From an uncultured Nitrosomonas sp. (GTDB taxonomy: Bacteria; Pseudomonadota; Gammaproteobacteria; Burkholderiales; Nitrosomonadaceae), in the NCBI RefSeq assembly GCF_902826915.1, contig NZ_CADEGP010000005.1, positions 1 to 64,000 of the forward strand: a stretch of 64,000 nt of DNA, in the 5' to 3' direction. Both the position numbers and the translations under genes were made by a program. Within the stretch, counting starts at the first letter, position 1. Each line of letters begins with the position of its first letter. The notes beneath the pieces were generated by a model, which worked only from the letters and a program-made list of their open reading frames with translations, searched no databases and was not told where the DNA came from. Positions 1-64,000 of the stretch are shown piece by piece.

Positions 1-59
1 GCGTTGCTGCTTTTATGATGATGCGCAAAAATAAAAATGAAGGGCAAAGCACAGCTTAA
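1..59 (+). CDS. C-terminal tail of a gene cut by the window edge
   Basis: In the third frame the first bases read through VAAFMMMRKNKNEGQSTA to a TAA stop at 57-59. The stretch looks like the end of a membrane segment followed by a short charged tail. A strong terminator lies 30 bases downstream, which supports a real gene end here. The rest of the gene is outside the window, so no function can be given, and the frame choice rests mainly on the terminator. Confidence 0.4.
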   Translation, partial: VAAFMMMRKNKNEGQSTA

Positions 60-90
60 AAAGACTTAGTTTTTCTGATGGGTAATTGCC

Positions 91-120
91 AAAGGCACAA
101 AGTTAATTTGTGCCTTTTTA
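91..120 (+). terminator. Rho-independent terminator
   Basis: A perfect 11-bp inverted repeat, AAAGGCACAAA (91-101) and TTTGTGCCTTT (107-117), encloses a 5-base loop and ends in a T-rich run. It sits just after the partial gene at the left edge and should end its transcript. The flanking A and T runs make it potentially bidirectional. Confidence 0.85.
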
Positions 121-509
121 TTGAGCGAGTCGGAACTTTATTTAGAGCTTACTCAGAGCTTACTCAGAAATTCAGCGCGCCATCTGAGCTACCAGGCTAT
201 CATTTCGATGTGAGCTGGATTGACATGAGCGAGAAAGCACGATTTTTCTGAGTATGCTGATATTTGTCACACTCATAAATTGCAGTCTGCAAGACAGGCG
301 CATACAGCCAACGAGAAATCGGAAGCGTACTATCAATTGCACCCAACAACGATTGGAGTTATTCTTCGTGACGTAAGAGCAAGAATTCTTGATTCTAGAC
401 CGGACGACACCTATTACTCCTGAAAGAGCATTGCTTGCGTTGTTGACTACTACGCTCATTTGGGATGTTCATCAATTTAAACGTTGTAAGAAAAAAGAAG
501 CATCAAGCA
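121..509. other. Stretch without a supported gene
   Basis: No frame here is convincing. A 95-codon open frame on the minus strand (172-459) has no recognisable features and no good start context. The plus strand shows only short open pieces broken by stops. The region may hold worn remnants of mobile DNA, but I recognise none. Confidence 0.4.
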
Positions 510-1279
510 ATGGATATGGATATTAGAGGCACGTTACTGGAAGTGATTGAAAACAGTCGCCAAAGAGGCCCGCAGATGCAACGCTTCAAACTAACTCGGT
601 TCTAAGTGAAGTCAGTCGTAGGCTGAGTGCTAGTAACAACCATGAGATCGAGGAAGCAATTTTAACGCAATGGCATGATTTGTTTAGAACGGGTTATTTG
701 GCTTGGGGTTACAATTTATCGAATCCTAACCCACCATTTTTTCATCTCACATCTCAGGGGCGAGAGGCCTTATCCCGTGTTGGTAGAGATCCTTCAAATC
801 CCGAAGGGTATCTCAAACATCTTTATTCGGTTGCGGCACTCAATCTAATATCAAAATCATACCTAGAAGAAGGGCTAAACTGTTATGTTTCCGGCTTATA
901 TAAATCAGCGGCAGTTATGGTTAGTGCTGCGTCAGAAGCTCTGATTAACGATCTGCGTGATACTGTTAAAGACAAGCTCGAAAAAACAGAACAGAAGATC
1001 CCCAAGAATTTGACCACCTGGAGAGCGAAAGAAACACTTTTGGGTCTGGAGTCGGTTTTTGATGATAAATCTAAAAAAATGCCTTTTTCATTGAGAGAAG
1101 AGTATGAATCTTATTGGCCAGCATTTACCCAGCAAATCAGGGCTGCTCGAAATGAGGCAGGCCATCCTCACAGCATTGAGCCGATCAAGCAAGAAACTGT
1201 GCATGCCTCTCTTCTCATATTTCCAGAACTTGCAAAACTATCCAGTAATCTATTGGAGTGGGCCAATGAAAACGTATAA
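510..1279 (+). pseudogene. Frameshifted winged-helix plus HEPN-like gene
   Basis: An ATG at 510 opens a frame (MDMDIRGTLLEVIENSRQRG) that runs only to about 575. The protein then continues in another frame (ADATLQTNSVLSEVSRRL) without a break to the TAA at 1277-1279. The two halves join smoothly around 568-575, so a single short indel has split one gene of about 256 codons. The first half of the joined product looks like a winged helix (QWHDLFRTGYLAWGYNL). The second half is helical and carries RNEAGH, an Rx4H pattern like that of HEPN RNases. I do not know a named family for it. If only the second frame is used, a TTG at 680 would start a 199-residue protein. The change could be a true mutation or a sequence error. 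Confidence 0.6.
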
Positions 1280-1351
1280 CAAATTAATCGTGCACCCACT
1301 TGCATCCAACGCCCGCTTGCTTCGAATACATTTCTCAACAGCCTATTCTAG

Positions 1352-1960
1352 TTAACCAACTTCTTTCTGCATTACGTTCTGGAATAAGTTAGATTCAATC
1401 AAACGATTCAGCCATTCAATTAAATGAGCGTATTGTGAAGCATAAAACCAATCCGGATTGACATTACAAAACTGCCGGATGAAAGGAAAGATGGCCATAT
1501 CAGCCAATGTATAGCGGGCATACAACAGGTAACCATCCTGACTCAAACGTGCATTCAGGTCGGCTAAAAAGGGTTTAGCTTGTTCGCGATAATAAGCCTC
1601 AGAATGTTCGGGAAACCGAACGGCATATTTGTAGAGATCCAACGCGGGTTTAAACGATTCGTCATTTTGCTTGATCAGTGACATGATTGCATTTGATTTT
1701 TCTTGATCACTCTCAAGCCAATGCTCAGGGTCATGGATGGAAAGCGCCCATTGCATGATGTCCAGGCTTTGTTCGAGTACGCTGCCATCGGCAAATTTTA
1801 ATACCGGCACAGTGCCTTTGGGTGAACATTCCAGCATTTCTTTCGGCTTGGCGCGCAGACTGACTTCGTGCGTCGTCACTTCGACTCCGCTGACTTTAAT
1901 GGCCAATCGAGCACGCATTGCATAAGGGCAACGGCGGAATGTGTACAGCAGTGGTTTCAT
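1352..1960 (-). CDS. Glutathione S-transferase family protein
   Basis: This 202-residue protein has a thioredoxin-fold N-terminus with CPYAMRAR at residues 11-18, where glutaredoxin 2 and omega-type transferases have their active cysteine. The substrate-binding cis-proline region follows as GTVPVL, then DGSVLEQSLDIMQWA, the usual gamma-Glu contact motif. Residues 90-200 are the all-helical C-terminal domain. The single cysteine in the motif suggests thiol-transferase or dehydroascorbate-type chemistry rather than classic conjugation. The length is normal. It follows djlA on the same strand with a 34-base gap and may be its downstream partner in one transcript. The substrate is unknown. Confidence 0.85.
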   Translation of the reverse strand: MKPLLYTFRRCPYAMRARLAIKVSGVEVTTHEVSLRAKPKEMLECSPKGTVPVLKFADGSVLEQSLDIMQWALSIHDPEHWLESDQEKSNAIMSLIKQNDESFKPALDLYKYAVRFPEHSEAYYREQAKPFLADLNARLSQDGYLLYARYTLADMAIFPFIRQFCNVNPDWFYASQYAHLIEWLNRLIESNLFQNVMQKEVG

Positions 1961-1994
1961 GGTTCAGTTGAATGATTGAGTCGACTAAGAGGCC

Positions 1995-2774
1995 TTATCG
2001 ATTTTGGTCCCGGTTCTTTTTAATTAAATCATAGGCAGTCTGGACTTCTTGGGCCTGTTCAGTGGCCATTGCGACCATTTCCTCCGGCACGCCTTGTCCC
2101 ATCAATTTGTCCGGATGATATTGACTCATCAGCTTACGATAAGCCCGTTTGACTTGTTGGTCTGTACTATCTTTACTGACACCTAGCGCTCGGTATGCGT
2201 CCTCCAATGCATGGGGTGAGCTTGTTTGTCCACCGGAAAAATGCATTTGATTCTTCACCATGTCGATTAGCTGATCGAATGCCGCCTGATGATACCCAAG
2301 GTACCCGGCAATCTCGCGCAAAAGCGCTTCTTCGACGGAATTCAACTGTCCATCCGATAATCCCATGATGATCAAATACACCAGCAACATTTGCTTCAAG
2401 TTGCTGGAAGCGCCACATACAGCGAGAAATTGATTTATTTGCGGGTGAATATCATAGTTAGCCGATGCCCCTTGCTTGAATAAAGCGATGGCTTTTAATC
2501 GGTGCTCGTGCGTCATGCCAAGTTTCTGCATGAACAGCTCTACATGCGACACCTCAGTCTCAGAAACACGCCCATCCGATTTAGCCAGCTTTCCCATCAA
2601 TATGAAAGTGGTTTCCAGAAAAACCGACTGGCGGCGCGTAGCATTAAATGGATTCATCCCACCTGAACCGTACGCGTTAAAACGGTCTATAAAGCTTCCA
2701 ACAAAATAGCCCAGGAAAATGCCCAAAAAGCCAAAGATGAAAAACCCGACGAAGGCACCAAGTAATCTAAACAA
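1995..2774 (-). CDS. djlA: Membrane-anchored co-chaperone DjlA
   Basis: The 259-residue protein has the DjlA layout. A glycine-rich N-terminal membrane anchor (residues 1-30) is followed by a TerB-like helical domain with acidic metal-binding-type motifs (AKSDGRVSE and GLSDGQLNS). The C-terminus is a J domain of about 65 residues with the HPD tripeptide in QYHPDKL that stimulates DnaK ATPase. It would recruit DnaK to the inner membrane. The start is a TTG at 2774, because no ATG precedes the membrane segment in frame, and the ribosome site is weak. It sits upstream of the GST gene and downstream of bolA on the same strand. Confidence 0.92.
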   Translation of the reverse strand: MFRLLGAFVGFFIFGFLGIFLGYFVGSFIDRFNAYGSGGMNPFNATRRQSVFLETTFILMGKLAKSDGRVSETEVSHVELFMQKLGMTHEHRLKAIALFKQGASANYDIHPQINQFLAVCGASSNLKQMLLVYLIIMGLSDGQLNSVEEALLREIAGYLGYHQAAFDQLIDMVKNQMHFSGGQTSSPHALEDAYRALGVSKDSTDQQVKRAYRKLMSQYHPDKLMGQGVPEEMVAMATEQAQEVQTAYDLIKKNRDQNR

Positions 2775-2862
2775 TGAAATTCCAGATCAATAAATAGGGG
2801 TTAGTTATAAATTATTTTCTTTGGCTGAACGATGCCAATCAATTATCAGTTATTATCTTGCA

Positions 2863-3108
2863 TCATTGGGATGCTGCTGCCCATTGTTCAGGTGTCAGCG
2901 TTTTCATTGATAGCGCATGAATTTCCTGCCTCATTCTATCGCCCAGTGATTTGTATACTAACTGATGCTGTTGCACCGCGTTCTTCCCATTAAATTCAGA
3001 ACTGACGATCAGTGCATGAAAATGAACTCCGTCGTCTCCCTCCACCAGCACATGCTCACAGGGTAGCGATGATTCAATATATGTTTTAATTTCCTCTGCG
3101 GTAAGCAT
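2863..3108 (-). CDS. ibaG: BolA family protein (IbaG type)
   Basis: This 81-residue protein is full length for the BolA/IbaG family. It has the class II KH-like fold with the invariant histidine motif in VQQHQLVYKSL and the FxG-like segment SSEFNGKNAV. BolA proteins bind monothiol glutaredoxins and share a [2Fe-2S] cluster. IbaG is linked to acid stress and envelope homeostasis. A good AAGGAG site precedes the ATG. Its place just after an mla operon and an ABC exporter is the order usual in betaproteobacteria, where murA often follows. Here djlA follows instead. Confidence 0.9.
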   Translation of the reverse strand: MLTAEEIKTYIESSLPCEHVLVEGDDGVHFHALIVSSEFNGKNAVQQHQLVYKSLGDRMRQEIHALSMKTLTPEQWAAASQ

Positions 3109-3156
3109 TTTAATTCTCCTTCATGCGTTAGCATATTAAAGTAAAGCAAAATTATT

Positions 3157-3912
3157 TTACTGTCTCAGTTTATATCCGCTTCTGAGCAGATTGATGGTCA
3201 GGGCAGATATCGCTATCAGGCACATAGAAACAATCAATAAGCTAATATGAGGCGAAATATCCGATACACCAAAAAAACCGTAGCGAAATCCATCAATCAT
3301 ATAAAAAAATGGATTAAGGTGAGATAAATACTGCCAACCGGCTGGCAGTGAATGAATAGTATAAAAGACGCCTGATAAAAACGTGAGCGGTAAAATTATA
3401 AAATTCTGAAAAGCGGCTAATTGATCAAACTTGTCCGCCAGAATTCCTGCAATTAATCCCAATGCGCCCAGTATCGCACTTCCCAGAATGACAAACAATA
3501 TTGCCCAAAGGGGTAATAGTAGCGGAATATCAAAAAATATCAATGTGACCAGATAAACGCCCAAACCCACCAAAAGACCACGAACAATGGATGCCAGTAT
3601 ATACGCAAAAAATATGGCACGATACGTGAGAGGTGAAAGCAAGACAAACACGATGTTGCCGCTAATTTTGGATTGAATCATGCTGGAAGATGAATTTGCA
3701 AAGGCATTCTGGATCACTGACATCATGACTAATCCGGGGATCAGGAAAATCGTATACGCCACTTCCGGGTAAACTTCTATCCGCGTCTCCAGCACGTGAA
3801 AGAAAACCAGCAGATACAGCAGAGTGGAAACCATCGGTGCTATGATTGTTTGGAAACCGACTTTCCAGAAACGCAGCAATTCTTTATGCAACAGGGTCAA
3901 AAAACCGGTCAT
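3157..3912 (-). CDS. ABC-2 type exporter permease (YadH-like)
   Basis: The 251-residue protein has six hydrophobic segments and the ABC-2 membrane signature around residues 190-225 (LPLTFLSGVFYTIHSLP, then NPFFYMIDGFRYG). This matches the YadH/NodJ group of exporter permeases. Its start overlaps the stop of the ATPase gene by four bases, so the two are translationally coupled and surely form one transporter. The substrate is not known. The constant position behind the mla genes suggests an envelope role, but that is an inference. Confidence 0.9.
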   Translation of the reverse strand: MTGFLTLLHKELLRFWKVGFQTIIAPMVSTLLYLLVFFHVLETRIEVYPEVAYTIFLIPGLVMMSVIQNAFANSSSSMIQSKISGNIVFVLLSPLTYRAIFFAYILASIVRGLLVGLGVYLVTLIFFDIPLLLPLWAILFVILGSAILGALGLIAGILADKFDQLAAFQNFIILPLTFLSGVFYTIHSLPAGWQYLSHLNPFFYMIDGFRYGFFGVSDISPHISLLIVSMCLIAISALTINLLRSGYKLRQ

Positions 3913-4826
3913 TGCAATTTATTCCCACTATTTCTGATGAGACTAACAAAAGCATCCTCCAGATCAGGTTGCTGCAAATGCATTTCCTGTATGTGTATAT
4001 TTTCAGATCTCAAAGCCGACAGAATAAATTCTAGGTGTGCATAATTATCTATTCGTAGTTCATACAAGCCATTAGTGCAACTTTTCTTCAACGGTTGAAG
4101 CACCAACGGTAGGTTATCGGGTAGCAATCTTATTTTTACCGAGTTGCCTGAAACCAATTTTTCAATCAGGTTCTGCGTGCTATCCAATGCAATAATCCTA
4201 CCTTCCTTGAGCATAGCCACGCGGTTGCACAACGTTTCCGCTTCTTCCAAATAATGTGTGGTCAGAACAATCGTATGCCCATCCTGGTTAAGTTGCTTGA
4301 TAAAATCCCATAAGGTTTGCCGCAACTCAACATCCACCCCCGCTGTCGGTTCATCCAGAATAATGACTGGCGGTTTGTGTACCAGTGCTTGCGCAACCAG
4401 AACGCGCCGCTTCATGCCACCGGATAGCGAGCGCATATTCGCATTGGCCTTGTCGGTTAAATCGAGGCGTTCAATAATTTCGTCTACCCAGAGATTATTG
4501 TGTTTTATCCCGTAATAACCGGATTGGATGAGTAAAACCTCGCGTACGCTGAAAAAAGGATCATATACTAATTCCTGTGGAACGACCCCCAGATTCCGCC
4601 GCGCTTGCTGGTATTGTGTAATAACGTTGTGTCCCATCACATTGACCGAGCCACTATCGGCCAAGGACAAGCCGGCAATAATATTGATCAACGTTGTTTT
4701 TCCGGCACCATTGGGGCCCAGCAATGCAAAAAATTCCCCTGGAGAAATCTCCAAATCCACATCGACTAATGCGCGCATGCTTCCAAAATCTTTACATACG
4801 CGCTTGATTTCAATCGCAGATAACAT
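3909..4826 (-). CDS. ABC exporter ATP-binding protein (YadG-like)
   Basis: This 305-residue ATPase has a Walker A motif GPNGAGKTT (residues 37-45), the signature LSGGMKRR, a Walker B ending in IILDEP, and the H-loop TTHYLEEAE. The last 90 residues form a C-terminal extension of the DrrA/YadG type, which is normal for exporters with ABC-2 permeases. It energises the permease encoded by the overlapping gene downstream. It lies 52 bases after mlaB on the same strand and may be cotranscribed with the mla operon. Confidence 0.92.
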   Translation of the reverse strand: MLSAIEIKRVCKDFGSMRALVDVDLEISPGEFFALLGPNGAGKTTLINIIAGLSLADSGSVNVMGHNVITQYQQARRNLGVVPQELVYDPFFSVREVLLIQSGYYGIKHNNLWVDEIIERLDLTDKANANMRSLSGGMKRRVLVAQALVHKPPVIILDEPTAGVDVELRQTLWDFIKQLNQDGHTIVLTTHYLEEAETLCNRVAMLKEGRIIALDSTQNLIEKLVSGNSVKIRLLPDNLPLVLQPLKKSCTNGLYELRIDNYAHLEFILSALRSENIHIQEMHLQQPDLEDAFVSLIRNSGNKLQ

Positions 4827-4878
4827 CGTATAGGGAGTTAAATTATAAGAACTTCAGAGACAGCAGAATCGTATCGGA

Positions 4879-5223
4879 TCAAGAAGCGCTTTGGGGTGTG
4901 GCTGGGGGTGGCGGAATCGGAATTAATTCCGCCACTCCATATAACTGAACCAGGCTGGTGAGATTCTCAGGAAGGTTAATGAACTGCAGCGTATGGGTAT
5001 TTTTGCGTGTTGCACGCAACCATTCAAGCAACATGCTGATAATGGTTGAATCGACTTCAGACACTTGCTCCAGATCAATCGTTAATGGCTGATCATCAAA
5101 CAACGCGATTCCTTCTTGCATCAACCGCACAACATTATCAATCGTGACCGAACCTTGCACAATAACTCTGTTGTTATCGCGAAAAATCATTGTGGTGTAA
5201 GGATCATATCGACTCACCGTCAC
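4879..5223 (-). CDS. mlaB: MlaB, STAS subunit of the lipid transporter
   Basis: The 114-residue protein is a single STAS domain (residues 10-100) with the helix-start serine-threonine region in SEVDSTIISMLLEWL. In the MlaFEDB complex MlaB binds the ATPase MlaF and is needed for its stability and activity. It starts two bases after the mlaC stop and is the last mla gene of the operon. The C-terminus is proline-rich (PIPPPPATP), a tail of no known role. Confidence 0.85.
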   Translation of the reverse strand: MTVSRYDPYTTMIFRDNNRVIVQGSVTIDNVVRLMQEGIALFDDQPLTIDLEQVSEVDSTIISMLLEWLRATRKNTHTLQFINLPENLTSLVQLYGVAELIPIPPPPATPQSAS

Positions 5224-5225
5224 AA

Positions 5226-5846
5226 CTATCTTTTCCTCTCAAGCGACTTATTTTTATCCGACAAGGCTTTCAAAAGCCCTTCCACACCGCCTTTGCGAAC
5301 CTGACTGTTGAAACTTCCACGATAATTTGTCACCAGGCTCACGCCAGCCACTGTAACATCATAGACTTTCCAGCCATCTGGTTTTTTTTCCATGCTGTAA
5401 TCGATCGGAACGGGCTCTTTTCCTTTCCCTTGAATCACCATGGTACGCACCTTGGTTTCAGTACGATCACCTAAATCAGGTAATGGATTCACTTTAATCG
5501 CTTCATCATGATAACTTGTTAACGCATTGGAATACGTGCGAACCAGCAGTATGCGGAATTCATTCACAATCTTATTTTGCTGCTCCGGCTGGGCTTTGGA
5601 CCAATGCTGCCCCATTGCAAGCTGCGTCATGCGCGAAAAATTGAAGTGTGGCAGAATCTTAGCCTCGATCAAATCGAACATTTTTTCTCTATCGCCACTT
5701 CTCAGCTCTTCATCTTTTTGGATAATCCCGATCACTTCCTTTACTGTCCTGTCCACTAGTCTGTCCGGTGCCAAATCTACTGACCAAGCAGACGATGCTA
5801 CCAAATTAGCAAGCATGAGTATCATTAACCCGAGAAACCTTTTCAT
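5226..5846 (-). CDS. mlaC: MlaC, periplasmic phospholipid carrier
   Basis: A signal peptide (MKRFLGLMILMLANLVASSAWS) precedes a mature protein of about 185 residues of the MlaC/Ttg2D family. Family features include the RTYSNAL helix and the C-terminal segment GWKVYDVTVAGVSLVTNYR. MlaC shuttles phospholipid between the outer-membrane MlaA complex and the inner-membrane MlaFEDB complex. I chose the ATG at 5846, which has a GAGGTG site in front, over a GTG two codons upstream. In many relatives mlaA lies between mlaD and mlaC, but here only 86 bases separate them. Confidence 0.9.
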   Translation of the reverse strand: MKRFLGLMILMLANLVASSAWSVDLAPDRLVDRTVKEVIGIIQKDEELRSGDREKMFDLIEAKILPHFNFSRMTQLAMGQHWSKAQPEQQNKIVNEFRILLVRTYSNALTSYHDEAIKVNPLPDLGDRTETKVRTMVIQGKGKEPVPIDYSMEKKPDGWKVYDVTVAGVSLVTNYRGSFNSQVRKGGVEGLLKALSDKNKSLERKR

Positions 5847-5932
5847 TATCACCTCATCAAGTTTTTAACCGTAAATTGTAAATCGTAATATGCAATACTA
5901 ACCAACCAGAATAAAATTAACAACCCATTGAA

Positions 5933-6400
5933 TTAGAAAGAATCATCTTCTGCCGCTTTATTAAATAAAAAACGTCCGATTAATTCTTCAAGCACCATGG
6001 CGGAATTGGTTTTCATTATTTTATCACCCTCTTTGAACTTCGCCTCATCGCCACCTGCAGCCAATCCAATATACTGTTCTCCCAACAACCCTGACGTCAA
6101 AATACTGGCAAATGTATCTTTAGGAAATTCAAATTGGCCATCCATGCTCATAGTCACAACCGCATCGTAAGTTTCCGTACTAAACTGTATATTCGTTACA
6201 CGCCCAACTACGACACCTGCGCTCTTCACTGGCGCACGGATCTTTAAGCCACCGATATTCTCAAAATTCCCGGTGATCACATAACTTTGCGCGGGATTAT
6301 AAACATTCAGATTGCCAACCTTAAGACTCAGGATCATGAGCGCAATGATGCCCGTGATCACAAACACACCCACCCATAAATCCATCGTTGTCCGCTGCAT
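5933..6400 (-). CDS. mlaD: MlaD, MCE-domain lipid-binding subunit
   Basis: This 155-residue protein has one N-terminal membrane helix (residues 8-28) and a single MCE domain (about 38-117). The domain shows GLKIRAPVKSAGVVVGRV and the hydrophobic pore-loop motif LLGEQYIGL. MlaD forms a hexameric ring that carries lipid between MlaC and the MlaE permease. It overlaps the mlaE stop by one base. The length is usual for the family. Confidence 0.93.
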   Translation of the reverse strand: MQRTTMDLWVGVFVITGIIALMILSLKVGNLNVYNPAQSYVITGNFENIGGLKIRAPVKSAGVVVGRVTNIQFSTETYDAVVTMSMDGQFEFPKDTFASILTSGLLGEQYIGLAAGGDEAKFKEGDKIMKTNSAMVLEELIGRFLFNKAAEDDSF

Positions 6401-7197
6401 TAACTTACCCCTCTAAACATAAAAGCGGTCAAAATAAAATCAAGCCCTAAAATGACTAATGAAGAAGTGACTACCGTGCGCGTAGTCGCACCGGATACGC
6501 CTTCTGCCGTCGGCGGTGCATCATATCCTTCAAAAACCGCAATCGCGGTAACCGCCACACCAAAAAAACAGCTTTTAATGAAACCATTTAATATATCAAA
6601 CCGGAAATCAACCGCACTTTGCATTTGCGACCAGTAAGAGCCTTCATCCACGCCGATGAATAACACAGTAACAAGATATCCGCCAAAAACACCCATCACT
6701 GAAAACATTGCTGCCAAAAATGGCATGGAAATCACGCCGGCCCAAAACCGCGGAGCGACGACACGGGCAATCGGGTCAACCGCCATCATCCCCATTGCCG
6801 CCAATTGTTCGGTTGCTTTCATCAAACCTATTTCTGCAGTAATGGCAGAACCGGCCCGGCTGGCAAACAATAGCGCTGCTACGACCGGGCCCAATTCACG
6901 CACCAAAGACAACGCCACCAGCGTGCCAACGGCTGACTCCGAACCGTATTTCTGTAATGTCTCGTAGCCCTGTAAACCGAGCACCATCCCCACAAACAAG
7001 CCTGATACCACGATAATGATCAGCGACAATACACCGGTAAAATATAATTCCCGTATAACTAGATCAAATCGACGCAGACTGGTGCCGGATTTTAATAACA
7101 CTAGAATAAAAAAACGACTGGCAACACCTAGCCGCCAGACGCTTTCGATCGCACGATGCCCGATATTCTGAATACCGGATATAATCTGCTTAAGCAA
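6400..7197 (-). CDS. mlaE: MlaE, lipid transporter permease
   Basis: The 265-residue protein is an MlaE/TrnH-type permease with about five membrane helices. It has the signature RELGPVVAALLFASRAGSA, which couples to the ATPase, and the C-terminal DFILTAFMF helix. It forms the inner-membrane channel of MlaFEDB. Its start overlaps the mlaF stop by eight bases, so translation is coupled. Length and motif order are normal. Confidence 0.95.
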   Translation of the reverse strand: MLKQIISGIQNIGHRAIESVWRLGVASRFFILVLLKSGTSLRRFDLVIRELYFTGVLSLIIIVVSGLFVGMVLGLQGYETLQKYGSESAVGTLVALSLVRELGPVVAALLFASRAGSAITAEIGLMKATEQLAAMGMMAVDPIARVVAPRFWAGVISMPFLAAMFSVMGVFGGYLVTVLFIGVDEGSYWSQMQSAVDFRFDILNGFIKSCFFGVAVTAIAVFEGYDAPPTAEGVSGATTRTVVTSSLVILGLDFILTAFMFRGVS

Positions 7198-8002
7198 CGA
7201 TATCCTCCAGATTCAGATCCTTCCGGTAGGCTTGCGCAGGATAATGAAAAGGCACCGGCCCATCCTCTTCGCCGTGGATAAATTGATGCACAAAAGGCGC
7301 AATCGATTCGCGCACTTCTTTAGGCGTGCCTTCGGCCGCTATCACGCCATCTGCAATAAAGTAAACATAATCAACAATTTTTAACGATTCATGCACATCG
7401 TGCGTCACCACTATCGAAGTCATGCCGAGAGAGTCCGTTAACCGGCGGATCAGATTGCCAATCACGCTTAACGAAATCGGATCAAGCCCAGTAAATGGTT
7501 CGTCATACATGATCAACATCGGATCCAGTGCGATCGAACGGGCTAAAGCCACACGCCGCGCCATTCCGCCGGATAATTCATTGGGCATCAATTGATGTCC
7601 GCCGCGCAGACCGACTGCATGCAATTTCATCAATACCAGATCACGAATCATCGACTCCGGTAAATTGGTGTGCTCACGCATCTGAAACGCCACATTATCA
7701 AACACGGACAAGTCAGTAAATAATGCGCCAAACTGAAACAGCATACCCATTTTGCGTCGCAGCTTGAACAACGCATCACGATCCAGTTCATGCACTACTT
7801 CTCCGGCAAATTTTACATATCCGGAAGTGGGCTGAATCGCGCCACTGATTAATCGCAGCAACGTGGTTTTCCCTGATCCGCTGCCGCCCATCACCGCAAT
7901 GACCTGGCCACGCCGCATAGTCATATTGATGCCGTTCAGAATCGCGCGCGCAGGATAGGAGAAATTCAGGTCATTGACCTCAATCAAAGTTTCAGATGCC
8001 AT
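7190..8002 (-). CDS. mlaF: MlaF, lipid transporter ATPase
   Basis: This is a 270-residue ABC ATPase with Walker A GGSGSGKTTLLR, signature LSGGMARR, Walker B LIMYDEP and the H-loop in VVTHDVHE. The MlaF subfamily is shown by the FQFGALFTDLSVFDNVAF segment and the long C-terminal tail. It drives phospholipid transport with MlaE, MlaD and MlaB. I chose the ATG at 8002 because the frame upstream offers only a TTG at 8008. It is the first gene of the operon, and the promoter should lie in the AT-rich spacer upstream. Confidence 0.93.
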   Translation of the reverse strand: MASETLIEVNDLNFSYPARAILNGINMTMRRGQVIAVMGGSGSGKTTLLRLISGAIQPTSGYVKFAGEVVHELDRDALFKLRRKMGMLFQFGALFTDLSVFDNVAFQMREHTNLPESMIRDLVLMKLHAVGLRGGHQLMPNELSGGMARRVALARSIALDPMLIMYDEPFTGLDPISLSVIGNLIRRLTDSLGMTSIVVTHDVHESLKIVDYVYFIADGVIAAEGTPKEVRESIAPFVHQFIHGEEDGPVPFHYPAQAYRKDLNLEDIVA

Positions 8003-8371
8003 ACTCAATGATTAATTTTTTTGAGAAAAGATGAACGATAATCGCAGTGTTTTGTAATAATTTAAAATATTCCTGACACGCCTATGGATAATCGAGGAAT
8101 ACTTAGCGTTACCAATATCATCAATTGATCAATCCGATTTAATAGGCGTCAATTTTAATCCACTTTCTTCCATAAGTTTGGCTTAAATTACTTTCCAGCG
8201 TAGTTTTCTCGTTTAAGAAATCTCTGAGTGGTTTCTATTTGTCATTCCGTACACACTAAGGAGTCTTTGCAATCAACTCTATAAGTTTCTCGTCATCATC
8301 AAAATGTGAGTAAGGTCTGATTTTGAGGGCGGGCAAGTTGATGATATTTTATCAACTTGATAGGAGTTTTT
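8003..8371. other. AT-rich spacer before mlaF and an IS remnant
   Basis: No gene is seen here. The half next to mlaF must hold the operon promoter on the minus strand, but I could not single out one pair of promoter boxes. Near 8325-8366 a GGGCGGGCAAGT word precedes a weak ribosome site for the dead transposase gene. The same 12-base word occurs in reverse at about 12746-12757, at the far side of the mobile-element region. Confidence 0.4.
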
Positions 8372-9157
8372 ATGAAACGTATTCCCCGTCGTGTGTTTAC
8401 AGAAGAATTTAAGAAAGAAGCGGTTTGATCAGAACTTGGATTTCGCAATATCAGCAAGGCACGCTCACAGGCAGCCTCGGTGTCAGCAAGCTGAGTGCCG
8501 AACAATTACGTATTCGTGTGCTAGAGCGTGAATTAGCTATTGCCCGTGAAGAGCGAGATATATTAAAAAAAGCCGCTGGAGATTCAAAACATGAACTGCT
8601 GATTGCACCTAACTATTTGGATCGTTAGTTCGCCATTGATCAGATAAATCGGGTATATGTGGGCGATATCACTTATATTCATACTCTGGAAGGTTGGCTG
8701 TACCTGGCGGTTGTGATCGACTTGTTTTCTCGTCAAGTCGTGGGCTGGTCAATGGCCGCACATATGAAAACCCACTTAGTCAACGATGCACTCCTGACGG
8801 CTATTTGGAAACGTAAATCCGAAAAAGGCTTATTGTGGCATACCGACCGGGGTAGCAATATGCCTCAGAAAGTCACCGGAAATTACTAAAGCAGCATGGC
8901 ATCCAGCAAAATATGAGCTAGAAGGGCAATTGCTGGGACAACGCCGTGTCGGAAAGCTTCTTCCATACCTTACCGAATTGATCTATCATCAAACGTTTCA
9001 TTCTCGAGAAGAAGCTAAGCAGGCTGTGTTTGAATATATCGAAGTGTTTTACAACCGGCAGCGATTACATTCAGCTAATGGATATATATCCCCCGTTGAC
9101 TTCGAGTTGCAGCAAAATGCTGCTTAACCTTGTGTCCAGAAAAGTGTTGACACATCA
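8372..9157 (+). pseudogene. Decayed IS3-family element, orfA and orfB remnants
   Basis: An ATG at 8372 starts a typical orfA N-terminus (MKRIPRRVFTEEFKKEAV) that stops after 18 codons. The orfA C-terminus resumes at 8425 with a leucine-zipper-like stretch (RIRVLERELAIAREERDILK). The start of orfB is deleted. The DDE domain then appears in pieces: VGDITYIHTLEGWLYLAVVI, HTDRGSNM, and after frameshifts near 8870-8960 a C-terminal YHQTFHSREEAKQAVFEYIE. It ends with a TAA at 9124-9126, followed by the probable right end (TGTGTCCAGAAAAGTG). The element cannot encode a working transposase. Its last 493 bases recur inverted at 10273-10764. Confidence 0.85.
8665..9157 (+). repeat. Inverted repeat arm 1 (decayed IS3 half)
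   Basis: These 493 bases match the reverse complement of 10273-10764 almost exactly. By eye I find about four differences, one of them a single-base deletion near 8672. Both arms share the same disabling frameshifts, so the copy was made after the element had died. The arms enclose 9158-10272, giving a composite-transposon-like shape. Confidence 0.85.
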
Positions 9158-9311
9158 ATCCATTCTGTGGCCGAATTTACGGGGCCACCTCAATGCAAAA
9201 TCAGGTTGCCTCGGGTTGATTTGGCTTTTTAGGACGATTTAGCTTGCTACACACAACCTAATTTTGTAGAGTGATGAAAGCATACTCAACAACGTTAGAA
9301 TATTAGAAATT

Positions 9312-10208
9312 ATGAAAATTAAAAATGTAACAATCGCAGGTGCCGGTGTCATGGGATCACAAATATCATGGCAAACCGCATTTAATGGGTTTACTGTAAA
9401 GGTTTACGACCCATTTGAAAAAGGACTAGAGAATGGAAAGCAATTGCACCAAAATTACGCCAAAGCTTTCGTTGAAGAAGGGCGAAGTACGCAAGAAGAG
9501 GTCAATGCAAGCTTGAACAGGATTTCCTATACAACTAATATAGAGGAAGCCTTTGCGAATGCCGATTTAATAAGTGAATCGGTGCCGGAAGATGTAAAAA
9601 TCAAAAAAGAATTTTGGTACAACGTTTCAAGAATCGCCAGGGAAGATACTATTTTAACCTCTAACTCTTCCTCATTCGTACCAAGTAATTGGGTAGATGA
9701 AATTAAAGGTCCGGACCGTTTCTTGGCCATGCACTTTCTTAGTATAGTTTGGGAGAAACCATTATCTGAAGTAATGGCCCACGGTGGAACCAACAAAGAA
9801 TCCTTTGACACGGTTGTCGATTTTGTGGAGAAAATTGGCTTGTCGCCAGTCCCCATAGCGGTTGAATATCCAGGATATGTTATCAATTCCCTGTTCATCC
9901 CTTGGGGATTTGCAGCTTTGAAACTTCACTTCCTAGGCATTGTAAATTACAAGATAGTCGATAAAGTATGGATGGTTCAAAATATGAGTAAAACGGTAAT
10001 GGGACCGTTTGCCCAAATGGATGAAACTGGCCTGAACGTGATATACCATGTTACCAAAAATGCCGCAGCAACAGATCCTGAATTGGCTATTGTGGCAGAA
10101 CAGCTCAAAGAACAATATTTAGATAAAGGAAAAACAGGCGTCAACTCCGGCGAAGGTTTTTATAAATATCCTAATCCGGAGTTCAAAAATCCTTCTTTCT
10201 TTGCATAA
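9312..10208 (+). CDS. 3-hydroxyacyl-CoA dehydrogenase-like protein
   Basis: The 298-residue protein has an N-terminal Rossmann motif GAGVMGSQIS (residues 10-19) and the HCDH catalytic serine segment TSNSSSF. The region around the catalytic histidine reads AMHFLSIVWEKPLSEV, where most family members have a HFFNP motif, so the substrate site is altered. The C-terminal domain follows with EYPGYVINSLF and a GEGFYKY ending. It should use NAD(H) on a hydroxyacyl-CoA or related hydroxy acid. It stands alone between inverted halves of a dead IS3 element, and its codon use is more AT-rich than that of the flanking operons. The protein recalls versions in Firmicutes. Horizontal arrival is likely but inferred. 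There is no fatty-acid gene next to it. Confidence 0.8.
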   Translation: MKIKNVTIAGAGVMGSQISWQTAFNGFTVKVYDPFEKGLENGKQLHQNYAKAFVEEGRSTQEEVNASLNRISYTTNIEEAFANADLISESVPEDVKIKKEFWYNVSRIAREDTILTSNSSSFVPSNWVDEIKGPDRFLAMHFLSIVWEKPLSEVMAHGGTNKESFDTVVDFVEKIGLSPVPIAVEYPGYVINSLFIPWGFAALKLHFLGIVNYKIVDKVWMVQNMSKTVMGPFAQMDETGLNVIYHVTKNAAATDPELAIVAEQLKEQYLDKGKTGVNSGEGFYKYPNPEFKNPSFFA

Positions 10209-10247
10209 GAAACTACACAAAAGTTTCTAAATCATCATAGCGCTTAT

Positions 10248-10271
10248 TGAACCGCCCCGGGTTTGCAGGAG
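10248..10271 (+). repeat. Fragment of an IS3-type left end
   Basis: The stretch TGAACCGCCCCGGGTTTGCA resembles the terminal repeat of the IS3 copy at 60845 (TGAATCGCCCCGGATTTTCT). It is cut off directly by the inverted IS arm that begins at 10273. It is probably a scar of another IS3-family element that once stood here. Confidence 0.55.
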
Positions 10272-10272
10272 A

Positions 10273-10764
10273 TGATGTATCAACACTTTTCTGGACACAA
10301 GGTTAAGCAGCATTTTGCTGCAACTCGAAGTCAACGGGGGATATATATCCATTAGCTGAATGTAATCGCTGCCGGTTGTAAAACACTTCGATATATTCAA
10401 ACACAGCCTGCTTAGCTTCTTCTCGAGAATGAAACGTTTGATGATAGATCAATTCGGTAAGGTATGGAAGAAGCTTTCCGACACGGCGTTGTCCCAGCAA
10501 TTGCCCTTCTAGCTCATATTTTGCTGGATGCCATGCTGCTTTAGTAATTTCCGGTGACTTTCTGAGGCATATTGCTACCCCGGTCGGTATGCCACAATAA
10601 GCCTTTTTCGGATTTACGTTTCCAAATAGCCGTCAGGAGTGCATCGTTGACTAAGTGGGTTTTCATATGTGCGGCCATTGACCAGCTCACGACTTGACGA
10701 GAAAACAAGTCGATCACAACCGCCAGGTACAGCTAACCTTCCAGAGTATGAATATAATGATATC
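10273..10764 (-). pseudogene. Second copy of the decayed IS3 orfB (inverted)
   Basis: Read on the minus strand this is the same broken orfB as at 8665-9157, including the same frameshift that yields LLGQRRVGKLLPYL in place of the usual WDNAVSESFF-type segment. It ends, in its own sense, with the same TAA and the same right-end sequence. The upstream side is cut close to the left end of a different IS3 element at 10778. It is arm 2 of the inverted pair around the dehydrogenase-like gene. Confidence 0.85.
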
Positions 10765-10777
10765 TGACCTGGCTTAA

Positions 10778-11168
10778 TGAAACCGGACATTCCAGTTAAG
10801 AGAAAATAGCTTAACTGGAGGAAGAAATGATAATGAGAAAGCAATATACAAAGGAATACAAATCAGATGCAATCAGTCTGGTATTGGATCAGGGCCATAC
10901 GACATCGGAAGTGTCTCGAAGCCTGGAAATCAATGCCAATATGCTGAGGAGGTGGATCAGGTAATATCAGGCGGATGAAGCTGATCAGTTATTCCGGAGT
11001 AATGGGAAACTGACGCCGGAGCAAGAAGAAATTCGACCGTTGAAGGCGCAAATCAAGCAGCTCAAGCTGGAGAGAGAAATACTAAAGGAAACGGCGTACT
11101 TTGCGAAGCTAACGAAGTAAAGTACGCCATGATTGCAAAACCAGGAATACAACATAGCGTTTTTAAAA
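10778..11168 (+). pseudogene. IS3-family left end with broken orfA
   Basis: The element begins with the terminal repeat TGAAACCGGACATTCCAG at 10778. An orfA starts at ATG 10827 (MIMRKQYTKEYKSDAISL) after a TGGAGGAAG site. An in-frame TAA at 10962-10964 breaks it at codon 46 inside the HTH region (MLRRWIR). The frame then continues to the normal end at 11120. A few codons of orfB follow and stop where the IS1595 element begins. A diverged copy in the opposite direction lies at 12214-12669. Confidence 0.85.
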
Positions 11169-12213
11169 GGCTATGTCACAATTAGTTATTGAATCTGCCT
11201 TGTTTTCCCAAGAGATGCTAGGAAACAAAGAGTTGGGGTAATACTTTGACCGAGGCGTTCAATCATTCTGTGCCATCCGAGATAACTCCCAAGATAACGT
11301 GTTGCCACACCATTAAACTTCCTCATCCATTGCTTGAGCCGGCTATCATACGCATTGACGTTCTGAATATGATAGATGTTGTTTATAACTCTCTGACCTG
11401 CGGCAATATTGACTGGACGGTGGGCAATGTTTGCTTGCCGGGCAATCTGTTTATAAGTGGGCAACCCATCAGTGCACAAGATTACATCCTTATTTAACAA
11501 AGGAATAAGCACTGGTTCAATTTGCCGCGCACTTGTGCCATGCAGTATACAGTTTGCAGTCTCACCATGACGGTCGCGTACCACTAATACGGGCACTTGT
11601 TCTTTTGATGTCCCTTTCTTGACGGCTTTACCACCACGCTTGCGTGCAGATCTGGGTAAACGACGCTGTCCTTTGAAGGATTCCAGAAAATAGGTTTCAT
11701 CTGCTTCGACAATACCATTCATTTTGCTGGGTTGACCAGTCGAAGGTATTTGTAAAAAACGATGACGCCACTTAAAGCTTGTGTTCTTGGCTATTCCACA
11801 ACTGTCCGATGATTTTCGGATGCTTAATCCCTGAATCATCGTTTGCTCATATTCATACCATTTGTCCTTGTGCCGTAACCGTGCCAGTGGCGTGCCTGTT
11901 AGCGCGTTAAACGTCCGATTGCATTGACGACATCGATAACGCTGCAGCTCACTGGCTTTTCCCCAGCGATATAGGTTGCTTGTCTTACAATAGGGACAAG
12001 CAGGTTTGTCGTCCTGATTACGTTCGATCAATGCAATTACTTCATCAGTATTCTCTTTTCCTTCCAATCTCTTCCGGAGTTTGTCTCGCTGATTACGGCT
12101 CATGCGTTCAATCGAATCCATCCACGTTTTGAATTCCGTTGATTTCATTGTGCACACCTCTATATCTCAATGCACGTTGGACAAATAATTCAATAATTAA
12201 TTGTGACATAGCC
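11169..12213 (-). mobile_element. IS1595-family insertion sequence
   Basis: The element is 1045 bp long and bounded by inverted repeats. The left is GGCTATGTCACAATTAGTTA (11169) and the right, read inward, is GGCTATGTCACAATTAATTA (ends 12213); about 23 of 24 bases agree. It contains one full transposase gene. The family makes 8-bp target duplications, but the flanks here (TTTTAAAA and ATTATCAA) do not match, so one side was probably rearranged after insertion. Related ends bound the 144-bp MITE at 51055-51198. Confidence 0.88.
11186..12148 (-). CDS. IS1595-family transposase
   Basis: The 320-residue protein has an N-terminal zinc ribbon (CPYCKTSNLYRWG, then YRCRQCNRTFNALTGT) and the ISXO2-type catalytic domain. 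The domain shows EADETYF, CTDGLPTY and a C-terminal RLKQWMRKFNGVATRYL helix. This is the IS1595 layout and the length is normal, so the gene may be active. The ATG at 12148 with a GAGGTG site ahead is preferred over a GTG three codons upstream. It is the only transposase in the window with no visible defect. Confidence 0.9.
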   Translation of the reverse strand: MKSTEFKTWMDSIERMSRNQRDKLRKRLEGKENTDEVIALIERNQDDKPACPYCKTSNLYRWGKASELQRYRCRQCNRTFNALTGTPLARLRHKDKWYEYEQTMIQGLSIRKSSDSCGIAKNTSFKWRHRFLQIPSTGQPSKMNGIVEADETYFLESFKGQRRLPRSARKRGGKAVKKGTSKEQVPVLVVRDRHGETANCILHGTSARQIEPVLIPLLNKDVILCTDGLPTYKQIARQANIAHRPVNIAAGQRVINNIYHIQNVNAYDSRLKQWMRKFNGVATRYLGSYLGWHRMIERLGQSITPTLCFLASLGKTRQIQ

Positions 12214-12669
12214 ATTATCAACGCACCGAACGTAACCATAGTAGGCACTACGACTTACACCCATAAGTTGGCACATCAAGCCAACAGGATAGGTATTTTT
12301 CCTTTGGGTGATGAACGAATACTTCACTTCGTTTCTTTCGCGAAAAAGACCGTCGCTTCCTTTAGTATTTCTCTCTCCAGCTTGAGCTGCTTGATTTGTG
12401 CTTTCAACTGCCGGATTTCTTCCTGTTCTGGTGTCAGTTTCCCATTACCCAGGAATGACTGATCAGCATCATCTGCCTGGTATTCCCTGATCCACCTCCT
12501 CAACATATTGGGCGTGATCTCAAGGTTTCGAGATACTTCTGACGTCGTGTGGCCCTGATCCAATACTAGGCTGATCGCATCTAATTTAAATTCTTTCGTA
12601 TATTGCTTTCTCGTTACCATTTCTTCCTCCACTTAAGCTATTTTCTCTTAACTGGAGTGTCCGGTTTCA
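12214..12669 (-). pseudogene. IS3-family fragment with intact orfA, orfB cut off
   Basis: Read on the minus strand, the left repeat TGAAACCGGACACTCCAG (ending at 12669) leads into orfA at 12324-12632. Its probable start is at 12620 (MVTRKQYTKEFK). OrfA is unbroken, with an HTH (TTSEVSRNLEITPNMLRRW) and a coiled coil (RQLKAQIKQLKLEREILKEA). OrfB survives for about 35 codons (YSFITQRKNTYPVGLMCQLM) until the IS1595 end at 12213. It is clearly diverged from the opposite copy at 10778, so the two are separate older insertions and not a recent duplication. Confidence 0.85.
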
Positions 12670-12791
12670 GTAAACCACGTCACCTTGCTGATTTCGCTAA
12701 AACTTGCATGCAAAAACTTGAGAAAAATGTAGCATTCTCGAAATACTTGCCCGCCCACTAAATCGGATCTAGCTCAATTCACTTTATCCCT

Positions 12792-12820
12792 TTCCTCCGC
12801 AAAGTCATTTTGCGGAGGAA
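12792..12820. other. Perfect 12-bp stem-loop
   Basis: TTCCTCCGCAAA (12792-12803) and TTTGCGGAGGAA (12809-12820) form a 12-bp hairpin with a 5-base loop. No T run follows on either strand, so it is not a classic terminator. It stands in the gene-free stretch 12670-12931 at the right border of the mobile-element region. Otherwise I see nothing in that stretch. Confidence 0.7.
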
Positions 12821-12931
12821 CCACGTACGATCATTGGTATTGATGCAATTAAGTTTATAGGCATCAATCAGCATTGTTTTTTGTATTTTCTATAGTTAGA
12901 TATCATGGCATCATGCAGACCAAGTTTTATC

Positions 12932-13074
12932 TAACAGGGTCGTGAAGAAACTGTCTACCTTGCTGATGCGGCGTTAAAAAAGGCTCAAAAGGCTCATTTA
13001 TTAAGCATAAATTGCGCTTTTTCACCTGTTTTTTCCTTGCATCAGCTGCTTCGGAAACGTTTTCCAGCGGCCTA
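12932..13074 (-). repeat. Dispersed intergenic repeat, copy 1
   Basis: Read on the minus strand this resembles the repeat at 49571-49714 along its whole length. It shares the core CGAAGCAGCTGATGC, then GGTGAAAAGCGCA-like and TTATGCTTAATAAATGA segments. The ends correspond to TAACAGACTGTTGAAAAA but are more worn here. An open frame on the minus strand across it is part of the repeat and not a gene. Confidence 0.75.
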
Positions 13075-13103
13075 CTACAATCCATTCTTCTGAGATATCG
13101 TCT

Positions 13104-13940
13104 ATGTTTTTTAGCAAACAGCACTATCTGATTGGCTATCTGATCCTTAGTTTTTTTACATCCAATGGATTCGCAAGCGAAATCTACCGCAGCGTCGATG
13201 ACCGGGGCCGCATAACCTATTCAGACGTACCCTCAACTGGTGCCAAAAAACTCGATATTATCAGTCAACCCGGGCGCCATTTACATTCTGTTGTCAGAGT
13301 ATACGATGGCGATACCATCATATTGGAAGATAAAAAACAGATTCGTTTGTTAGGCATTAACACGCCTGAAATTGAAAGTCGGCTGCGTGCGGAAGAGCCC
13401 GGTGGCGTTGCAGCCAAGAAGTGGCTGCAGGCTCAGCTACAGGAAAACAAAGTCTATCTGGAATATGATCAAACCAAGCGAGATAAGTACAAGCGTTTGC
13501 TTGCCCATGTTTTTACGCCGGATGGCAAACATATTAACCAGGCACTATTGGAAAATGGTTTGGCCTTTGTCAGCATCATCCCGCCCAATGTACGCTACAG
13601 CGACAAACTGATTCAAGCGCAGCAGCAGGCTGAAAAACAAAAACTCGGCATCTGGTCAATGCCGGATTATCAACCCAAGCCAATCGCTCAAATTGCCAAC
13701 CACAACAAAGGCTGGCAGCGATTTACCGGAGCCCCGGCATCGATTAAGAAAAGCAGGAAATACACGCGACTGATATTTGATGACAAGATTGATATACGCA
13801 TCTTGAATACAAACCTCGATCTGTTTCCTGCGCTGAGTACTTATGTTGGGAAATCACTGGAGATTCGTGGCTGGGTATCGCGCAACAAGGATCATTACAG
13901 CCTGTTAATTCAACATCCCAGCGCATTGATCATGCGATGA
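13104..13940 (+). CDS. Secreted thermonuclease-like protein with DUF4124 domain
   Basis: The 278-residue protein has a signal peptide (residues 1-24, cut near NGFAS). A short DUF4124-type domain follows (EIYRSVDDRGRITYSDVP, about 25-50). The SNase domain (about 58-185) carries VVRVYDGDTIIL, IRLLGINTPE and KRDKYKRLLAHVF, with the metal and catalytic residues of staphylococcal nuclease (Asp, Arg, Glu/Asp, Arg). The last 80 residues form an OB-like extension. It should act on nucleic acid in the periplasm or outside the cell. It is transcribed away from the mobile region and converges on the next gene. Confidence 0.88.
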   Translation: MFFSKQHYLIGYLILSFFTSNGFASEIYRSVDDRGRITYSDVPSTGAKKLDIISQPGRHLHSVVRVYDGDTIILEDKKQIRLLGINTPEIESRLRAEEPGGVAAKKWLQAQLQENKVYLEYDQTKRDKYKRLLAHVFTPDGKHINQALLENGLAFVSIIPPNVRYSDKLIQAQQQAEKQKLGIWSMPDYQPKPIAQIANHNKGWQRFTGAPASIKKSRKYTRLIFDDKIDIRILNTNLDLFPALSTYVGKSLEIRGWVSRNKDHYSLLIQHPSALIMR

Positions 13941-13991
13941 TCTAACGCGATAACTTAAAACTTCCAACCAGTTTTCATATTTCGAGTGGGA

Positions 13992-14609
13992 CTATGCCTT
14001 ATTCTCCAGCAACACATAAGCAATGGCCTTACTTTTCCACGCGCTTCCCCAAAGTTTTTTTGCAGCGTCACTCGCTTGATAATAAAACTCGTCCCATTGC
14101 TCTGGAGGAATGGTCTGGCATCCAAGGCTGGATGTTTTTGTATAACCCCCTCGATGAATGTTAATGCCAAAATTCCCGGTATCCGGATAGGGCGGATCAC
14201 CGTCCCGAATTACCGTAACCGTACCCGCTCTTTGGCAGATAGCTTCATGTGGTTGATTGCCATTATGTCGGTCAAAACGGTAAGCCGGCCATAATCCTGT
14301 TTTCAGAACGGCCATTCCTTTGGTTTGCTCACTCTTGCCGAAACCCTTGTAAATTCTTGAGGGATCGGTATTGCCATTAAAAGCAGCAAAAATATTGAGG
14401 GACGGAACCCGCAGAATGATCGCATCATCGTATACATTGCGGTCATTCTGCCCGGAAGGACCAATAGCAGGAAAAAAACCGCGAATCCCCACAATCCATA
14501 GCTGAAACTTTTGCAGTTCTTCTTTGTGAGGAGCCAGCCATGCTTCCAGCGTTTCGGCAGAGATATCCGGACGTCCTGCCTGGGGCAATATATGTACACT
14601 ACCAGCCAT
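13992..14609 (-). CDS. L,D-transpeptidase-like hypothetical protein
   Basis: I do not recognise a named family for this 205-residue protein. Residues 150-166 read NIHRGGYTKTSSLGCQT, with H152 followed by S-x-G-C at 161-164. This is like the His and Cys of YkuD-type L,D-transpeptidases, although the usual SHGC(I/V)R is changed. The N-terminal third (LEAWLAPHKEELQKFQLWIVGIRG) is helical, and no signal peptide is seen. Its ATG lies two bases after the stop of the membrane protein upstream, so the two form an operon. Cell-wall cross-link chemistry is an inference from the motif and from the peptidoglycan-binding-like domain of the partner. Confidence 0.65.
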   Translation of the reverse strand: MAGSVHILPQAGRPDISAETLEAWLAPHKEELQKFQLWIVGIRGFFPAIGPSGQNDRNVYDDAIILRVPSLNIFAAFNGNTDPSRIYKGFGKSEQTKGMAVLKTGLWPAYRFDRHNGNQPHEAICQRAGTVTVIRDGDPPYPDTGNFGINIHRGGYTKTSSLGCQTIPPEQWDEFYYQASDAAKKLWGSAWKSKAIAYVLLENKA

Positions 14610-14611
14610 GT

Positions 14612-15871
14612 TTATTTTCCTCCTGATTCAGCGTATAGCAGAGCCAATACAGTCGGCTCATCAAATTGGCCGGTTACGGTTCTTCCAGTGATGCGCTGCC
14701 ATTCGCGGAGTGAATTTCTCAGCTCCTCGCTAAATTTTCCATTTATTTTTGCAGCGGGGACTCCCAAGGCTCTTTGCAAACCTTCAATATCGTCACCATT
14801 TAACCGACTCGCTTCAAAATCGTTCAGTTGAATATCATGCACCACCGTGCCACTCTCTGGGGTTGTAACCACTTGCACTACAGGTGTCGCAGATGCTGTA
14901 GTAGATTCATCAGGTTTTTTACCGGCTCCGCGAATTGTAAATAGTTTAGATATAGCATCAAACCAGAATGGCGCACCCAATGTGGCTGCCAAAGCAGTGA
15001 GAAGCCAGCCAAGAAAGCTTAAGCTTCGGTTTTGTTGAGCTGGGTAATCAAAAGAGTCAAAAAAAGAATTGGACTGATCTGAAAAAGCCCATCCAATAGG
15101 TAACGTCAAATTATTGAAGGCTTCAAATTGACTTTTAAGGTCGGCAAATTGTGCTTTGATGTTGACGTCTACACTTTTATCAACTTCCGAAACAGCGTCT
15201 ACATTGGTGTTTGATTTCTGATTCTGTTCTTCAATAGCTTGCATTTTAGCTTCCGCCATCTGCACCAGCTTTTCCACTTGTGCTGGATCTTTTTGCAGTT
15301 GTTGCATGATATGAATGCTATCGACGTTAAATAACACAGCCAGCATTAATCCAATCGCAAACAGCACAACTTGCGTACGGCGTTTGTACCATCCGCCCAC
15401 TCTGTCCATTACTTCATTGAAGTGAGTTTCGATTTTGGCCTTAAATTTTTCCAGATCTCCATTGACTTCATCGAGCATAGGACCGAATAATTGACCCAAG
15501 CGGGTACTCCGATCGTCTAGTTTCTGCCGCAATGCAGCCAATGAACCGTCATTCGACAGTGTTTGAATGAGTGCAGCCGAAAAAGTGGCCGACGATATAT
15601 ACGAAGGTCTCTCACTCCCTGCCGGTGACAGCGAGTCAATCAGCGGATGTTTGTATAGATCTTCGGTAAGATTTGCGCCTTTTATGAAAAATGGTTTAAG
15701 AATACCCGGTTTACAGGTTTTCTTGGGCAACTCCCCCAGCATCATTGCAATGCCTTCAAATAACATCTTGCCTCGCATTCCAATCCATTGGATTATCAGT
15801 TCATTGACACCGCTGACTAATCCTGAGAAAAGTGCGTATATCAGAAAAACTGCAATCATAATATCGAGCAT
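14612..15871 (-). CDS. Membrane protein with C-terminal PG-binding-like domain
   Basis: The 419-residue protein starts with a membrane helix (residues 3-22). A soluble helical part follows, then a second helix (about 167-185, VVLFAIGLMLAVLF), a charged coiled-coil region (about 195-250) and a third helix (about 283-305, GWLLTALAATLGAPFWF). Residues 355-415 form a helical repeat of the peptidoglycan-binding type (DDIEGLQRALGV, LREWQRITGRTVTGQFDEPT). The domain would fit wall binding if the C-terminus is outside, but topology is not certain. It is the first gene of a two-gene operon with the L,D-transpeptidase-like protein. No experimentally known system comes to mind. Confidence 0.7.
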   Translation of the reverse strand: MLDIMIAVFLIYALFSGLVSGVNELIIQWIGMRGKMLFEGIAMMLGELPKKTCKPGILKPFFIKGANLTEDLYKHPLIDSLSPAGSERPSYISSATFSAALIQTLSNDGSLAALRQKLDDRSTRLGQLFGPMLDEVNGDLEKFKAKIETHFNEVMDRVGGWYKRRTQVVLFAIGLMLAVLFNVDSIHIMQQLQKDPAQVEKLVQMAEAKMQAIEEQNQKSNTNVDAVSEVDKSVDVNIKAQFADLKSQFEAFNNLTLPIGWAFSDQSNSFFDSFDYPAQQNRSLSFLGWLLTALAATLGAPFWFDAISKLFTIRGAGKKPDESTTASATPVVQVVTTPESGTVVHDIQLNDFEASRLNGDDIEGLQRALGVPAAKINGKFSEELRNSLREWQRITGRTVTGQFDEPTVLALLYAESGGK

Positions 15872-16084
15872 ATCGAACCTCTTTTTCTCCGTGCTTTGTT
15901 AAGCTTAGAAAGAATCAAATCGTGCGTTTATTCAGTATTGATAACCAGCCTATCAATCTCATTTCGACATTGATTATTATTTTTTTCAGAATGAAAAGCA
16001 GTGATTTTTCTCACAATAATTAATACTTATATGAATTGCTTACAATTTTACGCATCACTCAGTACCGGAAATTTTACCGCACCA

Positions 16085-17392
16085 TCAATTACTAAAAAAT
16101 TGCTTCAGTACCTTAATCATATATTCATGATCCTGTACCCCTGCGCTTTCGCGGACACTGTGCATAGCCCACATCGGGCAGCCAATATCGACGCTACGAA
16201 TACCTAGCTGCGCTGAAGCAATCGGACCGATCGTACTGCCGCAAGGCAAGTCGCTACGATGTGAGTAGCGTTGATAGGGGACATCCGCTTCTTTACACCA
16301 GCGAATAAAATGTGCGGTGGAAATGCTTTCAGTGCTATAGCGTCGATTCGCATTGGATTTAATCGCTGGGCCTTGGTTGACAATCACACTATGGTCAGCT
16401 TCATAGGCTGAAGCAAAATTGGGATGATAAGCATGCGCCATATCCGCGCTGATCAAAAAGCTATTCGCGGACGCGCATGACATAGCTTCCCGGTCCGATG
16501 AAGTTGCAATACTGATCCGTTGTAACACATCGGTTAAAAAATTACCGGCAGCTCCGATATGGCTTTTGCTACCAATTTCTTCATGATCGAAGAAGGCGCA
16601 GACCAGCGTACTTTCAGCAGTGTTTATGACAGCATCGTTCAGTAAGGCTTGCAATCCAGCATGGCAAGATGCCAGGTTATCAATCTGACTGTTGGCATAA
16701 AATTCCTGGTTTGCGCCCCAGAATGTCCCTTTATGCGTATCGTAAACAGCCAGATCCCAGGATAATAGCTGTGCAGCCTCTATTCCTGCCGCCTGCGCCA
16801 ATAATGCGACAAAATAAGGCTGCGGTGGTAGTTGATCTGCGGTCAGTTGTGTGAACAATAGAAATAATTCATTTTGCTTATGTAGTTTCAATCCATCCTC
16901 ATTGACGCCTCGATTCAAATGAATCGCAAGATTCGGCAAGCGTACTAAAGATTGATAGAAACGCACTAATTTTTGAGAAAGATTTCCTTTGTCATCAACA
17001 TAGCTAACTCGCCCGGCCAAACTTAGATCGCGGTCGGTAAAGGTTGCCAGGATCGGTCCACCGTAAATTTCAACACCAATCCTGGCAATGCCATTACTCG
17101 CGGTCGCGGCATTCGGTCTGATGCGGAATCCCGGTGAATCCGTATGCGCCCCCACAATCTTGAAACCCGATTCAGCAGGTGCTTTACGCCCCAGCACAAA
17201 CAGTACGATCGAAGAGTCATCGCGCACCACGTAATATCGACCGCCTGTTTGTAACTGCCATTTGACCATCTCATCCAGCTTAACAAACTGAAAAGCCTGG
17301 ATTGCAGCTTCAATCGAAGCAACGGCATGCCAAGGACTCGGGCTTTCATCGATAAAGCTCAACAAATGCTGCACATATTGTTTTGCGCTCAT
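16085..17392 (-). CDS. apeB: M18 family aminopeptidase
   Basis: The 435-residue enzyme is full length for the M18 family. It shows the zinc-ligand motif GAHTDSPGF (residues 81-89), the CAFFDHEEIGS segment with the catalytic and metal glutamates, and ISADMAHA. A final histidine region lies near RSDLPCGSTIGPI. M18 enzymes are cytoplasmic, dodecameric zinc aminopeptidases that prefer acidic or neutral N-terminal residues. It stands alone on the minus strand, and no regulatory site is evident. Confidence 0.95.
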   Translation of the reverse strand: MSAKQYVQHLLSFIDESPSPWHAVASIEAAIQAFQFVKLDEMVKWQLQTGGRYYVVRDDSSIVLFVLGRKAPAESGFKIVGAHTDSPGFRIRPNAATASNGIARIGVEIYGGPILATFTDRDLSLAGRVSYVDDKGNLSQKLVRFYQSLVRLPNLAIHLNRGVNEDGLKLHKQNELFLLFTQLTADQLPPQPYFVALLAQAAGIEAAQLLSWDLAVYDTHKGTFWGANQEFYANSQIDNLASCHAGLQALLNDAVINTAESTLVCAFFDHEEIGSKSHIGAAGNFLTDVLQRISIATSSDREAMSCASANSFLISADMAHAYHPNFASAYEADHSVIVNQGPAIKSNANRRYSTESISTAHFIRWCKEADVPYQRYSHRSDLPCGSTIGPIASAQLGIRSVDIGCPMWAMHSVRESAGVQDHEYMIKVLKQFFSN

Positions 17393-17522
17393 TATTTATC
17401 TCATTTTCTGATAGTTATATTGATATCTTGTGTTATTGCTTACTAGAGGTACTTGCAAACAAATACTAAAAATAGTAATGGATCATAGGCATACTATGCT
17501 GTGAACACTATCTCAGGTCTTG

Positions 17523-18803
17523 TTAATCATTCCCGCCTTTACTACGATCAACATCCAACGCTCTTACTAAACTGGCACGATTTCCCCAAGCATTTCGGAT
17601 ATAAGACACCACCAGCGCCACTTCTTCATTACGTAAAATCTGTTGGAACGGTGGCATTCCATAAGGCCGGGGATTATCCGCCGTTGTGGGCGGATAGCCG
17701 CCATTCAGCACGCTACGAATAGTATTCAATGGCGAATCCATAATTACACCCCGATTACCGGCCAACGCAGGATAAATGCCTGGGGCACCTTTTCCGTCTG
17801 CACCATGACATGCTTGACAATATTCTTGATAAAGCTGCCCACCCAGATCCAAATGTTTCCGCAAGCTGCCCGACATCACCGAGAACTGGACACCAGGCAA
17901 CTTGCCTGTCTCATTTTCTGTCAGTGATTTTAGATAGGTCGCCATAGCGAGAGCATCTTCTTGCGACAAGTATTGCAGACTTTGCCTGACAACGGTTGCC
18001 ATGGGACCCGAAGCCATAGCACGTTTTGTTACGCCTGTTGTTAACAAAGCAACGATTTCATCGATCTCCCAATCGCCACTGCCTGCTTCCAAATGCGAGG
18101 ACAGAGAAGGCGCATACCAATTCATGCCCATTATTTGTCCACCCATCAAGGCTTCATCTTGACTCGCTCCCAATATATTACGAGTGGTATGACAGGCATT
18201 ACAGTGACCTAATCCTTGTACCAGATAAGCGCCGCGATTCCATGTTTGGTTTTTGGATTGATCCGGCTCATAAATGCCTTCTTTAAAATACAATGCGCGC
18301 CAGACTGCGAGCAGCGATTGGGAATTATAGGGAAAGAAAATATCGTGCGGCGGATTGGATTGCGGAACAGGCGCTAACGATTGCAGATAAGCAAATATCG
18401 CATCGGTGTCCTGGCGTGTTACTTTGGTATATTCGGTATAAGGAAAAGCTGGATATAGAAGTCGCCCATCACGCGACTTGCCCTGATGCAGTGCTTGCCA
18501 GAAATCCTGTTGCGTCCAGCGGCCAATCCCGGTTTCTTTGTCGGGGGTAAGATTGGGGGTAATGAATACACCAAATGATGTAGACAATCGGCGTCCACCC
18601 GTAAATGGCACGCCACCTTTAGCCGTATGGCATCCCATGCAATTTCCGATGCGGGTTAGGTAGGCGCCATAACTCACTTCGTCAGAATATTCTGGTTCGC
18701 TTGCCGTAATCTCCGCAGCCATTGCTTGCAATATCACGCACATCCACAGCAAAGTAATATTTTTCCACCAACTTACGCGGGGTATTATGGCCAAACGCTT
18801 CAC
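17523..18803 (-). CDS. Trihaem c-type cytochrome (AdhB-like)
   Basis: The 426-residue protein has an uncleaved anchor or signal segment near residues 14-30 and three haem-binding motifs: CMGCH, CNACH and CQACH. Spacing and flanks match the cytochrome subunit of membrane-bound alcohol and gluconate dehydrogenases (GRRLSTSFGVFITPNLTPD; MPPFQQ as a probable axial methionine region). It would pass electrons to the quinone pool or a terminal oxidase. No dehydrogenase subunit is nearby. It overlaps the dihaem cytochrome gene by four bases and must be coexpressed with it. Confidence 0.88.
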   Translation of the reverse strand: MKRLAIIPRVSWWKNITLLWMCVILQAMAAEITASEPEYSDEVSYGAYLTRIGNCMGCHTAKGGVPFTGGRRLSTSFGVFITPNLTPDKETGIGRWTQQDFWQALHQGKSRDGRLLYPAFPYTEYTKVTRQDTDAIFAYLQSLAPVPQSNPPHDIFFPYNSQSLLAVWRALYFKEGIYEPDQSKNQTWNRGAYLVQGLGHCNACHTTRNILGASQDEALMGGQIMGMNWYAPSLSSHLEAGSGDWEIDEIVALLTTGVTKRAMASGPMATVVRQSLQYLSQEDALAMATYLKSLTENETGKLPGVQFSVMSGSLRKHLDLGGQLYQEYCQACHGADGKGAPGIYPALAGNRGVIMDSPLNTIRSVLNGGYPPTTADNPRPYGMPPFQQILRNEEVALVVSYIRNAWGNRASLVRALDVDRSKGGND

Positions 18804-19516
18804 TCTGCACCTCCGTTTTCCAGAATAGTTCGGCTGCAGCGATCTATCAACTCAGATGAAAGCACATCAAATGAACTTGGTTTCCCAGAAGCCGATTGAT
18901 TCGCCAACCATTTTGCAACTGCATTGACTTCGTCCTCGGTCAACTGTTTAGCAATTGCAGACATGCAGTCAGGCTTCCCACCCCGCATGATACCTCCATT
19001 GCGCCACCCGCCCAGCTGTGCCGTGATATAAGCGCGAGGCAATCCAATCAAGCCTGGAATAGCAGGCTCTACACCCATCAAAACATCTCCATGACAGGCA
19101 CTGCATGCCGGGATATCCCGCTCTGGATATCCTGAATAAATCAGGTGCTCTGCCAGTTTGATTTCCTCGGGTTGCATCTGAATTCGCTCAGGGTCAGGGT
19201 AAGGTAATTGCAAAGATGAAAAGTACTGTGCTATCTCCAACAGGTATTCGTCCGACATATTTTCCAACAGAATGGCCATTGGCGGATAATAGCGTCGGCC
19301 GTCCCTAAAATTGCGCATTTGATTAAAAAGATACCCCTGCGGTTTACCTGCTATGCGAGGGTAATAAGCATCACGCCCTACTTTGTCTTCAGCGCTATGA
19401 CAGATAGTGCAAGCTTTAACTCGCTCAGCCATGGTATCCGGCACTTCTGCGGGTGTACTGCCATTCACATTCGCCACACCGGTGATACAAAAAAATAACA
19501 ATAAAATAAAACGCAT
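18800..19516 (-). CDS. Dihaem cytochrome c (c4-like)
   Basis: This 238-residue protein has a signal peptide (about 1-19) and two haem motifs, CTICH and CSACH, each in its own cytochrome c fold. Methionines in the segments YPPMAIL and GGKPDCMSA could be sixth ligands. The two-domain plan is that of cytochrome c4, a periplasmic electron carrier. It is the first gene of a pair with the trihaem cytochrome, so the two may form one five-haem electron path. Which donor and acceptor they serve cannot be told from the window. Confidence 0.85.
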   Translation of the reverse strand: MRFILLLFFCITGVANVNGSTPAEVPDTMAERVKACTICHSAEDKVGRDAYYPRIAGKPQGYLFNQMRNFRDGRRYYPPMAILLENMSDEYLLEIAQYFSSLQLPYPDPERIQMQPEEIKLAEHLIYSGYPERDIPACSACHGDVLMGVEPAIPGLIGLPRAYITAQLGGWRNGGIMRGGKPDCMSAIAKQLTEDEVNAVAKWLANQSASGKPSSFDVLSSELIDRCSRTILENGGAE

Positions 19517-19643
19517 TATTTAAAGGTTTTCCGCAATTTATAAGACTCTATCAATAGTGGGTACATTACGCACGCTCCGTGCTTAATGTTTATTCATCTT
19601 GAAAACGGACATGTGTTGTCAATAATGGAGTGCATGTATGTAG

Positions 19644-19890
19644 TTAAACAGCGGCCAGATTTGTATAGTATCGCTGCGTAAATTCTGCTGGTGACAGATA
19701 GCCCAGTCTTTTTTGCTTACGCTGTCAGTTATAAAAAGTTTCTATATATTCGGTAATTTCCTGAATTGCTTGTTGTCGTGTTTTGAATTTTCGATGATAC
19801 GCCAGTCCGGGTTTAAGTATTCCCCAGAAGCTTTCCATCGGGGCCTTGTTGTAGCAGTCGCCTTTGCCACTCATGGAAGCGACTATGCCA
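19644..19890 (-). pseudogene. IS3-family orfB 3' remnant
   Basis: The minus strand encodes the end of an IS3-type transposase: GDCYNKAPMESFWGILK, which holds the last catalytic Glu region, then KFKTRQQAIQEITEYIETFY. An in-frame stop is followed by RLGYLSPAEFTQRYY and the normal stop at 19644. The rest of the element is missing. Its distal tail (TTTAACTACATACATG, ACTCCATTATTGACA) is found again near 61576-61612. The stretch 19517-19643 is spacer, and I see no gene in 19891-20085. Confidence 0.8.
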
Positions 19891-20085
19891 AATCGCTTTA
19901 ATATTTATGAAACTTTTTAGACTCCTCGAAAATCAGCATACCTCAGTGTGTCTAGCTTGGATATTGTTGAGTCGTACTCGTACTTTCCTTGTTCGAGCTT
20001 GCCTTTAATTGAAATCCACTGTCGATGTTCCTGGTTCTGTGTTTTTATTCAAGTCGTTCATGATAATAAATTACAAATTGATTGG

Positions 20086-20724
20086 TTAGCGTATGGGTTT
20101 TTTTGCCATCATTATGGCTAGCATGCGAATGCCCATTGTAAAGCTATTAATCGCTGAACGATCTAGTAGGACGCATGGTTTTCCGGAAGATCTGCAGTAA
20201 TATTTGACAGTTTGGAATGCTTCATGATTGATGCAATCGACTGGACAAATAATCATATCAGCTGTCTTTTCCATAAGTAGGAATAAATTATCCAGTGTGT
20301 CATTTGAATCACCATGAAATGATATGAATGTGCCGCCGAATTTTTTTACTATCTGATTATATTCTGGATAAAGTTTGATTCTTCCGCCCACACATAGAAT
20401 GGTTTTTCCAGTTAATGGATTGTCATAGTATCTGTCGGCTGGGTTGCCATAGTTTGTGTCGTCACTAATTTCTATTAAGGAAGATGCTTTAATCAAAGGC
20501 GCCCAATCGATAATGCGAGAATCTCTAGTCGCAACTGAATGCTCTTTGATCAGTTTTTGTTTGAGATGTATCAAATTTTGCTTCAGTAGGTGCGCAAGTT
20601 TTACAAATCTTTGTAAAACTTTCCTATACGATAGAGAAGTATCTGTATATGCCGAAGTGGGGTAATGATAATGAGAAATAGTGCACGGTGTGGTCATAGC
20701 AGCCTGCTTCTTGAGAAATTTCAT
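20086..20724 (-). CDS. DUF2325 domain protein
   Basis: The last 110 residues of this 212-residue protein form a DUF2325 domain: KTILCVGGRIKLYPEYNQIV, a GGTFISFHGD segment, and ADMIICPVDCINHEA followed by YYCRSSGKPCVLL. This fold recalls a Rossmann-like or Toprim-like sheet, and the biochemical role of the family is not established. The N-terminal 90 residues are basic and of unknown role. The gene lies 119 bases after bacterioferritin on the same strand, and DUF2325 genes are often found near iron or oxidative-stress genes. A function in metal handling is only a guess from this neighbourhood. Confidence 0.75.
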   Translation of the reverse strand: MKFLKKQAAMTTPCTISHYHYPTSAYTDTSLSYRKVLQRFVKLAHLLKQNLIHLKQKLIKEHSVATRDSRIIDWAPLIKASSLIEISDDTNYGNPADRYYDNPLTGKTILCVGGRIKLYPEYNQIVKKFGGTFISFHGDSNDTLDNLFLLMEKTADMIICPVDCINHEAFQTVKYYCRSSGKPCVLLDRSAINSFTMGIRMLAIMMAKKPIR

Positions 20725-20843
20725 AATAGAATCTCCTTCAAATTTTCAGCAAGTAAAAAAATGGCTGGCTGACCATAAAAATGGGCTGGCTGGCTAAATG
20801 TACTGCTGGAGAAGGAAGAGGAACTCCAGCAGTATCGAGAACG

Positions 20844-21308
20844 CTATATCTGACTTTGTAGCCAGTTATGGATACCGACCTTTTGCATGATCCCGAGCTG
20901 AGTTTCCAGCCAATCAATATGCTCTTCGGTATCTTCAAGAATATGTTCAAAGATTTCTCGTGATGCAAAGTCCTGGGTCGATTCACAGGCCGCTATTGCG
21001 GCTAGCAGAGTTACCCGCGATGTTGATTCAAGTTTTAGATCACAAGCGATACATTCTTCAGCAGTCTCACCAATCATTAGTTTTCCTAGATCTTGTAGGT
21101 TGGGTAAGCCTTCCAGAAACAAAATTCTTTCAATCAGAAGATCAGCGTGCTTCATTTCTTCGCAGGATTCTTCAAATTCGTGTTTTCCGAGGCTCTCAAA
21201 TCCCCAATTCTTGTACATGCGAGCATGCAGAAAATATTGGTTAATGGCTGTTAATTCATGTTGTAACTGCTGGTTTAGCCAGCGAATAATATCTACGTTA
21301 CCTTTCAT
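20844..21308 (-). CDS. bfr: Bacterioferritin
   Basis: The 154-residue protein is a full-length bacterioferritin. The four-helix bundle carries the diiron ligands (Glu18 in [17 protein letters not shown], and [11 protein letters not shown]), and Met52 in EEMKHAD is the haem ligand between subunits. It stores iron as a ferric core in a 24-mer. An AGGAG site precedes the ATG. A CTTGACA inverted repeat lies about 85 bases upstream. The HemP-like gene with a Fur box is next, so this is a small iron cluster. Confidence 0.96.
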
Positions 21309-21391
21309 TTTTAGCTCCTAAGACAAATATTTTTATATGGGCTGAATTCATTTGAAAAGATATTGCTCAGTCACAGTCAAATTGTTTGTTG

Positions 21392-21415
21392 CTTGACATT
21401 ATATTATGTGTCAAG
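21392..21415. promoter_or_regulatory. CTTGACA inverted repeat upstream of bfr
   Basis: CTTGACA (21392-21398) and TGTCAAG (21409-21415) are perfect 7-bp arms with a 10-base AT-rich spacer. It lies between the HemP-like gene and bfr, about 84 bases before the bfr start. It could be a dimer operator, or the arms could serve as minus-35 boxes on either strand. Nothing in the window tells which regulator would bind. The rest of 21309-21554 shows no gene. Confidence 0.4.
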
Positions 21416-21554
21416 AAATTGTTATTAAACAAGAATTCCTATCATAAACCCATGTCATGCACCCGCTTACCTTCATCATGGTTGAGAATGGTTTTTGTAT
21501 GCGAACCGCTAATAACTACAAGTATTAATATACATGATCTGCGCTCACAATCCA

Positions 21555-21740
21555 CTATTTGTTCAGGATTAACTTGCCGTTTCGTGTGCGTCGTAGTGTG
21601 TATTGTTCACCTTTATGCAATATAAATACAACATCGCCATTTTTAAATAAGGAGTTGCTATCTATTGGTGCATTGAAGCTTGTTAGTTCCGGTTGATACG
21701 AATTTTTTGTCATCGATTGAGTTGATGGGTGAGCGTTCAT
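21555..21740 (-). CDS. hemP: HemP-family hemin uptake protein
   Basis: The C-terminal 35 residues fit the HemP family well: SNSLFKNGDVVFILHKGEQY, then TLRRTRNGKLILNK, the family's typical LRxTRxGKLIL ending. HemP proteins are small and cytoplasmic. In several proteobacteria they are needed to activate expression of haem uptake genes. The start at 21740 gives 61 residues, normal for the family. A longer reading would start inside the Fur box. No haem receptor gene is next to it, which is unusual. Confidence 0.8.
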   Translation of the reverse strand: MNAHPSTQSMTKNSYQPELTSFNAPIDSNSLFKNGDVVFILHKGEQYTLRRTRNGKLILNK

Positions 21741-21756
21741 AATTAATATAAAGATG

Positions 21757-21779
21757 ATAATGAGAATTGTTCTCATTAT
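21757..21779. promoter_or_regulatory. Fur box
   Basis: ATAATGAGAA TTG TTCTCATTAT is a perfect palindrome with 10-bp arms and a 3-base centre. It closely matches the Fur operator consensus (GATAATGATAATCATTATC). It lies 17 bases before the hemP start and should repress that gene when iron is plentiful. Confidence 0.88.
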
Positions 21780-22020
21780 ATAGATATGCTGATAAAATGC
21801 AAACGTAATCTGAAGTCAGAATCAAAGTATTATTGATTATGATATTAGCTATCGAGAAACCGGTCATTGTAGAATTAAACTGAGCCTTATTTGATCAGCT
21901 TAATTTGTCATGAGAACTATATAGATAACGTTTATTGGCTCGAGTTGTTTTTTGAAAATTTCACTAACTACCAGCGTCGCTGATAAATCGACTAATAAGG
22001 TGCTAAAATTCTCAGTAATC

Positions 22021-23031
22021 ATGATCGAGCGGCGAAATTTCTATCGAATTCTTCACATTCAGCCTGATGCACCGATGGCGGTCGTTAAGGAAAGTTATTG
22101 GGTATTGATGCAAAAACTTGTGACGCATCCTGAACTGGCCAGTCCGGACTGGAATGTAAATTTACTTAATCTTGCTTATAGTACGCTAGGGGATCCGCTC
22201 AAACGGGATGTATATGATCAAGAGTTATTAGACCGATATCATATTAAAATTCTTAGTCAGGGCGCATTAGGATCCAGTGCCAAACTTGAAGCAGAGCAAA
22301 AATATAGTGAACGTACGGATAGTTTGAATCAACGTAATTATTACCGGATCCTTCAAGTTCAACCTGATGCACCAATTACGACGATTAAGGCGAGTTATCA
22401 GATATTAAAAAAAGATTCTTTTCAAGATAAAGCATTACTTGATGAAGCTTATCGAATTTTATCTGATCCGGCGGCGCGTATGCAGTATGACGCACTTTTA
22501 ATGAGCAATTTACTTCGTGCTGCGAAAGAAACAGCAAATAAGAAGACTAATCTACCCAGTCTGATCCCCGAATTAGACGCAGCAGAATACTCTGTCAAAC
22601 CATATCGGGCGATGATTACGTATTATTGTTTTTTCTGTAAGACGCCTTATGTGCCGCAAACAGGCTTTTACCAAAGTGAAAATTGTTTGGAATGTGCGAG
22701 CCCTCTGCTTCTATTGAATCATAAAAATATGGAGTCAACACGCCGCACTATGATGCGCACCCCAGTGAGGGGTGAGTTGGTTTTTTACTTGTTTTGGCCG
22801 GGTCGTCCGGTGCAAGGTATTTTTCAAGATTTATCGCCTGCAGGCATGCGCTTTTTGACTGATGTGATACTGGATTTCAACGACGTTATAAAAATCGACG
22901 CGCCAAATTTTCAAGCGGTAGCCGAGGTGACGCATAAACGGCACGAGAGTCATGGAGTTTCTGTGGGCACACGCTTTATTACGGTAAAATTCGATCAACA
23001 ACATGGCAACTTTGTCACATTGCAAGTTTAA
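22021..23031 (+). CDS. Tandem J-like domain, zinc-ribbon and PilZ-like protein
   Basis: The 336-residue protein has two J-like domains, at residues 3-66 and 105-157. Each opens with the same block (FYRILHIQPDAP and YYRILQVQPDAP) and ends like a J domain (LGDPLKRDVYD; LSDPAARMQYD). The HPD tripeptide is HPE in the first and missing in the second, so ordinary DnaK stimulation is doubtful. A zinc ribbon follows (C203, C206, C222, C225). The last 90 residues look like a PilZ domain (FWPGRPVQGIFQDLSPAGMR), though the usual RxxxR motif is unclear. A TTG at 21952 in frame gives a longer start. The gene stands alone, and its function is unknown to me. Confidence 0.75.
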   Translation: MIERRNFYRILHIQPDAPMAVVKESYWVLMQKLVTHPELASPDWNVNLLNLAYSTLGDPLKRDVYDQELLDRYHIKILSQGALGSSAKLEAEQKYSERTDSLNQRNYYRILQVQPDAPITTIKASYQILKKDSFQDKALLDEAYRILSDPAARMQYDALLMSNLLRAAKETANKKTNLPSLIPELDAAEYSVKPYRAMITYYCFFCKTPYVPQTGFYQSENCLECASPLLLLNHKNMESTRRTMMRTPVRGELVFYLFWPGRPVQGIFQDLSPAGMRFLTDVILDFNDVIKIDAPNFQAVAEVTHKRHESHGVSVGTRFITVKFDQQHGNFVTLQV

Positions 23032-23218
23032 CAGGGCATTGAAAAACTATGGACATTAGAAACACGCTCAGTATGTTCATCATTAGGTCTAAACTGTTTG
23101 CCTCACTTGCCTCCTCCTTACATATCGATTGCTACGAAAACATTCTTAATAACCGGTGGTTTTCGGTTAGGATAAGGAGAATTTTCTTCAAGTAAGATGT
23201 AAATCTTAATGTCACGTA

Positions 23219-24079
23219 TCAAGTAAAGTTAATCGGTATTTTAAAATAGGAAACACCATTAGGCTCGACTGGCGGTAATTTCCCACCTCTAATGTTTGTC
23301 TGTATTGATGGAAGCAGCAAATTAGGCATTCCTAGCGTTGCATCACGTGCATTGCGCATCTTTACAAATTCGTCTTCAGTAATTCCATCGTGGACATGAA
23401 TGTTGTGCGCGCGTTGTTCAGCAACCGTACACTCCCACTCTGTCGGGCGATTGGTGGGAGGGTAATCGTGGCACATCAATAGGCGGGTTTCTGGTGGGAA
23501 TGCCAGTATTTTCTGAATGGATTTAAACAGATGGCGTGCGTCGCCGCCGGGAAAATCTGTGCGAGCAGTGCCAACATCCGGCATAAAAAGTGTATCACCC
23601 ACAAAGATCACATCGTTGATTTGATATGCGATGTCGGCGGGTGTGTGGCCTGATACTGCAATGGCTTTAGCCGTAATTTTTCCGATCCGAAACGATTCGC
23701 CGTCAGCAAATAGATGGTCGAAATGATGGCCGTCGGGTATGAATTCATCGCCAAAGTTAAAAATCTTTTTGAATGTTTTCTGAACTGCGGGAATATTCTT
23801 ACCAATGCCAATTTTTCCACCTAGCTGATTTCTAAGATAATCGGCTGATGATAAATGATCCGCATGCGCATGTGTTTCTAAAATCCACTGCACCGAAAGG
23901 CGTTGATCTTGAATAAATGCAATTATTTTGTCGGCTATATGAGTAAAGGTTTTGCTGGCCTTTGGATCGTAATCTAGTACGGGATCAATAATGGCGCAGT
24001 AGCCCCCAGCTTCATCAAAGATAACATAACTGATGGTCTGTGTTACCGTATCAAAGAATGCTTCTATAGTGGGTTTCAT
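23219..24079 (-). CDS. Persulfide dioxygenase-like MBL-fold protein
   Basis: The 286-residue enzyme has the metallo-beta-lactamase fold with THAHADHLS (residues 71-79), SGHTPADI, the GDTLF segment and LLMCHDYPP. This is the pattern of ETHE1/Blh persulfide dioxygenases, which use one Fe(II) to oxidise glutathione persulfide to sulfite. The C-terminal half carries an extra stretch (RNARDATLGMPNLLLPSIQTN), also typical of Blh. It is divergent from the YeeE/YedE genes across an AT-rich palindrome and belongs to the sulfide module. Unlike the Xylella Blh it has no fused phosphatase-like domain. Here that domain sits on the SQR. Confidence 0.88.
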   Translation of the reverse strand: MKPTIEAFFDTVTQTISYVIFDEAGGYCAIIDPVLDYDPKASKTFTHIADKIIAFIQDQRLSVQWILETHAHADHLSSADYLRNQLGGKIGIGKNIPAVQKTFKKIFNFGDEFIPDGHHFDHLFADGESFRIGKITAKAIAVSGHTPADIAYQINDVIFVGDTLFMPDVGTARTDFPGGDARHLFKSIQKILAFPPETRLLMCHDYPPTNRPTEWECTVAEQRAHNIHVHDGITEDEFVKMRNARDATLGMPNLLLPSIQTNIRGGKLPPVEPNGVSYFKIPINFT

Positions 24080-24138
24080 GTTGCTCTCCGAGTTGTTTCT
24101 GAAGCGGGTTTGCTGTTGAAAACATACAAATAGATATC

Positions 24139-24163
24139 ATTATGTTTATATATATATCATAAT
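24139..24163. promoter_or_regulatory. AT-rich palindrome, candidate BigR operator
   Basis: ATTATG and CATAAT arms flank a TATATATATA-type centre in the 125-base spacer between the divergent dioxygenase and YeeE genes. BigR-type repressors are known to bind AT-rich palindromes in such spacers. The BigR-like gene lies 1 kb away in the same module. The assignment is by position and shape only. Confidence 0.5.
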
Positions 24164-24204
24164 AATGGAAACGATGGCATTATTTTCTCAGTATAGGGGT
24201 GCAT

Positions 24205-24633
24205 ATGAATTATCCGGATTTATTACCATGGCATGCAATAGCGGGAGGGCTCGCTATAGGTTTTGCGGTGACTTTGTTATTGCTGTTTAATGGACGTGTT
24301 GCCGGCATATCCGGAATTATAGGCGGCTTATTCCGCTTGCAAAGGGGGGATGTTAGTTGGCGTATCGCATTTATTTTAGGACTAGTTTTATCAGTCACCA
24401 TTTGGAAGTTTTTTTTCGCTCTGCCGGAGATACAAATTGAAACCAGTCATATGATGTTGATATTAGCTGGCTTATTGGTTGGTTTTGGCACCAGATTGGG
24501 ATCTGGATGCACGAGCGGTCATGGTGTTTGTGGATTATCGCGAGGCTCTGCCCGCTCCTTTGTTGCAACCGCTCTATTTATAGTGACGGCTATGATGACG
24601 GTTTATTGGGTAAGACATGTGCTTATTAATTAG
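24205..24633 (+). CDS. YeeE/YedE family protein, first half (PmpA type)
   Basis: The 142-residue protein has about four membrane helices. It carries the family motif GFGTRLGSGCTSGHGVCGLSR (cysteines near residue 100-108), which in YeeE lines a thiosulfate or sulfur-compound path. It pairs with the next gene, the other half of the YeeE fold. The ATG at 24205 with an AGGGG site is chosen, and a GTG lies two codons upstream. Its place in the sulfide module fits transport of a reduced sulfur species. Confidence 0.85.
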   Translation: MNYPDLLPWHAIAGGLAIGFAVTLLLLFNGRVAGISGIIGGLFRLQRGDVSWRIAFILGLVLSVTIWKFFFALPEIQIETSHMMLILAGLLVGFGTRLGSGCTSGHGVCGLSRGSARSFVATALFIVTAMMTVYWVRHVLIN

Positions 24634-24665
24634 TTTAAGTGGCTGTGCGTAATGGAGGAGATCAA

Positions 24666-25082
24666 ATGATTGGTTTGATGGCGTGGGTGTCTGGAATTGT
24701 GTTCGGATTAGGAATTATTTTGTCCGGTATGGTTAATCCAGCAATCGTATTAGCTTTTCTTGATGTAGCCGGTCGCTGGGACCCTTCATTGGCATGGGTG
24801 ATGGCTAGTGCGGTGGCGGTGGGTTTTGTAGCTTTTGCCATTGCAAAGAAGCGGAAGAAAAGCTACTTAGGAGGATCAATGAAGATACCGGGTGTTACCA
24901 AAATTGATGCTCGGTTGATATTAGGTGGGATTGTGTTTGGGATCGGCTGGGGGATCGCTGGAATTTGCCCTGGGCCAGCGCTAGTTCTGGTTGGATCCGG
25001 CAGCCTGGAGGCTATCATTTTTCTCACGGCAATGTTATTGGGGATGGGTGTTTTCGAAGCTATTCAGCAGAAACATCAATAA
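24666..25082 (+). CDS. YeeE/YedE family protein, second half (PmpB type)
   Basis: The 138-residue membrane protein carries the partner motif FGIGWGIAGICPGPALV, with one conserved cysteine, and four helices. The ATG at 24666 has an excellent GGAGGAG site, so the longer frame from 24639 is not used. With the preceding gene it should form a two-part channel for sulfur-containing ions. Such pairs occur beside BigR in the classic bigR operon. Confidence 0.87.
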   Translation: MIGLMAWVSGIVFGLGIILSGMVNPAIVLAFLDVAGRWDPSLAWVMASAVAVGFVAFAIAKKRKKSYLGGSMKIPGVTKIDARLILGGIVFGIGWGIAGICPGPALVLVGSGSLEAIIFLTAMLLGMGVFEAIQQKHQ

Positions 25083-25181
25083 GTTTACTGACAATTTCTA
25101 GAAAATAAATTAGGATTAATATCCTTGTGATCATTGTTGAATTTCGAGGCCTCGAATAATTACTCTAAAATATGATAAAAC

Positions 25182-25508
25182 ATGAAAACACAATCAGCTT
25201 TAAACAGTATGACAGCGTTGCATACATCGGCTGCGGATGCGTGTGCATTGCTGAAAATTCTCGCCAATGAAGATCGATTGCTCATTTTATGCGAACTTAG
25301 TCAAGGAACACGGAATGTGGGTGAATTGGAAGCATTATTGGGTATTCATCAACCTACCTTATCGCAGCAATTAACCGTACTGCGAGAAGAAAGCCTGGTT
25401 TCGACAGAACGAAGAGGCAAGTACATTTACTATAGCTTAGCAAGCCTGGAGGCTATTCAAGTCATGGAGACGTTATTCAACCTTTACTGCAAGAAGCATT
25501 CTGCGTAA
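25182..25508 (+). CDS. bigR: ArsR-family persulfide sensor repressor (BigR/SqrR type)
   Basis: This 108-residue winged-helix regulator has the recognition helix QPTLSQQLTVLREE. Cys37 (LILCELSQG) and Cys103 (LYCKKH) are 66 residues apart, the same spacing as Cys42 and Cys108 of BigR. That pair forms a disulfide or polysulfide bridge when persulfide rises, which releases the repressor from DNA. There is no metal-binding ArsR cysteine cluster. It is followed by the SQR gene and should control the whole module. Confidence 0.9.
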   Translation: MKTQSALNSMTALHTSAADACALLKILANEDRLLILCELSQGTRNVGELEALLGIHQPTLSQQLTVLREESLVSTERRGKYIYYSLASLEAIQVMETLFNLYCKKHSA

Positions 25509-25617
25509 GAGGCTAAAGATTGGTTGCAGTGCTTATAGATCTTTTTGGAGAAGGATTCTATATAAATGGAAGTCGTAGCTAGGCTATCAAATTACAGGCT
25601 AATAAAGGAGAATAGGC

Positions 25618-27228
25618 ATGCCCATTGATATTATTAAACTGGATCACACGTTTTCGGTAAGCGGTCAAATCAGCGTTGATGACATCAATGAACTAGCGGC
25701 GGCTGGTTACAAGTCGATTATTTGTAATCGCCCGGACTATGAAGGCGGCGAGAATCAGCCGCATAGTGAAGAGCTGGAAGCAGTGGCCAAAACGCTAGAT
25801 ATTACCTTCGCTTATTTGCCTGTCAAGATGGGCTCGGTTTCTACCGAGCGTGTTAAAGCTTTTCAGAAATTGATGACTGAGTTGCCTAAACCGGTTCTGG
25901 CGTTTTGTAACTCCGGCAGACGCGCGACTGCTTTGCATGAGATGGCCCGGCAAAGCGCCAGTAATGAGGTGAAGGCACAGGACTCAGTCTTCGACGCCTG
26001 TAATTGGGAGAATGCTTTTGATGTGGTCGTTATCGGTGGCGGTTCAGCTGGCATCGGAGTCACTGCTAGCCTACTCAAACGGCGACCAACGCTGCGTATT
26101 GCAATCATCGAACCCAGCAGTGAACATTATTATCAACCTGCCTGGACGCTGGTCGGGGGGGGTACATACGACATTGCGGAAACAGTGAAACCGATGGCAG
26201 ATGTAATTCCCAGAAACGCAGAGTGGATCCAGGCGGCCGCAGCTGTATTTGATCCGGAAAGCAACAAAGTGCGTCTGGATGATGGACGAGTGATTGGCTA
26301 TCGGCAGTTAATTGTTTGTCCTGGTATCCGGACAGCATGGGAAAAGGTTGAGGGATTGGAAGAAACGCTGGGTAAGAATGGCGTTACATCAAATTACCGT
26401 CATGATTTGGCGCCTTATACCTGGGAACTGGTGCGGGAACTTAAATCCGGGAAGGCAATTTTTACCCAGCCGCCGATGCCCATCAAATGTGCTGGTGCAC
26501 CACAAAAAGCCATGTATCTTTCGTGCGATCACTGGCTGCAAACAGACTGCTTGGATAGCATAGACGTTGAGTTTGATACAGCAGGTGCCGTGTTGTTTGG
26601 TGTGGCTGATTTTGTGCCGCCTTTGATGGAGTATGTCAAACGTTACCATGCAAAATTGGTATTTAATTCCAACCTGGTCAAAGTGGACGGAACGCAAAAA
26701 ATCGCCTACTTTGACATTAAGGACGCTGATGGCGCGATAGTACGCGAAGCAAAACCGTTCGATTTATTGCATGTGACGCCGCCGCAAATGGCGCCGGACT
26801 TTCTACGCGATAGTCCTTTGGCGGACGCCAGCGGATTTTGCAAGGTGAATGAGAAGACATTGCAACATACCGATTATTCGAATATATTTTCTCTGGGGGA
26901 CGCTTGTTCTTCGCCCAATGCAAAAACTGCAGCAGCCGCCCGAAAGCAAATTGTTGTCGTGGCCGAGAATCTCTTGGCGGAAAAAGAAGATCGGGAGTTT
27001 GCCGCTTTTTACGACGGCTATGGCGCATGTCCGCTGACGGTGGAAAATGGTAAGGTAATCCTGGCTGAATTTGGTTTTGGTGGAAAACTATTACCCACCT
27101 TCCCATTTAATCCAACCGCGCCAAGTAAGCTCTACTGGTTTTTCAAGCAGACTGTTTTTCCATGGGTCTATTGGAATGCTATGTTAAAAGGCAAGGAATG
27201 GCTTGCTCATCCTCGTAAATTACGCTGA
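25618..27228 (+). CDS. Phosphatase-like (DUF442) domain fused to sulfide:quinone oxidoreductase
   Basis: The 536-residue protein has two parts. Residues 1-110 are a DUF442 domain with the phosphatase-like loop AFCNSGRRAT. Residues 137-536 are a type II SQR, with FAD motif VVIGGGSAGIGV, the redox cysteine segment PIKCAGAPQKAMYLSCDHW and the late flavin motif SLGDACSSPNAKT. SQR oxidises sulfide and reduces quinone at the membrane, giving a persulfide. The fused N-domain may act like a rhodanese and pass the sulfane sulfur on, which is an inference. A GGAG site precedes the ATG. It is followed after 6 bases by the exporter gene. Confidence 0.92.
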   Translation: MPIDIIKLDHTFSVSGQISVDDINELAAAGYKSIICNRPDYEGGENQPHSEELEAVAKTLDITFAYLPVKMGSVSTERVKAFQKLMTELPKPVLAFCNSGRRATALHEMARQSASNEVKAQDSVFDACNWENAFDVVVIGGGSAGIGVTASLLKRRPTLRIAIIEPSSEHYYQPAWTLVGGGTYDIAETVKPMADVIPRNAEWIQAAAAVFDPESNKVRLDDGRVIGYRQLIVCPGIRTAWEKVEGLEETLGKNGVTSNYRHDLAPYTWELVRELKSGKAIFTQPPMPIKCAGAPQKAMYLSCDHWLQTDCLDSIDVEFDTAGAVLFGVADFVPPLMEYVKRYHAKLVFNSNLVKVDGTQKIAYFDIKDADGAIVREAKPFDLLHVTPPQMAPDFLRDSPLADASGFCKVNEKTLQHTDYSNIFSLGDACSSPNAKTAAAARKQIVVVAENLLAEKEDREFAAFYDGYGACPLTVENGKVILAEFGFGGKLLPTFPFNPTAPSKLYWFFKQTVFPWVYWNAMLKGKEWLAHPRKLR

Positions 27229-27234
27229 GCTAGC

Positions 27235-28065
27235 GTGGAAATATTGCTAATCAGCATACTACTTGGCGTCTTTACTGGCGCTGTACTTGCACTGACCGGT
27301 GCGGGCGGAACGATCATCGCAGTGCCCTTACTCATCTTCGGGTTGCATTTCACGGTTGCCGAGTCTGCTCCGATCGCCTTGCTCGCAGTATGTCTATCAT
27401 CAACCATCGGCGCGCTCATTGCGCTGCGGCAGGGGAAAGTGCGTTACCGCGCGGCGGGATTTATAGCAGTTACCGGAATATTAGTGGCGCCCGCCGGGAT
27501 ATGGCTGGCGCAGAGGCTGCCGAATGTACCTTTGACGGTGTTATTTGCATTGGTTTTGTTTTATGTTGCTGTCAATATGTTGCGACACAGCACGCAGCCG
27601 ATGGCTGAGGAAAGGAATGCAGCAGATCTGCAATCTGACTCTGCTGCAATTCCCTGCCGTTTGGAATACGAACGAGGCCGTTTAATTTGGGGCTGGCCGT
27701 GCGTTCGAGCGCTGGGCTATTCAGGCATTGCAACCGGATTTATATCAGGGCTGCTGGGTGTCGGTGGTGGTTTTGTGGTTGTTCCGGCGTTGAAAAGAGC
27801 AACCAATCTTCCGATGCAATCCATACTGGCCACATCGCTGGCCGTCATTGCGCTTGTCTCAGGTATCGGCGTTGCGTCGGCAACTGCTCTGGGCGGGATG
27901 AATTGGCCTGTTGCACTGCCTTTTGCTGCCGGAGCATTGGCAGGCATGTTGATAGGACGTGGCATTGCCGATCATCTTGCGGGGCCGAAATTACAACAGG
28001 GATTTGCTGTCGTTTCGATGGGTATAGCGATATGGATGATTGTTCGGTTATTCTGGATCAGCTAG
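27235..28065 (+). CDS. TauE/SafE family sulfite or sulfur-ion exporter
   Basis: The 276-residue protein has about eight membrane helices in two repeats. It shows the family motifs GAVLALTGAGGTIIAVPLL (near residues 12-30) and GLLGVGGGFVVVPAL (about 175-190). It starts with a GTG six bases after the SQR stop and is clearly the last gene of that operon. In this context it probably removes sulfite or a sulfonate made by persulfide oxidation. The substrate is inferred from neighbours. Confidence 0.9.
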   Translation: MEILLISILLGVFTGAVLALTGAGGTIIAVPLLIFGLHFTVAESAPIALLAVCLSSTIGALIALRQGKVRYRAAGFIAVTGILVAPAGIWLAQRLPNVPLTVLFALVLFYVAVNMLRHSTQPMAEERNAADLQSDSAAIPCRLEYERGRLIWGWPCVRALGYSGIATGFISGLLGVGGGFVVVPALKRATNLPMQSILATSLAVIALVSGIGVASATALGGMNWPVALPFAAGALAGMLIGRGIADHLAGPKLQQGFAVVSMGIAIWMIVRLFWIS

Positions 28066-28209
28066 TTGGTAATAGCTCAAGCTCGAGCTGAAAGCTTCAA
28101 GAATTAATCTCTTCCGGGTTTAATTTCCCGCTGCTTGCGGCGGGGTGCCTTATTGATTGAGTTTGGCCCTAAAGCAGAAAGTGAGATAATGCGCGTACTA
28201 GGTTGGCTT

Positions 28210-28254
28210 TGAGCGACAGCGAGAAACCTGTCCCCATCGACGCGTTTGTTAAGC
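28210..28254 (-). other. Truncated attC-like site after mrr
   Basis: On the minus strand the mrr stop codon overlaps GCTTAAC, an exact RYYYAAC core of an integron recombination site. AAACGCGTCG and a GTTTCTCGCTGTCGCTC stretch of the kind seen in attC loops follow. The matching right core (GTTRRRY) is not found within the next 100 bases, only a GCATTATC. It looks like an attC cut short by deletion. The spacer 28066-28209 shows no gene. It has a GC-rich hairpin near 28130-28147 without a T run. Confidence 0.45.
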
Positions 28255-29132
28255 TAGATTTGCTCTGGATCAAAAAAGTCACTATCTATTATTTTTACTT
28301 CGTAAGAGTTCTTTATTTGCACGCCCACATTAAATTTGTAAATTAAATCAACAAGCTTTGAGCCATCTAGCAAGATTATTGTATGGTGTGCGTTTCTAGC
28401 TTTTATTTCTGCTTTTTCATCAAAAGATGAGGTGGTTACAAAAATACCTTTACGTGTATCGCCACTCATGGCGCCAATGAAGTTGCGTATGTCAGTTTCA
28501 CGAACTTTATTTTCGCTATAGCGTTTGGCTTGAATATAGATTTTTTCCAACCCAAGCTGATCTTCATTAATGATACCGTCTATCCCACCATCACCAGATT
28601 TAGCGGTTTCAATAAAATCGCCATAGCCCATTTTCTTTAACAAGATTAGGATTATTTTTTCAAACGCATACGGATCAACTTCCTTAAGTCTTGAAAGTAG
28701 CTCATCTTTCACTTCACGTTCAATTTTTTCAAAACCAGAATCAATCAGATCTTGTGGACTTGCATCTCCCTCAATCTTTGTTTTAGATACTAACTTGCTT
28801 TCAGGTTCGTAGAAGGTGATTACGTTAGATTGAATATCATCTAGAGAGATATTTTCTGGTTTGGCAGTTTTTCCTTTCTCGGTAATCTGCACATAACCTC
28901 GTTGTGGATAGTGAACTAGCTCGCCTTTTTTTAAATATGATTTTCCCCATGCAATACGATTTGCAATTAGACGATCTCCGCTTTTAGTCTTTTGTTCAAG
29001 AAGTTCTTGCGGCAAGTTTGAATAAAACCTTTCTTCTACGATTCTAACTAAATCACGCCCTTTTATGGTTTTTCCGTCTTTAAGTACTTCCAATATTGGA
29101 AGGAAAGTTTCATTAAACTTTGGTAATTCCAT
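28254..29132 (-). CDS. mrr: Mrr-type restriction endonuclease
   Basis: The 292-residue protein has an N-terminal winged-helix Mrr_N domain (residues 1-95, with WGKSYLKKGELVHYPQRGYV). The C-terminal PD-(D/E)XK domain (about 160-275) has SGDGGIDGII followed by IYIQAKRY, which give the catalytic Asp and Gln-x-Lys of the Mrr family. Such enzymes cut methylated or otherwise modified DNA. It starts six bases after the stop of the small gene upstream, and the two probably came as one cassette. No methylase is near, which fits a type IV enzyme. Confidence 0.92.
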   Translation of the reverse strand: MELPKFNETFLPILEVLKDGKTIKGRDLVRIVEERFYSNLPQELLEQKTKSGDRLIANRIAWGKSYLKKGELVHYPQRGYVQITEKGKTAKPENISLDDIQSNVITFYEPESKLVSKTKIEGDASPQDLIDSGFEKIEREVKDELLSRLKEVDPYAFEKIILILLKKMGYGDFIETAKSGDGGIDGIINEDQLGLEKIYIQAKRYSENKVRETDIRNFIGAMSGDTRKGIFVTTSSFDEKAEIKARNAHHTIILLDGSKLVDLIYKFNVGVQIKNSYEVKIIDSDFFDPEQI

Positions 29133-29138
29133 TGGTTT

Positions 29139-29498
29139 TTAGTTGTTGTTTGATTCGAATTGAGCCCTCCAGCTGGACTTAGACGATGTCGTCGTCCAGT
29201 TGGAGTGACGGGCTATATGCTTAAGAAACATGCAAAAAAACACCCTATTTGCCGATTTAATATTTCCAGATTTTAAATGCTTTATTAATTTTTGTAATTC
29301 AGCGACCTGAAACTCCTTATATTCTGGATCTCTTTTCCTGATATCTTCATCCGTGTAGTAATGATGAAGATTACTATACAAATCATCGAACTCTGTCATA
29401 GTAAGCTTTTCAATTTTATCCTGTGCTACTCCGCAATCTATTTCATCTGCTAAAAGCAAGTCAAGAATTTTGCACAATTGCTCTGATTCTGAACTCAT
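29139..29498 (-). CDS. Hypothetical protein in a gene cassette
   Basis: I do not recognise this 119-residue acidic protein. It begins MSSESEQLCKILDLLLADEI and is mostly helical, with a tyrosine-rich stretch (YSNLHHYYTDEDIRKRDPEY). The C-terminus (TTTSSKSSWRAQFESNNN) looks disordered. The ATG at 29498 is chosen because it lies eight bases after the right core of the attC-like site, as in integron cassettes. A longer frame would run into that site. Tight linkage to mrr suggests a shared transcript. A role as a partner or control protein for the nuclease is only a guess. Confidence 0.6.
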   Translation of the reverse strand: MSSESEQLCKILDLLLADEIDCGVAQDKIEKLTMTEFDDLYSNLHHYYTDEDIRKRDPEYKEFQVAELQKLIKHLKSGNIKSANRVFFCMFLKHIARHSNWTTTSSKSSWRAQFESNNN

Positions 29499-29505
29499 AT
29501 GTTTT

Positions 29506-29594
29506 GCATATAACGCTTGCAGTAACCGGCGCACTGTTGGTGAGCGCAGCGAGCGAAAAATGCGTCCGAGTTAACTGTTTTTGCTTTGTTAGCC
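29506..29594 (-). other. attC-like integron recombination site
   Basis: On the minus strand 89 bases run from GGCTAAC (left core, 29588-29594) to GTTATAT (right core, near 29508-29514). Between them GTTAACTCGGACGCA and TGCGCCGGTTAC are imperfect inverted arms around a CGCTCGCTGCGCTC loop, the folded form of an attC. The upstream gene stops seven bases before it and the next gene starts eight bases after it, the usual spacing of cassettes. The left core has one base off the RYYYAAC rule. No integrase gene is in the window. Confidence 0.72.
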
Positions 29595-29600
29595 GATAAA

Positions 29601-30830
29601 TTACTTATCTGATGGAATGTCATAAAGTTGCGTTGTAACGATTATTTCTTTTCCTGGCTCTGATTCCTTTATGAGAATATAGCGAGAATCGCCTTCTGTT
29701 TTGTGGAAGACCGTTTTACGATGCTCCGGCAGAGACTCCATGGCCTCATGCATTTTATTTCTGACGGTATTGGAGTCTTTAGTTCTGTTAAATATCATAA
29801 GTGCGCATTTAGAATCACGCCACGTCAGATAACCCAGAAGCTGACCAACGGCCTCACCGAACACCTTATTACCCCGCCAGAATTTACACTCAGCAATGAA
29901 TACATTCTTGTTGACTTCCCGAATCAAGATATCTGTTTTACCGGACGCGTTAAACGTTTCCCCAGTAGCCCCACTCTCATAATGCCCGTTCAGTTGTAGT
30001 AGGAAATGATCTCGAATTGACTCTTCATCAAGCGATGCAAATGATGCGGGATTACGCTCTATAACCAGCGACATACTGCGCATGATTTCCAGGATGTGCT
30101 GATATTCCTTTTCATCCAAGACGGGCTCTGGTTGATACGCTCCAGTTTCCACTGAGGGCCTACTTGTTGGTCTAGTACGCCGCTTAGCAGGAATTGTGAA
30201 TGTTGGTGAGGAATCAACTCTTCTAACAGGGATACCTAGCGCTGCAACAGCCCCCGTGGTTGCTTGCGCCAATTCTCTTTTTCTCTTTAAAGCCTGCTTC
30301 ACTGCATTGGGGACAGAGTTGTTATGGTTGGTGACATCATTCTTAAGATAACCAACAGCATCTTCTAATGATTTGATGCTGCGGCATATATCCAACTTGA
30401 GCTGATCGGGATTGGCGGAATCATCCGGAAAGCTTATGCTCAATATTATTTCTCCGTTTTTCACGTCAATCTCTGGGTAACCGCCGGAACTCCATGTGGA
30501 AGCTCGGATTTGCCACAACTCCGGGTCACCTTCAAACGGGATGGCAATGTCTATTCTTGTCCCTCTAACAACTGCTCGCTCGCCGGGAAACACGGCCCTA
30601 CGGAAATCATGGCTTACATCAATCTGCGTACCTGATTGGTTTTTAGTATATTGTTGATCTGAGTGAAGGACCAAAGGCTCAATTAGCGCCTTTTCAGTAT
30701 AAAACTCCTCTAGCTCTGATTCTGACGCCTTCAGAACATATCCGTTCTCCAGCGACTTAATTTCATTTACTACTGAATCGATAATATTTCGAAAAGTAGC
30801 AAAGGTGTCTCTCTCGCTAAACGGATACAT
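29601..30830 (-). CDS. PD-(D/E)XK nuclease-like hypothetical protein
   Basis: The 409-residue protein is not a family I can name. The C-terminal third (about 260-400) has GKTDILIREVNKNVFIAECK, giving D and ExK as in PD-(D/E)XK nucleases. A helix with YLTWRDSKCALMIFNR follows. The N-terminal part (residues 1-190) is a separate alpha/beta domain with RAVFPGERAVVRGTRIDIAI. A proline- and arginine-rich linker (PAKRRTRPTSRPS) joins them. It lies just before the attC-like site, so it may be a cassette gene. A role in defence against foreign DNA is likely from the fold and from the Mrr neighbour. Confidence 0.7.
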   Translation of the reverse strand: MYPFSERDTFATFRNIIDSVVNEIKSLENGYVLKASESELEEFYTEKALIEPLVLHSDQQYTKNQSGTQIDVSHDFRRAVFPGERAVVRGTRIDIAIPFEGDPELWQIRASTWSSGGYPEIDVKNGEIILSISFPDDSANPDQLKLDICRSIKSLEDAVGYLKNDVTNHNNSVPNAVKQALKRKRELAQATTGAVAALGIPVRRVDSSPTFTIPAKRRTRPTSRPSVETGAYQPEPVLDEKEYQHILEIMRSMSLVIERNPASFASLDEESIRDHFLLQLNGHYESGATGETFNASGKTDILIREVNKNVFIAECKFWRGNKVFGEAVGQLLGYLTWRDSKCALMIFNRTKDSNTVRNKMHEAMESLPEHRKTVFHKTEGDSRYILIKESEPGKEIIVTTQLYDIPSDK

Positions 30831-31058
30831 CGCTATCCTCTTTGTTGGTTAACGAGTAATTACACAGTTTCCATATATCTTCCCTATTTTGGCATTGATA
30901 GCAACTGAGCCGTTATGTTTGTCAGATTTGCTCTCGATTAGTACTCTAAATGAAACGATAGACAGACCTGAATATCATGTCTATCCATATTATTTGGCCA
31001 GAATATCGGGGATTTGTTGAAATTCAGTCTTCTTACAGCAAATGACTGAGCTAAACAC

Positions 31059-31571
31059 TCAGTTGAGCATGATTTCACGAAGCTTTTCCTCGAGCGGAGG
31101 ACGTAAACCCATTTTGCGTGCTTCTTCAATGGCTGTTTCCGGTTCAACGCCTTGGGTAATGCGATAACTGGCCCACATGGCACTGGCCCGGTTGCCCGAT
31201 CCACAATGAAGCAATACAGGTTTCGGGGTTGATTCAATTATTTTGGTAAATTCTGCCACCTGTTCCTTCGTGATCCCGGCAACCGTGGTTGGAATGTTGA
31301 AGTACATCATGCCAGCCCTGTCGACCAATGCTTTTTCCTCGGCAGTTCCTTCATTTCTAGTGCGTAAGTCAATAACGGCTTTAAAACCGGTGGCAGCCAG
31401 TGCTTGCGTGCCGCCATCGCTGATCATTCCTGAAATGGCGATTTGTTCTGTGGCACGACTGTAGTTTTGTACCTCGATGACCTGATGTCCAAACGGTACG
31501 CGGCCGGATGCTTGTGCTAAGGTGGTAAACAGGATGGCCATCAGTGCCATCAGAATGATAGAGTATTTCAT
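31059..31571 (-). CDS. Periplasmic DUF442 phosphatase-like protein
   Basis: The 170-residue protein has a signal peptide (MKYSIILMALMAILFTTLAQ) and a dual-specificity-phosphatase-like domain with the loop LLHCGSGNRASAMW. The loop is C-x4-R, shorter than the Cx5R of true tyrosine phosphatases. It is the same family as the N-domain of the SQR fusion at 25618, but exported. It might handle sulfane sulfur or a phosphate ester in the periplasm. The ATG at 31571 puts the signal peptide in register, and a longer start lies four codons upstream. It is divergent from the Ca2+ ATPase gene. Confidence 0.8.
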   Translation of the reverse strand: MKYSIILMALMAILFTTLAQASGRVPFGHQVIEVQNYSRATEQIAISGMISDGGTQALAATGFKAVIDLRTRNEGTAEEKALVDRAGMMYFNIPTTVAGITKEQVAEFTKIIESTPKPVLLHCGSGNRASAMWASYRITQGVEPETAIEEARKMGLRPPLEEKLREIMLN

Positions 31572-31692
31572 GGAAAGCCCCATTTGCTATGTTAAGGTAA
31601 AAAAATGATTTCCATTGTAGCTGTACTGGATAAACAAATACAAATTATTCCTGATAACCTTGCTCGTCGGCTTGTTGCGCCAAAGGAAAAAA

Positions 31693-34413
31693 ATGATGTC
31701 GTATGATTCCAATTTGAGTGTTGATACAACACCTGCATGGCATAACTGTTCAGCGGAGCAGGTTGTGCAGGAACTTGCAACCGATCAGAGTGGTTTGTCA
31801 CAATCGGAAGCAAACCTTCGTATGGAAAAGTATGGCGCCAATCGTTTAAAACCGCCCAAATCCGAAAGTGCCGTGATCCGCTTTTTGTTGCAATTTCATA
31901 ATGTGCTGATTTATATCTTGTTGGGCGCGTCCATTGCGACAGCATTGCTGGAGCACTGGGTAGATAGCGGCGTTATTCTCGGTGTGGTCATTATTAACGC
32001 CATCATCGGCTTTATCCAGGAAGGCAAGGCGGAAAAAGCCCTGAATGCGATCCGACGCATGTTGTCGCTCAACGCGATTGTATTGCGCGCAGGGCAACGA
32101 GCGCAGATTCCGGCGGAACAATTGGTACCGGGTGATATTGTGTTGTTGCAATCCGGTGACAAGGTGCCTGCTGATATACGGTTGCTCAGTTGTAAAAATC
32201 TGCGCATCGAAGAGGCTGCGTTAACTGGCGAATCCGTGGCAGTCGAAAAATCGATTCCAGCGGTCGATGCCGTGACAGCGATCGGAGACCGTTTCTGCAT
32301 GGCGTACTCGGGCACGCTGGTGGTTTACGGTCAAGGGATGGGCGTTGTGGTTGCCACCGGTCAGGATACCGAGATTGGACGTATCAGCCAGATGATCGCG
32401 CAAGTCGATAAACTGGTTTCACCGCTATTGCGGCAAATGGCAATTTTTGGTCGTTGGCTGACAATTGCAATTTTATTCTTGGCGGTGAGCATATTTGTTT
32501 ATGGCTTTTTGCTGCATGATTATCCCTTGGGCGAGATCTTCATGGCCGCGGTGAGTATGGCTATCGCCGCAATTCCGGAGGGATTGCCGGCTATCATGAC
32601 GATTACGCTGGCGCTGGGAGTGCAGAATATGGCGCGGCGCAGTGCCATTGTACGCAGATTGCCCGCAGTGGAAACGCTGGGTGCGGTAACTGTTATCTGT
32701 ACGGATAAGACCGGGACACTGACGCGCAATGAAATGACCGTGCAAAGCATCATTACCGCGCATGATCAGTTGCAAGTCGGTGGCGTAGGTTACGCGCCAG
32801 AGGGCGGCTTTAGCCGGGATGGAAAGGAAGTCACGATTACTGATTATGCCGATATGCTGGAATTATTCCGGGTCGGATTGCTCTGCAATGATGCGTCGCT
32901 GTGTCAGCGTGGTGAAATATGGGAAATACAGGGCGATCCGACCGAAGGCGCGCTTATCACGTTGGCAATGAAAGCAGAGCTGGATTCGGTTTTTGAACAG
33001 AAAGCATTGCCGCGCACGGATGTGATTCCTTTTGAATCGGAACACCGCTTCATGGCAACGCTGCATCATGATCATGCTGGGCAGGGCCTGATTTATGTCA
33101 AAGGTGCGCCGGAAAAAGTGCTGGCCATGTGCAGCCATCAACGCAGCGAAGGGAAAGATCAGCCGATTCAACCAGATTTCTGGCATGCCGCGATAAGCGC
33201 AGCCAGTGAAACCGGTCAGCGCATATTGGCGATGGCCAGTCGCAGGGCGCAGGAAAAGCAGCAAACACTGGTACTCTCTGATGCTGAAGCGGGATTTACC
33301 CTGCTTGGATTGGTGGGTATTATCGATCCGCCGCGCGAGGAGGCCATCACCGCCGTGCAGCAATGTCATGCGGCCGGCATTCAGGTCAAAATGATCACCG
33401 GCGATCATCGTATTACCGCCTGTGCGATCGGCGCAAAATTAGGGATTGGGGATGGCCAGCGCGCGATTACGGGTATTGAACTGGATAAAATGGATGATGC
33501 GCAATTGCGTCAGGTTGCAGCAGATGTGGAGATTTTTGCCCGCGCAAATCCCGAGCATAAGCTGCGACTGGTGACAGCTTTACAGGAGAACGGTGCAGTT
33601 GTCGCGATGACGGGAGATGGCGTGAATGACGCCCCAGCGCTAAAACGTGCCGATATTGGCGTTGCGATGGGCCATAAGGGTACCGAAGTTGCAAAAGAAG
33701 CCGCAGAGATGGTGTTGACGGACGATAACTTTGCTTCGATTACGCACGCCGTGGAGGAAGGCCGCACAGTCTACGATAATATCCGTAAAACAGTTGTTTA
33801 TATCATTCCAACCAGTGGTGGCGAAGCGGGTATCCTGATACTCGCCATCATTCTGGGTATGGCTTTACCCATTACGCCGGTACAGATTTTATGGATTAAT
33901 ATGGTGACGACGGTAACGTTGGCGATTTCACTTTCGTTCGAGCGGCCGGAAAGCGGGGTGATGTCACGCCCGCCGCATGATCCCAATGCATCCATTTTGT
34001 CAGGATTTCTGGTGTGGCGCATTGTCTTTGTTTCTTTATTAATGATCAGTGGCGGCTTTGCGCTCTACATCTGGGAAACCATGCAAGGATCCAGTATTGA
34101 GTGGGGTCGGACAGTGGTGGTGAATACGCTAGTGATGTGTGAAATCGTTTATTTGTTCAATTGCCGCTATTTGGTGGCTTCCGTTTATTCGCGCCAAGGT
34201 TTTTTGGGTAATCGTTATGTTTTATTGGCGATCGGTTTGTTACTGGTACTGCAGCTACTGTTTACCTATTCGCCAATTATGCAGCAATTGTTTGGCACAG
34301 CGGCGTTGGATGCTGCGGCTTGGGGGCGGATTATCGTTGTTAGCCTGGTTTTATTTCTGCTGATTGAACTGGAGAAATTCTTGTTAAGGAAGCGAGGTAT
34401 TAAAAACTTGTAA
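31693..34413 (+). CDS. P2-type cation-transporting ATPase (Ca2+-type)
   Basis: The 906-residue pump has all P-type marks: LTGESVAVEK in the actuator domain, IPEGLPAIMT in helix M4, the phosphorylated CTDKTGTLT, and MTGDGVNDAPALK in the hinge. About ten membrane helices are present, six of them after the hinge. The M4 motif PEGLP points to the SERCA-like P2A or Na+/K+-like P2 group, so Ca2+ export is likely. I chose the ATG at 31693, which has an AAAGGAAA site, over the upstream in-frame start. It faces a Na+/Ca2+ exchanger gene seven bases away. Confidence 0.92.
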   Translation: MMSYDSNLSVDTTPAWHNCSAEQVVQELATDQSGLSQSEANLRMEKYGANRLKPPKSESAVIRFLLQFHNVLIYILLGASIATALLEHWVDSGVILGVVIINAIIGFIQEGKAEKALNAIRRMLSLNAIVLRAGQRAQIPAEQLVPGDIVLLQSGDKVPADIRLLSCKNLRIEEAALTGESVAVEKSIPAVDAVTAIGDRFCMAYSGTLVVYGQGMGVVVATGQDTEIGRISQMIAQVDKLVSPLLRQMAIFGRWLTIAILFLAVSIFVYGFLLHDYPLGEIFMAAVSMAIAAIPEGLPAIMTITLALGVQNMARRSAIVRRLPAVETLGAVTVICTDKTGTLTRNEMTVQSIITAHDQLQVGGVGYAPEGGFSRDGKEVTITDYADMLELFRVGLLCNDASLCQRGEIWEIQGDPTEGALITLAMKAELDSVFEQKALPRTDVIPFESEHRFMATLHHDHAGQGLIYVKGAPEKVLAMCSHQRSEGKDQPIQPDFWHAAISAASETGQRILAMASRRAQEKQQTLVLSDAEAGFTLLGLVGIIDPPREEAITAVQQCHAAGIQVKMITGDHRITACAIGAKLGIGDGQRAITGIELDKMDDAQLRQVAADVEIFARANPEHKLRLVTALQENGAVVAMTGDGVNDAPALKRADIGVAMGHKGTEVAKEAAEMVLTDDNFASITHAVEEGRTVYDNIRKTVVYIIPTSGGEAGILILAIILGMALPITPVQILWINMVTTVTLAISLSFERPESGVMSRPPHDPNASILSGFLVWRIVFVSLLMISGGFALYIWETMQGSSIEWGRTVVVNTLVMCEIVYLFNCRYLVASVYSRQGFLGNRYVLLAIGLLLVLQLLFTYSPIMQQLFGTAALDAAAWGRIIVVSLVLFLLIELEKFLLRKRGIKNL

Positions 34414-34420
34414 ACCTGAG

Positions 34421-35437
34421 TTATTCGCCGCCATGCAGATAAAACACGTATGTGTTGAGCAGATAGAGTGTGAACAGACCCAGGCTAATCCAGCCAATGC
34501 TAATGAAGAGGCGGGTGCTGGGTCGATAAACCAAGCCGACGATAACGATGCCGCTCATGATTACTGCCGACAGGGCGGAAAAAGCATGCAAGGGTGAAGT
34601 ATGCGTTAGCAGTGGGCCTGCAAGAAAAATGAGGTCTTCCAATGCCAGTATCAGAATATTGAACAAGTTGCTGCCTAATAGATTGGCAATCGCCATATCT
34701 AGTGCGCCCATGCGGAACGCGGCAATGCTGACGGCAAGTTCAGGAAGCGAGGTGATCCCGGCAATGAAGAGCGTGCCTACAAAGGTGTTGTTCCAACCCA
34801 TCAGTGCAGCCAGTTGTGTAGCCACAAACGGTAAATATATTCCGGCAGCGATAACCGCCAAGGCAGATAGCGCATAGCGTAGATAGGCCTGATGCAGAGT
34901 TATATCCGGATAGCGATCCGCGACCCGCTCAACGAACTCTCTGACCTGCGCGCGTTCATGGATATACATTGCACGCATGGCAACGATATAGAACATTATG
35001 ATGGCGGGTGTATAAATGCCGATGTGGGCGATATTGAAAGTGTTTTTATCGATCAGTAAAACATTTAGTCCCACAAATCCAATGAGTATTACGCCAAATC
35101 CTGCAGATAGAATGTGGCTCGAGCTGGCGCGACGGTACAATGATTCGCCACGTACCAGAAAATCCAGTACTACTAGAATAGTCAAGTTGAATACACAACT
35201 ACCCAGCAAGCTACCCACCGCAATATTGGGTATGTTTGCCAGTGTCAATGCACTGACACCTGTAACCAGCTCGGGCAGTGAAGTCACCGTGGCAAGTAGA
35301 ATGAGACCCACCCAGCTTCCAGATAAACCTGTCTTGTCGGCGATAACGTCGGCGTACCGGCATAATCGAGTTCCTGCCAAGCCAATGAGCATGGCGCAAA
35401 GGCCGAATTTAAACCAAATGATCAGAGCGGTCAGCAT
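34421..35437 (-). CDS. Sodium/calcium exchanger family protein (YrbG-like)
   Basis: The 338-residue membrane protein has two inverted repeats, each with an alpha-repeat motif of the CaCA family: ATVTSLPELVTG near residue 49 and AGITSLPELAVSIAA near residue 230. Each is followed by a GSxxFN signature (LLGSCVFNL and LLGSNLFNI). About ten helices are expected. It swaps Na+ or H+ for Ca2+. Converging on the Ca2+ ATPase, it forms a two-gene calcium export unit on opposite strands. Confidence 0.9.
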   Translation of the reverse strand: MLTALIIWFKFGLCAMLIGLAGTRLCRYADVIADKTGLSGSWVGLILLATVTSLPELVTGVSALTLANIPNIAVGSLLGSCVFNLTILVVLDFLVRGESLYRRASSSHILSAGFGVILIGFVGLNVLLIDKNTFNIAHIGIYTPAIIMFYIVAMRAMYIHERAQVREFVERVADRYPDITLHQAYLRYALSALAVIAAGIYLPFVATQLAALMGWNNTFVGTLFIAGITSLPELAVSIAAFRMGALDMAIANLLGSNLFNILILALEDLIFLAGPLLTHTSPLHAFSALSAVIMSGIVIVGLVYRPSTRLFISIGWISLGLFTLYLLNTYVFYLHGGE

Positions 35438-35802
35438 GTGACGGGTATTTTATGTGTTTGGTACGAGCGACTGGATGTGGGCATTTTTAATCATGCTATC
35501 GAGCAGAAAGAAGTAGTAATCTTAATATTTCTGTTCGATAGCGCATTGCTTGTTCGGATATTATTGTTTTATCATCAAATTGTTATGTGTTCCTCAGGAG
35601 TGACTGTGCAAATCATCGAGAGCTACATTTTTATAGACCTCATTATTCCCGACAGCTCGCCTGGAATAATTGTTGTTCGATAATTTTTCAGGGTCGATTA
35701 AGCAACAAAATAAGTAGTCCTGCAAAGATCTCACAGCATATGTCGCTTGCAATAACCTCATTCTCCAACCGGTCTAGGATATTCCATCGGTTCATAAGGC
35801 TG
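35438..35802. other. Stretch without a supported gene
   Basis: Short open frames exist on both strands, but none has a good start context or recognisable features. A minus-strand frame (35688-35882) overlaps the lipoprotein gene and is probably a shadow. No strong hairpin or repeat is seen. Confidence 0.4.
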
Positions 35803-36066
35803 TCATTTCGGATCACTTCCGGTGCCGGATTGCTTTTTGTACGTTTCATACGAGGTACTTGTACTCGACAGGCAATGGTCACGATCTTGATGATCCATCA
35901 ACCGGTTGCACTCATTACGTTGCCACGACTGGCCCGTGGTATAAAGTTGCTGAGTTGAGCAACCCGCAAGACCGATTGCAAATGTCATCGATACGATTCC
36001 AATAACCGGCAAGCGCGGCTGTTGACTGTGTCGATGATTAGAATAATAGCCATCAACCCACGACAT
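35803..36066 (-). CDS. Small hypothetical lipoprotein
   Basis: The 87-residue protein has a hydrophobic segment ending in the lipobox LAGC (Cys at about residue 36), so it is probably lipidated and held in a membrane. The mature part is short and polar, with CNRLMDHQDRDHC holding two cysteines. The leader before the hydrophobic segment is long (about 22 residues) and the true start may lie further in. It overlaps the end of the glyoxalase-like gene by 14 bases on the same strand. Its function is unknown. Confidence 0.55.
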   Translation of the reverse strand: MSWVDGYYSNHRHSQQPRLPVIGIVSMTFAIGLAGCSTQQLYTTGQSWQRNECNRLMDHQDRDHCLSSTSTSYETYKKQSGTGSDPK

Positions 36067-36472
36067 TGATCATCCAGCTGATACCAAAACGGTCGGTGAG
36101 CATGCCAAAACGCGGCGACCAGAATGTTTTGGCCAACGGCATCTGTACCTGCCCACCATCGGATAGCGCGATAAAGAAACGATCCGCCTCATCCTCCGTA
36201 GCAACCGAGATGGAAAGTGAAATGCCGCTGTATTGCTGACCTTCCTCACATCCATCCGAAGCCATCAGCACATTGTCGCCGATGCGAAAGCTGGCGTGCA
36301 TCACTTTATTATCAGATCCCGGTGGAAGCATATCTGCAGGGGGCGGTTCCGGGCTGTCTTTGAAACGCATCAGCATGTCAATCTGTGCACCGAGTGCGGT
36401 GCGATAGAACTCCAACGCTTCTTCACAGCGTCCACCAAACATAATGTAGGGTTGGATCAATGCGCCTGGCAT
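36053..36472 (-). CDS. VOC-family protein (PhnB-like)
   Basis: The 139-residue protein is a vicinal-oxygen-chelate fold protein of the PhnB/YjdN type. It starts with QPYIMFGGRCEEALEFYRTA and ends with FGMLTDRFGISWMINV, both typical of this group. The first metal-ligand position is not the glyoxalase histidine, so the reaction is not predictable. An AAGGAG site precedes the ATG. No phosphonate gene is nearby. Confidence 0.88.
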   Translation of the reverse strand: MPGALIQPYIMFGGRCEEALEFYRTALGAQIDMLMRFKDSPEPPPADMLPPGSDNKVMHASFRIGDNVLMASDGCEEGQQYSGISLSISVATEDEADRFFIALSDGGQVQMPLAKTFWSPRFGMLTDRFGISWMINVVG

Positions 36473-36551
36473 GTTATCTCCTTGATATTATGGTATTTGT
36501 ATCTTGCGACATCCACGATCATCGCGCTATTATTCTTAGCAATGAATGAGA

Positions 36552-36875
36552 TTATGAATCCGGTGTTGTGAGCTTGAGGCCAACGATGCCTATAATAATT
36601 AAAGCAATGCTGATTAAACGTGCCGCATTTACAGGTTCGCCAAACAGTACGATTCCGAGAATCGCCGTGCCGATCATGCCCACGCCTACCCAGATGCTAT
36701 AGGCAGTGCCAACTGGAAGCGATTGCATGGCAATGCCCAGCAACCAAACACTGGCGATGATCGCGAAAATCGTTCCAATTGTGGGCCACAATTGCGTAAA
36801 ACCTTCCGTATACTTCAATCCGATGACCCAACCAATCTCAAATAGCCCTGCAGCAACAAGAATAACCCAAGCCAT
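36552..36875 (-). CDS. gdx: SMR-family guanidinium-type exporter (SugE/Gdx)
   Basis: This 107-residue protein has four membrane helices. The essential Glu in AGLFEIGWVIGLKYTEGF and the TAYSIWVGVG segment mark the SugE/Gdx branch rather than EmrE. Gdx proteins export guanidinium in exchange for protons. The ATG at 36875 has an AAGGAG site five bases ahead, while a GTG two codons upstream is less likely. I looked for a guanidine riboswitch upstream and did not find one. A second SMR gene lies at 49712. Confidence 0.88.
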   Translation of the reverse strand: MAWVILVAAGLFEIGWVIGLKYTEGFTQLWPTIGTIFAIIASVWLLGIAMQSLPVGTAYSIWVGVGMIGTAILGIVLFGEPVNAARLISIALIIIGIVGLKLTTPDS

Positions 36876-36949
36876 ATGCACTCCTTTCCGAGATTTGTTC
36901 GCTGTTTTGTATAACGACTCTTACACGCCGGTTTATTACCAATATGAAA

Positions 36950-38749
36950 TCACAAAGTCTTCAAATATTCAATGATAGCAAAAGCGCTTTGTTTGTCGTC
37001 AGACCAATTGAGACGATAAGTTTTTTCACCTTCCACGATATCCTTATCGTGCCCTTTGTTGCTCAAAGCTGGGATCGCGTTGACCTGAAACACATAGCCC
37101 TCGTTCTGATTGGCTGTTTGTTCAGAATTCCAGGAAAAGCCGAGATATTGAGAATCGTAATCAAGGCGACTTTTGATAAAACTGATTGGGCGCTCGTCTG
37201 GAACCAGTAAATGATAAACAGTCGGTACCGTGCCATTATGCAAATAGGGCGCTTGCGCCCAGATTCCGCTTAATGGTCGGGCGTTGTAACCATGATGTTC
37301 ATTATTGGGCGACATTAGCAAGTCTTTTTTGCCCTCAAGAGAAATGCCGTCAAACTCGGCGCAGGGCTTGATATCTTTGCCAACCAACCGAATGGAAGTA
37401 TCCGGCGCACAGTTCGCATACAACTGTTTGCGTGCGGCATAATTTAACAGTGTACCGACCACGTAAGCCCTTTTCATGCTGGTACCGAGATTATCGTACA
37501 CTTTGCCGTTTTTGGGCTGATGACAATCGGCGCAGTGTTGTGCAAATAGCGCTTGTCCTTTCTTAGCTAGCTCGATATCTACATTAAAAGGATAAGGGCT
37601 GGCCGGCAAACCATCGAGCAGTTCTTCGGCAAAAGCAGCCACCCGCACATCGGTCTTTTCCAATCCCAAGGTCAGCATGGCGATCAGATTGCGATAGATT
37701 GGCATCGGCACATTACCGTTCCATTGCCCCCCGCCATTGATAAATCTTTTATGGCTTTCATCCCAGCTTGCACGGCGCTTATCTTGTTCCCATACCGACA
37801 TAAAATCGGTAATGCCCGGTTCCGGCGGAAGCGAGACACTGGCAAGCCCTTTAATAATGGGAATCTTGCGCAAATTCATATAGCCGTTGATGGCACTTAG
37901 CCCCGTCGCATCCGCCATTCCGGGAAAACCAGCCAGCATTTCTGATTCAAGACCTTCGTAGTTCTTGGCGATTAGTGCACCAAAACCTTCGTATTCCGCT
38001 TCAGCGCGCTGCGCAAATTGCTTGATCGTTTGCTCAGCATCTTGTTTGAACAAAGCGATCTGCGCGGCTTCGTAGTCAGCGTCAAAGTTTCTATTGCCTG
38101 TTTGGAAATTGTTATAAAAATAATGCGGATCGTGTTGCTGAACTGCATCCAATGCATCAAGCAATTTCTGCGCTAACAATTGGTATTTATTGTCGCCGGT
38201 TTCACCCGCATAGGCTTTTTGCAAGGTCTGATACAGCTTGACGCGGAATAACGCAATATTGAAAGTCGTATTCACGCCGCCGTCGAGATAGTCCATTTGA
38301 CCGTTTTCAAGCCGCACACGGCCGATGTGACAAGCGCCGCAGGTGAATGATGCATAATCGATATTACCTTGCGCCTCAGCGCGAGACAAACCGCTAAAAC
38401 CAATGCCGCGTGCAACGGGATAGGATTGCTGCCGTTCATCAATAAACAGACCCACCGCATCAAGAAAATTTTCTTCGCCTCCCCATAATTCCGGTGCCAG
38501 TTTGGGTAAGAGTTTCAACGCAATATAGGGAATACCATCGATTTCGCTAAAAGCAAAATTGCCGAACCAATCATAAGCGACTTGATGAGACTGAATATAA
38601 TTTGATTTTTCTTGAGATTTTCTGGCTTGCGCCTGTTCCCAGTTTTCCGGTACTTCACTCACGACAGCGGGTGGTAGCGGTGCCTCTAACGGATGCGCAA
38701 TACAAGCAGACAACAAAGCGACAAAGAGAATGCTTAATGTGATTTTCAT
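36950..38749 (-). CDS. Dihaem c-type cytochrome lipoprotein (RoxA/CcP-like)
   Basis: The 599-residue protein starts with a lipoprotein signal (MKITLSILFVALLSAC). It has two haem motifs, CGACH about 120 residues into the mature chain and CADCH about 400 residues in. The segment ARPLSGIWAQAPYLHNGTVP is shared by the rubber oxygenase RoxA and related dihaem peroxidase-like cytochromes. It may be an oxygenase, a peroxidase or an electron carrier on the outer face of a membrane. The size, near 600 residues, fits the RoxA group better than short CcP peroxidases. It lies just after glgA but is not functionally linked to glycogen. Confidence 0.75.
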   Translation of the reverse strand: MKITLSILFVALLSACIAHPLEAPLPPAVVSEVPENWEQAQARKSQEKSNYIQSHQVAYDWFGNFAFSEIDGIPYIALKLLPKLAPELWGGEENFLDAVGLFIDERQQSYPVARGIGFSGLSRAEAQGNIDYASFTCGACHIGRVRLENGQMDYLDGGVNTTFNIALFRVKLYQTLQKAYAGETGDNKYQLLAQKLLDALDAVQQHDPHYFYNNFQTGNRNFDADYEAAQIALFKQDAEQTIKQFAQRAEAEYEGFGALIAKNYEGLESEMLAGFPGMADATGLSAINGYMNLRKIPIIKGLASVSLPPEPGITDFMSVWEQDKRRASWDESHKRFINGGGQWNGNVPMPIYRNLIAMLTLGLEKTDVRVAAFAEELLDGLPASPYPFNVDIELAKKGQALFAQHCADCHQPKNGKVYDNLGTSMKRAYVVGTLLNYAARKQLYANCAPDTSIRLVGKDIKPCAEFDGISLEGKKDLLMSPNNEHHGYNARPLSGIWAQAPYLHNGTVPTVYHLLVPDERPISFIKSRLDYDSQYLGFSWNSEQTANQNEGYVFQVNAIPALSNKGHDKDIVEGEKTYRLNWSDDKQSAFAIIEYLKTL

Positions 38750-38781
38750 GACACTTAGTCCTATTGAATTAAGATCGTGCA

Positions 38782-40257
38782 TCAGTGTAGCAGCATGCGG
38801 TAAAGTGCTAGATAGGCTGTTGCGCTCGCGTGCCAGCTGAAATCTTTGGCCATGCCATTTTTTTGCAGACTTTGCCAGGTTTTTTTATTGTGATAAGCAA
38901 GTACTGCACGTTTTATGGCGCCTAGCAAGTTATCAGTCGTCATCGGGTAAAACACGAAGCCACTGGCCGTACGATTTGCCAGTGTGTCGGGGGTGCAATC
39001 CACGACTGTATCGAGTAGACCGCCCGTGGCATGAACTACCGGTGGAGTACCGTAGCGTTGACTATACATCTGATTCAATCCACAGGGTTCGAACCGTGAT
39101 GGCATCAGAAAACTATCAATGCCGGCCTCTACTAAATGAGACAAAGCTTCGTTAAAACCAAAATGGAGCGCGATTGATTCAGGGTAGGTTTGTGCTAGCA
39201 TGGAAAGCAGATGCTCTAGTTCGGCATTACCACTCCCAAGCACAACCAGCTGCGCGGGTATTTTTATTAATTGCGGAGCAATCTGGATCAGCAGATCAAT
39301 CCCTTTCTGATGGCTCAAACGGCTGACAACACCGAATAGCGGAATAGTCGCATCAACTACCAGCCCCATTTGTCGCTGCAGCGCAGCTTTATTAGCCGCC
39401 TTATCCGACAAGTTTTTGCTACTGTAGTTTTTGACCAAATGACGATCCGTTGCAGAATCCCATTCAGCGGTCGCTATGCCATTGATAATGCCGATGAGAT
39501 CAGGCCGACGAGCGGTCAATAATCCTTGCAAACCGAATCCTAACGGTTCTATCTGAATTTCTTTGGCATAATTGGGGCTGACGGTAGTGATCTGGTCGGC
39601 ATAATACAACCCCGCTTTGAGAAATGACAAATTGCCATAATACTCTACCCCGTTGATATCGAAACTATCCGATGGTAATCCCAGTTGCACCGTGCTTCCA
39701 GGTGGGAAAATACCTTGAAATGCTAAATTATGGATGGTCATCATCGTGGCAGCTTTCTTCCCCGAATGAAAATGTAAATAAGCCGGGGTGAGCCCACTCT
39801 GCCAGTCATTACAATGAACTATGTGCGGACGCCAGGCAATCGGACTGGCGTCGCTAGCCAGAATGGCACCAATTTTTGACAACAGGCCGAAACGTAATGC
39901 GTTATCTGGCCAATCACGGCCAAACGCATCCATATAGGGTCCGCCTTCGCGGTTATACAGCCCGGGACAATCGATCACGAACACCGGAATTTTCTCGGTT
40001 TTGCTCAACGATAATCGGGCCGAAAGCAATGAAGCCGGTGGAAACTGTGATAGCGCATTGAATTCGGCTACTTTGGATTTGTATTTCACTCCGGCAATGA
40101 CTTGCGGGTAGCCGGGTAACAAAAGCCGCACATCGCTGTGCAACGCACGTAATGCAGCGGGTAATGCTGCACTGACATCACCCAGGCCACCGGTTTTGCA
40201 CAAAGGGTACACTTCAGAAGTGATAAATAGAACGCGAAGTTCTTGAGATCGCGGCAT
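38782..40257 (-). CDS. glgA: Glycogen synthase
   Basis: The 491-residue enzyme is a GT5 glycosyltransferase. It shows the N-terminal KTGGLGDV motif that binds ADP-glucose and the C-terminal segment FLMPSRFEPCGLNQMYSQRYG with the catalytic glutamate. It extends alpha-1,4-glucan chains with ADP-glucose from GlgC. It is encoded 11 bases after pgi and ends a minus-strand glycogen cluster. Length and motif order are normal. Confidence 0.96.
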   Translation of the reverse strand: MPRSQELRVLFITSEVYPLCKTGGLGDVSAALPAALRALHSDVRLLLPGYPQVIAGVKYKSKVAEFNALSQFPPASLLSARLSLSKTEKIPVFVIDCPGLYNREGGPYMDAFGRDWPDNALRFGLLSKIGAILASDASPIAWRPHIVHCNDWQSGLTPAYLHFHSGKKAATMMTIHNLAFQGIFPPGSTVQLGLPSDSFDINGVEYYGNLSFLKAGLYYADQITTVSPNYAKEIQIEPLGFGLQGLLTARRPDLIGIINGIATAEWDSATDRHLVKNYSSKNLSDKAANKAALQRQMGLVVDATIPLFGVVSRLSHQKGIDLLIQIAPQLIKIPAQLVVLGSGNAELEHLLSMLAQTYPESIALHFGFNEALSHLVEAGIDSFLMPSRFEPCGLNQMYSQRYGTPPVVHATGGLLDTVVDCTPDTLANRTASGFVFYPMTTDNLLGAIKRAVLAYHNKKTWQSLQKNGMAKDFSWHASATAYLALYRMLLH

Positions 40258-40268
40258 AAATGATATTT

Positions 40269-41903
40269 CTACTGATTTTCCTTGAAATAATTGATCAATC
40301 CGTTGGTGGATGAATCATGCTTTGTCACAGGTTCACTGTGTTCCAATTCGGTTAGAATTGTTCCGGCAAGCTGCTTGCCTAGTTCCACCCCCCATTGATC
40401 GAACGGGTTAATGTTCCAGATTACGCTTTGCACAAACACTTTATGCTCATACATTGCGATTAATGAACCCAGTGTATGGGGATCCAGTTTCTTGAATAAA
40501 ATGGATGTGGTTGGGCGATTACCGGGAAAAATCTTATGCGGCAGTAATTGCGCCAGGGATTCTGCCGGCATACCTTGCGCTTCAAGTTCGGCGCGTACCT
40601 CCTGCTCATTTTTGCCCGTCATCAGCGCCTCTGTTTGAGCAAAAAAATTCGCCAATAACATGCGATGATGTTCGCCCATTGGATAATGGCTTTGGCAAGG
40701 CGCCAGGAAATCAGCTGAAACGATTTGCGTGCCTTGATGTAACAATTGGTAGAAAGCGTGCTGACCATTGGTTCCAGGTTTGCCCCAAACAACCGCTCCG
40801 GTGGCGTAATCGACCACTTCACCATTGCGGGTGGTGCGCTTGCCATTGCTTTCCATTTCCAGTTGTTGCAAATAGGCGGGGAAACGGTGTAGCGATTGAT
40901 CATACGGCAGCACAACATGAGAAGATGTACCGAAAAAATTGATGTGCCAGATACCAATTAAACCCAGCATAACCGGCAAATTTTTCTCCAATGGCGCAGT
41001 AGCGAAATGCTGATCCATTGCTTCCGCACCTGCCAGCAACGAATAGAAATGATCCATACCAACGGTCAAAGCAATCGGCAATCCAATAGCTGACCATAAT
41101 GAATAGCGCCCACCAACCCAATCCCAGAATTCAAACATGTTATCCGGGTCAATGCCAAATTTTTCCACGGCAACGCGATTGGTCGAAACAGCGACAAAAT
41201 GATGCGCGATGTCTTTTTCATTGCCGCCGTTGGACAGAAACCACTCGCGCGCAGAATGTGCATTGGTCAGAGTTTCCTGAGTAGTAAATGTTTTTGAAGC
41301 AATCACAAAAAGCGTCGTAGCTGGATCAAGCTGTCGCAAAATACCTGCTAATTGTGTGCCGTCAACATTTGAAACAAAGTGTGGTGAGATGCCTTTCAGC
41401 CAGTAAGGTTTAAGTGCTTCAGTCACCATTACCGGCCCCAGATCCGATCCACCGATACCGATATTGACAATATCGGTAAACATTTTTCCGGTGTAACCTC
41501 TGCGCGCGCCGCTTTGAATCGCAATCGAGAAACGCTCCATTTGCTTCAGCACGCGCTTAACATCCGGCATCACATCCGCGCCATCAACCATTATGGATTG
41601 ATCACCCCGTAACGCAATATGTAGTACCGCACGTTGTTCAGTCGAATTGATTCTTTCCCCGGAAAACATCCGTGCAATCCAATCTTTTAGCTTTTGCTGA
41701 TGCGCCAACGCCAGCAATAATTCAACAGTTTCATGATTGATCGACTGCTTGGCATAATCCATCAAAATATTGTTGAAAGTCAGAGAGAACTTTTCAAAGC
41801 GTTGCGGATCTTGTTGAAACAATTCCCGTAAATGTTGATGCGTCATAACGGATTGATGCGCCTGTAAGGCTAGCCAGGCAGATGATTGCGTAAGAGTAGA
41901 CAT
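40269..41903 (-). CDS. pgi: Glucose-6-phosphate isomerase
   Basis: The 544-residue enzyme is a full-length Pgi. It has the signature segments [47 protein letters not shown] and the late [12 protein letters not shown]. It interconverts glucose 6-phosphate and fructose 6-phosphate and so links gluconeogenesis to ADP-glucose. In this cluster it feeds carbon from the Calvin cycle or glycolysis into glycogen, or back. It lies between glgA and a GH57 gene. Confidence 0.97.
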
Positions 41904-41956
41904 AGCGTTTTTGAGTTGCTGAATATTAGGAGTTATGAATCTTGAATGAAATGAAA

Positions 41957-43963
41957 CTACCGGACATTAATCTCCAGTGTAATGATTAATTCCTGAGTTG
42001 TTACAGGCCATTCCAGCAGCAGTGTCGTTGCCTGCATAATTTTTTCAAACCCGCTTTCAGATTGCGACACCGAAAAATGTGGGTGTGCACTTAACGTCAC
42101 TGGATGAGATGTATTTAGCACCACGCAACCGCCCAGCGTATCGTCATCTAATGTTATTTCAGTCATGCCGGTTAACTCAAGCAATTCACCAAAACCGCCA
42201 CGAATTTTTCCCTGATAAATGTAGCGTCCGCCCATGCCATCACAACTAGGCATCGCAAGATTGATTTCGGTACTGAATCCATGCGCCAATTTAGCGGTAA
42301 AATGATATGCGACCTGTAATTGATTCTGATCCAACATGACGTGTTTATGGATCGGATATTGGGTATTTTCAGATTGAAAGTGGTTATTTTCAAGTGCTGA
42401 AGCGATGGATCGATAGGCGATAAATGTGCCATCTAAGCGATCGATGAACAAGCCGCGAGGATGATCATCGGCGACGATGTCTGCCGCATTAATCTCATGC
42501 TTATAGCTGATTCGGTCGTGCGCTGACGCGATGCCGCTAACGGTATCACTGGATGGATCCAGTTGTCCCGTCTGAATTTTCTGGTAATAATGTTCGGTCT
42601 GAACGCGCAAGGTATCGCCAAAGTTATGCTTCAACAGATAAGCATCCAGTTCGCAGATACTGGCAAAACCGTCTAATTTTAGCACTGCCTGTAGCACACC
42701 ATTTTGCAGGTACGCTTCTTCCACGCCATCTAGGTCGGTATCTTCGGTAAAATATGAAGGACGCGGCGCGCAGGTATCGAGCAACGCTTCCAGCTCAACC
42801 ATGCCATTGTATACAGCACGCCGCAGATGCGGGAGATACAGGCCGCCAAACATGCCATGCCAATAGGCATCATTCGCTTGAGATTCGTACAGTTTCTGCT
42901 GCATTTCATTAGTGCGTTGTAGCACCGGTAATTTATCCAGCCGCGCAGAAAGTCCCAACATGCGCTTATGCATCCAATTGGATTCTGGGTAGCGGGAAAA
43001 AAAGTTTTTCCAAATGCCGCCTCGGATAAAAGCCTTCTTGTGCTCATGCCAACCGCTTGCCTTTGCCTGCTGTAACAGCTCTGCATAAATATTGGCGGAA
43101 TGCGTAGGCAGAGTCCATTCATTCATTTCTATGTACGATACCGTAGGCAGGTAAACAATGCCGCGGGTTTTCTCACCGGCATGATATTCGCTGTAATGCT
43201 GGGTACATATTTTGTCGGAAGCCAGTACGCCTTGGATAAAATGCTCAAGCCAGCCTTGCTCATATACCCAATGATACGTTTCCGGCCAGATGCCAAATTT
43301 CTCGATATCATCAAAATAAACCGCTGCAGGGTTAGCATCTGGCAAATGATGATCCGCTAATGATTCCAGATAAGCGATGGTCTCTTCAACCGGAGAGAAA
43401 GGAATTTTATAGCGCAAGGATTCAGAAATTGGGAATAAATCGAGTTTATAAGCATCTTCCTCGGTGGTGAAATAACCACTCAATTCTTCCGGTGTTTTAC
43501 CGGCACATAGAAAATGGTAGTCATCTACAGTGACATAGCGAATTCCGCAATTTACCAAAGCCGGAACGACCGTAGATTCCCAAACACGTTCAGTCAACCA
43601 CGCTCCTTGTGGACGTTGACCAAACTTTGCTGCTAGTTTATTGGAGAAGGTATCAATCTGCCCGATGCGATCCCGGTTCGGAATGACCGCCAAAACCGGC
43701 TCGGTATCACCTGCACCGAACAATTCCACTTGCCGACGCGCAACCATCTGATGCAGCAATGCCATATCATCAGGAAAATGTTGCAACAGATAATCCAGTA
43801 ACCATCCCGAAAAATGAACTGAAAAACGAAAGTCCGGATAGCGATAAAGTATCTGCAGAAAAGGTTTGTAACAACGCTGATGCGCGTCTTTCAATACATC
43901 GGGAAAGTTGCCGACGGGTTGATGGGCATGAACACCCAAAAGTAGCGAAACACGTTGTGACAT
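41957..43963 (-). CDS. GH57 4-alpha-glucanotransferase-like enzyme
   Basis: The 668-residue protein has a GH57 catalytic barrel (residues 1-330) starting [14 protein letters not shown]. The probable nucleophile Glu is in [11 protein letters not shown] and the acid Asp in [15 protein letters not shown] helical DUF1925-like part and a C-terminal beta domain of the DUF1926 type (about 400-668) follow. This matches the Thermococcus 4-alpha-glucanotransferase plan. It would remake or trim glycogen branches in the cytoplasm, as there is no signal peptide. It is followed upstream in the operon by a second, different GH57 gene. Confidence 0.88.
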
Positions 43964-44040
43964 TCAATGACTCCCGTAACCGTTAAGAACCCAAGGCAAT
44001 CCAGAATGCTTTTTTCAAGCACGGATGAATGCGGTTTGAA

Positions 44041-45753
44041 TTAATCTCCGTTTGACGAGGATCGCCGCATCGCTCCGCTCGTTTCGGTGTATTCATTACC
44101 TTTACTAACGGGCTCAAGTATTGCTGGAGGTGTCGGTAGTTTAAGCAAATGATATAGGTTTATCAGATTTTTCCTGAATAATTGATCGAAGCTTGCTACC
44201 GAATGTGCCGGGTTGTAATCACCAAACCACCAAAACCAATCTGAACTCTCACAAGACGCCAATTGCCGACTGGCTTGAGTTTTTTCTTCCTCAGTCAACC
44301 GGTCGCTTTGCATCACCAGATCAAAACTATGTTTAGCCGCACAGAGCATGTCCCATGCGCAGTTTTTTTCGTTATCGCCAATCCAAGTAGAGAATGTTCC
44401 ATATACCCAGCTACCCGCTGCTAGCGTAGGCAAAGTTTCAATCGTATTGGTCTCAGCGTGTGCAAGATAATCTCGATAAGTTGTGGTGCGGATATACGGA
44501 TGATCATCAAGCAAATGATAAAGATCATCAAGAAAATAGAAACCGTTATAGGGATATGATTCCCAGGCATTCTCACCATCCAGAATAACACTGATAATCG
44601 GATTTTCCTGAGCTGATGTGTTGTGATAGATGTGATCCAAAGATTGCACAAAATTTTCAGCTGCATCACGACCAAACCATTTGGAATATTCAAAACCGAT
44701 TAAGTCAGATAATTGATCATCGCGGAAAAAACAAATGACGTCTTTTGATTCTCCATCTATCCGGTAAGGATGATATAAATAGTGATTTCGATCCGAAAGT
44801 GGTTTATCAGGATATGATGCACGTAAGCTATTGACCAGCACACCTTCCCCACTAGCACTCCACTGACAACCTTGTTCTGCCAGGATCTTTATTAATGCGG
44901 CTGATAAAGCGCCTTCAGCAGGCCAGGCACCGACAGGCTTTTCATTGAAACGCTGTGTGTGACTGGTGACTGCAGACGACAAATGGAATGCTACACGGCT
45001 ACGCCCACCTGGATAGATGTTATGCACGGGTAGGGTGACATCAGGTTGACTATCTTGAGCAGAAGTAAAATCAATCAGAAGCGGCGCGAGCGGATGATAA
45101 TGAGGCGTGGTGGATAATTCAATCTGACCAGACTCAGCAAGCTTGCGATAGCGTGGAATCAGGTCCGCAATTAATTCTCCAATTAAAGTAAAGAGCTGTA
45201 GTCTATCCTCATGGTTAAACTCCTGATTTTTAGCCATCAATTTCATCACAAACTCGTTGTTTCGTCGTACACTTTCTCCCATCCACGCCAAGTGATACCA
45301 AACCACTAAGTCAGCCAGATATTGCCCCGAAAAATACTTTAACTCACGCTCACTTACTTTGTTGAAAACTTGATAAAGTTCATGCAAGCGCTTATAAGCT
45401 GGGTACGGTTGCAACATGTTCTCATGATTGCTGAGAAAGCAACTGTCAAATAAATACAGTCGATCCTGCATCGTAATGTTTTCGAGCTCAGGTGTTGCTA
45501 GCAGGCGTAACAAAGGACAGTGTACTTGCTTGGTAGAGAATTGTTGTGTGAAATCTTCCAGCTGATCCAACAGTACCGGCACAAAATTGACAACTGCCTT
45601 GGTTTTTGGATGCGATTCCAAATGATAAGCCATATCGGTATAGTCCTTAATGGCATGCAGATACACCCAAGGCAATACAAATTGATTAGTCACATAATCC
45701 CGATAGTCCGGTTGATGCATATGCCATAACAAGACAAGATTTATTTGCTTCAT
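44041..45753 (-). CDS. GH57 alpha-amylase-like enzyme
   Basis: This 570-residue protein begins with VLLWHMHQPDYRD, the GH57 first motif. It has the putative nucleophile Glu in PVGAWPAEGALSAAL and the acid Asp in SVILDGENAWESYP. Late motifs (TFSTWIGDNEKNCAW, SDWFWWFGD) are typical of the GH57 amylase and amylopullulanase group. No signal peptide is seen, so it probably works on internal glycogen. The exact specificity (alpha-amylase, or debranching) cannot be told. It sits between glgC and the other GH57 gene. Confidence 0.87.
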   Translation of the reverse strand: MKQINLVLLWHMHQPDYRDYVTNQFVLPWVYLHAIKDYTDMAYHLESHPKTKAVVNFVPVLLDQLEDFTQQFSTKQVHCPLLRLLATPELENITMQDRLYLFDSCFLSNHENMLQPYPAYKRLHELYQVFNKVSERELKYFSGQYLADLVVWYHLAWMGESVRRNNEFVMKLMAKNQEFNHEDRLQLFTLIGELIADLIPRYRKLAESGQIELSTTPHYHPLAPLLIDFTSAQDSQPDVTLPVHNIYPGGRSRVAFHLSSAVTSHTQRFNEKPVGAWPAEGALSAALIKILAEQGCQWSASGEGVLVNSLRASYPDKPLSDRNHYLYHPYRIDGESKDVICFFRDDQLSDLIGFEYSKWFGRDAAENFVQSLDHIYHNTSAQENPIISVILDGENAWESYPYNGFYFLDDLYHLLDDHPYIRTTTYRDYLAHAETNTIETLPTLAAGSWVYGTFSTWIGDNEKNCAWDMLCAAKHSFDLVMQSDRLTEEEKTQASRQLASCESSDWFWWFGDYNPAHSVASFDQLFRKNLINLYHLLKLPTPPAILEPVSKGNEYTETSGAMRRSSSNGD

Positions 45754-45884
45754 TATAAAAAATAATATTTATTAGGTTAATAATTACAGACTCTTACTGA
45801 GTCAGTTAAGTTTCTGGCATAAAAACGAATATGCTTGGCACTATGTGCCGCTCAGCGTTATTTGAAATGTTTATTCAATCTTTG

Positions 45885-47204
45885 TTAACATACATTATGT
45901 ATTTCCTGCCCTAGCATTTCTGGTGTAATTAACGTAATGCCTTTTTCGGTAACATAGAACCGCTTGCGGTCCTGCTCAGGATCAAATCCAACGGTTAATC
46001 CTTCAGGAATCACGCATTTCTTTTCCACCACAACACGCCGTAGTTGTGCATGGCGACCAATTTCCACATTGGGAAGTATGACCGAATCCTCTACATGACT
46101 GAAGCTATTGACTTTCACGTTGGAGAACAGCAAGGAACGACGAACGGTAGCACCGCTGATAATACATCCACCGGATACGGATGAGTCCAATGCCTGGCCA
46201 CGTCGGTCATTATCATCAAAAATAAATTTTGCCGGAGGCAATTGTTCCTGGTGTGTCCAGATGGGCCAGTCATCATCGTACAGATTAAGCTCCGGCGTGA
46301 CGGAAATCAGGTCAACATTGGCTTCCCAGTATGCATCCACTGTTCCAACATCACGCCAATACGGTATTCCGGATGCCATATTAACGCAGCTATTCATGAA
46401 TCGATGCGCAAAGACGCGATAACGAGGCACCAAATACGGAATCAAATCTTTACCAAAGTCATGCGATGAATCATGATCTTGATGATCGCGAATTAATTGT
46501 TCATAGAGAAAATCGGCATTAAATATATATATGCCCATACTTACCAACGCTTTCTCAGGTTGGCCGGGTATCGACACGGGCTGAGCCGGTTTTTCAATAA
46601 AACTGGTTACTTGCCATTGGTCATTGACGCCCATCACACCAAAAGCACTGGCTTCTTGCTGTGGAATTTCGAGACAAGCCACCGTCATATCCGCAGATTT
46701 CTCGATATGTTCAGCCAGCAGCTTACTGTAATCCATTTTATAAATGTGGTCCCCACCCAGAATCAATACATATTTCGCATCGTGGCGCAGTAAAATATCG
46801 ATATTCTGAAATATCGCATCGGCTGTCCCTTGGTACCATGTTCCATCGGCAGTTCGCTGCTGCGCCGGAAGTAGCTCGACAAACTCCTTAAAACGTCCAT
46901 CGAGAAAACTCCAGCCATGTTGAATATGGCGAATCAGGCTCTGTGCTTTATACTGGGTCACTACACCTATACGCCGAAAACCTGAGTTAACACAATTGGA
47001 CAGAGGAAAGTCAATGATGCGAAATTTTCCACCAAAAGGCATCGCCGGTTTAGCGCGCCAGTCGGTCAATTGATGTAAACGGCTACCCCGCCCACCCGCT
47101 AGTATCAATGCCAGTGTTTCATGTGTGATGTTGCTACGAAAACGGCTGCTGGTACTGTATTTCGTCTGGGATTCATTTGCATGTACAGGTTCATTTTTAT
47201 CCAT
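45885..47204 (-). CDS. glgC: Glucose-1-phosphate adenylyltransferase
   Basis: The 439-residue enzyme has the nucleotide-binding start [20 protein letters not shown] and the metal-binding [11 protein letters not shown]. It also has [13 protein letters not shown], the glucose-phosphate site, and a C-terminal left-handed helix domain ([20 protein letters not shown]). It makes ADP-glucose from ATP and glucose 1-phosphate, the controlled step of glycogen synthesis. It is the first gene of the minus-strand cluster, divergent from glgB across about 145 bases that must hold both promoters. Confidence 0.96.
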
Positions 47205-47350
47205 AGCAATTAATAGCCCTTTTGCCTCTATGTGAATATGTTATCGTATTATGGCACTTTCTTACAGACTGCTTCGAATTTAATTGCCTTTTGTCAAAGA
47301 ATAGACAGGTTATAATCCAAGCCGCATCTGCTAACTCCATATTAAAGGTG

Positions 47351-49537
47351 ATGACCACGAGCAAACCCAATTATCTGCTACATGCACTGCTCAACGCAAA
47401 GCTCCATGATCCTTATGCATATTTAGGATTACATAGAGAACATAATCAAGTTTTAGTGCGCGTATTTCGTGCCTTTGATGCACAGGTATGGATCAAAACA
47501 TCCATCGGCTATGAGCCGATGCAATGCGCTCATCCTGAAGGAGTTTTCGAATGGCGCGGCGAATCGATGCCGACCATGCCGTACCGCTTGCGCATTGAAG
47601 GGAAAGACTCAAAGCATGCCGTCTATGAAGCATACGATCCCTATGCTTTTATGCCACAAATTTCTGATCATGATTTGTATTTATTCAATCAAGGTAAGTT
47701 ATGGCAGGCATATCGCATGCTGGGGGCCCAGTCGACCAAGAATGCCGGTGTTGATGGAATGCGCTTCGCAGTATGGGCACCAAATGCAGAGCGCGTCAGC
47801 GTCGTAGGAGATTTTAATCGCTGGGATGGCCGAATGCATCCGATGAAAGTGCATCACGCCAGCGGTGTATGGGAATTGTTTATTCCGGAATTACCTTCCG
47901 GCATTCATTACAAATTTGAAATTCGCAATCGCGATAGCGGTGAAATTCTTGTCAAGACGGATCCCTTTGCCCAGCAATACGAGTTGCGCCCCAACACGGC
48001 CGCGTTGATCCCCGTGCATAAGGCCTATCATTGGCAAGATACTACTTGGATGTCACGTAGATCCGATTGGGATTGGCTGCATGCGCCGCTGAATATTCTT
48101 GAAATTCACGCCGGATCATGGAAACGGCATCCGGACGGACACTTCTATACCTATCGGGAACTGGCAACGCATCTATTGCCTTACGTGGCGGAGATGGGTT
48201 ATACCCATATCGAGTTGATGCCCGTCTCGGAACATCCGTTGGATGAGTCCTGGGGTTACCAAACGACGGGATATTTTGCCGTCACCAGCCGCTTTGGCTC
48301 GCCGGATGATTTCCGGTTTTTCGTGGATACCTGTCATCAGGCGGGAATCGGCGTGATTCTGGATTGGGTACCCGCGCATTTTCCTCAGGATACTTTTGCG
48401 CTGGCGCGTTTTGACGGCACCGCCTTGTATGAACACGAGGATCCACGCCTGGGGTTTCATCAGGATTGGGGCACCTATATCTTCAACTATGGCCGCAATG
48501 AAGTGAAATCCTTTCTTCTGTCCAGCGCTCATTATTGGCTATCCGAATTTCATTTGGATGGACTGCGCGTCGATGCGGTGGCTTCGATGCTCTATCTCGA
48601 CTATTCACGCAAGGATGGCGAATGGTTGCCAAACAAATATGGTGGGCGAGAAAATCTGGAGGCGATTGATTTTATTCGCGAGCTGAATATCATGGTGCAC
48701 GGAGAATTTCCTGGCGCACTCACACTGGCGGAAGAATCCACTGCTTGGCCGGGTGTGTCGCGCCCTACCTATGTCGGCGGTTTGGGTTTCTCGATGAAAT
48801 GGAACATGGGTTGGATGCACGATACGCTTTCTTATATACAGCAAAATCCGATTCACCGGCGCTATCATCACGAACAGCTGACTTTCAGCCAGCTCTATGC
48901 GTATACCGAAAATTTTGTGTTGCCTTTTTCGCATGATGAAGTGGTGCACGGCAAGGGTTCACTTTGGAACAAAATGCCCGGAGATTCCTGGCAAAAATTT
49001 GCCAATGTGCGCTTGTTACTGGTCTATCAAATGACTTGTCCAGGAAAAAAACTCAATTTCATGGGCAATGAATTCGCACAGCAACGCGAATGGCGCGTGA
49101 GTCACGAACTTGACTGGTATTTACTGGAGCAACAACCACATGCCGGGGTGCAAGCTGCTGTGCGCGATTTGAATCATTGTTATCAAAATACCCCGGCTTT
49201 ACATCAACTTGACTTTACTGCCGAAGGTTTTCACTGGATCGACTGCCAAGATGCCGATCAATCGATAATCGCTTATTTGCGGCGCGCCATCGACGGAACA
49301 TTTGTGTTGATCATTCTCAATTTTACTCCGGTACCACGCACCGGCTATCGCATCGGTGTACCAGCTGCCGGCGCTTATCAAGAAATCTTTAATAGCGACT
49401 CCACTTATTACGGTGGCAGCAATGTCGGCAACTTAGGTAATATTGACAGTATATCGATCCCCTGGATGGGATTTGCCAATTCAATGGCAATTACGCTGCC
49501 GCCACTGGCGGGGGTTATTTTTTCTTGGAAAGAATAA
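47351..49537 (+). CDS. glgB: 1,4-alpha-glucan branching enzyme
   Basis: The 728-residue GH13 enzyme has an N-terminal CBM48-like pair of beta domains (about 1-220, including [20 protein letters not shown]). The barrel has [15 protein letters not shown], holding the nucleophile Asp, then LAEESTAWP with the acid Glu, and [15 protein letters not shown]. It adds alpha-1,6 branches to glycogen. I chose the ATG at 47351 ([18 protein letters not shown]) because the 43 residues upstream in frame look non-coding. AAAGG stands a few bases before it. Confidence 0.95.
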
Positions 49538-49570
49538 CCCGGAGATTAGACTGACTTGATTTATTCAGTT

Positions 49571-49714
49571 TAACGGGCTGTTGAAAAATGTTTTCGAAGC
49601 AGCTGATGCGAGGAAAAACAGGTGAAAAGCGCAGTTTATGCCTAATAAATGAAAATTTTGAACCTGTTTTTAACACTGCAGCGGCAATGCAGTTAGTTTT
49701 TCAACAGTCTGTTA
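49571..49714 (+). repeat. Dispersed intergenic repeat, most complete copy
   Basis: The 144-bp unit starts TAACGGGCTGTTGAAAAA and ends with the inverted form of TAACAGACTGTTGAAAAA, giving 18-bp terminal repeats with two mismatches. Its core (CGAAGCAGCTGATGCGAGG, AAAGCGCAGTTTATGCC) recurs at 12932-13074 and in shortened form at 50224-50280. The left or right end alone recurs at 57263. Its last bases supply the stop codon of the SMR gene at 49712. This is a MITE-like family; no parent transposase is in the window. Confidence 0.8.
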
Positions 49715-50044
49715 AAGTGAAACAGTCTGCGAAAACATGTTAATCACCACAATCCCTGCAACGATTAGCACTAAGCCAATCACAGCAGGGATATCCAACG
49801 ACTGCCCGAAAAAGATCCAACCGCTCAGCGCAATCAATACCAATCCTGCGCCGGACCAAATAGCATAAGCCACCCCGACCTGAATGGTTTTGAGTGTCAA
49901 CGAAAGCAAATAAAAGGCTAGCACATAGCCCACAATCACTACGAGCGACGGCCACAAGCGAGTAAATCCTTCGGATGCCTTAAGAAATGAGGTTGCAATC
50001 ACTTCACTGATAATCGCGATTGAAAGAAAAATCCAGTGCTGCAT
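49712..50044 (-). CDS. SMR-family multidrug exporter (EmrE-like)
   Basis: The 110-residue protein has four membrane helices. The proton/drug-binding Glu is in [16 protein letters not shown], followed by [16 protein letters not shown], the EmrE branch of the family. It would export quaternary cations in exchange for protons. The ATG at 50044 gives the normal length, and a longer frame adds 14 unlikely residues. Its stop codon lies inside the terminal repeat of the element downstream, so that insertion may have shortened or replaced the original tail. Confidence 0.87.
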
Positions 50045-50223
50045 TCTAATAACTCCATATTTTGTACCACTTGGTGGCGGATACATGTATTAATTCCAAA
50101 TGACACACAGAGTAACTATAACAGGGATGAGGAACAACCAATGACCGGCAATCATTTCAGCCTTCTTTGCTCTAAAAGCCGTGTAATGGAGCGCCGACTT
50201 CTCAAGATAACCTACTGCTTAAA

Positions 50224-50280
50224 TAGGCTGTTGAAGAATGTTTCCGCGGCAACAATGCAGATAGTTTTATTAACCTGTAC
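50224..50280 (+). repeat. Shortened copy of the dispersed repeat
   Basis: AGGCTGTTGAAGAATGTTTC joins directly to GCGGCAACAATGCAGATAG and ends near TTAACCTGT. These pieces match the two ends of the 49571 copy with the middle removed, leaving about 57 bp. It sits just after the PEP-CTERM gene's stop (minus strand). Confidence 0.6.
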
Positions 50281-50288
50281 CTGATCAA

Positions 50289-50915
50289 TTAGGCGATCTT
50301 ACGGCGGTATCTGATGAAACCAAGTAAACCCAGTCCAACAGCCAGCATGGCATAAACTCTCGGCTCTGGAACAGGAAGGAGATTGACTGCAACATCGGAA
50401 CCCACTACCGCCATGGTCCCAGAATAGATCAGAGTTGAATTATCGGGAAAAATGACGGATGCTCTAATCACCATTCCGATCAGATCGGATACTATCGCGG
50501 CATAGTCACTGTTACTCGCAACGTCGGGATCCCACAAAAACTGAAATTTATCGAGCGGATCATAACCGGTGAAGTTAAAACCGAAATGCAGCGCATTATG
50601 CACGCCAAACGGAGATGAAACCCCATCACCAGCGGGATCATGAGCGAAACCAGAATCTTGCAAGACACTAAACACCAACGGTTCTCCGAGTACGCATCCC
50701 GTGTTACCACACTGCGTGCCCGACAAATCAAACCGCAGGCTCTGGATCATACCATCGGTCCTGTTAGAACTCGCAATATCTACCGTAAAGGAATCGAGCG
50801 GACCAAGGGTTTTTATGAAAACTGATCCTGATGCACCTGCATGACTCACTCCACCTAGCGTCACTACGAAACCAACCGCCAGAGCAATTTGTTTCAACCA
50901 TTTTAGTATTTTCAT
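50289..50915 (-). CDS. PEP-CTERM sorting-domain protein
   Basis: The 208-residue protein has a signal peptide (residues 1-27, cut near SHAG). The mature part is beta-rich and of unknown fold, with one likely disulfide (CGNTGC). The C-terminal sorting signal reads VPEPRVYAMLAVGLGLLGFI, then a basic RYRRK tail. Proteins of this kind are cleaved and placed at the surface by exosortase (EpsH), often with exopolysaccharide. The role of this one is unknown. A GGGGAAG site precedes the ATG. No exosortase is in the window. Confidence 0.9.
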   Translation of the reverse strand: MKILKWLKQIALAVGFVVTLGGVSHAGASGSVFIKTLGPLDSFTVDIASSNRTDGMIQSLRFDLSGTQCGNTGCVLGEPLVFSVLQDSGFAHDPAGDGVSSPFGVHNALHFGFNFTGYDPLDKFQFLWDPDVASNSDYAAIVSDLIGMVIRASVIFPDNSTLIYSGTMAVVGSDVAVNLLPVPEPRVYAMLAVGLGLLGFIRYRRKIA

Positions 50916-51046
50916 TCGCTTCCCCTTTCAAGTAAAAATATCTTAGATTTTCTTTGCTTGTTATCGCAAATACGCATTGTGTAATGTAATCACTTTCCTT
51001 AGTAGCTAATGGTTCATAGTCGTTCCTGAAAGTTTACTATTACTAT

Positions 51047-51206
51047 TTAAATAAGGCTATGTCACAGCTGATTATTGAGAATGACTTATAGAATCACATG
51101 ATTTTTTTGTAAACAATTGGTTATGTCGTTTCATGGTAATTAAAAAGTCATTTGTCATCAGAGTACTGTAAAAATCAACAGTTAATTGTTACATAGCCTT
51201 AAATAA
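51047..51206. mobile_element. MITE with IS1595-like ends and 8-bp target duplication
   Basis: A 144-bp element (51055-51198) is bounded by GGCTATGTCACAGCTGATTA on the left and, read inward, GGCTATGTAACAATTAACTG on the right. The first 24 bases agree at 20-21 positions with the ends of the IS1595 element at 11169-12213. It is flanked on both sides by the direct repeat TTAAATAA (51047-51054 and 51199-51206). The inside holds no gene. The 8-bp duplication is the size made by IS1595 transposases. The remainder of the spacer 50916-51304 shows no gene. Confidence 0.9.
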
Positions 51207-51304
51207 CCCGATGTTTATTATGCGCAGAATAATTAAAAATCGCTACCAGCAATTTGAATTCGCGGATTAAACTTTGCTAGATTTCATGTTCTTTTGATTT
51301 TTCG

Positions 51305-52279
51305 CTATATCACTTTGCTATCTGAACCAGCTACTTGATTAAAAGGCTTATCCTGGAAAAAATTCTCGATATTGCCTGCCAATTGATCCAGCAAACGCTG
51401 TCTAGATTCCCGACTAGCCCAGGCGATATGCGGCGTAACAATCAGGTTGCCCGGTTGCTGCCGCAGTATCAGATTATCCTTGTTCGGCGGCTCTTCCTGG
51501 ATCACATCGATCGCAGCACCGGCAATCCGGCCATTGGATAAGCTCTGCAATAAATCGACTTCATTGACCAAACCACCGCGCGCGGTATTGATCAGATACG
51601 CAGAAGGTTTCAGTAGATCCAATTCTCTGCGGCTGATCAGGTGTTGCGTTTCCCGCGACAATGGGCAATGCAGCGTAACAAAATCCACCCGCCGCAACAC
51701 GTCGTCAAACGCGGTTCTGCCAGAGCGTGGCGGTTTGCCTTTATGCTCCGCGATCAGCACCTGCATCCCGAATGCGTGCGCCACGTTAGCCACCGCTTTA
51801 CCCAATTCACCAAAACCGATGATTCCCAATGTTTTTCCGGATAACTCCTGAATATCAAAATCCAATGGACAGAAAAATTGGCTCGCTTGCCAGCCGCCGC
51901 GTTCCATCAGCTCCTGATAATCCACAAAATGGCGCGCCAGATTCAGCATCAGCATAAACACGTGCTGCACTACTGAGGGCGTAGCATAACCACGCACATT
52001 ACACACCGGAATATTGCATTCACCAGCAGCTGCGAAATCGACATTGTTATACCCGGTTGCCGCCACGCAGATGAGTTTCAGATGTTTCGCCGCAACGATT
52101 GCTGCGCGGTCGATAAACACCTTGTTGCTGACGATCACCTCGGCCGTGCGGATTCTTTCCTGCACCTCCTGTTCGGAAGAGTCATGATAATACTGCCACG
52201 GTGATACTGCTCGCTCCAGCGCCGCGCAATCCATATCGCCGCGAGTTACAGAACCAAAATCCAAAAAAACAGCGCGCAT
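51305..52279 (-). CDS. D-2-hydroxyacid dehydrogenase (glycerate/hydroxypyruvate type)
   Basis: The 324-residue enzyme has the NAD-binding motif LGIIGFGELGKAVA (about 148-161) and the catalytic triad of the family: Arg in NTARGGLVNE, Glu in IQEEPP and His in TPHIAWAS. The overall pattern fits hydroxypyruvate reductase or glycerate dehydrogenase, which act in glycolate salvage. I chose the ATG at 52279, preceded by GGAGGATTGAG, over a longer frame. It is divergent from the HD-GYP gene. The exact substrate is an inference. Confidence 0.9.
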   Translation of the reverse strand: MRAVFLDFGSVTRGDMDCAALERAVSPWQYYHDSSEQEVQERIRTAEVIVSNKVFIDRAAIVAAKHLKLICVAATGYNNVDFAAAGECNIPVCNVRGYATPSVVQHVFMLMLNLARHFVDYQELMERGGWQASQFFCPLDFDIQELSGKTLGIIGFGELGKAVANVAHAFGMQVLIAEHKGKPPRSGRTAFDDVLRRVDFVTLHCPLSRETQHLISRRELDLLKPSAYLINTARGGLVNEVDLLQSLSNGRIAGAAIDVIQEEPPNKDNLILRQQPGNLIVTPHIAWASRESRQRLLDQLAGNIENFFQDKPFNQVAGSDSKVI

Positions 52280-52457
52280 CTCAATCCTCCAGCTATGATC
52301 GAAAATCATACCACAAGCGATGCTTGGACGTTCCTTGCGGGTCACGTAGAATCATGTGCATCTAAAAATATTGAGTAGTGTACTTTTATCGCACGACTTG
52401 ATACATTGCTCATCTGCCATCAAATGTCGATGTGATTTCTAGCGAGGAAATCAGAAT

Positions 52458-53822
52458 ATGACTGAAGCAAAACCCACCGCTCCAAGTGTAATTGATGTTA
52501 AAGCTGATTCACAAGAGGCACTTGCCACCAGTCAGTTTGTTCATCGAAAAATCCTGCTTCGTTTGTTTCTGGGATGGCTTTTTCTCAGTCTCACGATTGG
52601 AAGCATCGTTCTATGGCTTGAAATTTCGCGCTTCCAGCAATTCGTTCATGCGCTTGCGTTAAAGGAATCTGGCGTACTCAGCGGTGAAATCCCTTCTGAT
52701 TTAGAACAGCTGGATGGATCGACTTATCAGCACCTGACCAATCTGGCGCAACAATTGGTTAAGCGCAATTTTCTCGTGGTTGAGCTCTATGATGTCAATA
52801 AGCAGCTAAAGATCGAAGCAGTCCGTCAGGGACAAGAGACAACTGAGCAATGGATCAATAGCCACCGCCATCAATTCCCCCAGCGTGGTGACTTTTTTCA
52901 GGAATTTCATTTCACTCAGGGCAAGCTGTTGCTGCTTATGCTGGTCCCGATAAAAGGGCCGCAGCATGCATTAATCGGTTATTTCGAGGGCATCTACCAG
53001 ATTGATCAGGAAACTCAGGATTCGATCAAGGATGAACTGTTGCACACACTGTTACTGATTGCCCTTAGCATCACTTTTACTACCCTTTTGATGTATCCGA
53101 TTGTACTGACACTCAATCGGGAATTGACTAAACTTTCCACTGATCTTTTAACTGGAAATCTGGAGTTGATGAATGTGATGGGCTGCGCCATCGCGGAGCG
53201 CGATTCCGATACCAACAGCCATAATTACCGCGTTACCTTTTATGCCCTCCGGCTGGGAGAGGCGGTCGGACTGCGTCATGAAAATATCCTCAATCTGATC
53301 ACGGGCGCTTTCTTGCACGATGTCGGCAAGATCGGCATTCGCGACCCGATTCTGCTAAAGCCGGGAAAGCTGACCCCACAGGAATTTGAGATCATGAAAA
53401 CGCATGTCACGCTGGGCGTGGATATATTAAAACAATCCAGTTGGCTCAGTGGTGCTTGTGATGTGGCTCATTTTCATCACGAAAAATACGATGGCAGCGG
53501 CTACCCGAAAGGACTCGAGGGCGAAGCGATTCCGTTGAATGCGCGAATATTCGCCATTGTTGACGTGTTCGACGCGCTGACCTCCAAACGCCCGTATAAG
53601 GAATCATGGACGGTGCATGACGCTCTTGCCGAACTTGAACGTGATAGCGGCAGTCATTTTGATCCACAGTTATTACGTATTTTTGTGTCGATCGCCCCAG
53701 CGCTCTATCAGGAGGTGACAGGCATGGAGGAAAGCCAGATGATTGCCATGGTAAAACGTTGCATTTCGCGCCATTTCCTGACAACCGCAATCGGTACCAG
53801 GCCTCAAAGCCAAACACCTTGA
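52458..53822 (+). CDS. Membrane HD-GYP phosphodiesterase
   Basis: The 454-residue protein has a cytoplasmic N-tail, a membrane helix (about 32-55), a periplasmic sensor (about 56-190) and a second helix (about 192-215). The HD-GYP domain (about 240-430) carries FLHDVGKIGIRD and HHEKYDGSGYPKGL, with all metal residues, and the GYP motif intact. It should break down cyclic di-GMP in answer to a periplasmic signal. No HAMP domain is clear. It stands alone on the plus strand. Confidence 0.93.
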   Translation: MTEAKPTAPSVIDVKADSQEALATSQFVHRKILLRLFLGWLFLSLTIGSIVLWLEISRFQQFVHALALKESGVLSGEIPSDLEQLDGSTYQHLTNLAQQLVKRNFLVVELYDVNKQLKIEAVRQGQETTEQWINSHRHQFPQRGDFFQEFHFTQGKLLLLMLVPIKGPQHALIGYFEGIYQIDQETQDSIKDELLHTLLLIALSITFTTLLMYPIVLTLNRELTKLSTDLLTGNLELMNVMGCAIAERDSDTNSHNYRVTFYALRLGEAVGLRHENILNLITGAFLHDVGKIGIRDPILLKPGKLTPQEFEIMKTHVTLGVDILKQSSWLSGACDVAHFHHEKYDGSGYPKGLEGEAIPLNARIFAIVDVFDALTSKRPYKESWTVHDALAELERDSGSHFDPQLLRIFVSIAPALYQEVTGMEESQMIAMVKRCISRHFLTTAIGTRPQSQTP

Positions 53823-54225
53823 ATCAGAATTCCTTCGATTGTTACCGGGTAAGAACCAAAATTATGAGTGCGGCCATAGGAAATACACTAGCATCTAGAA
53901 ACCTTTGCACGGACAAAGTCTCATTGAGAAGAGTGAGGTGATATAATCCCATTTTAAATCATGCAATTGAATTGGTGTTCATGAATTTCTCTGAATTTGA
54001 TGTCACCCGCCGCACCCGCAAAGGAGACAGTCTCAACCAAATCGATGATCCTATTGAGACTGTTTGCAAAAACAAAAAATTCTTAGTTATAGACTTGACC
54101 CCATTGGCGTGCTGCAAAATTTTCTCGGTCTCGCAGAGTGATTCTTCGCAAAAACAAGAAATTCTTAGTTATGCACCTGACCCTATCGTTCCTCTAACTG
54201 GAGGCAGAGTTCATTACTTAGCGAA
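53823..54225. other. Stretch without a supported gene; short direct repeat
   Basis: A 93-codon plus-strand frame (53972-54253) has no recognisable features. Two imperfect copies of a 30-base phrase lie at about 54074 and 54158, each with AAATTCTTAGTTAT followed by ACTTGACCC or ACCTGACCC. They are too few to call an array. No terminator is seen after the HD-GYP gene. Confidence 0.45.
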
Positions 54226-54468
54226 TTACTCGATTAATGTTAGCTTTAAATGATGTACAAGGTCATTTTTAGCTACAAACTTATTTTTACTCAAATCATT
54301 CATTCCCCACGAAGGGGTCATAAAATGAGCGTGATCGCCATTATTTTTTAATTTGGATAATTCTTTAATTAAATATTCCAATCCTTCTTTATCGCAGTAG
54401 ATTTCAACTTCTTGTGGTTTGTTATTTTCTGGTTCGCGATAATCACCAATTTCTACACTAACTCTCAT
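54226..54468 (-). CDS. Imm32-family immunity protein
   Basis: The 80-residue protein fits the Imm32 family: VEIYCDKEGLEYLIKELSKL and then DHAHFMTPSWG, a near-signature of the group, and a C-terminal hydrophobic strand. Imm32 proteins are predicted antitoxins for polymorphic toxins. No toxin gene is adjacent, so this is an orphan. The ATG at 54468 has an AAGGA site eight bases ahead. The longer frame that would begin inside the next gene is not used. Confidence 0.75.
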   Translation of the reverse strand: MRVSVEIGDYREPENNKPQEVEIYCDKEGLEYLIKELSKLKNNGDHAHFMTPSWGMNDLSKNKFVAKNDLVHHLKLTLIE

Positions 54469-54575
54469 TCTAAATTCCTTATAATTCAAAATCTCTTCAT
54501 AAAAAATGGCAAGAAAATGGGGTCTCGAATCAAGAAAAATAAGAGCAAAAAATGAAGTGTTGACATTACTTATGA

Positions 54576-55418
54576 TCATAACAACGCATCGCGATGATAT
54601 TTCAAATGATCGTCGATAAATGTGCTGATAAAGTAATAGCTGTGATCGTACCCGTTATGAAAACGCAGCGTCAGCTTTTGATCTGCTTCGCGGCACGCTT
54701 TTTCCAGGTTTTCCGGGTACAGTTGTTGCGCCAGAAACTGATCGTCCAAACCCTGATCGATCAATAAATCTGGAATACGGCGACCATCCTGGATCAGCGC
54801 GGTGGCATCGTACTGACGCCAGCTTTGTTGATCTTCACCCAGGTAATTGCGGAATGCTTTTTGCCCCCACGGGCATTGCATCGGTGCGCAAATTGGCGCG
54901 AATGCGGATACCGAGCGAAACAACTCGGGATAACGCAGCGCCAACATCAATGCGCCGTGGCCGCCCATCGAATGACCGAAAATACCGGCGCGACTCGGAT
55001 CTGCGGGGAAGTGATCGATAATGATCTGGCGTAGTTCCCGGGTAATGTAACTTTCCATGCGGTAATACTTCGACCACGGCGGTTGCGTTGCGTCCAAATA
55101 AAATCCCGCGCCTGCGCCAAAATCCCAGCCGTCGGTTTCACCGGTAATGCCGGTCTGGCGCGGGCTAGTGTCCATCGATACCAGCATCAGGCCGTACTCC
55201 GCTGCGTAACGCTGCGCACCGGCTTTGATCATGAAGGTTTCTTCGGTACAGGTGAGTCCGGCGAGAAAAAATAGTACCGGAACGCGTTGAATTTTTGCCT
55301 GCGGCGGTTGATACACCGAAAAGCGCATCGGCAAACCGATAGTTTCCGACGAATGTTGATAGTAGCTCTGGATGCCATCAAAGCAGCCGTGCTGGTTACG
55401 AGTTTCGAGTGATGTCAT
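54576..55418 (-). CDS. fghA: S-formylglutathione hydrolase
   Basis: The 280-residue serine hydrolase has the nucleophile elbow GIFGHSMGGHGALM, the oxyanion region FFLAGLTCTEE and a late catalytic His in FHNGYDHSYYFI. It is an esterase D-type enzyme that turns S-formylglutathione into formate and glutathione, the second step of formaldehyde removal. It follows the alcohol dehydrogenase gene with two bases between them, so they form one operon. Confidence 0.96.
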   Translation of the reverse strand: MTSLETRNQHGCFDGIQSYYQHSSETIGLPMRFSVYQPPQAKIQRVPVLFFLAGLTCTEETFMIKAGAQRYAAEYGLMLVSMDTSPRQTGITGETDGWDFGAGAGFYLDATQPPWSKYYRMESYITRELRQIIIDHFPADPSRAGIFGHSMGGHGALMLALRYPELFRSVSAFAPICAPMQCPWGQKAFRNYLGEDQQSWRQYDATALIQDGRRIPDLLIDQGLDDQFLAQQLYPENLEKACREADQKLTLRFHNGYDHSYYFISTFIDDHLKYHRDALL

Positions 55419-55420
55419 GA

Positions 55421-56527
55421 TCAGTAAATCACCACGGAGCGAATCGATTCACCGCTTTTCATCAAGTCAAAGCCGTCATTGATCTTGTCCAGCGGCAGGG
55501 TGTGGGTGATCAGCGAATCGATATCGATTTTGCCTTCCATATACCAATCCACAATTTTGGGTACATCGGTGCGTCCGCGCGCGCCACCGAAGGCGGAGCC
55601 TTCCCATTTGCGACCGGTGACGAGTTGGAAGGGGCGCGTGCTGATTTCGGCACCGGCCTCGGCCACGCCGATGATGATGCTGCGTCCCCAGCCTTTGTGC
55701 GTGCATTCCAGTGCTTGGCGCATGATTTTGGTGTTGCCGATGCACTCAAAGCTGTAATCCGCGCCGCCGTCGGTCAGTTGCACCACGGCATCGACGATAT
55801 TCGGTACATCGTTCGGGTTGATGAAACGCGTCATGCCGAATTTGCGCGCCATCGCTTCGCGTCCCGGATTGATATCGATGCCGATGATTTTGTCGGCGCC
55901 GACCATGCGCGCGCCCTGAATCACATTCAAACCGATGCCGCCTAGACCGAACACGGCCACGTTCGCGCCGGCCTCGACTTTGGCGGTGTAGATCACCGCA
56001 CCGAGTCCGGTCGTGACGCCGCAGCCGATATAGCACACCTTATCGAAAGGAGCGTCTTCGCGGATTTTTGCCAGCGCGATTTCCGGTACCACGGTGTAAT
56101 TGGAGAACGTCGATGTGCCCATGTAGTGGAATAGCGGTTTTCCATCGATTGAGAAACGCGAGGTGCTGTCCGGCATCAGGCCGCGACCTTGGGTGCTGCG
56201 AATCGCCTGGCACAAGTTGGTTTTTTGGGAAAGGCAAAATTTACATTCGCGGCATTCCGGGGTGTAGAGTGGAATGACATGATCACCTTTACGCAACGAT
56301 TTTACGTTGGGCCCGACATCCACCACTACACCGGCACCTTCATGACCCAGGATGGTCGGGAAAAGACCTTCGGGATCAGCGCCGGATAGTGTGTAATAAT
56401 CGGTATGACAAATGCCGGTGGCTTTGATTTCGATCAGTACTTCACCGGATTTCGGGCCTGCCAAATCGACTTGTTCGATCGTTAAGGGCTGACCGGCTTT
56501 CCAGGCTATTGCAGCGCTTGTTTTCAT
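55421..56527 (-). CDS. frmA: S-(hydroxymethyl)glutathione dehydrogenase (class III ADH)
   Basis: The 368-residue enzyme has the catalytic zinc ligands in [12 protein letters not shown] and LGHEGAGVV, and the structural zinc cysteines in [15 protein letters not shown]. The NAD motif reads [14 protein letters not shown]. It oxidises the adduct of formaldehyde and glutathione. Class III enzymes also reduce S-nitrosoglutathione, which could matter in a nitrogen-oxidising cell. It is operonic with fghA downstream and lies after the low-molecular-weight phosphatase gene on the same strand. Confidence 0.97.
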
Positions 56528-56542
56528 TGAAATTTGTCCTTG

Positions 56543-57034
56543 CTATATTTTGTGATTGCGCAGATGCACCAGCAGACCACGGCTGGCTTCTTCGACCATA
56601 TCCAGCACTTGTTCAAATCCTTGCTGCCCTCCGAAATAAGGGTCAGGCACTTCGATAGTCGCAGGGGTGTTCTCGCCATATTGCATGAATAATTGGATCT
56701 TGCCGTGATGATGTTGAGGACTGCGCTGCCGCAATAATGCGAGGTTTTCGTTGTCCATGGCAAGTATGTAGTCGAATTCCTCAAAATCACTCGATTGCAC
56801 CGCACGAGCGCGTAATTCGTCCATTTTGTATCCACGCTGTAATGCCGTATGCTGTGCGCGATGATCCGGCGGGTTGCCAATGTGGTAGGCATGCGTGCCC
56901 GCGGAATCCACTTCTATCATGTGACCCATGCCGGCGGTATTGACGATATGCCGGAATACGGCGTCCGCGGTTGGGGACCGGCAAATATTGCCCATGCAGA
57001 CAAATAGTACTTTTATTTTTTTATTCTGGTCCAT
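56543..57034 (-). CDS. Low-molecular-weight protein-tyrosine phosphatase
   Basis: The 163-residue enzyme has the P-loop VCMGNICRSPTAD, with Cys and Arg of Cx5R, and the acid loop VPDPYFGG. It also has the DSAGTHAYHIGNPPDHRA segment of the family. It removes phosphate from tyrosines in the cytoplasm. No tyrosine kinase or capsule gene is next to it. The ATG at 57034 (MDQNKKIKVLFVC) gives the usual length; 30 extra in-frame residues upstream are not family-like. Confidence 0.93.
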   Translation of the reverse strand: MDQNKKIKVLFVCMGNICRSPTADAVFRHIVNTAGMGHMIEVDSAGTHAYHIGNPPDHRAQHTALQRGYKMDELRARAVQSSDFEEFDYILAMDNENLALLRQRSPQHHHGKIQLFMQYGENTPATIEVPDPYFGGQQGFEQVLDMVEEASRGLLVHLRNHKI

Positions 57035-57262
57035 GATTATTGTGACTCTGGGTTGGCAGATATTAATAATATTCGATGAGTTGCCATAAGTCCTTAGCAA
57101 ATCAGCAAACTGTGTTTTTAGCATCCCTCAGGCTTTTCTGAATTAACCTAAAGTTTACTAATACGTCATTAAACTTGGCAAGCCATCTTTTTGGAAACTC
57201 TAAAGTGATTCTATTCCATTGGTGTCATAATGCTTATGTCGGCTCAATATATGATTGCCGTT

Positions 57263-57330
57263 TAGCAGGCTGTTGAAAAACTAACTTTCATCGAAAACAT
57301 TTATTGTTAACATTGCAGTTTTAAGGTGCA
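57263..57330 (-). repeat. End fragment of the dispersed repeat
   Basis: AGGCTGTTGAAAAACTAACT matches the inverted right end of the 49571 copy over about 20 bases. Then the match is lost, and CATCGAAAACAT and AACATTGCAG pieces follow. It looks like an internally deleted copy. It lies in the gene-free spacer 57035-57390, which otherwise shows nothing but the upstream region of the pseudokinase gene. Confidence 0.55.
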
Positions 57331-57390
57331 CATAACACATAATAAAAATTTGACACCTAACTGATATTAGTAACAGGGATAATACCTATC

Positions 57391-59103
57391 ATGACACAAA
57401 TACACGATCAAATTCTGCCTGAGGGCACTCAAATTGGCGTCTATGAAATCAAGGGCGTTGCAAAAGTCGGTTCATTTGATATCACTTATCGTGCCTGGAA
57501 TCATCATCTTAAAGAACGGGTGAAAATACGCGAATATTTTCCTCACGATTTCGCCATACGCGCGATGGATGGTCTTGGTGTTGAACCTAAATTTTTAACG
57601 GATAAAGAAAAGTTTGATTATGGATTAAAGGCATTTCTGGATCAGGCCGAGATTCTGACTCAGATTGAGCATCCTAATATTGCTGTAACAGAAAATATTC
57701 TCTCATTGAATGGAACGGCTTATCTGATTATGGGCACCCAGGAAGGTATGCCGCTCTCCAAGCTATTAGAGGCACGAGCATCCTTGGCAGAGACCGAATT
57801 AAAATTCATATTAGTATCGGTTCTGAGTGCCTTGCAGAAAATACACGAACACAAAATCGTGCACGGCGGTATTCAGCCGGCGGTGATTCTTATCGGTAAA
57901 GATGGCGAACCATTACTGATCAATTTTACTGCAGCACGATTGGCGATCGCTGCGCGCACTTCACGGTTCGCTGAGGAATTAGCCATCGGTTATGCGCCTG
58001 CGGAGCAATATGAAATCGACAATAAACCAGGACCTGCAACCGATTTCTATGCATTGGGTGCAATCCTCTATGCTTGCATGACACATCAGTCACCTGTTGC
58101 AGCACAGACCAGGAAAACGATCTTAGGCCGGGGGGAATCCGATCCAATGAGCGATCTTTCCGGGTCTCCGGACATTGCCTATAGTGCCGAATTATTGCAA
58201 GCGGTTCAGTGGATGTTGCGGCCAGAATATCAGGATAGGCCGCAATCGGCAGAGGAGATTTTGGCGCTGCTGAAATCAGAGCATGCCAGTGGAACGAAAA
58301 CTTCAGCCGCAAAACAGATGGCTACAGAGCCAGTTGCGCATAGCCGTTCGGCTGCTAATAACAAGCTGTTGATGGGTGTCATGGCCGGTATCGTTGCTCT
58401 GGTAGCAGTTGGCTTGTGGTTCGACGAAAATCCTGCGGGATCATCGGATGACGGATCAGGTATTGTTGCCACTGAGCCCTTATTTCAACGCAATCCAGGC
58501 AAAGTTACTGGCACTCCAGAGACAAAAGAAGACTCATCCGTTGCTTCGGTTGCAACTGAAGCAAACCCAGAATCCAGTTCAGACAAAATATCCAAGACTG
58601 CGCAAGAAGTATTGAATGAGGCCGAGAATCAACCAGCAGAAGGCATACCTTTCCCAGAGAGTTTAGCGATTGTTGAACCGGCACGTAATGCTAGAGAAGC
58701 TACCAAACCGGTATCCGATAACGCTCAGCCATTAGCGGCGGCAGATGATGCATCGTCGCCTCAATCCACGCAGCAGAACTCGCCGGTAAAACCAATGGAT
58801 GCAGGTTTAATTAAGAAACATTTGGTGGCTGCTGAAAAAGCCATGAAAGCAGAGCGCTTCACCACACCTGCAAGAGACAATGCCTATAAATACTACCAGA
58901 TGGTGCTGACGATGGAATCCAATAACGCAGAAGCGCTTGCAGGATTACAGCGGATGGTGGATCGGTATATTCAGTTTATTGAAAAATCAAAGACTGAAGG
59001 TAAACTCGGTGCGGCTAAGCTTTATTTGCAAAGAGCGGAGTCTGTGTTGCCGGATGACCCTAAGCTACAGAAAATCCGGGCTGAATTGGCGAACGCTCAA
59101 TAA
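57391..59103 (+). CDS. Protein kinase-like protein with lost catalytic motifs (pseudokinase)
   Basis: The 570-residue protein has an N-terminal kinase fold of the bacterial Ser/Thr type (residues 15-290), a membrane helix (about 328-346), and a long Ser/Pro/Ala-rich extension. A helical end with TPR-like character (about 470-565, YKYYQMVLTMESNNAEALAG) completes it. The key kinase residues are altered. The VAIK lysine is Arg47, HRDLKPxN reads H158-G-G-I-Q-P-A-V165 and DFG reads N178-F-T. The glycine loop is also weak. The fold remains clear from REYFPHDFAIR and ATDFYALGAILY. It probably binds or senses rather than phosphorylates. A strong hairpin follows the stop codon directly. Confidence 0.85.
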   Translation: MTQIHDQILPEGTQIGVYEIKGVAKVGSFDITYRAWNHHLKERVKIREYFPHDFAIRAMDGLGVEPKFLTDKEKFDYGLKAFLDQAEILTQIEHPNIAVTENILSLNGTAYLIMGTQEGMPLSKLLEARASLAETELKFILVSVLSALQKIHEHKIVHGGIQPAVILIGKDGEPLLINFTAARLAIAARTSRFAEELAIGYAPAEQYEIDNKPGPATDFYALGAILYACMTHQSPVAAQTRKTILGRGESDPMSDLSGSPDIAYSAELLQAVQWMLRPEYQDRPQSAEEILALLKSEHASGTKTSAAKQMATEPVAHSRSAANNKLLMGVMAGIVALVAVGLWFDENPAGSSDDGSGIVATEPLFQRNPGKVTGTPETKEDSSVASVATEANPESSSDKISKTAQEVLNEAENQPAEGIPFPESLAIVEPARNAREATKPVSDNAQPLAAADDASSPQSTQQNSPVKPMDAGLIKKHLVAAEKAMKAERFTTPARDNAYKYYQMVLTMESNNAEALAGLQRMVDRYIQFIEKSKTEGKLGAAKLYLQRAESVLPDDPKLQKIRAELANAQ

Positions 59104-59134
59104 GGTACTTCGCCGCACCAAGCGGCGAAGTACC
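59104..59134. terminator. Strong stem-loop after the pseudokinase gene
   Basis: GGTACTTCGCCGC (59104-59116) and GCGGCGAAGTACC (59122-59134) form a perfect 13-bp stem with an ACCAA loop. It begins directly after the TAA and lies between two convergent genes. There is no T run, so it may act as a bidirectional transcript end or mRNA 3' guard rather than a classic terminator. Confidence 0.65.
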
Positions 59135-59168
59135 CGATAGCGGGGGTGTTTCACCGCGAATTGGCAAT

Positions 59169-60734
59169 TCAGCCAATTTGTATGATTCTAGCCACTGATG
59201 GTATTCCGTCAAGATTCCATACGAAAAGCATATAGAAGCCCGGAGGAGCTGCATTGGCTGAGGCAGGGGTTTTTACTGTTACGATAGGATTGCCTTTTTG
59301 CGCGGTCGGCAGGTTAAAGAAACGGGTTTCATTATTGAATGCATGCGTAGTAGCACCAATGCGTACCAACGTGATTCTGGAAATATTTTCAGTAGCTTCG
59401 ATAGAAAATTGCTCATTCCAGCCCAACATGGTTGTTGGGGCATCCACAATGACCGGTCGAGGAGAGAATTGACCGCTCCCATCTTTTTTAAATAGGTAAG
59501 GTGGGTAGTAAATTTCACCATTAAGCTGAGTTAAAGGGCCGGGCGTGCCGCCGCCTCCAGTAATCACGCTTGCATCCGGAAGAAGCAGTGAAGTTGAATG
59601 ATACAAGCGAGGGGTGGCCGCTCTTGCTGTCGATTTCCATATTTTTGTGTTGGGATTCCAAAGTTCAGAGTCCAGTGCTGCACCTGCTAAATCGTTGCCG
59701 GTTGATGATCCGCCATTGACCCAGACGGAACCATTGGCAAGTACTGTCGCATTGCTGTATTGACGATTTTTTGCCAGAGTGCCGCCCGAAGTCACGACAG
59801 GTTCACCATTACCATTGATGTTGACAACAAGCGCTGTGCGATTGTCGCGAACGGATAGTATGCGGCCAGGGGCGTACATTATGCTTGGCAAGCTGTTAAT
59901 ACCCGGTGTTATGGTTGATAGATACTTTGAGAGCGTGCCGGTGCCTGATGTATTGAGCTTGTACATTGCGCCGTCGTGTCCGAGAATAAACAACTTGCCT
60001 TGTGGGTTTACCCAAGCCCTGGGATAAAACCAGGCTTCTCCAGTGCCGCCCAGTGCTCCGTAAGCAGCATTACTGGTTGCTGAATTAAGCGTACGCCAAC
60101 GACCATTTTTCGCACGCACTTCTGGCGTCGGTGAGTAAGTTGCTACCGTAGCAGGTATGGTGGGTGTTCCTGGAAAATCCCTGCTGTTACGGCCCCCCAT
60201 CACGACATGCTCACCATTGGGCAACGTCACTGCAGTCGCGTACCAACGTTTAAACGTCATATTCTGGGGAAGGTGTGTCAGGGTATCGGTAGACGAGTCA
60301 AAAATATTTACATTATTGTGAGCATACTGTCTCTTCGTGTTCAAAAAAGCGTCACCACCAAAGAAAAGACCCCGGCCATCTGGAAGATGCGCCTGACCAG
60401 CGCAGTAAATGTCGGTAAGAGTTGTGTTAGGTAATGTCTCAAACGCATTGGCCCCAATGCCGAGTGATGGATCCCAGATAACATAGAGCAGATTGCCAAT
60501 CTGTGTGCCCACAGTATCGGTTCCGTAAGCAATTACTCGCCCATCCGGCATCAGCATCATTGCGATCGGTATCACAGGCCAGTCGTGCAGCAGGCCGAAT
60601 CTGCCTTTCAGATGCGCCTGTGACCCTGCTGCTACTGCTGGAGCGGCAATTGTGAAGGAAAGAAACAAGACCAGGATAGCTGGAAGATACTTTAGATGCC
60701 AAATTCTTTGAGCGGAAAGAGAGCGCTTAAACAT
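59169..60734 (-). CDS. Galactose oxidase/glyoxal oxidase-like copper enzyme
   Basis: The 521-residue protein has a signal peptide (about 1-36). A seven-bladed Kelch-type propeller follows, then a C-terminal Ig-like DUF1929 domain (from about 425). Counterparts of the galactose oxidase radical-copper site can be found. Cys111 (DIYCAGQAHLPDGR) and Tyr165 (KRWYATAVTLPNG) match the Tyr-Cys pair. Tyr-His in PRLYHSTSLLLPD and a His in TTHAFNNETR match the other ligands. This suggests an active AA5 oxidase that makes hydrogen peroxide outside the cytoplasm. The substrate is unknown. It converges on the pseudokinase gene. Confidence 0.85.
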   Translation of the reverse strand: MFKRSLSAQRIWHLKYLPAILVLFLSFTIAAPAVAAGSQAHLKGRFGLLHDWPVIPIAMMLMPDGRVIAYGTDTVGTQIGNLLYVIWDPSLGIGANAFETLPNTTLTDIYCAGQAHLPDGRGLFFGGDAFLNTKRQYAHNNVNIFDSSTDTLTHLPQNMTFKRWYATAVTLPNGEHVVMGGRNSRDFPGTPTIPATVATYSPTPEVRAKNGRWRTLNSATSNAAYGALGGTGEAWFYPRAWVNPQGKLFILGHDGAMYKLNTSGTGTLSKYLSTITPGINSLPSIMYAPGRILSVRDNRTALVVNINGNGEPVVTSGGTLAKNRQYSNATVLANGSVWVNGGSSTGNDLAGAALDSELWNPNTKIWKSTARAATPRLYHSTSLLLPDASVITGGGGTPGPLTQLNGEIYYPPYLFKKDGSGQFSPRPVIVDAPTTMLGWNEQFSIEATENISRITLVRIGATTHAFNNETRFFNLPTAQKGNPIVTVKTPASANAAPPGFYMLFVWNLDGIPSVARIIQIG

Positions 60735-60894
60735 CTTATATCTCCTGATATTGAAAGTATGAAAATCTAGATAATGAATTGTTATATTTCTATTGAAAAT
60801 AGTAAAGAGAATTCCACGTTCAAATAATAGAAAATATAAAGGACTGAATCGCCCCGGATTTTCTGGAGATAAAATGATTTGAGAGGAAGAAGAG

Positions 60895-61215
60895 ATGAAG
60901 AATCAAATCAGTTATTCACCGGAAGTACAGGAACGAGCGGTAAGATTGGTATTTGAACGCCAAAAGGAGTATGAATCGCAATGGTCGGCGATCAAATCGA
61001 TCGCATCAAAGATTGGCTGTACAGCGAAGACATTGCTCATATGGGTAAGACGAGCAGAGACTGATCAGGGAATTCGGGGCGGCATGTTGACTGCGGATCG
61101 TGAGCGACTCAAGGCATTGGAACGGGAGAATCGGGAATTAAAGCGAGCCAACGAGATATTACGTAAGGCATCGGCATATTTTGCGCAGGCGGAGCTCGAC
61201 CGCCGACCGAAATGA
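60895..61215 (+). CDS. IS3-family orfA protein
   Basis: The 106-residue protein is an intact IS3-group orfA. It has an HTH ([20 protein letters not shown]) and a coiled coil ([20 protein letters not shown]) ending in [14 protein letters not shown]. In a complete element it is fused to orfB by a minus-one frameshift, but orfB here has lost its front part. On its own it can bind element ends but not transpose. Confidence 0.85.
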
Positions 61216-61224
61216 TGGTGGTGT

Positions 61225-61518
61225 TTGTCGATTTGCTACACGGAACGCCTGGCAGAAGCTAATATTGAAGCTTCTGTTGGCAGTGTCGTAGATTCTTATG
61301 ACAATGCGCTGGCGTTAACAATTAACGGATTATACAAGACTGAGGTCATAAGGCATCGTGGCCTCTGGTGCAATATTGATGATGTGGAATTTGCTACTTT
61401 GGAATGGGTGGACTGGTTCAATAATCATCGATTACTGGAGCCGATTGGAAATATTCCACCAGCAGAGTTTGAAATGGAATATTATCGCCAATTAAAGGAG
61501 TCAGCTGATGCAGCTTGA
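61225..61518 (+). pseudogene. IS3-family orfB C-terminal remnant
   Basis: Only the last 90 or so codons of orfB remain: SVVDSYDNALALTINGLYK, then FATLEWVDWFNNHRLLEPIG and PPAEFEMEYY. The first two catalytic aspartates are deleted. The last catalytic position, usually Glu in NALAETINGLYK, is Leu here. The piece is therefore dead twice over. Confidence 0.85.
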
Positions 61519-61565
61519 CTCAAACCAAACAGTCTCCGGAAAATCCGGGGCGATTCACTATGCAA

Positions 61566-61615
61566 ATCTAGCGGCCGCTTAACTACACTACATGGACTCC
61601 ATTATTGACAGAACA
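61566..61615 (-). repeat. End fragment shared with the IS remnant at 19.6 kb
   Basis: AATCTAGCGGCCGCTTAACTACACTACATGGACTCCATTATTGACAG-type sequence here (under 50 bases) matches, in reverse, the tail of the orfB remnant at 19610-19660. Words shared are CATGxACTCCATTATTGACA and TTAACTACA. It is a scar of the same IS3 type, next to the deleted IS. The spacer 61616-61868 shows no other feature. Confidence 0.6.
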
Positions 61616-61868
61616 TATTAGTACCCGGCAGTCGGTCGCTGATATTGTCAATGCAGCTCTGCTACAACCGTCGGCATATCCAAAAGAAATCGCCTAACTC
61701 AGTTTATTTCAGCACCCATGTCCGAAATCCGCAAGCGGAGCTAGGCCGTTTGCAAAGCATCTAACGGTATGTCAATCGGCAAGAAGCCTTGCTACATTGG
61801 AATAATTATCACACCGATCCAGTATTTTGCTATATTCCCGACTTTGTTTTCTCTTTGCGGTTATCTCA

Positions 61869-62471
61869 TTGGAACATTCATCTGCATCAGAAAAAATAAG
61901 TGAAAAGAAGGATCAAATCCTGCAAGCGCTGGCGGGGATGTTGGAACATCCGCAGAGACTCAAGATAACGACTGCAGCATTGGCCAATAAACTGGGAATC
62001 TCTCAATCATCCGTATATCGCTGTTTTCCTAATAAATCGCAAATGTTCGAAGCGTTGATAGAATTTATCGAAAAGACACTGTTTGTGCTGATTAATAAGA
62101 TTTTGCAAGAAGATCATTCTGCTATCCAAAAGATTGAAAACTTATTGCTGTTATTGTTAGGATTCTCACGTAAGAATCCGGGTATGACGCGGATTTTGGT
62201 GAACGACGTCTTGATCAATGAAAACGAGCATTTGCAATTGCGCGTTAATCAGTTGCACGACAGATTGGAAGCCACTTTAAAGCAGGCGCTACGGTTTGCT
62301 GCTTCTGAGGGACAGATAAATAAGAATATGAATGTTACGGCACGAGCTAATTTATTATTGTGCTTTGTGATTGGTCGCTGGTGTCAGTTTGTCAAAAGTG
62401 AATTTGAGCGTGATCCCCTGGCAGACTGGGAGGTTCAGCGATTGACTCTGTTGCCGTCAGAAATTCTTTGA
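61869..62471 (+). CDS. slmA: TetR-family nucleoid occlusion factor SlmA
   Basis: The 200-residue protein has an N-terminal HTH (TTAALANKLGISQSSVYRCF) with the PNKSQMFEALIEFIE helix typical of SlmA. The dimer domain contains GMTRILVNDVLINENEHLQLR, a family marker. SlmA binds DNA and FtsZ to stop division over the nucleoid. No ATG fits. A TTG at 61869 gives the usual length near 198 residues, while another TTG at 61827 adds 14 hydrophobic residues. The start is therefore uncertain. Confidence 0.85.
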   Translation: MEHSSASEKISEKKDQILQALAGMLEHPQRLKITTAALANKLGISQSSVYRCFPNKSQMFEALIEFIEKTLFVLINKILQEDHSAIQKIENLLLLLLGFSRKNPGMTRILVNDVLINENEHLQLRVNQLHDRLEATLKQALRFAASEGQINKNMNVTARANLLLCFVIGRWCQFVKSEFERDPLADWEVQRLTLLPSEIL

Positions 62472-62482
62472 ATCGAGAAAAT

Positions 62483-63259
62483 TCATTGCCTGATTGGGTT
62501 TTCTGTTAAAACTGGTACGCGACATACCGGGCACGCCGGATCTTTAAGTAGATGGATGTAATGCCAATTCATCGTGAGGCCGTCGAGTAATAGTAAGCGT
62601 CCACTGAGACTTGCTCCAATATTCAACAGGATTTTTAATGCTTCTGCAGCTTGCATTGAGCCGATTATACCTACGATAGGTGAGAAAACGCCCATGATAG
62701 CGCAGGGCATATCTTCTCCACTTCCGATGTTTGGGTATAGGCAGTGATAGCAAGGGCTGTCGTCATGACGCAGATCGAACACGCTGATCTGACCGTTAAA
62801 ATGCACTGCGGCTCCAGAGATGAGGGGTTTTTTATTGGCGATACAGGCCTGATTAATATCATATCGCGTATTGAAATTGTCACTGGCATCAATCACGACA
62901 TCAACTTCTGTTGTGAGCTGTAGTAATTTCTCTGGCCCTACTTGCTCATGAATTGTAATGACATTGATTTCCGGGTTGATTCTGGCCAGTGATTGCTTGG
63001 CTGAGAGAACTTTTGCAAGGCCGATTGATTGGCTGTCATGCATAATTTGTCGCTGCAAGTTAGTCAGATCAACTTGATCGCCGTCACAAATGGTCAGATT
63101 ACCTACTCCGCTGGCGGCAAGATAAAGCGCGACAGGAGAACCTAAGCCACCTGCCCCAACAATTAATGCGCGTGAGTGATTAAGCTTTTCCTGCCCCGCA
63201 ATGTCAATTTGCGGAAGCAGGATATGGCGGCTGTATCGAAGGAGTTGATGGTCATTCAC
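62483..63259 (-). CDS. moeB: MoeB/ThiF-type sulfur-carrier adenylyltransferase
   Basis: The 258-residue protein has the ATP site GAGGLGSPVALYLAASGVG and DGDQVDLTNLQRQ, with Asp and Arg residues for adenylation. Two CxxC pairs (CYHC and CPVC) bind zinc. The catalytic cysteine expected in ThiF is not obvious, and the length is that of MoeB without a rhodanese domain. It would activate the C-terminus of MoaD or ThiS. It follows the protease gene on the same strand with a 20-base gap. Confidence 0.92.
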   Translation of the reverse strand: MNDHQLLRYSRHILLPQIDIAGQEKLNHSRALIVGAGGLGSPVALYLAASGVGNLTICDGDQVDLTNLQRQIMHDSQSIGLAKVLSAKQSLARINPEINVITIHEQVGPEKLLQLTTEVDVVIDASDNFNTRYDINQACIANKKPLISGAAVHFNGQISVFDLRHDDSPCYHCLYPNIGSGEDMPCAIMGVFSPIVGIIGSMQAAEALKILLNIGASLSGRLLLLDGLTMNWHYIHLLKDPACPVCRVPVLTENPIRQ

Positions 63260-63279
63260 AAGCCTTTATCAACTCTTAA

Positions 63280-64000
63280 TCAGCTCTCACTTTCATCGTT
63301 CTTTTTTGGAGAAGGTAAGGTGATACCTTTAAAGTAATTCATGGCTTGCTTTAACAGTTGGTCTTCTTCCGAGCCGAATTCGATAGGAGTATTATCTTTT
63401 TCATCTTTGTTCTTTTTATCTTTCTTGCCACCGGCAGGTTTTGATTCTGTTTTCTTTGTTTCAGAAGTTGCTTTCTTTTCGGTTTTCTTGCCATTGGACA
63501 AATGGCGATTCAAATCTGATTCACGCAGGCGTTGATCATCACCGTTGTCAGCTTCATCCAGAATGTCAGGCGTAATACCCTGTGCTTGTATAGATTGGCC
63601 ATTGGGCGTGTAGTAACGCGCGGTTGTTAGTTTAATCGCGGTATTGTTTCCTAACGGCAGTATTGTTTGTACCGATCCTTTGCCAAATGTTTGTGATCCC
63701 ATAACGACAGAGCGTTTATGATCCTGTAAGGCACCTGCAACAATTTCAGATGCTGAAGCGGAGCCGCCATTGACCAGCGTAATCATGGGTACAGTTTTTA
63801 CTTCGGAAGGTAAGCCCCTTAAATAATCCTTATCAGGTCCGCGCAAATAAAATTCCGGGTTGGCATGTAATTTCATTTTTGCGTCAGGACTACGGCCTTC
63901 TGTGTAAACAACCAGCGCATTTTCCGGTAGAAAGGCCGCTGAGACTGCAACCGCTCCATTGAGTAATCCACCTGGATCGTTGCGCAAATCCAATATTAAA
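63280..64000 (-). CDS. C-terminal processing protease (CtpA, S41), 3' part
   Basis: The window edge cuts the gene. 240 residues of the C-terminal part are visible, starting in LILDLRNDPGGLL. The catalytic serine is in VNGGSASASEIVAGALQD and the lysine in QTFGKGSVQTILP, as in S41 tail-specific proteases. The PDZ domain and export signal must lie beyond 64000. The last 80 residues include a lysine-rich, low-complexity stretch (KKTEKKATSETKKTESK, then KKDKKNKDEKDN) before a short helical tail. The enzyme trims envelope proteins in the periplasm. Confidence 0.92.
   Translation of the reverse strand, partial: LILDLRNDPGGLLNGAVAVSAAFLPENALVVYTEGRSPDAKMKLHANPEFYLRGPDKDYLRGLPSEVKTVPMITLVNGGSASASEIVAGALQDHKRSVVMGSQTFGKGSVQTILPLGNNTAIKLTTARYYTPNGQSIQAQGITPDILDEADNGDDQRLRESDLNRHLSNGKKTEKKATSETKKTESKPAGGKKDKKNKDEKDNTPIEFGSEEDQLLKQAMNYFKGITLPSPKKNDESES

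Follow-up and report, generated by a model that had tools for sequence, protein, structure and literature searches.

A 144-bp gene-less element with IS1595-like ends in an uncultured Nitrosomonas, with its empty site in two sister genomes

The window analysed here, meaning the whole 64,000-nucleotide stretch of the contig, carries between a PEP-CTERM protein gene and a 2-hydroxyacid dehydrogenase gene a short AT-rich segment of 144 bp (G+C 31% against 45% window-wide), which sits upstream of the former gene and downstream of the latter and is bordered on both sides by the same exact 8-bp sequence. An insertion sequence (IS) of the IS1595 family lies 39 kb away. The features concerned are the following.

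11169-12213, minus strand: IS1595-family insertion sequence of 1045 bp whose 24-bp ends resemble those of the short element; candidate helper
11186-12157, minus strand: intact 323-aa transposase of this IS (PF12762, E=4e-15; NF033547, E=3e-58, 197 bits against a cut-off of 75)
50289-50915, minus strand: PEP-CTERM protein gene, its start 139 bp from the short element
51047-51054, no strand: left target site duplication TTAAATAA, read from the sequence; single copy TTAAATAG at the G037 empty site
51055-51198, plus strand: 144-bp non-autonomous transposable element (MITE) without an open reading frame (ORF) of at least 60 aa, from sequence, measurement and copies
51055-51078, plus strand: left terminal inverted repeat GGCTATGTCACAGCTGATTATTGA, whose likeness to the transposase-distal IS1595 end reaches about position 36
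51079-51174, no strand: interior, with an inner inverted repeat AATGACTT (51080-51087) pairing with AAGTCATT further right, from sequence, fold and pair counts; no source found among IS interiors
51175-51198, minus strand: right terminal inverted repeat GGCTATGTAACAATTAACTGTTGA (as read on the minus strand), from the sequence
51199-51206, no strand: right target site duplication TTAAATAA, read from the sequence
51305-52345, minus strand: 2-hydroxyacid dehydrogenase gene

The preliminary description of this locus, made from the letters alone, had claimed a 144-bp unit with inverted ends, an 8-bp duplication on both sides and no gene, and all of this was confirmed by reading and measurement, no ORF of at least 60 aa being found to overlap 51055-51198. 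The two 24-bp terminal inverted repeats are identical at 18 of 24 positions. The ends and the duplication are beyond chance: when exact 8-bp repeats spaced by 88-300 bp and enclosing inverted ends were sought in the window and in 40 dinucleotide shuffles of it, the element pair scored 18/24, compared with 15/24 for the best shuffle and 12/24 for the runner-up in the real window. The element thus has the features of a MITE, being short, gene-less and AT-rich, with terminal inverted repeats and a target site duplication. As the 139 bp beside the PEP-CTERM gene start have been retained, an influence on expression is possible; a promoter and terminator scan of the element gave nothing above shuffles.

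Related copies were sought in 85 Nitrosomonas genomes by nucleotide search and with a sequence model based on 17 copies, and the family was found in 18 of them. In the four genera of the taxonomic family that were searched only Nitrosomonas matched, and plasmid and phage collections gave zero matches. The usual length of the copies is 144 bp. Both ends are present in 24 copies, of which 21 show an exact 8-bp duplication (95% A+T) that varies between copies with the sole exception of one pair at duplicated loci; nearly all of the 24 are intergenic, only one lying at a site that would otherwise be inside an ORF of at least 120 aa. Two genomes, G017 and G048, hold about 15 family matches apiece, several of those in G048 at contig ends. 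The genome under study has one full-length copy and one decayed copy (contig C39, 28058-28165). The search for further genomic copies proposed in the preliminary description turned up a decayed relative within this genome; sister species hold 144-bp copies of full length, almost every one with a distinct 8-bp duplication of its own.

Some further observations were made during this survey. In G017 the right flanks of two family copies (L075 and L080) are identical over at least 118 bp but the left flanks differ, an arrangement that looks like a joint duplication of the element with its neighbour. Matches in G082 (L040, 1499-1602) and G081 (L041, 1499-1601) cover family positions 15-118 at 80-84% identity to the window copy and lack both terminal repeats; they lie at the same place in the two genomes and may reflect decayed ends or another origin of the interior. 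G017 also carries a second gene-less element of 146 bp (L150, 2748-2893; L156, 1337-1482) with exact 8-bp duplications, whose ends resemble those of the resident type C IS1595 (GGCTATGTCATCGTTA) and which has weak similarity to the 144-bp family.

An empty site was sought by joining both flanks at one copy of the target and running the construct against the same 85 genomes. Two sister Nitrosomonas genomes (G037, contig C6, and G055, contig C94) align through the junction with the element absent. The G037 junction is ACTATTACTATTTAAATAGCCCGATG, aligned gap-free over 409 bp at 93% identity, and its site reads ACTATTACTAT-TTAAATAG-CCCGATG, so that the single target copy predicted in the preliminary description is seen there as TTAAATAG, present once. 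The G055 junction is ACTATTTAAAAAAAACCGATG, at 89% identity with small gaps and no insertion. Flank identity is 94% on the right (1.5 kb) and 90-94% on the left (in pieces) for G037, and 92% on the right and 86-91% on the left (main pieces) for G055. Since the site is empty in both sisters, the insertion is most simply placed on the branch leading to this genome, after the split from them. Of the other copies, the nearest lies on contig C19 of G037; its identity to the window element is 96.5%, above that of the orthologous flanks. The insertion had earlier been called fairly young, and this holds in the relative sense: it is missing from sisters whose right-flank identity is about 92-94%, and the nearest copy stands at 96.5%.

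The opposite history, whereby the element was ancestral here, hence not young, and each of the two sister lineages lost it by precise excision, has some basis in the age of the family within the group. The decayed insertion of contig C39 was matched at the same ATTATAAA site in G037 (contig C3) and G055 (contig C8), and this old insertion common to three species indicates that the family was already there before these species diverged and became active once more afterwards. The C39 copy is without its right part, apparently through a deletion between ATTAT repeats as read from the alignment, and the G055 copy has lost different pieces. The shared insertion therefore decayed through ordinary deletions and not through clean excision, and a single insertion is a more parsimonious account than two independent precise excisions, each of which would have to restore one target copy. 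This leaves the ancestral reading very improbable. Even less credence is given to a non-mobile element retained for its function as a structured, conserved RNA or a regulatory hairpin. The strand does fold more favourably than its shuffled versions (z of -2.4 and -4.1) and the inner inverted repeat is well preserved in most copies, but a long-hairpin fold is possible for any inverted repeat, and paired cells over 17 copies amount to 87.5% against 87.0% in shuffles. Of 28 predicted pairs, no more than 2 show double changes; covariation scores 0.108 against 0.104 in shuffles, 147 of 500 of which reach it. In the pair counts the number of pairs with double changes is somewhat raised, 7 against 4.6 (reached by 12 of 500 shuffles), but the copies are related and the control is lenient for such copies. 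The copies moreover stand at unrelated loci, each with its own duplication, and the site is empty in the sisters. No Rfam family was found at cut-off, one weak match (MIR6217, 18.1 bits against 110) being rejected. The outcome named beforehand as fatal to a mobile element, namely no other copies and a conserved RNA structure, is thus excluded, with many copies found and covariation not above shuffles.

For the 144-bp MITE as a mobile element, the ends point to the IS1595 family. The agreement with the IS 39 kb away, given in the preliminary description as 20-21 of 24 bases, was reproduced (20, 21, 20 and 21), and the best types of IS1595-family ends reach 20-22/24. Eight-bp target duplications are reported for IS1595-family elements (PMC8101967) and for ISApl4 of this family (PMC12561309); in the genomes studied here, several copies of IS1595 type likewise leave 8-bp duplications at comparable AT-rich sites. 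The reported groups of the family are IS1595, ISPna2, ISSod11, ISNwi, ISNha5, IS1016 and ISH4 (PMC8101967). IS1595-like ends, 8-bp duplications and an intact transposase, as expected for an element mobilised by this family, were all found, the transposase in the same genome. The window IS itself is without a target duplication, having TTTTAAAA against ATTATCAA at its flanks. It is flanked on both sides by IS3-type orfA pieces, which suggests a rearrangement between copies.

The particular helper is a separate matter, for which the window IS is a candidate. The MITE may instead have been moved by another IS1595 subtype (B, D or E) that is or once was resident, a serious proposal to which we give somewhat less than an even chance and which is a rival on the helper only. 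Types A, B, D and E each reach 20-22/24, varying with the MITE end that is compared: the right end matches types B and E at 22/24, slightly above the window IS (20-21), whereas the left end fits best with type A, to which the window IS belongs (21/24, against 16-18 for type B). This genome does contain type B copies, on C25, on C31 and at contig ends, but the frame of the complete one is split in two. Also in favour of another subtype, the nearest relative, G037, has four MITE copies, yet nothing related to the window transposase was found in it at E ≤ 1e-20; the search at this threshold was also negative in the MITE-bearing G001, G081 and G082, and the MITE-bearing G038 has only a broken piece of such a transposase. 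The helper in these five genomes is therefore lost, unassembled or different. The variant GGCTATGTCGCAATTA / GGCTATGTCG (22-23/24) is common to the MITEs and the resident IS of G048, which fits a co-residence of the two; in G017 the fit is less specific, and the MITE ends do not clearly track any single resident IS. Type B copies at L144, L147, L150 and L152 of G017 and on C25 of G000 have a transposase frame split near residue 110, and some of those in G017 have intact 8-bp duplications, which may reflect either a programmed frameshift or the movement in trans of a broken copy.

The left end of the MITE offers an indication on its origin. Positions 25-36, just inside the repeat, agree with the transposase-distal IS1595 end at a mean of 6.8 of 12 positions, where shifted controls give 3.0 (sd 1.5); the copies are related and not independent cases. 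The three other end combinations are not clearly above the shifted controls, apart from IS L047, which entered this comparison in reversed orientation and whose distal end scores 7.6. The family model also scores IS ends over model positions 1-47 or 1-68 (E ~1e-4 to 6e-4). This polarity suggests descent of the left end, to about 36 bp, from the transposase-distal end of an IS1595 element. The remaining interior matched no IS interior. An origin by simple internal deletion (a type I MITE) was considered and rejected for the IS1595 copies compared, the interior being unlike IS interiors and the likeness being limited to the left 36 bp or so. That the MITE ends co-evolve with the resident IS1595 subtype through changing helpers, the interior and inner repeat being kept for a function of their own, is a doubtful extension of these comparisons.

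Taken together, we hold with high confidence that the 144-bp element is a MITE with IS1595-family ends, thought to be moved in trans by a resident IS1595-type transposase; the movement by such an enzyme is what we infer from the ends and the duplication length. The element is dependent on the IS1595 family and is not a member of it, as it encodes no DDE_Tnp_IS1595 transposase: it is too short to encode one and has just the recognition ends and an interior of about 96 bp. The moving enzyme is probably borrowed from a larger IS1595-type element. A resident element of this type would supply the transposase, which would bind the 24-bp MITE ends in trans and cut or copy the MITE out, whereupon the MITE would insert at an AT-rich, usually intergenic site via 8-bp staggered cuts and gap repair would give rise to the 8-bp duplication. 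The parts of this scheme that were observed are the ends, the duplication, the many copies at different sites, the empty sites in the sisters and an intact candidate transposase.

Like the resident IS1595-family copies, the MITE has 24-bp ends starting with GGCTATGT and 8-bp target duplications, and its left end is alike to about 36 bp; unlike them, it has no transposase, measures 144 bp against about 1050 bp and is otherwise unrelated in its interior. MITEAba12 of Acinetobacter, a 113-bp element with ends GGCTTTGTTGCA and a helper, ISAba12, that makes 9-bp duplications, has been observed to move (PMC6382973). It resembles the Nitrosomonas element in being gene-less, in a likeness to the helper IS that is limited to the ends, in its AT-rich targets and in its spread over related species, and differs in duplication length (9 bp against 8 bp), in its ends and in its observed movement. 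MITEPye1 of Paracoccus yeei, likewise a gene-less element of low copy number, has ends resembling those of an IS and is predicted to form a hairpin, but its ends belong to the IS1182 family (PMC11578231). In the literature on Nitrosomonas MITEs and on IS1595 with MITEs no description of this family was found, ISfinder lying outside this search. The family is of an ordinary, known kind, apparently undescribed so far, and little in it is likely to surprise specialists. It adds a MITE family to the ammonia-oxidising Nitrosomonas, with the empty site directly visible, and provides a clean IS1595-type case, with 8-bp duplications and AT-rich targets, for the question of which transposase moves gene-less elements.
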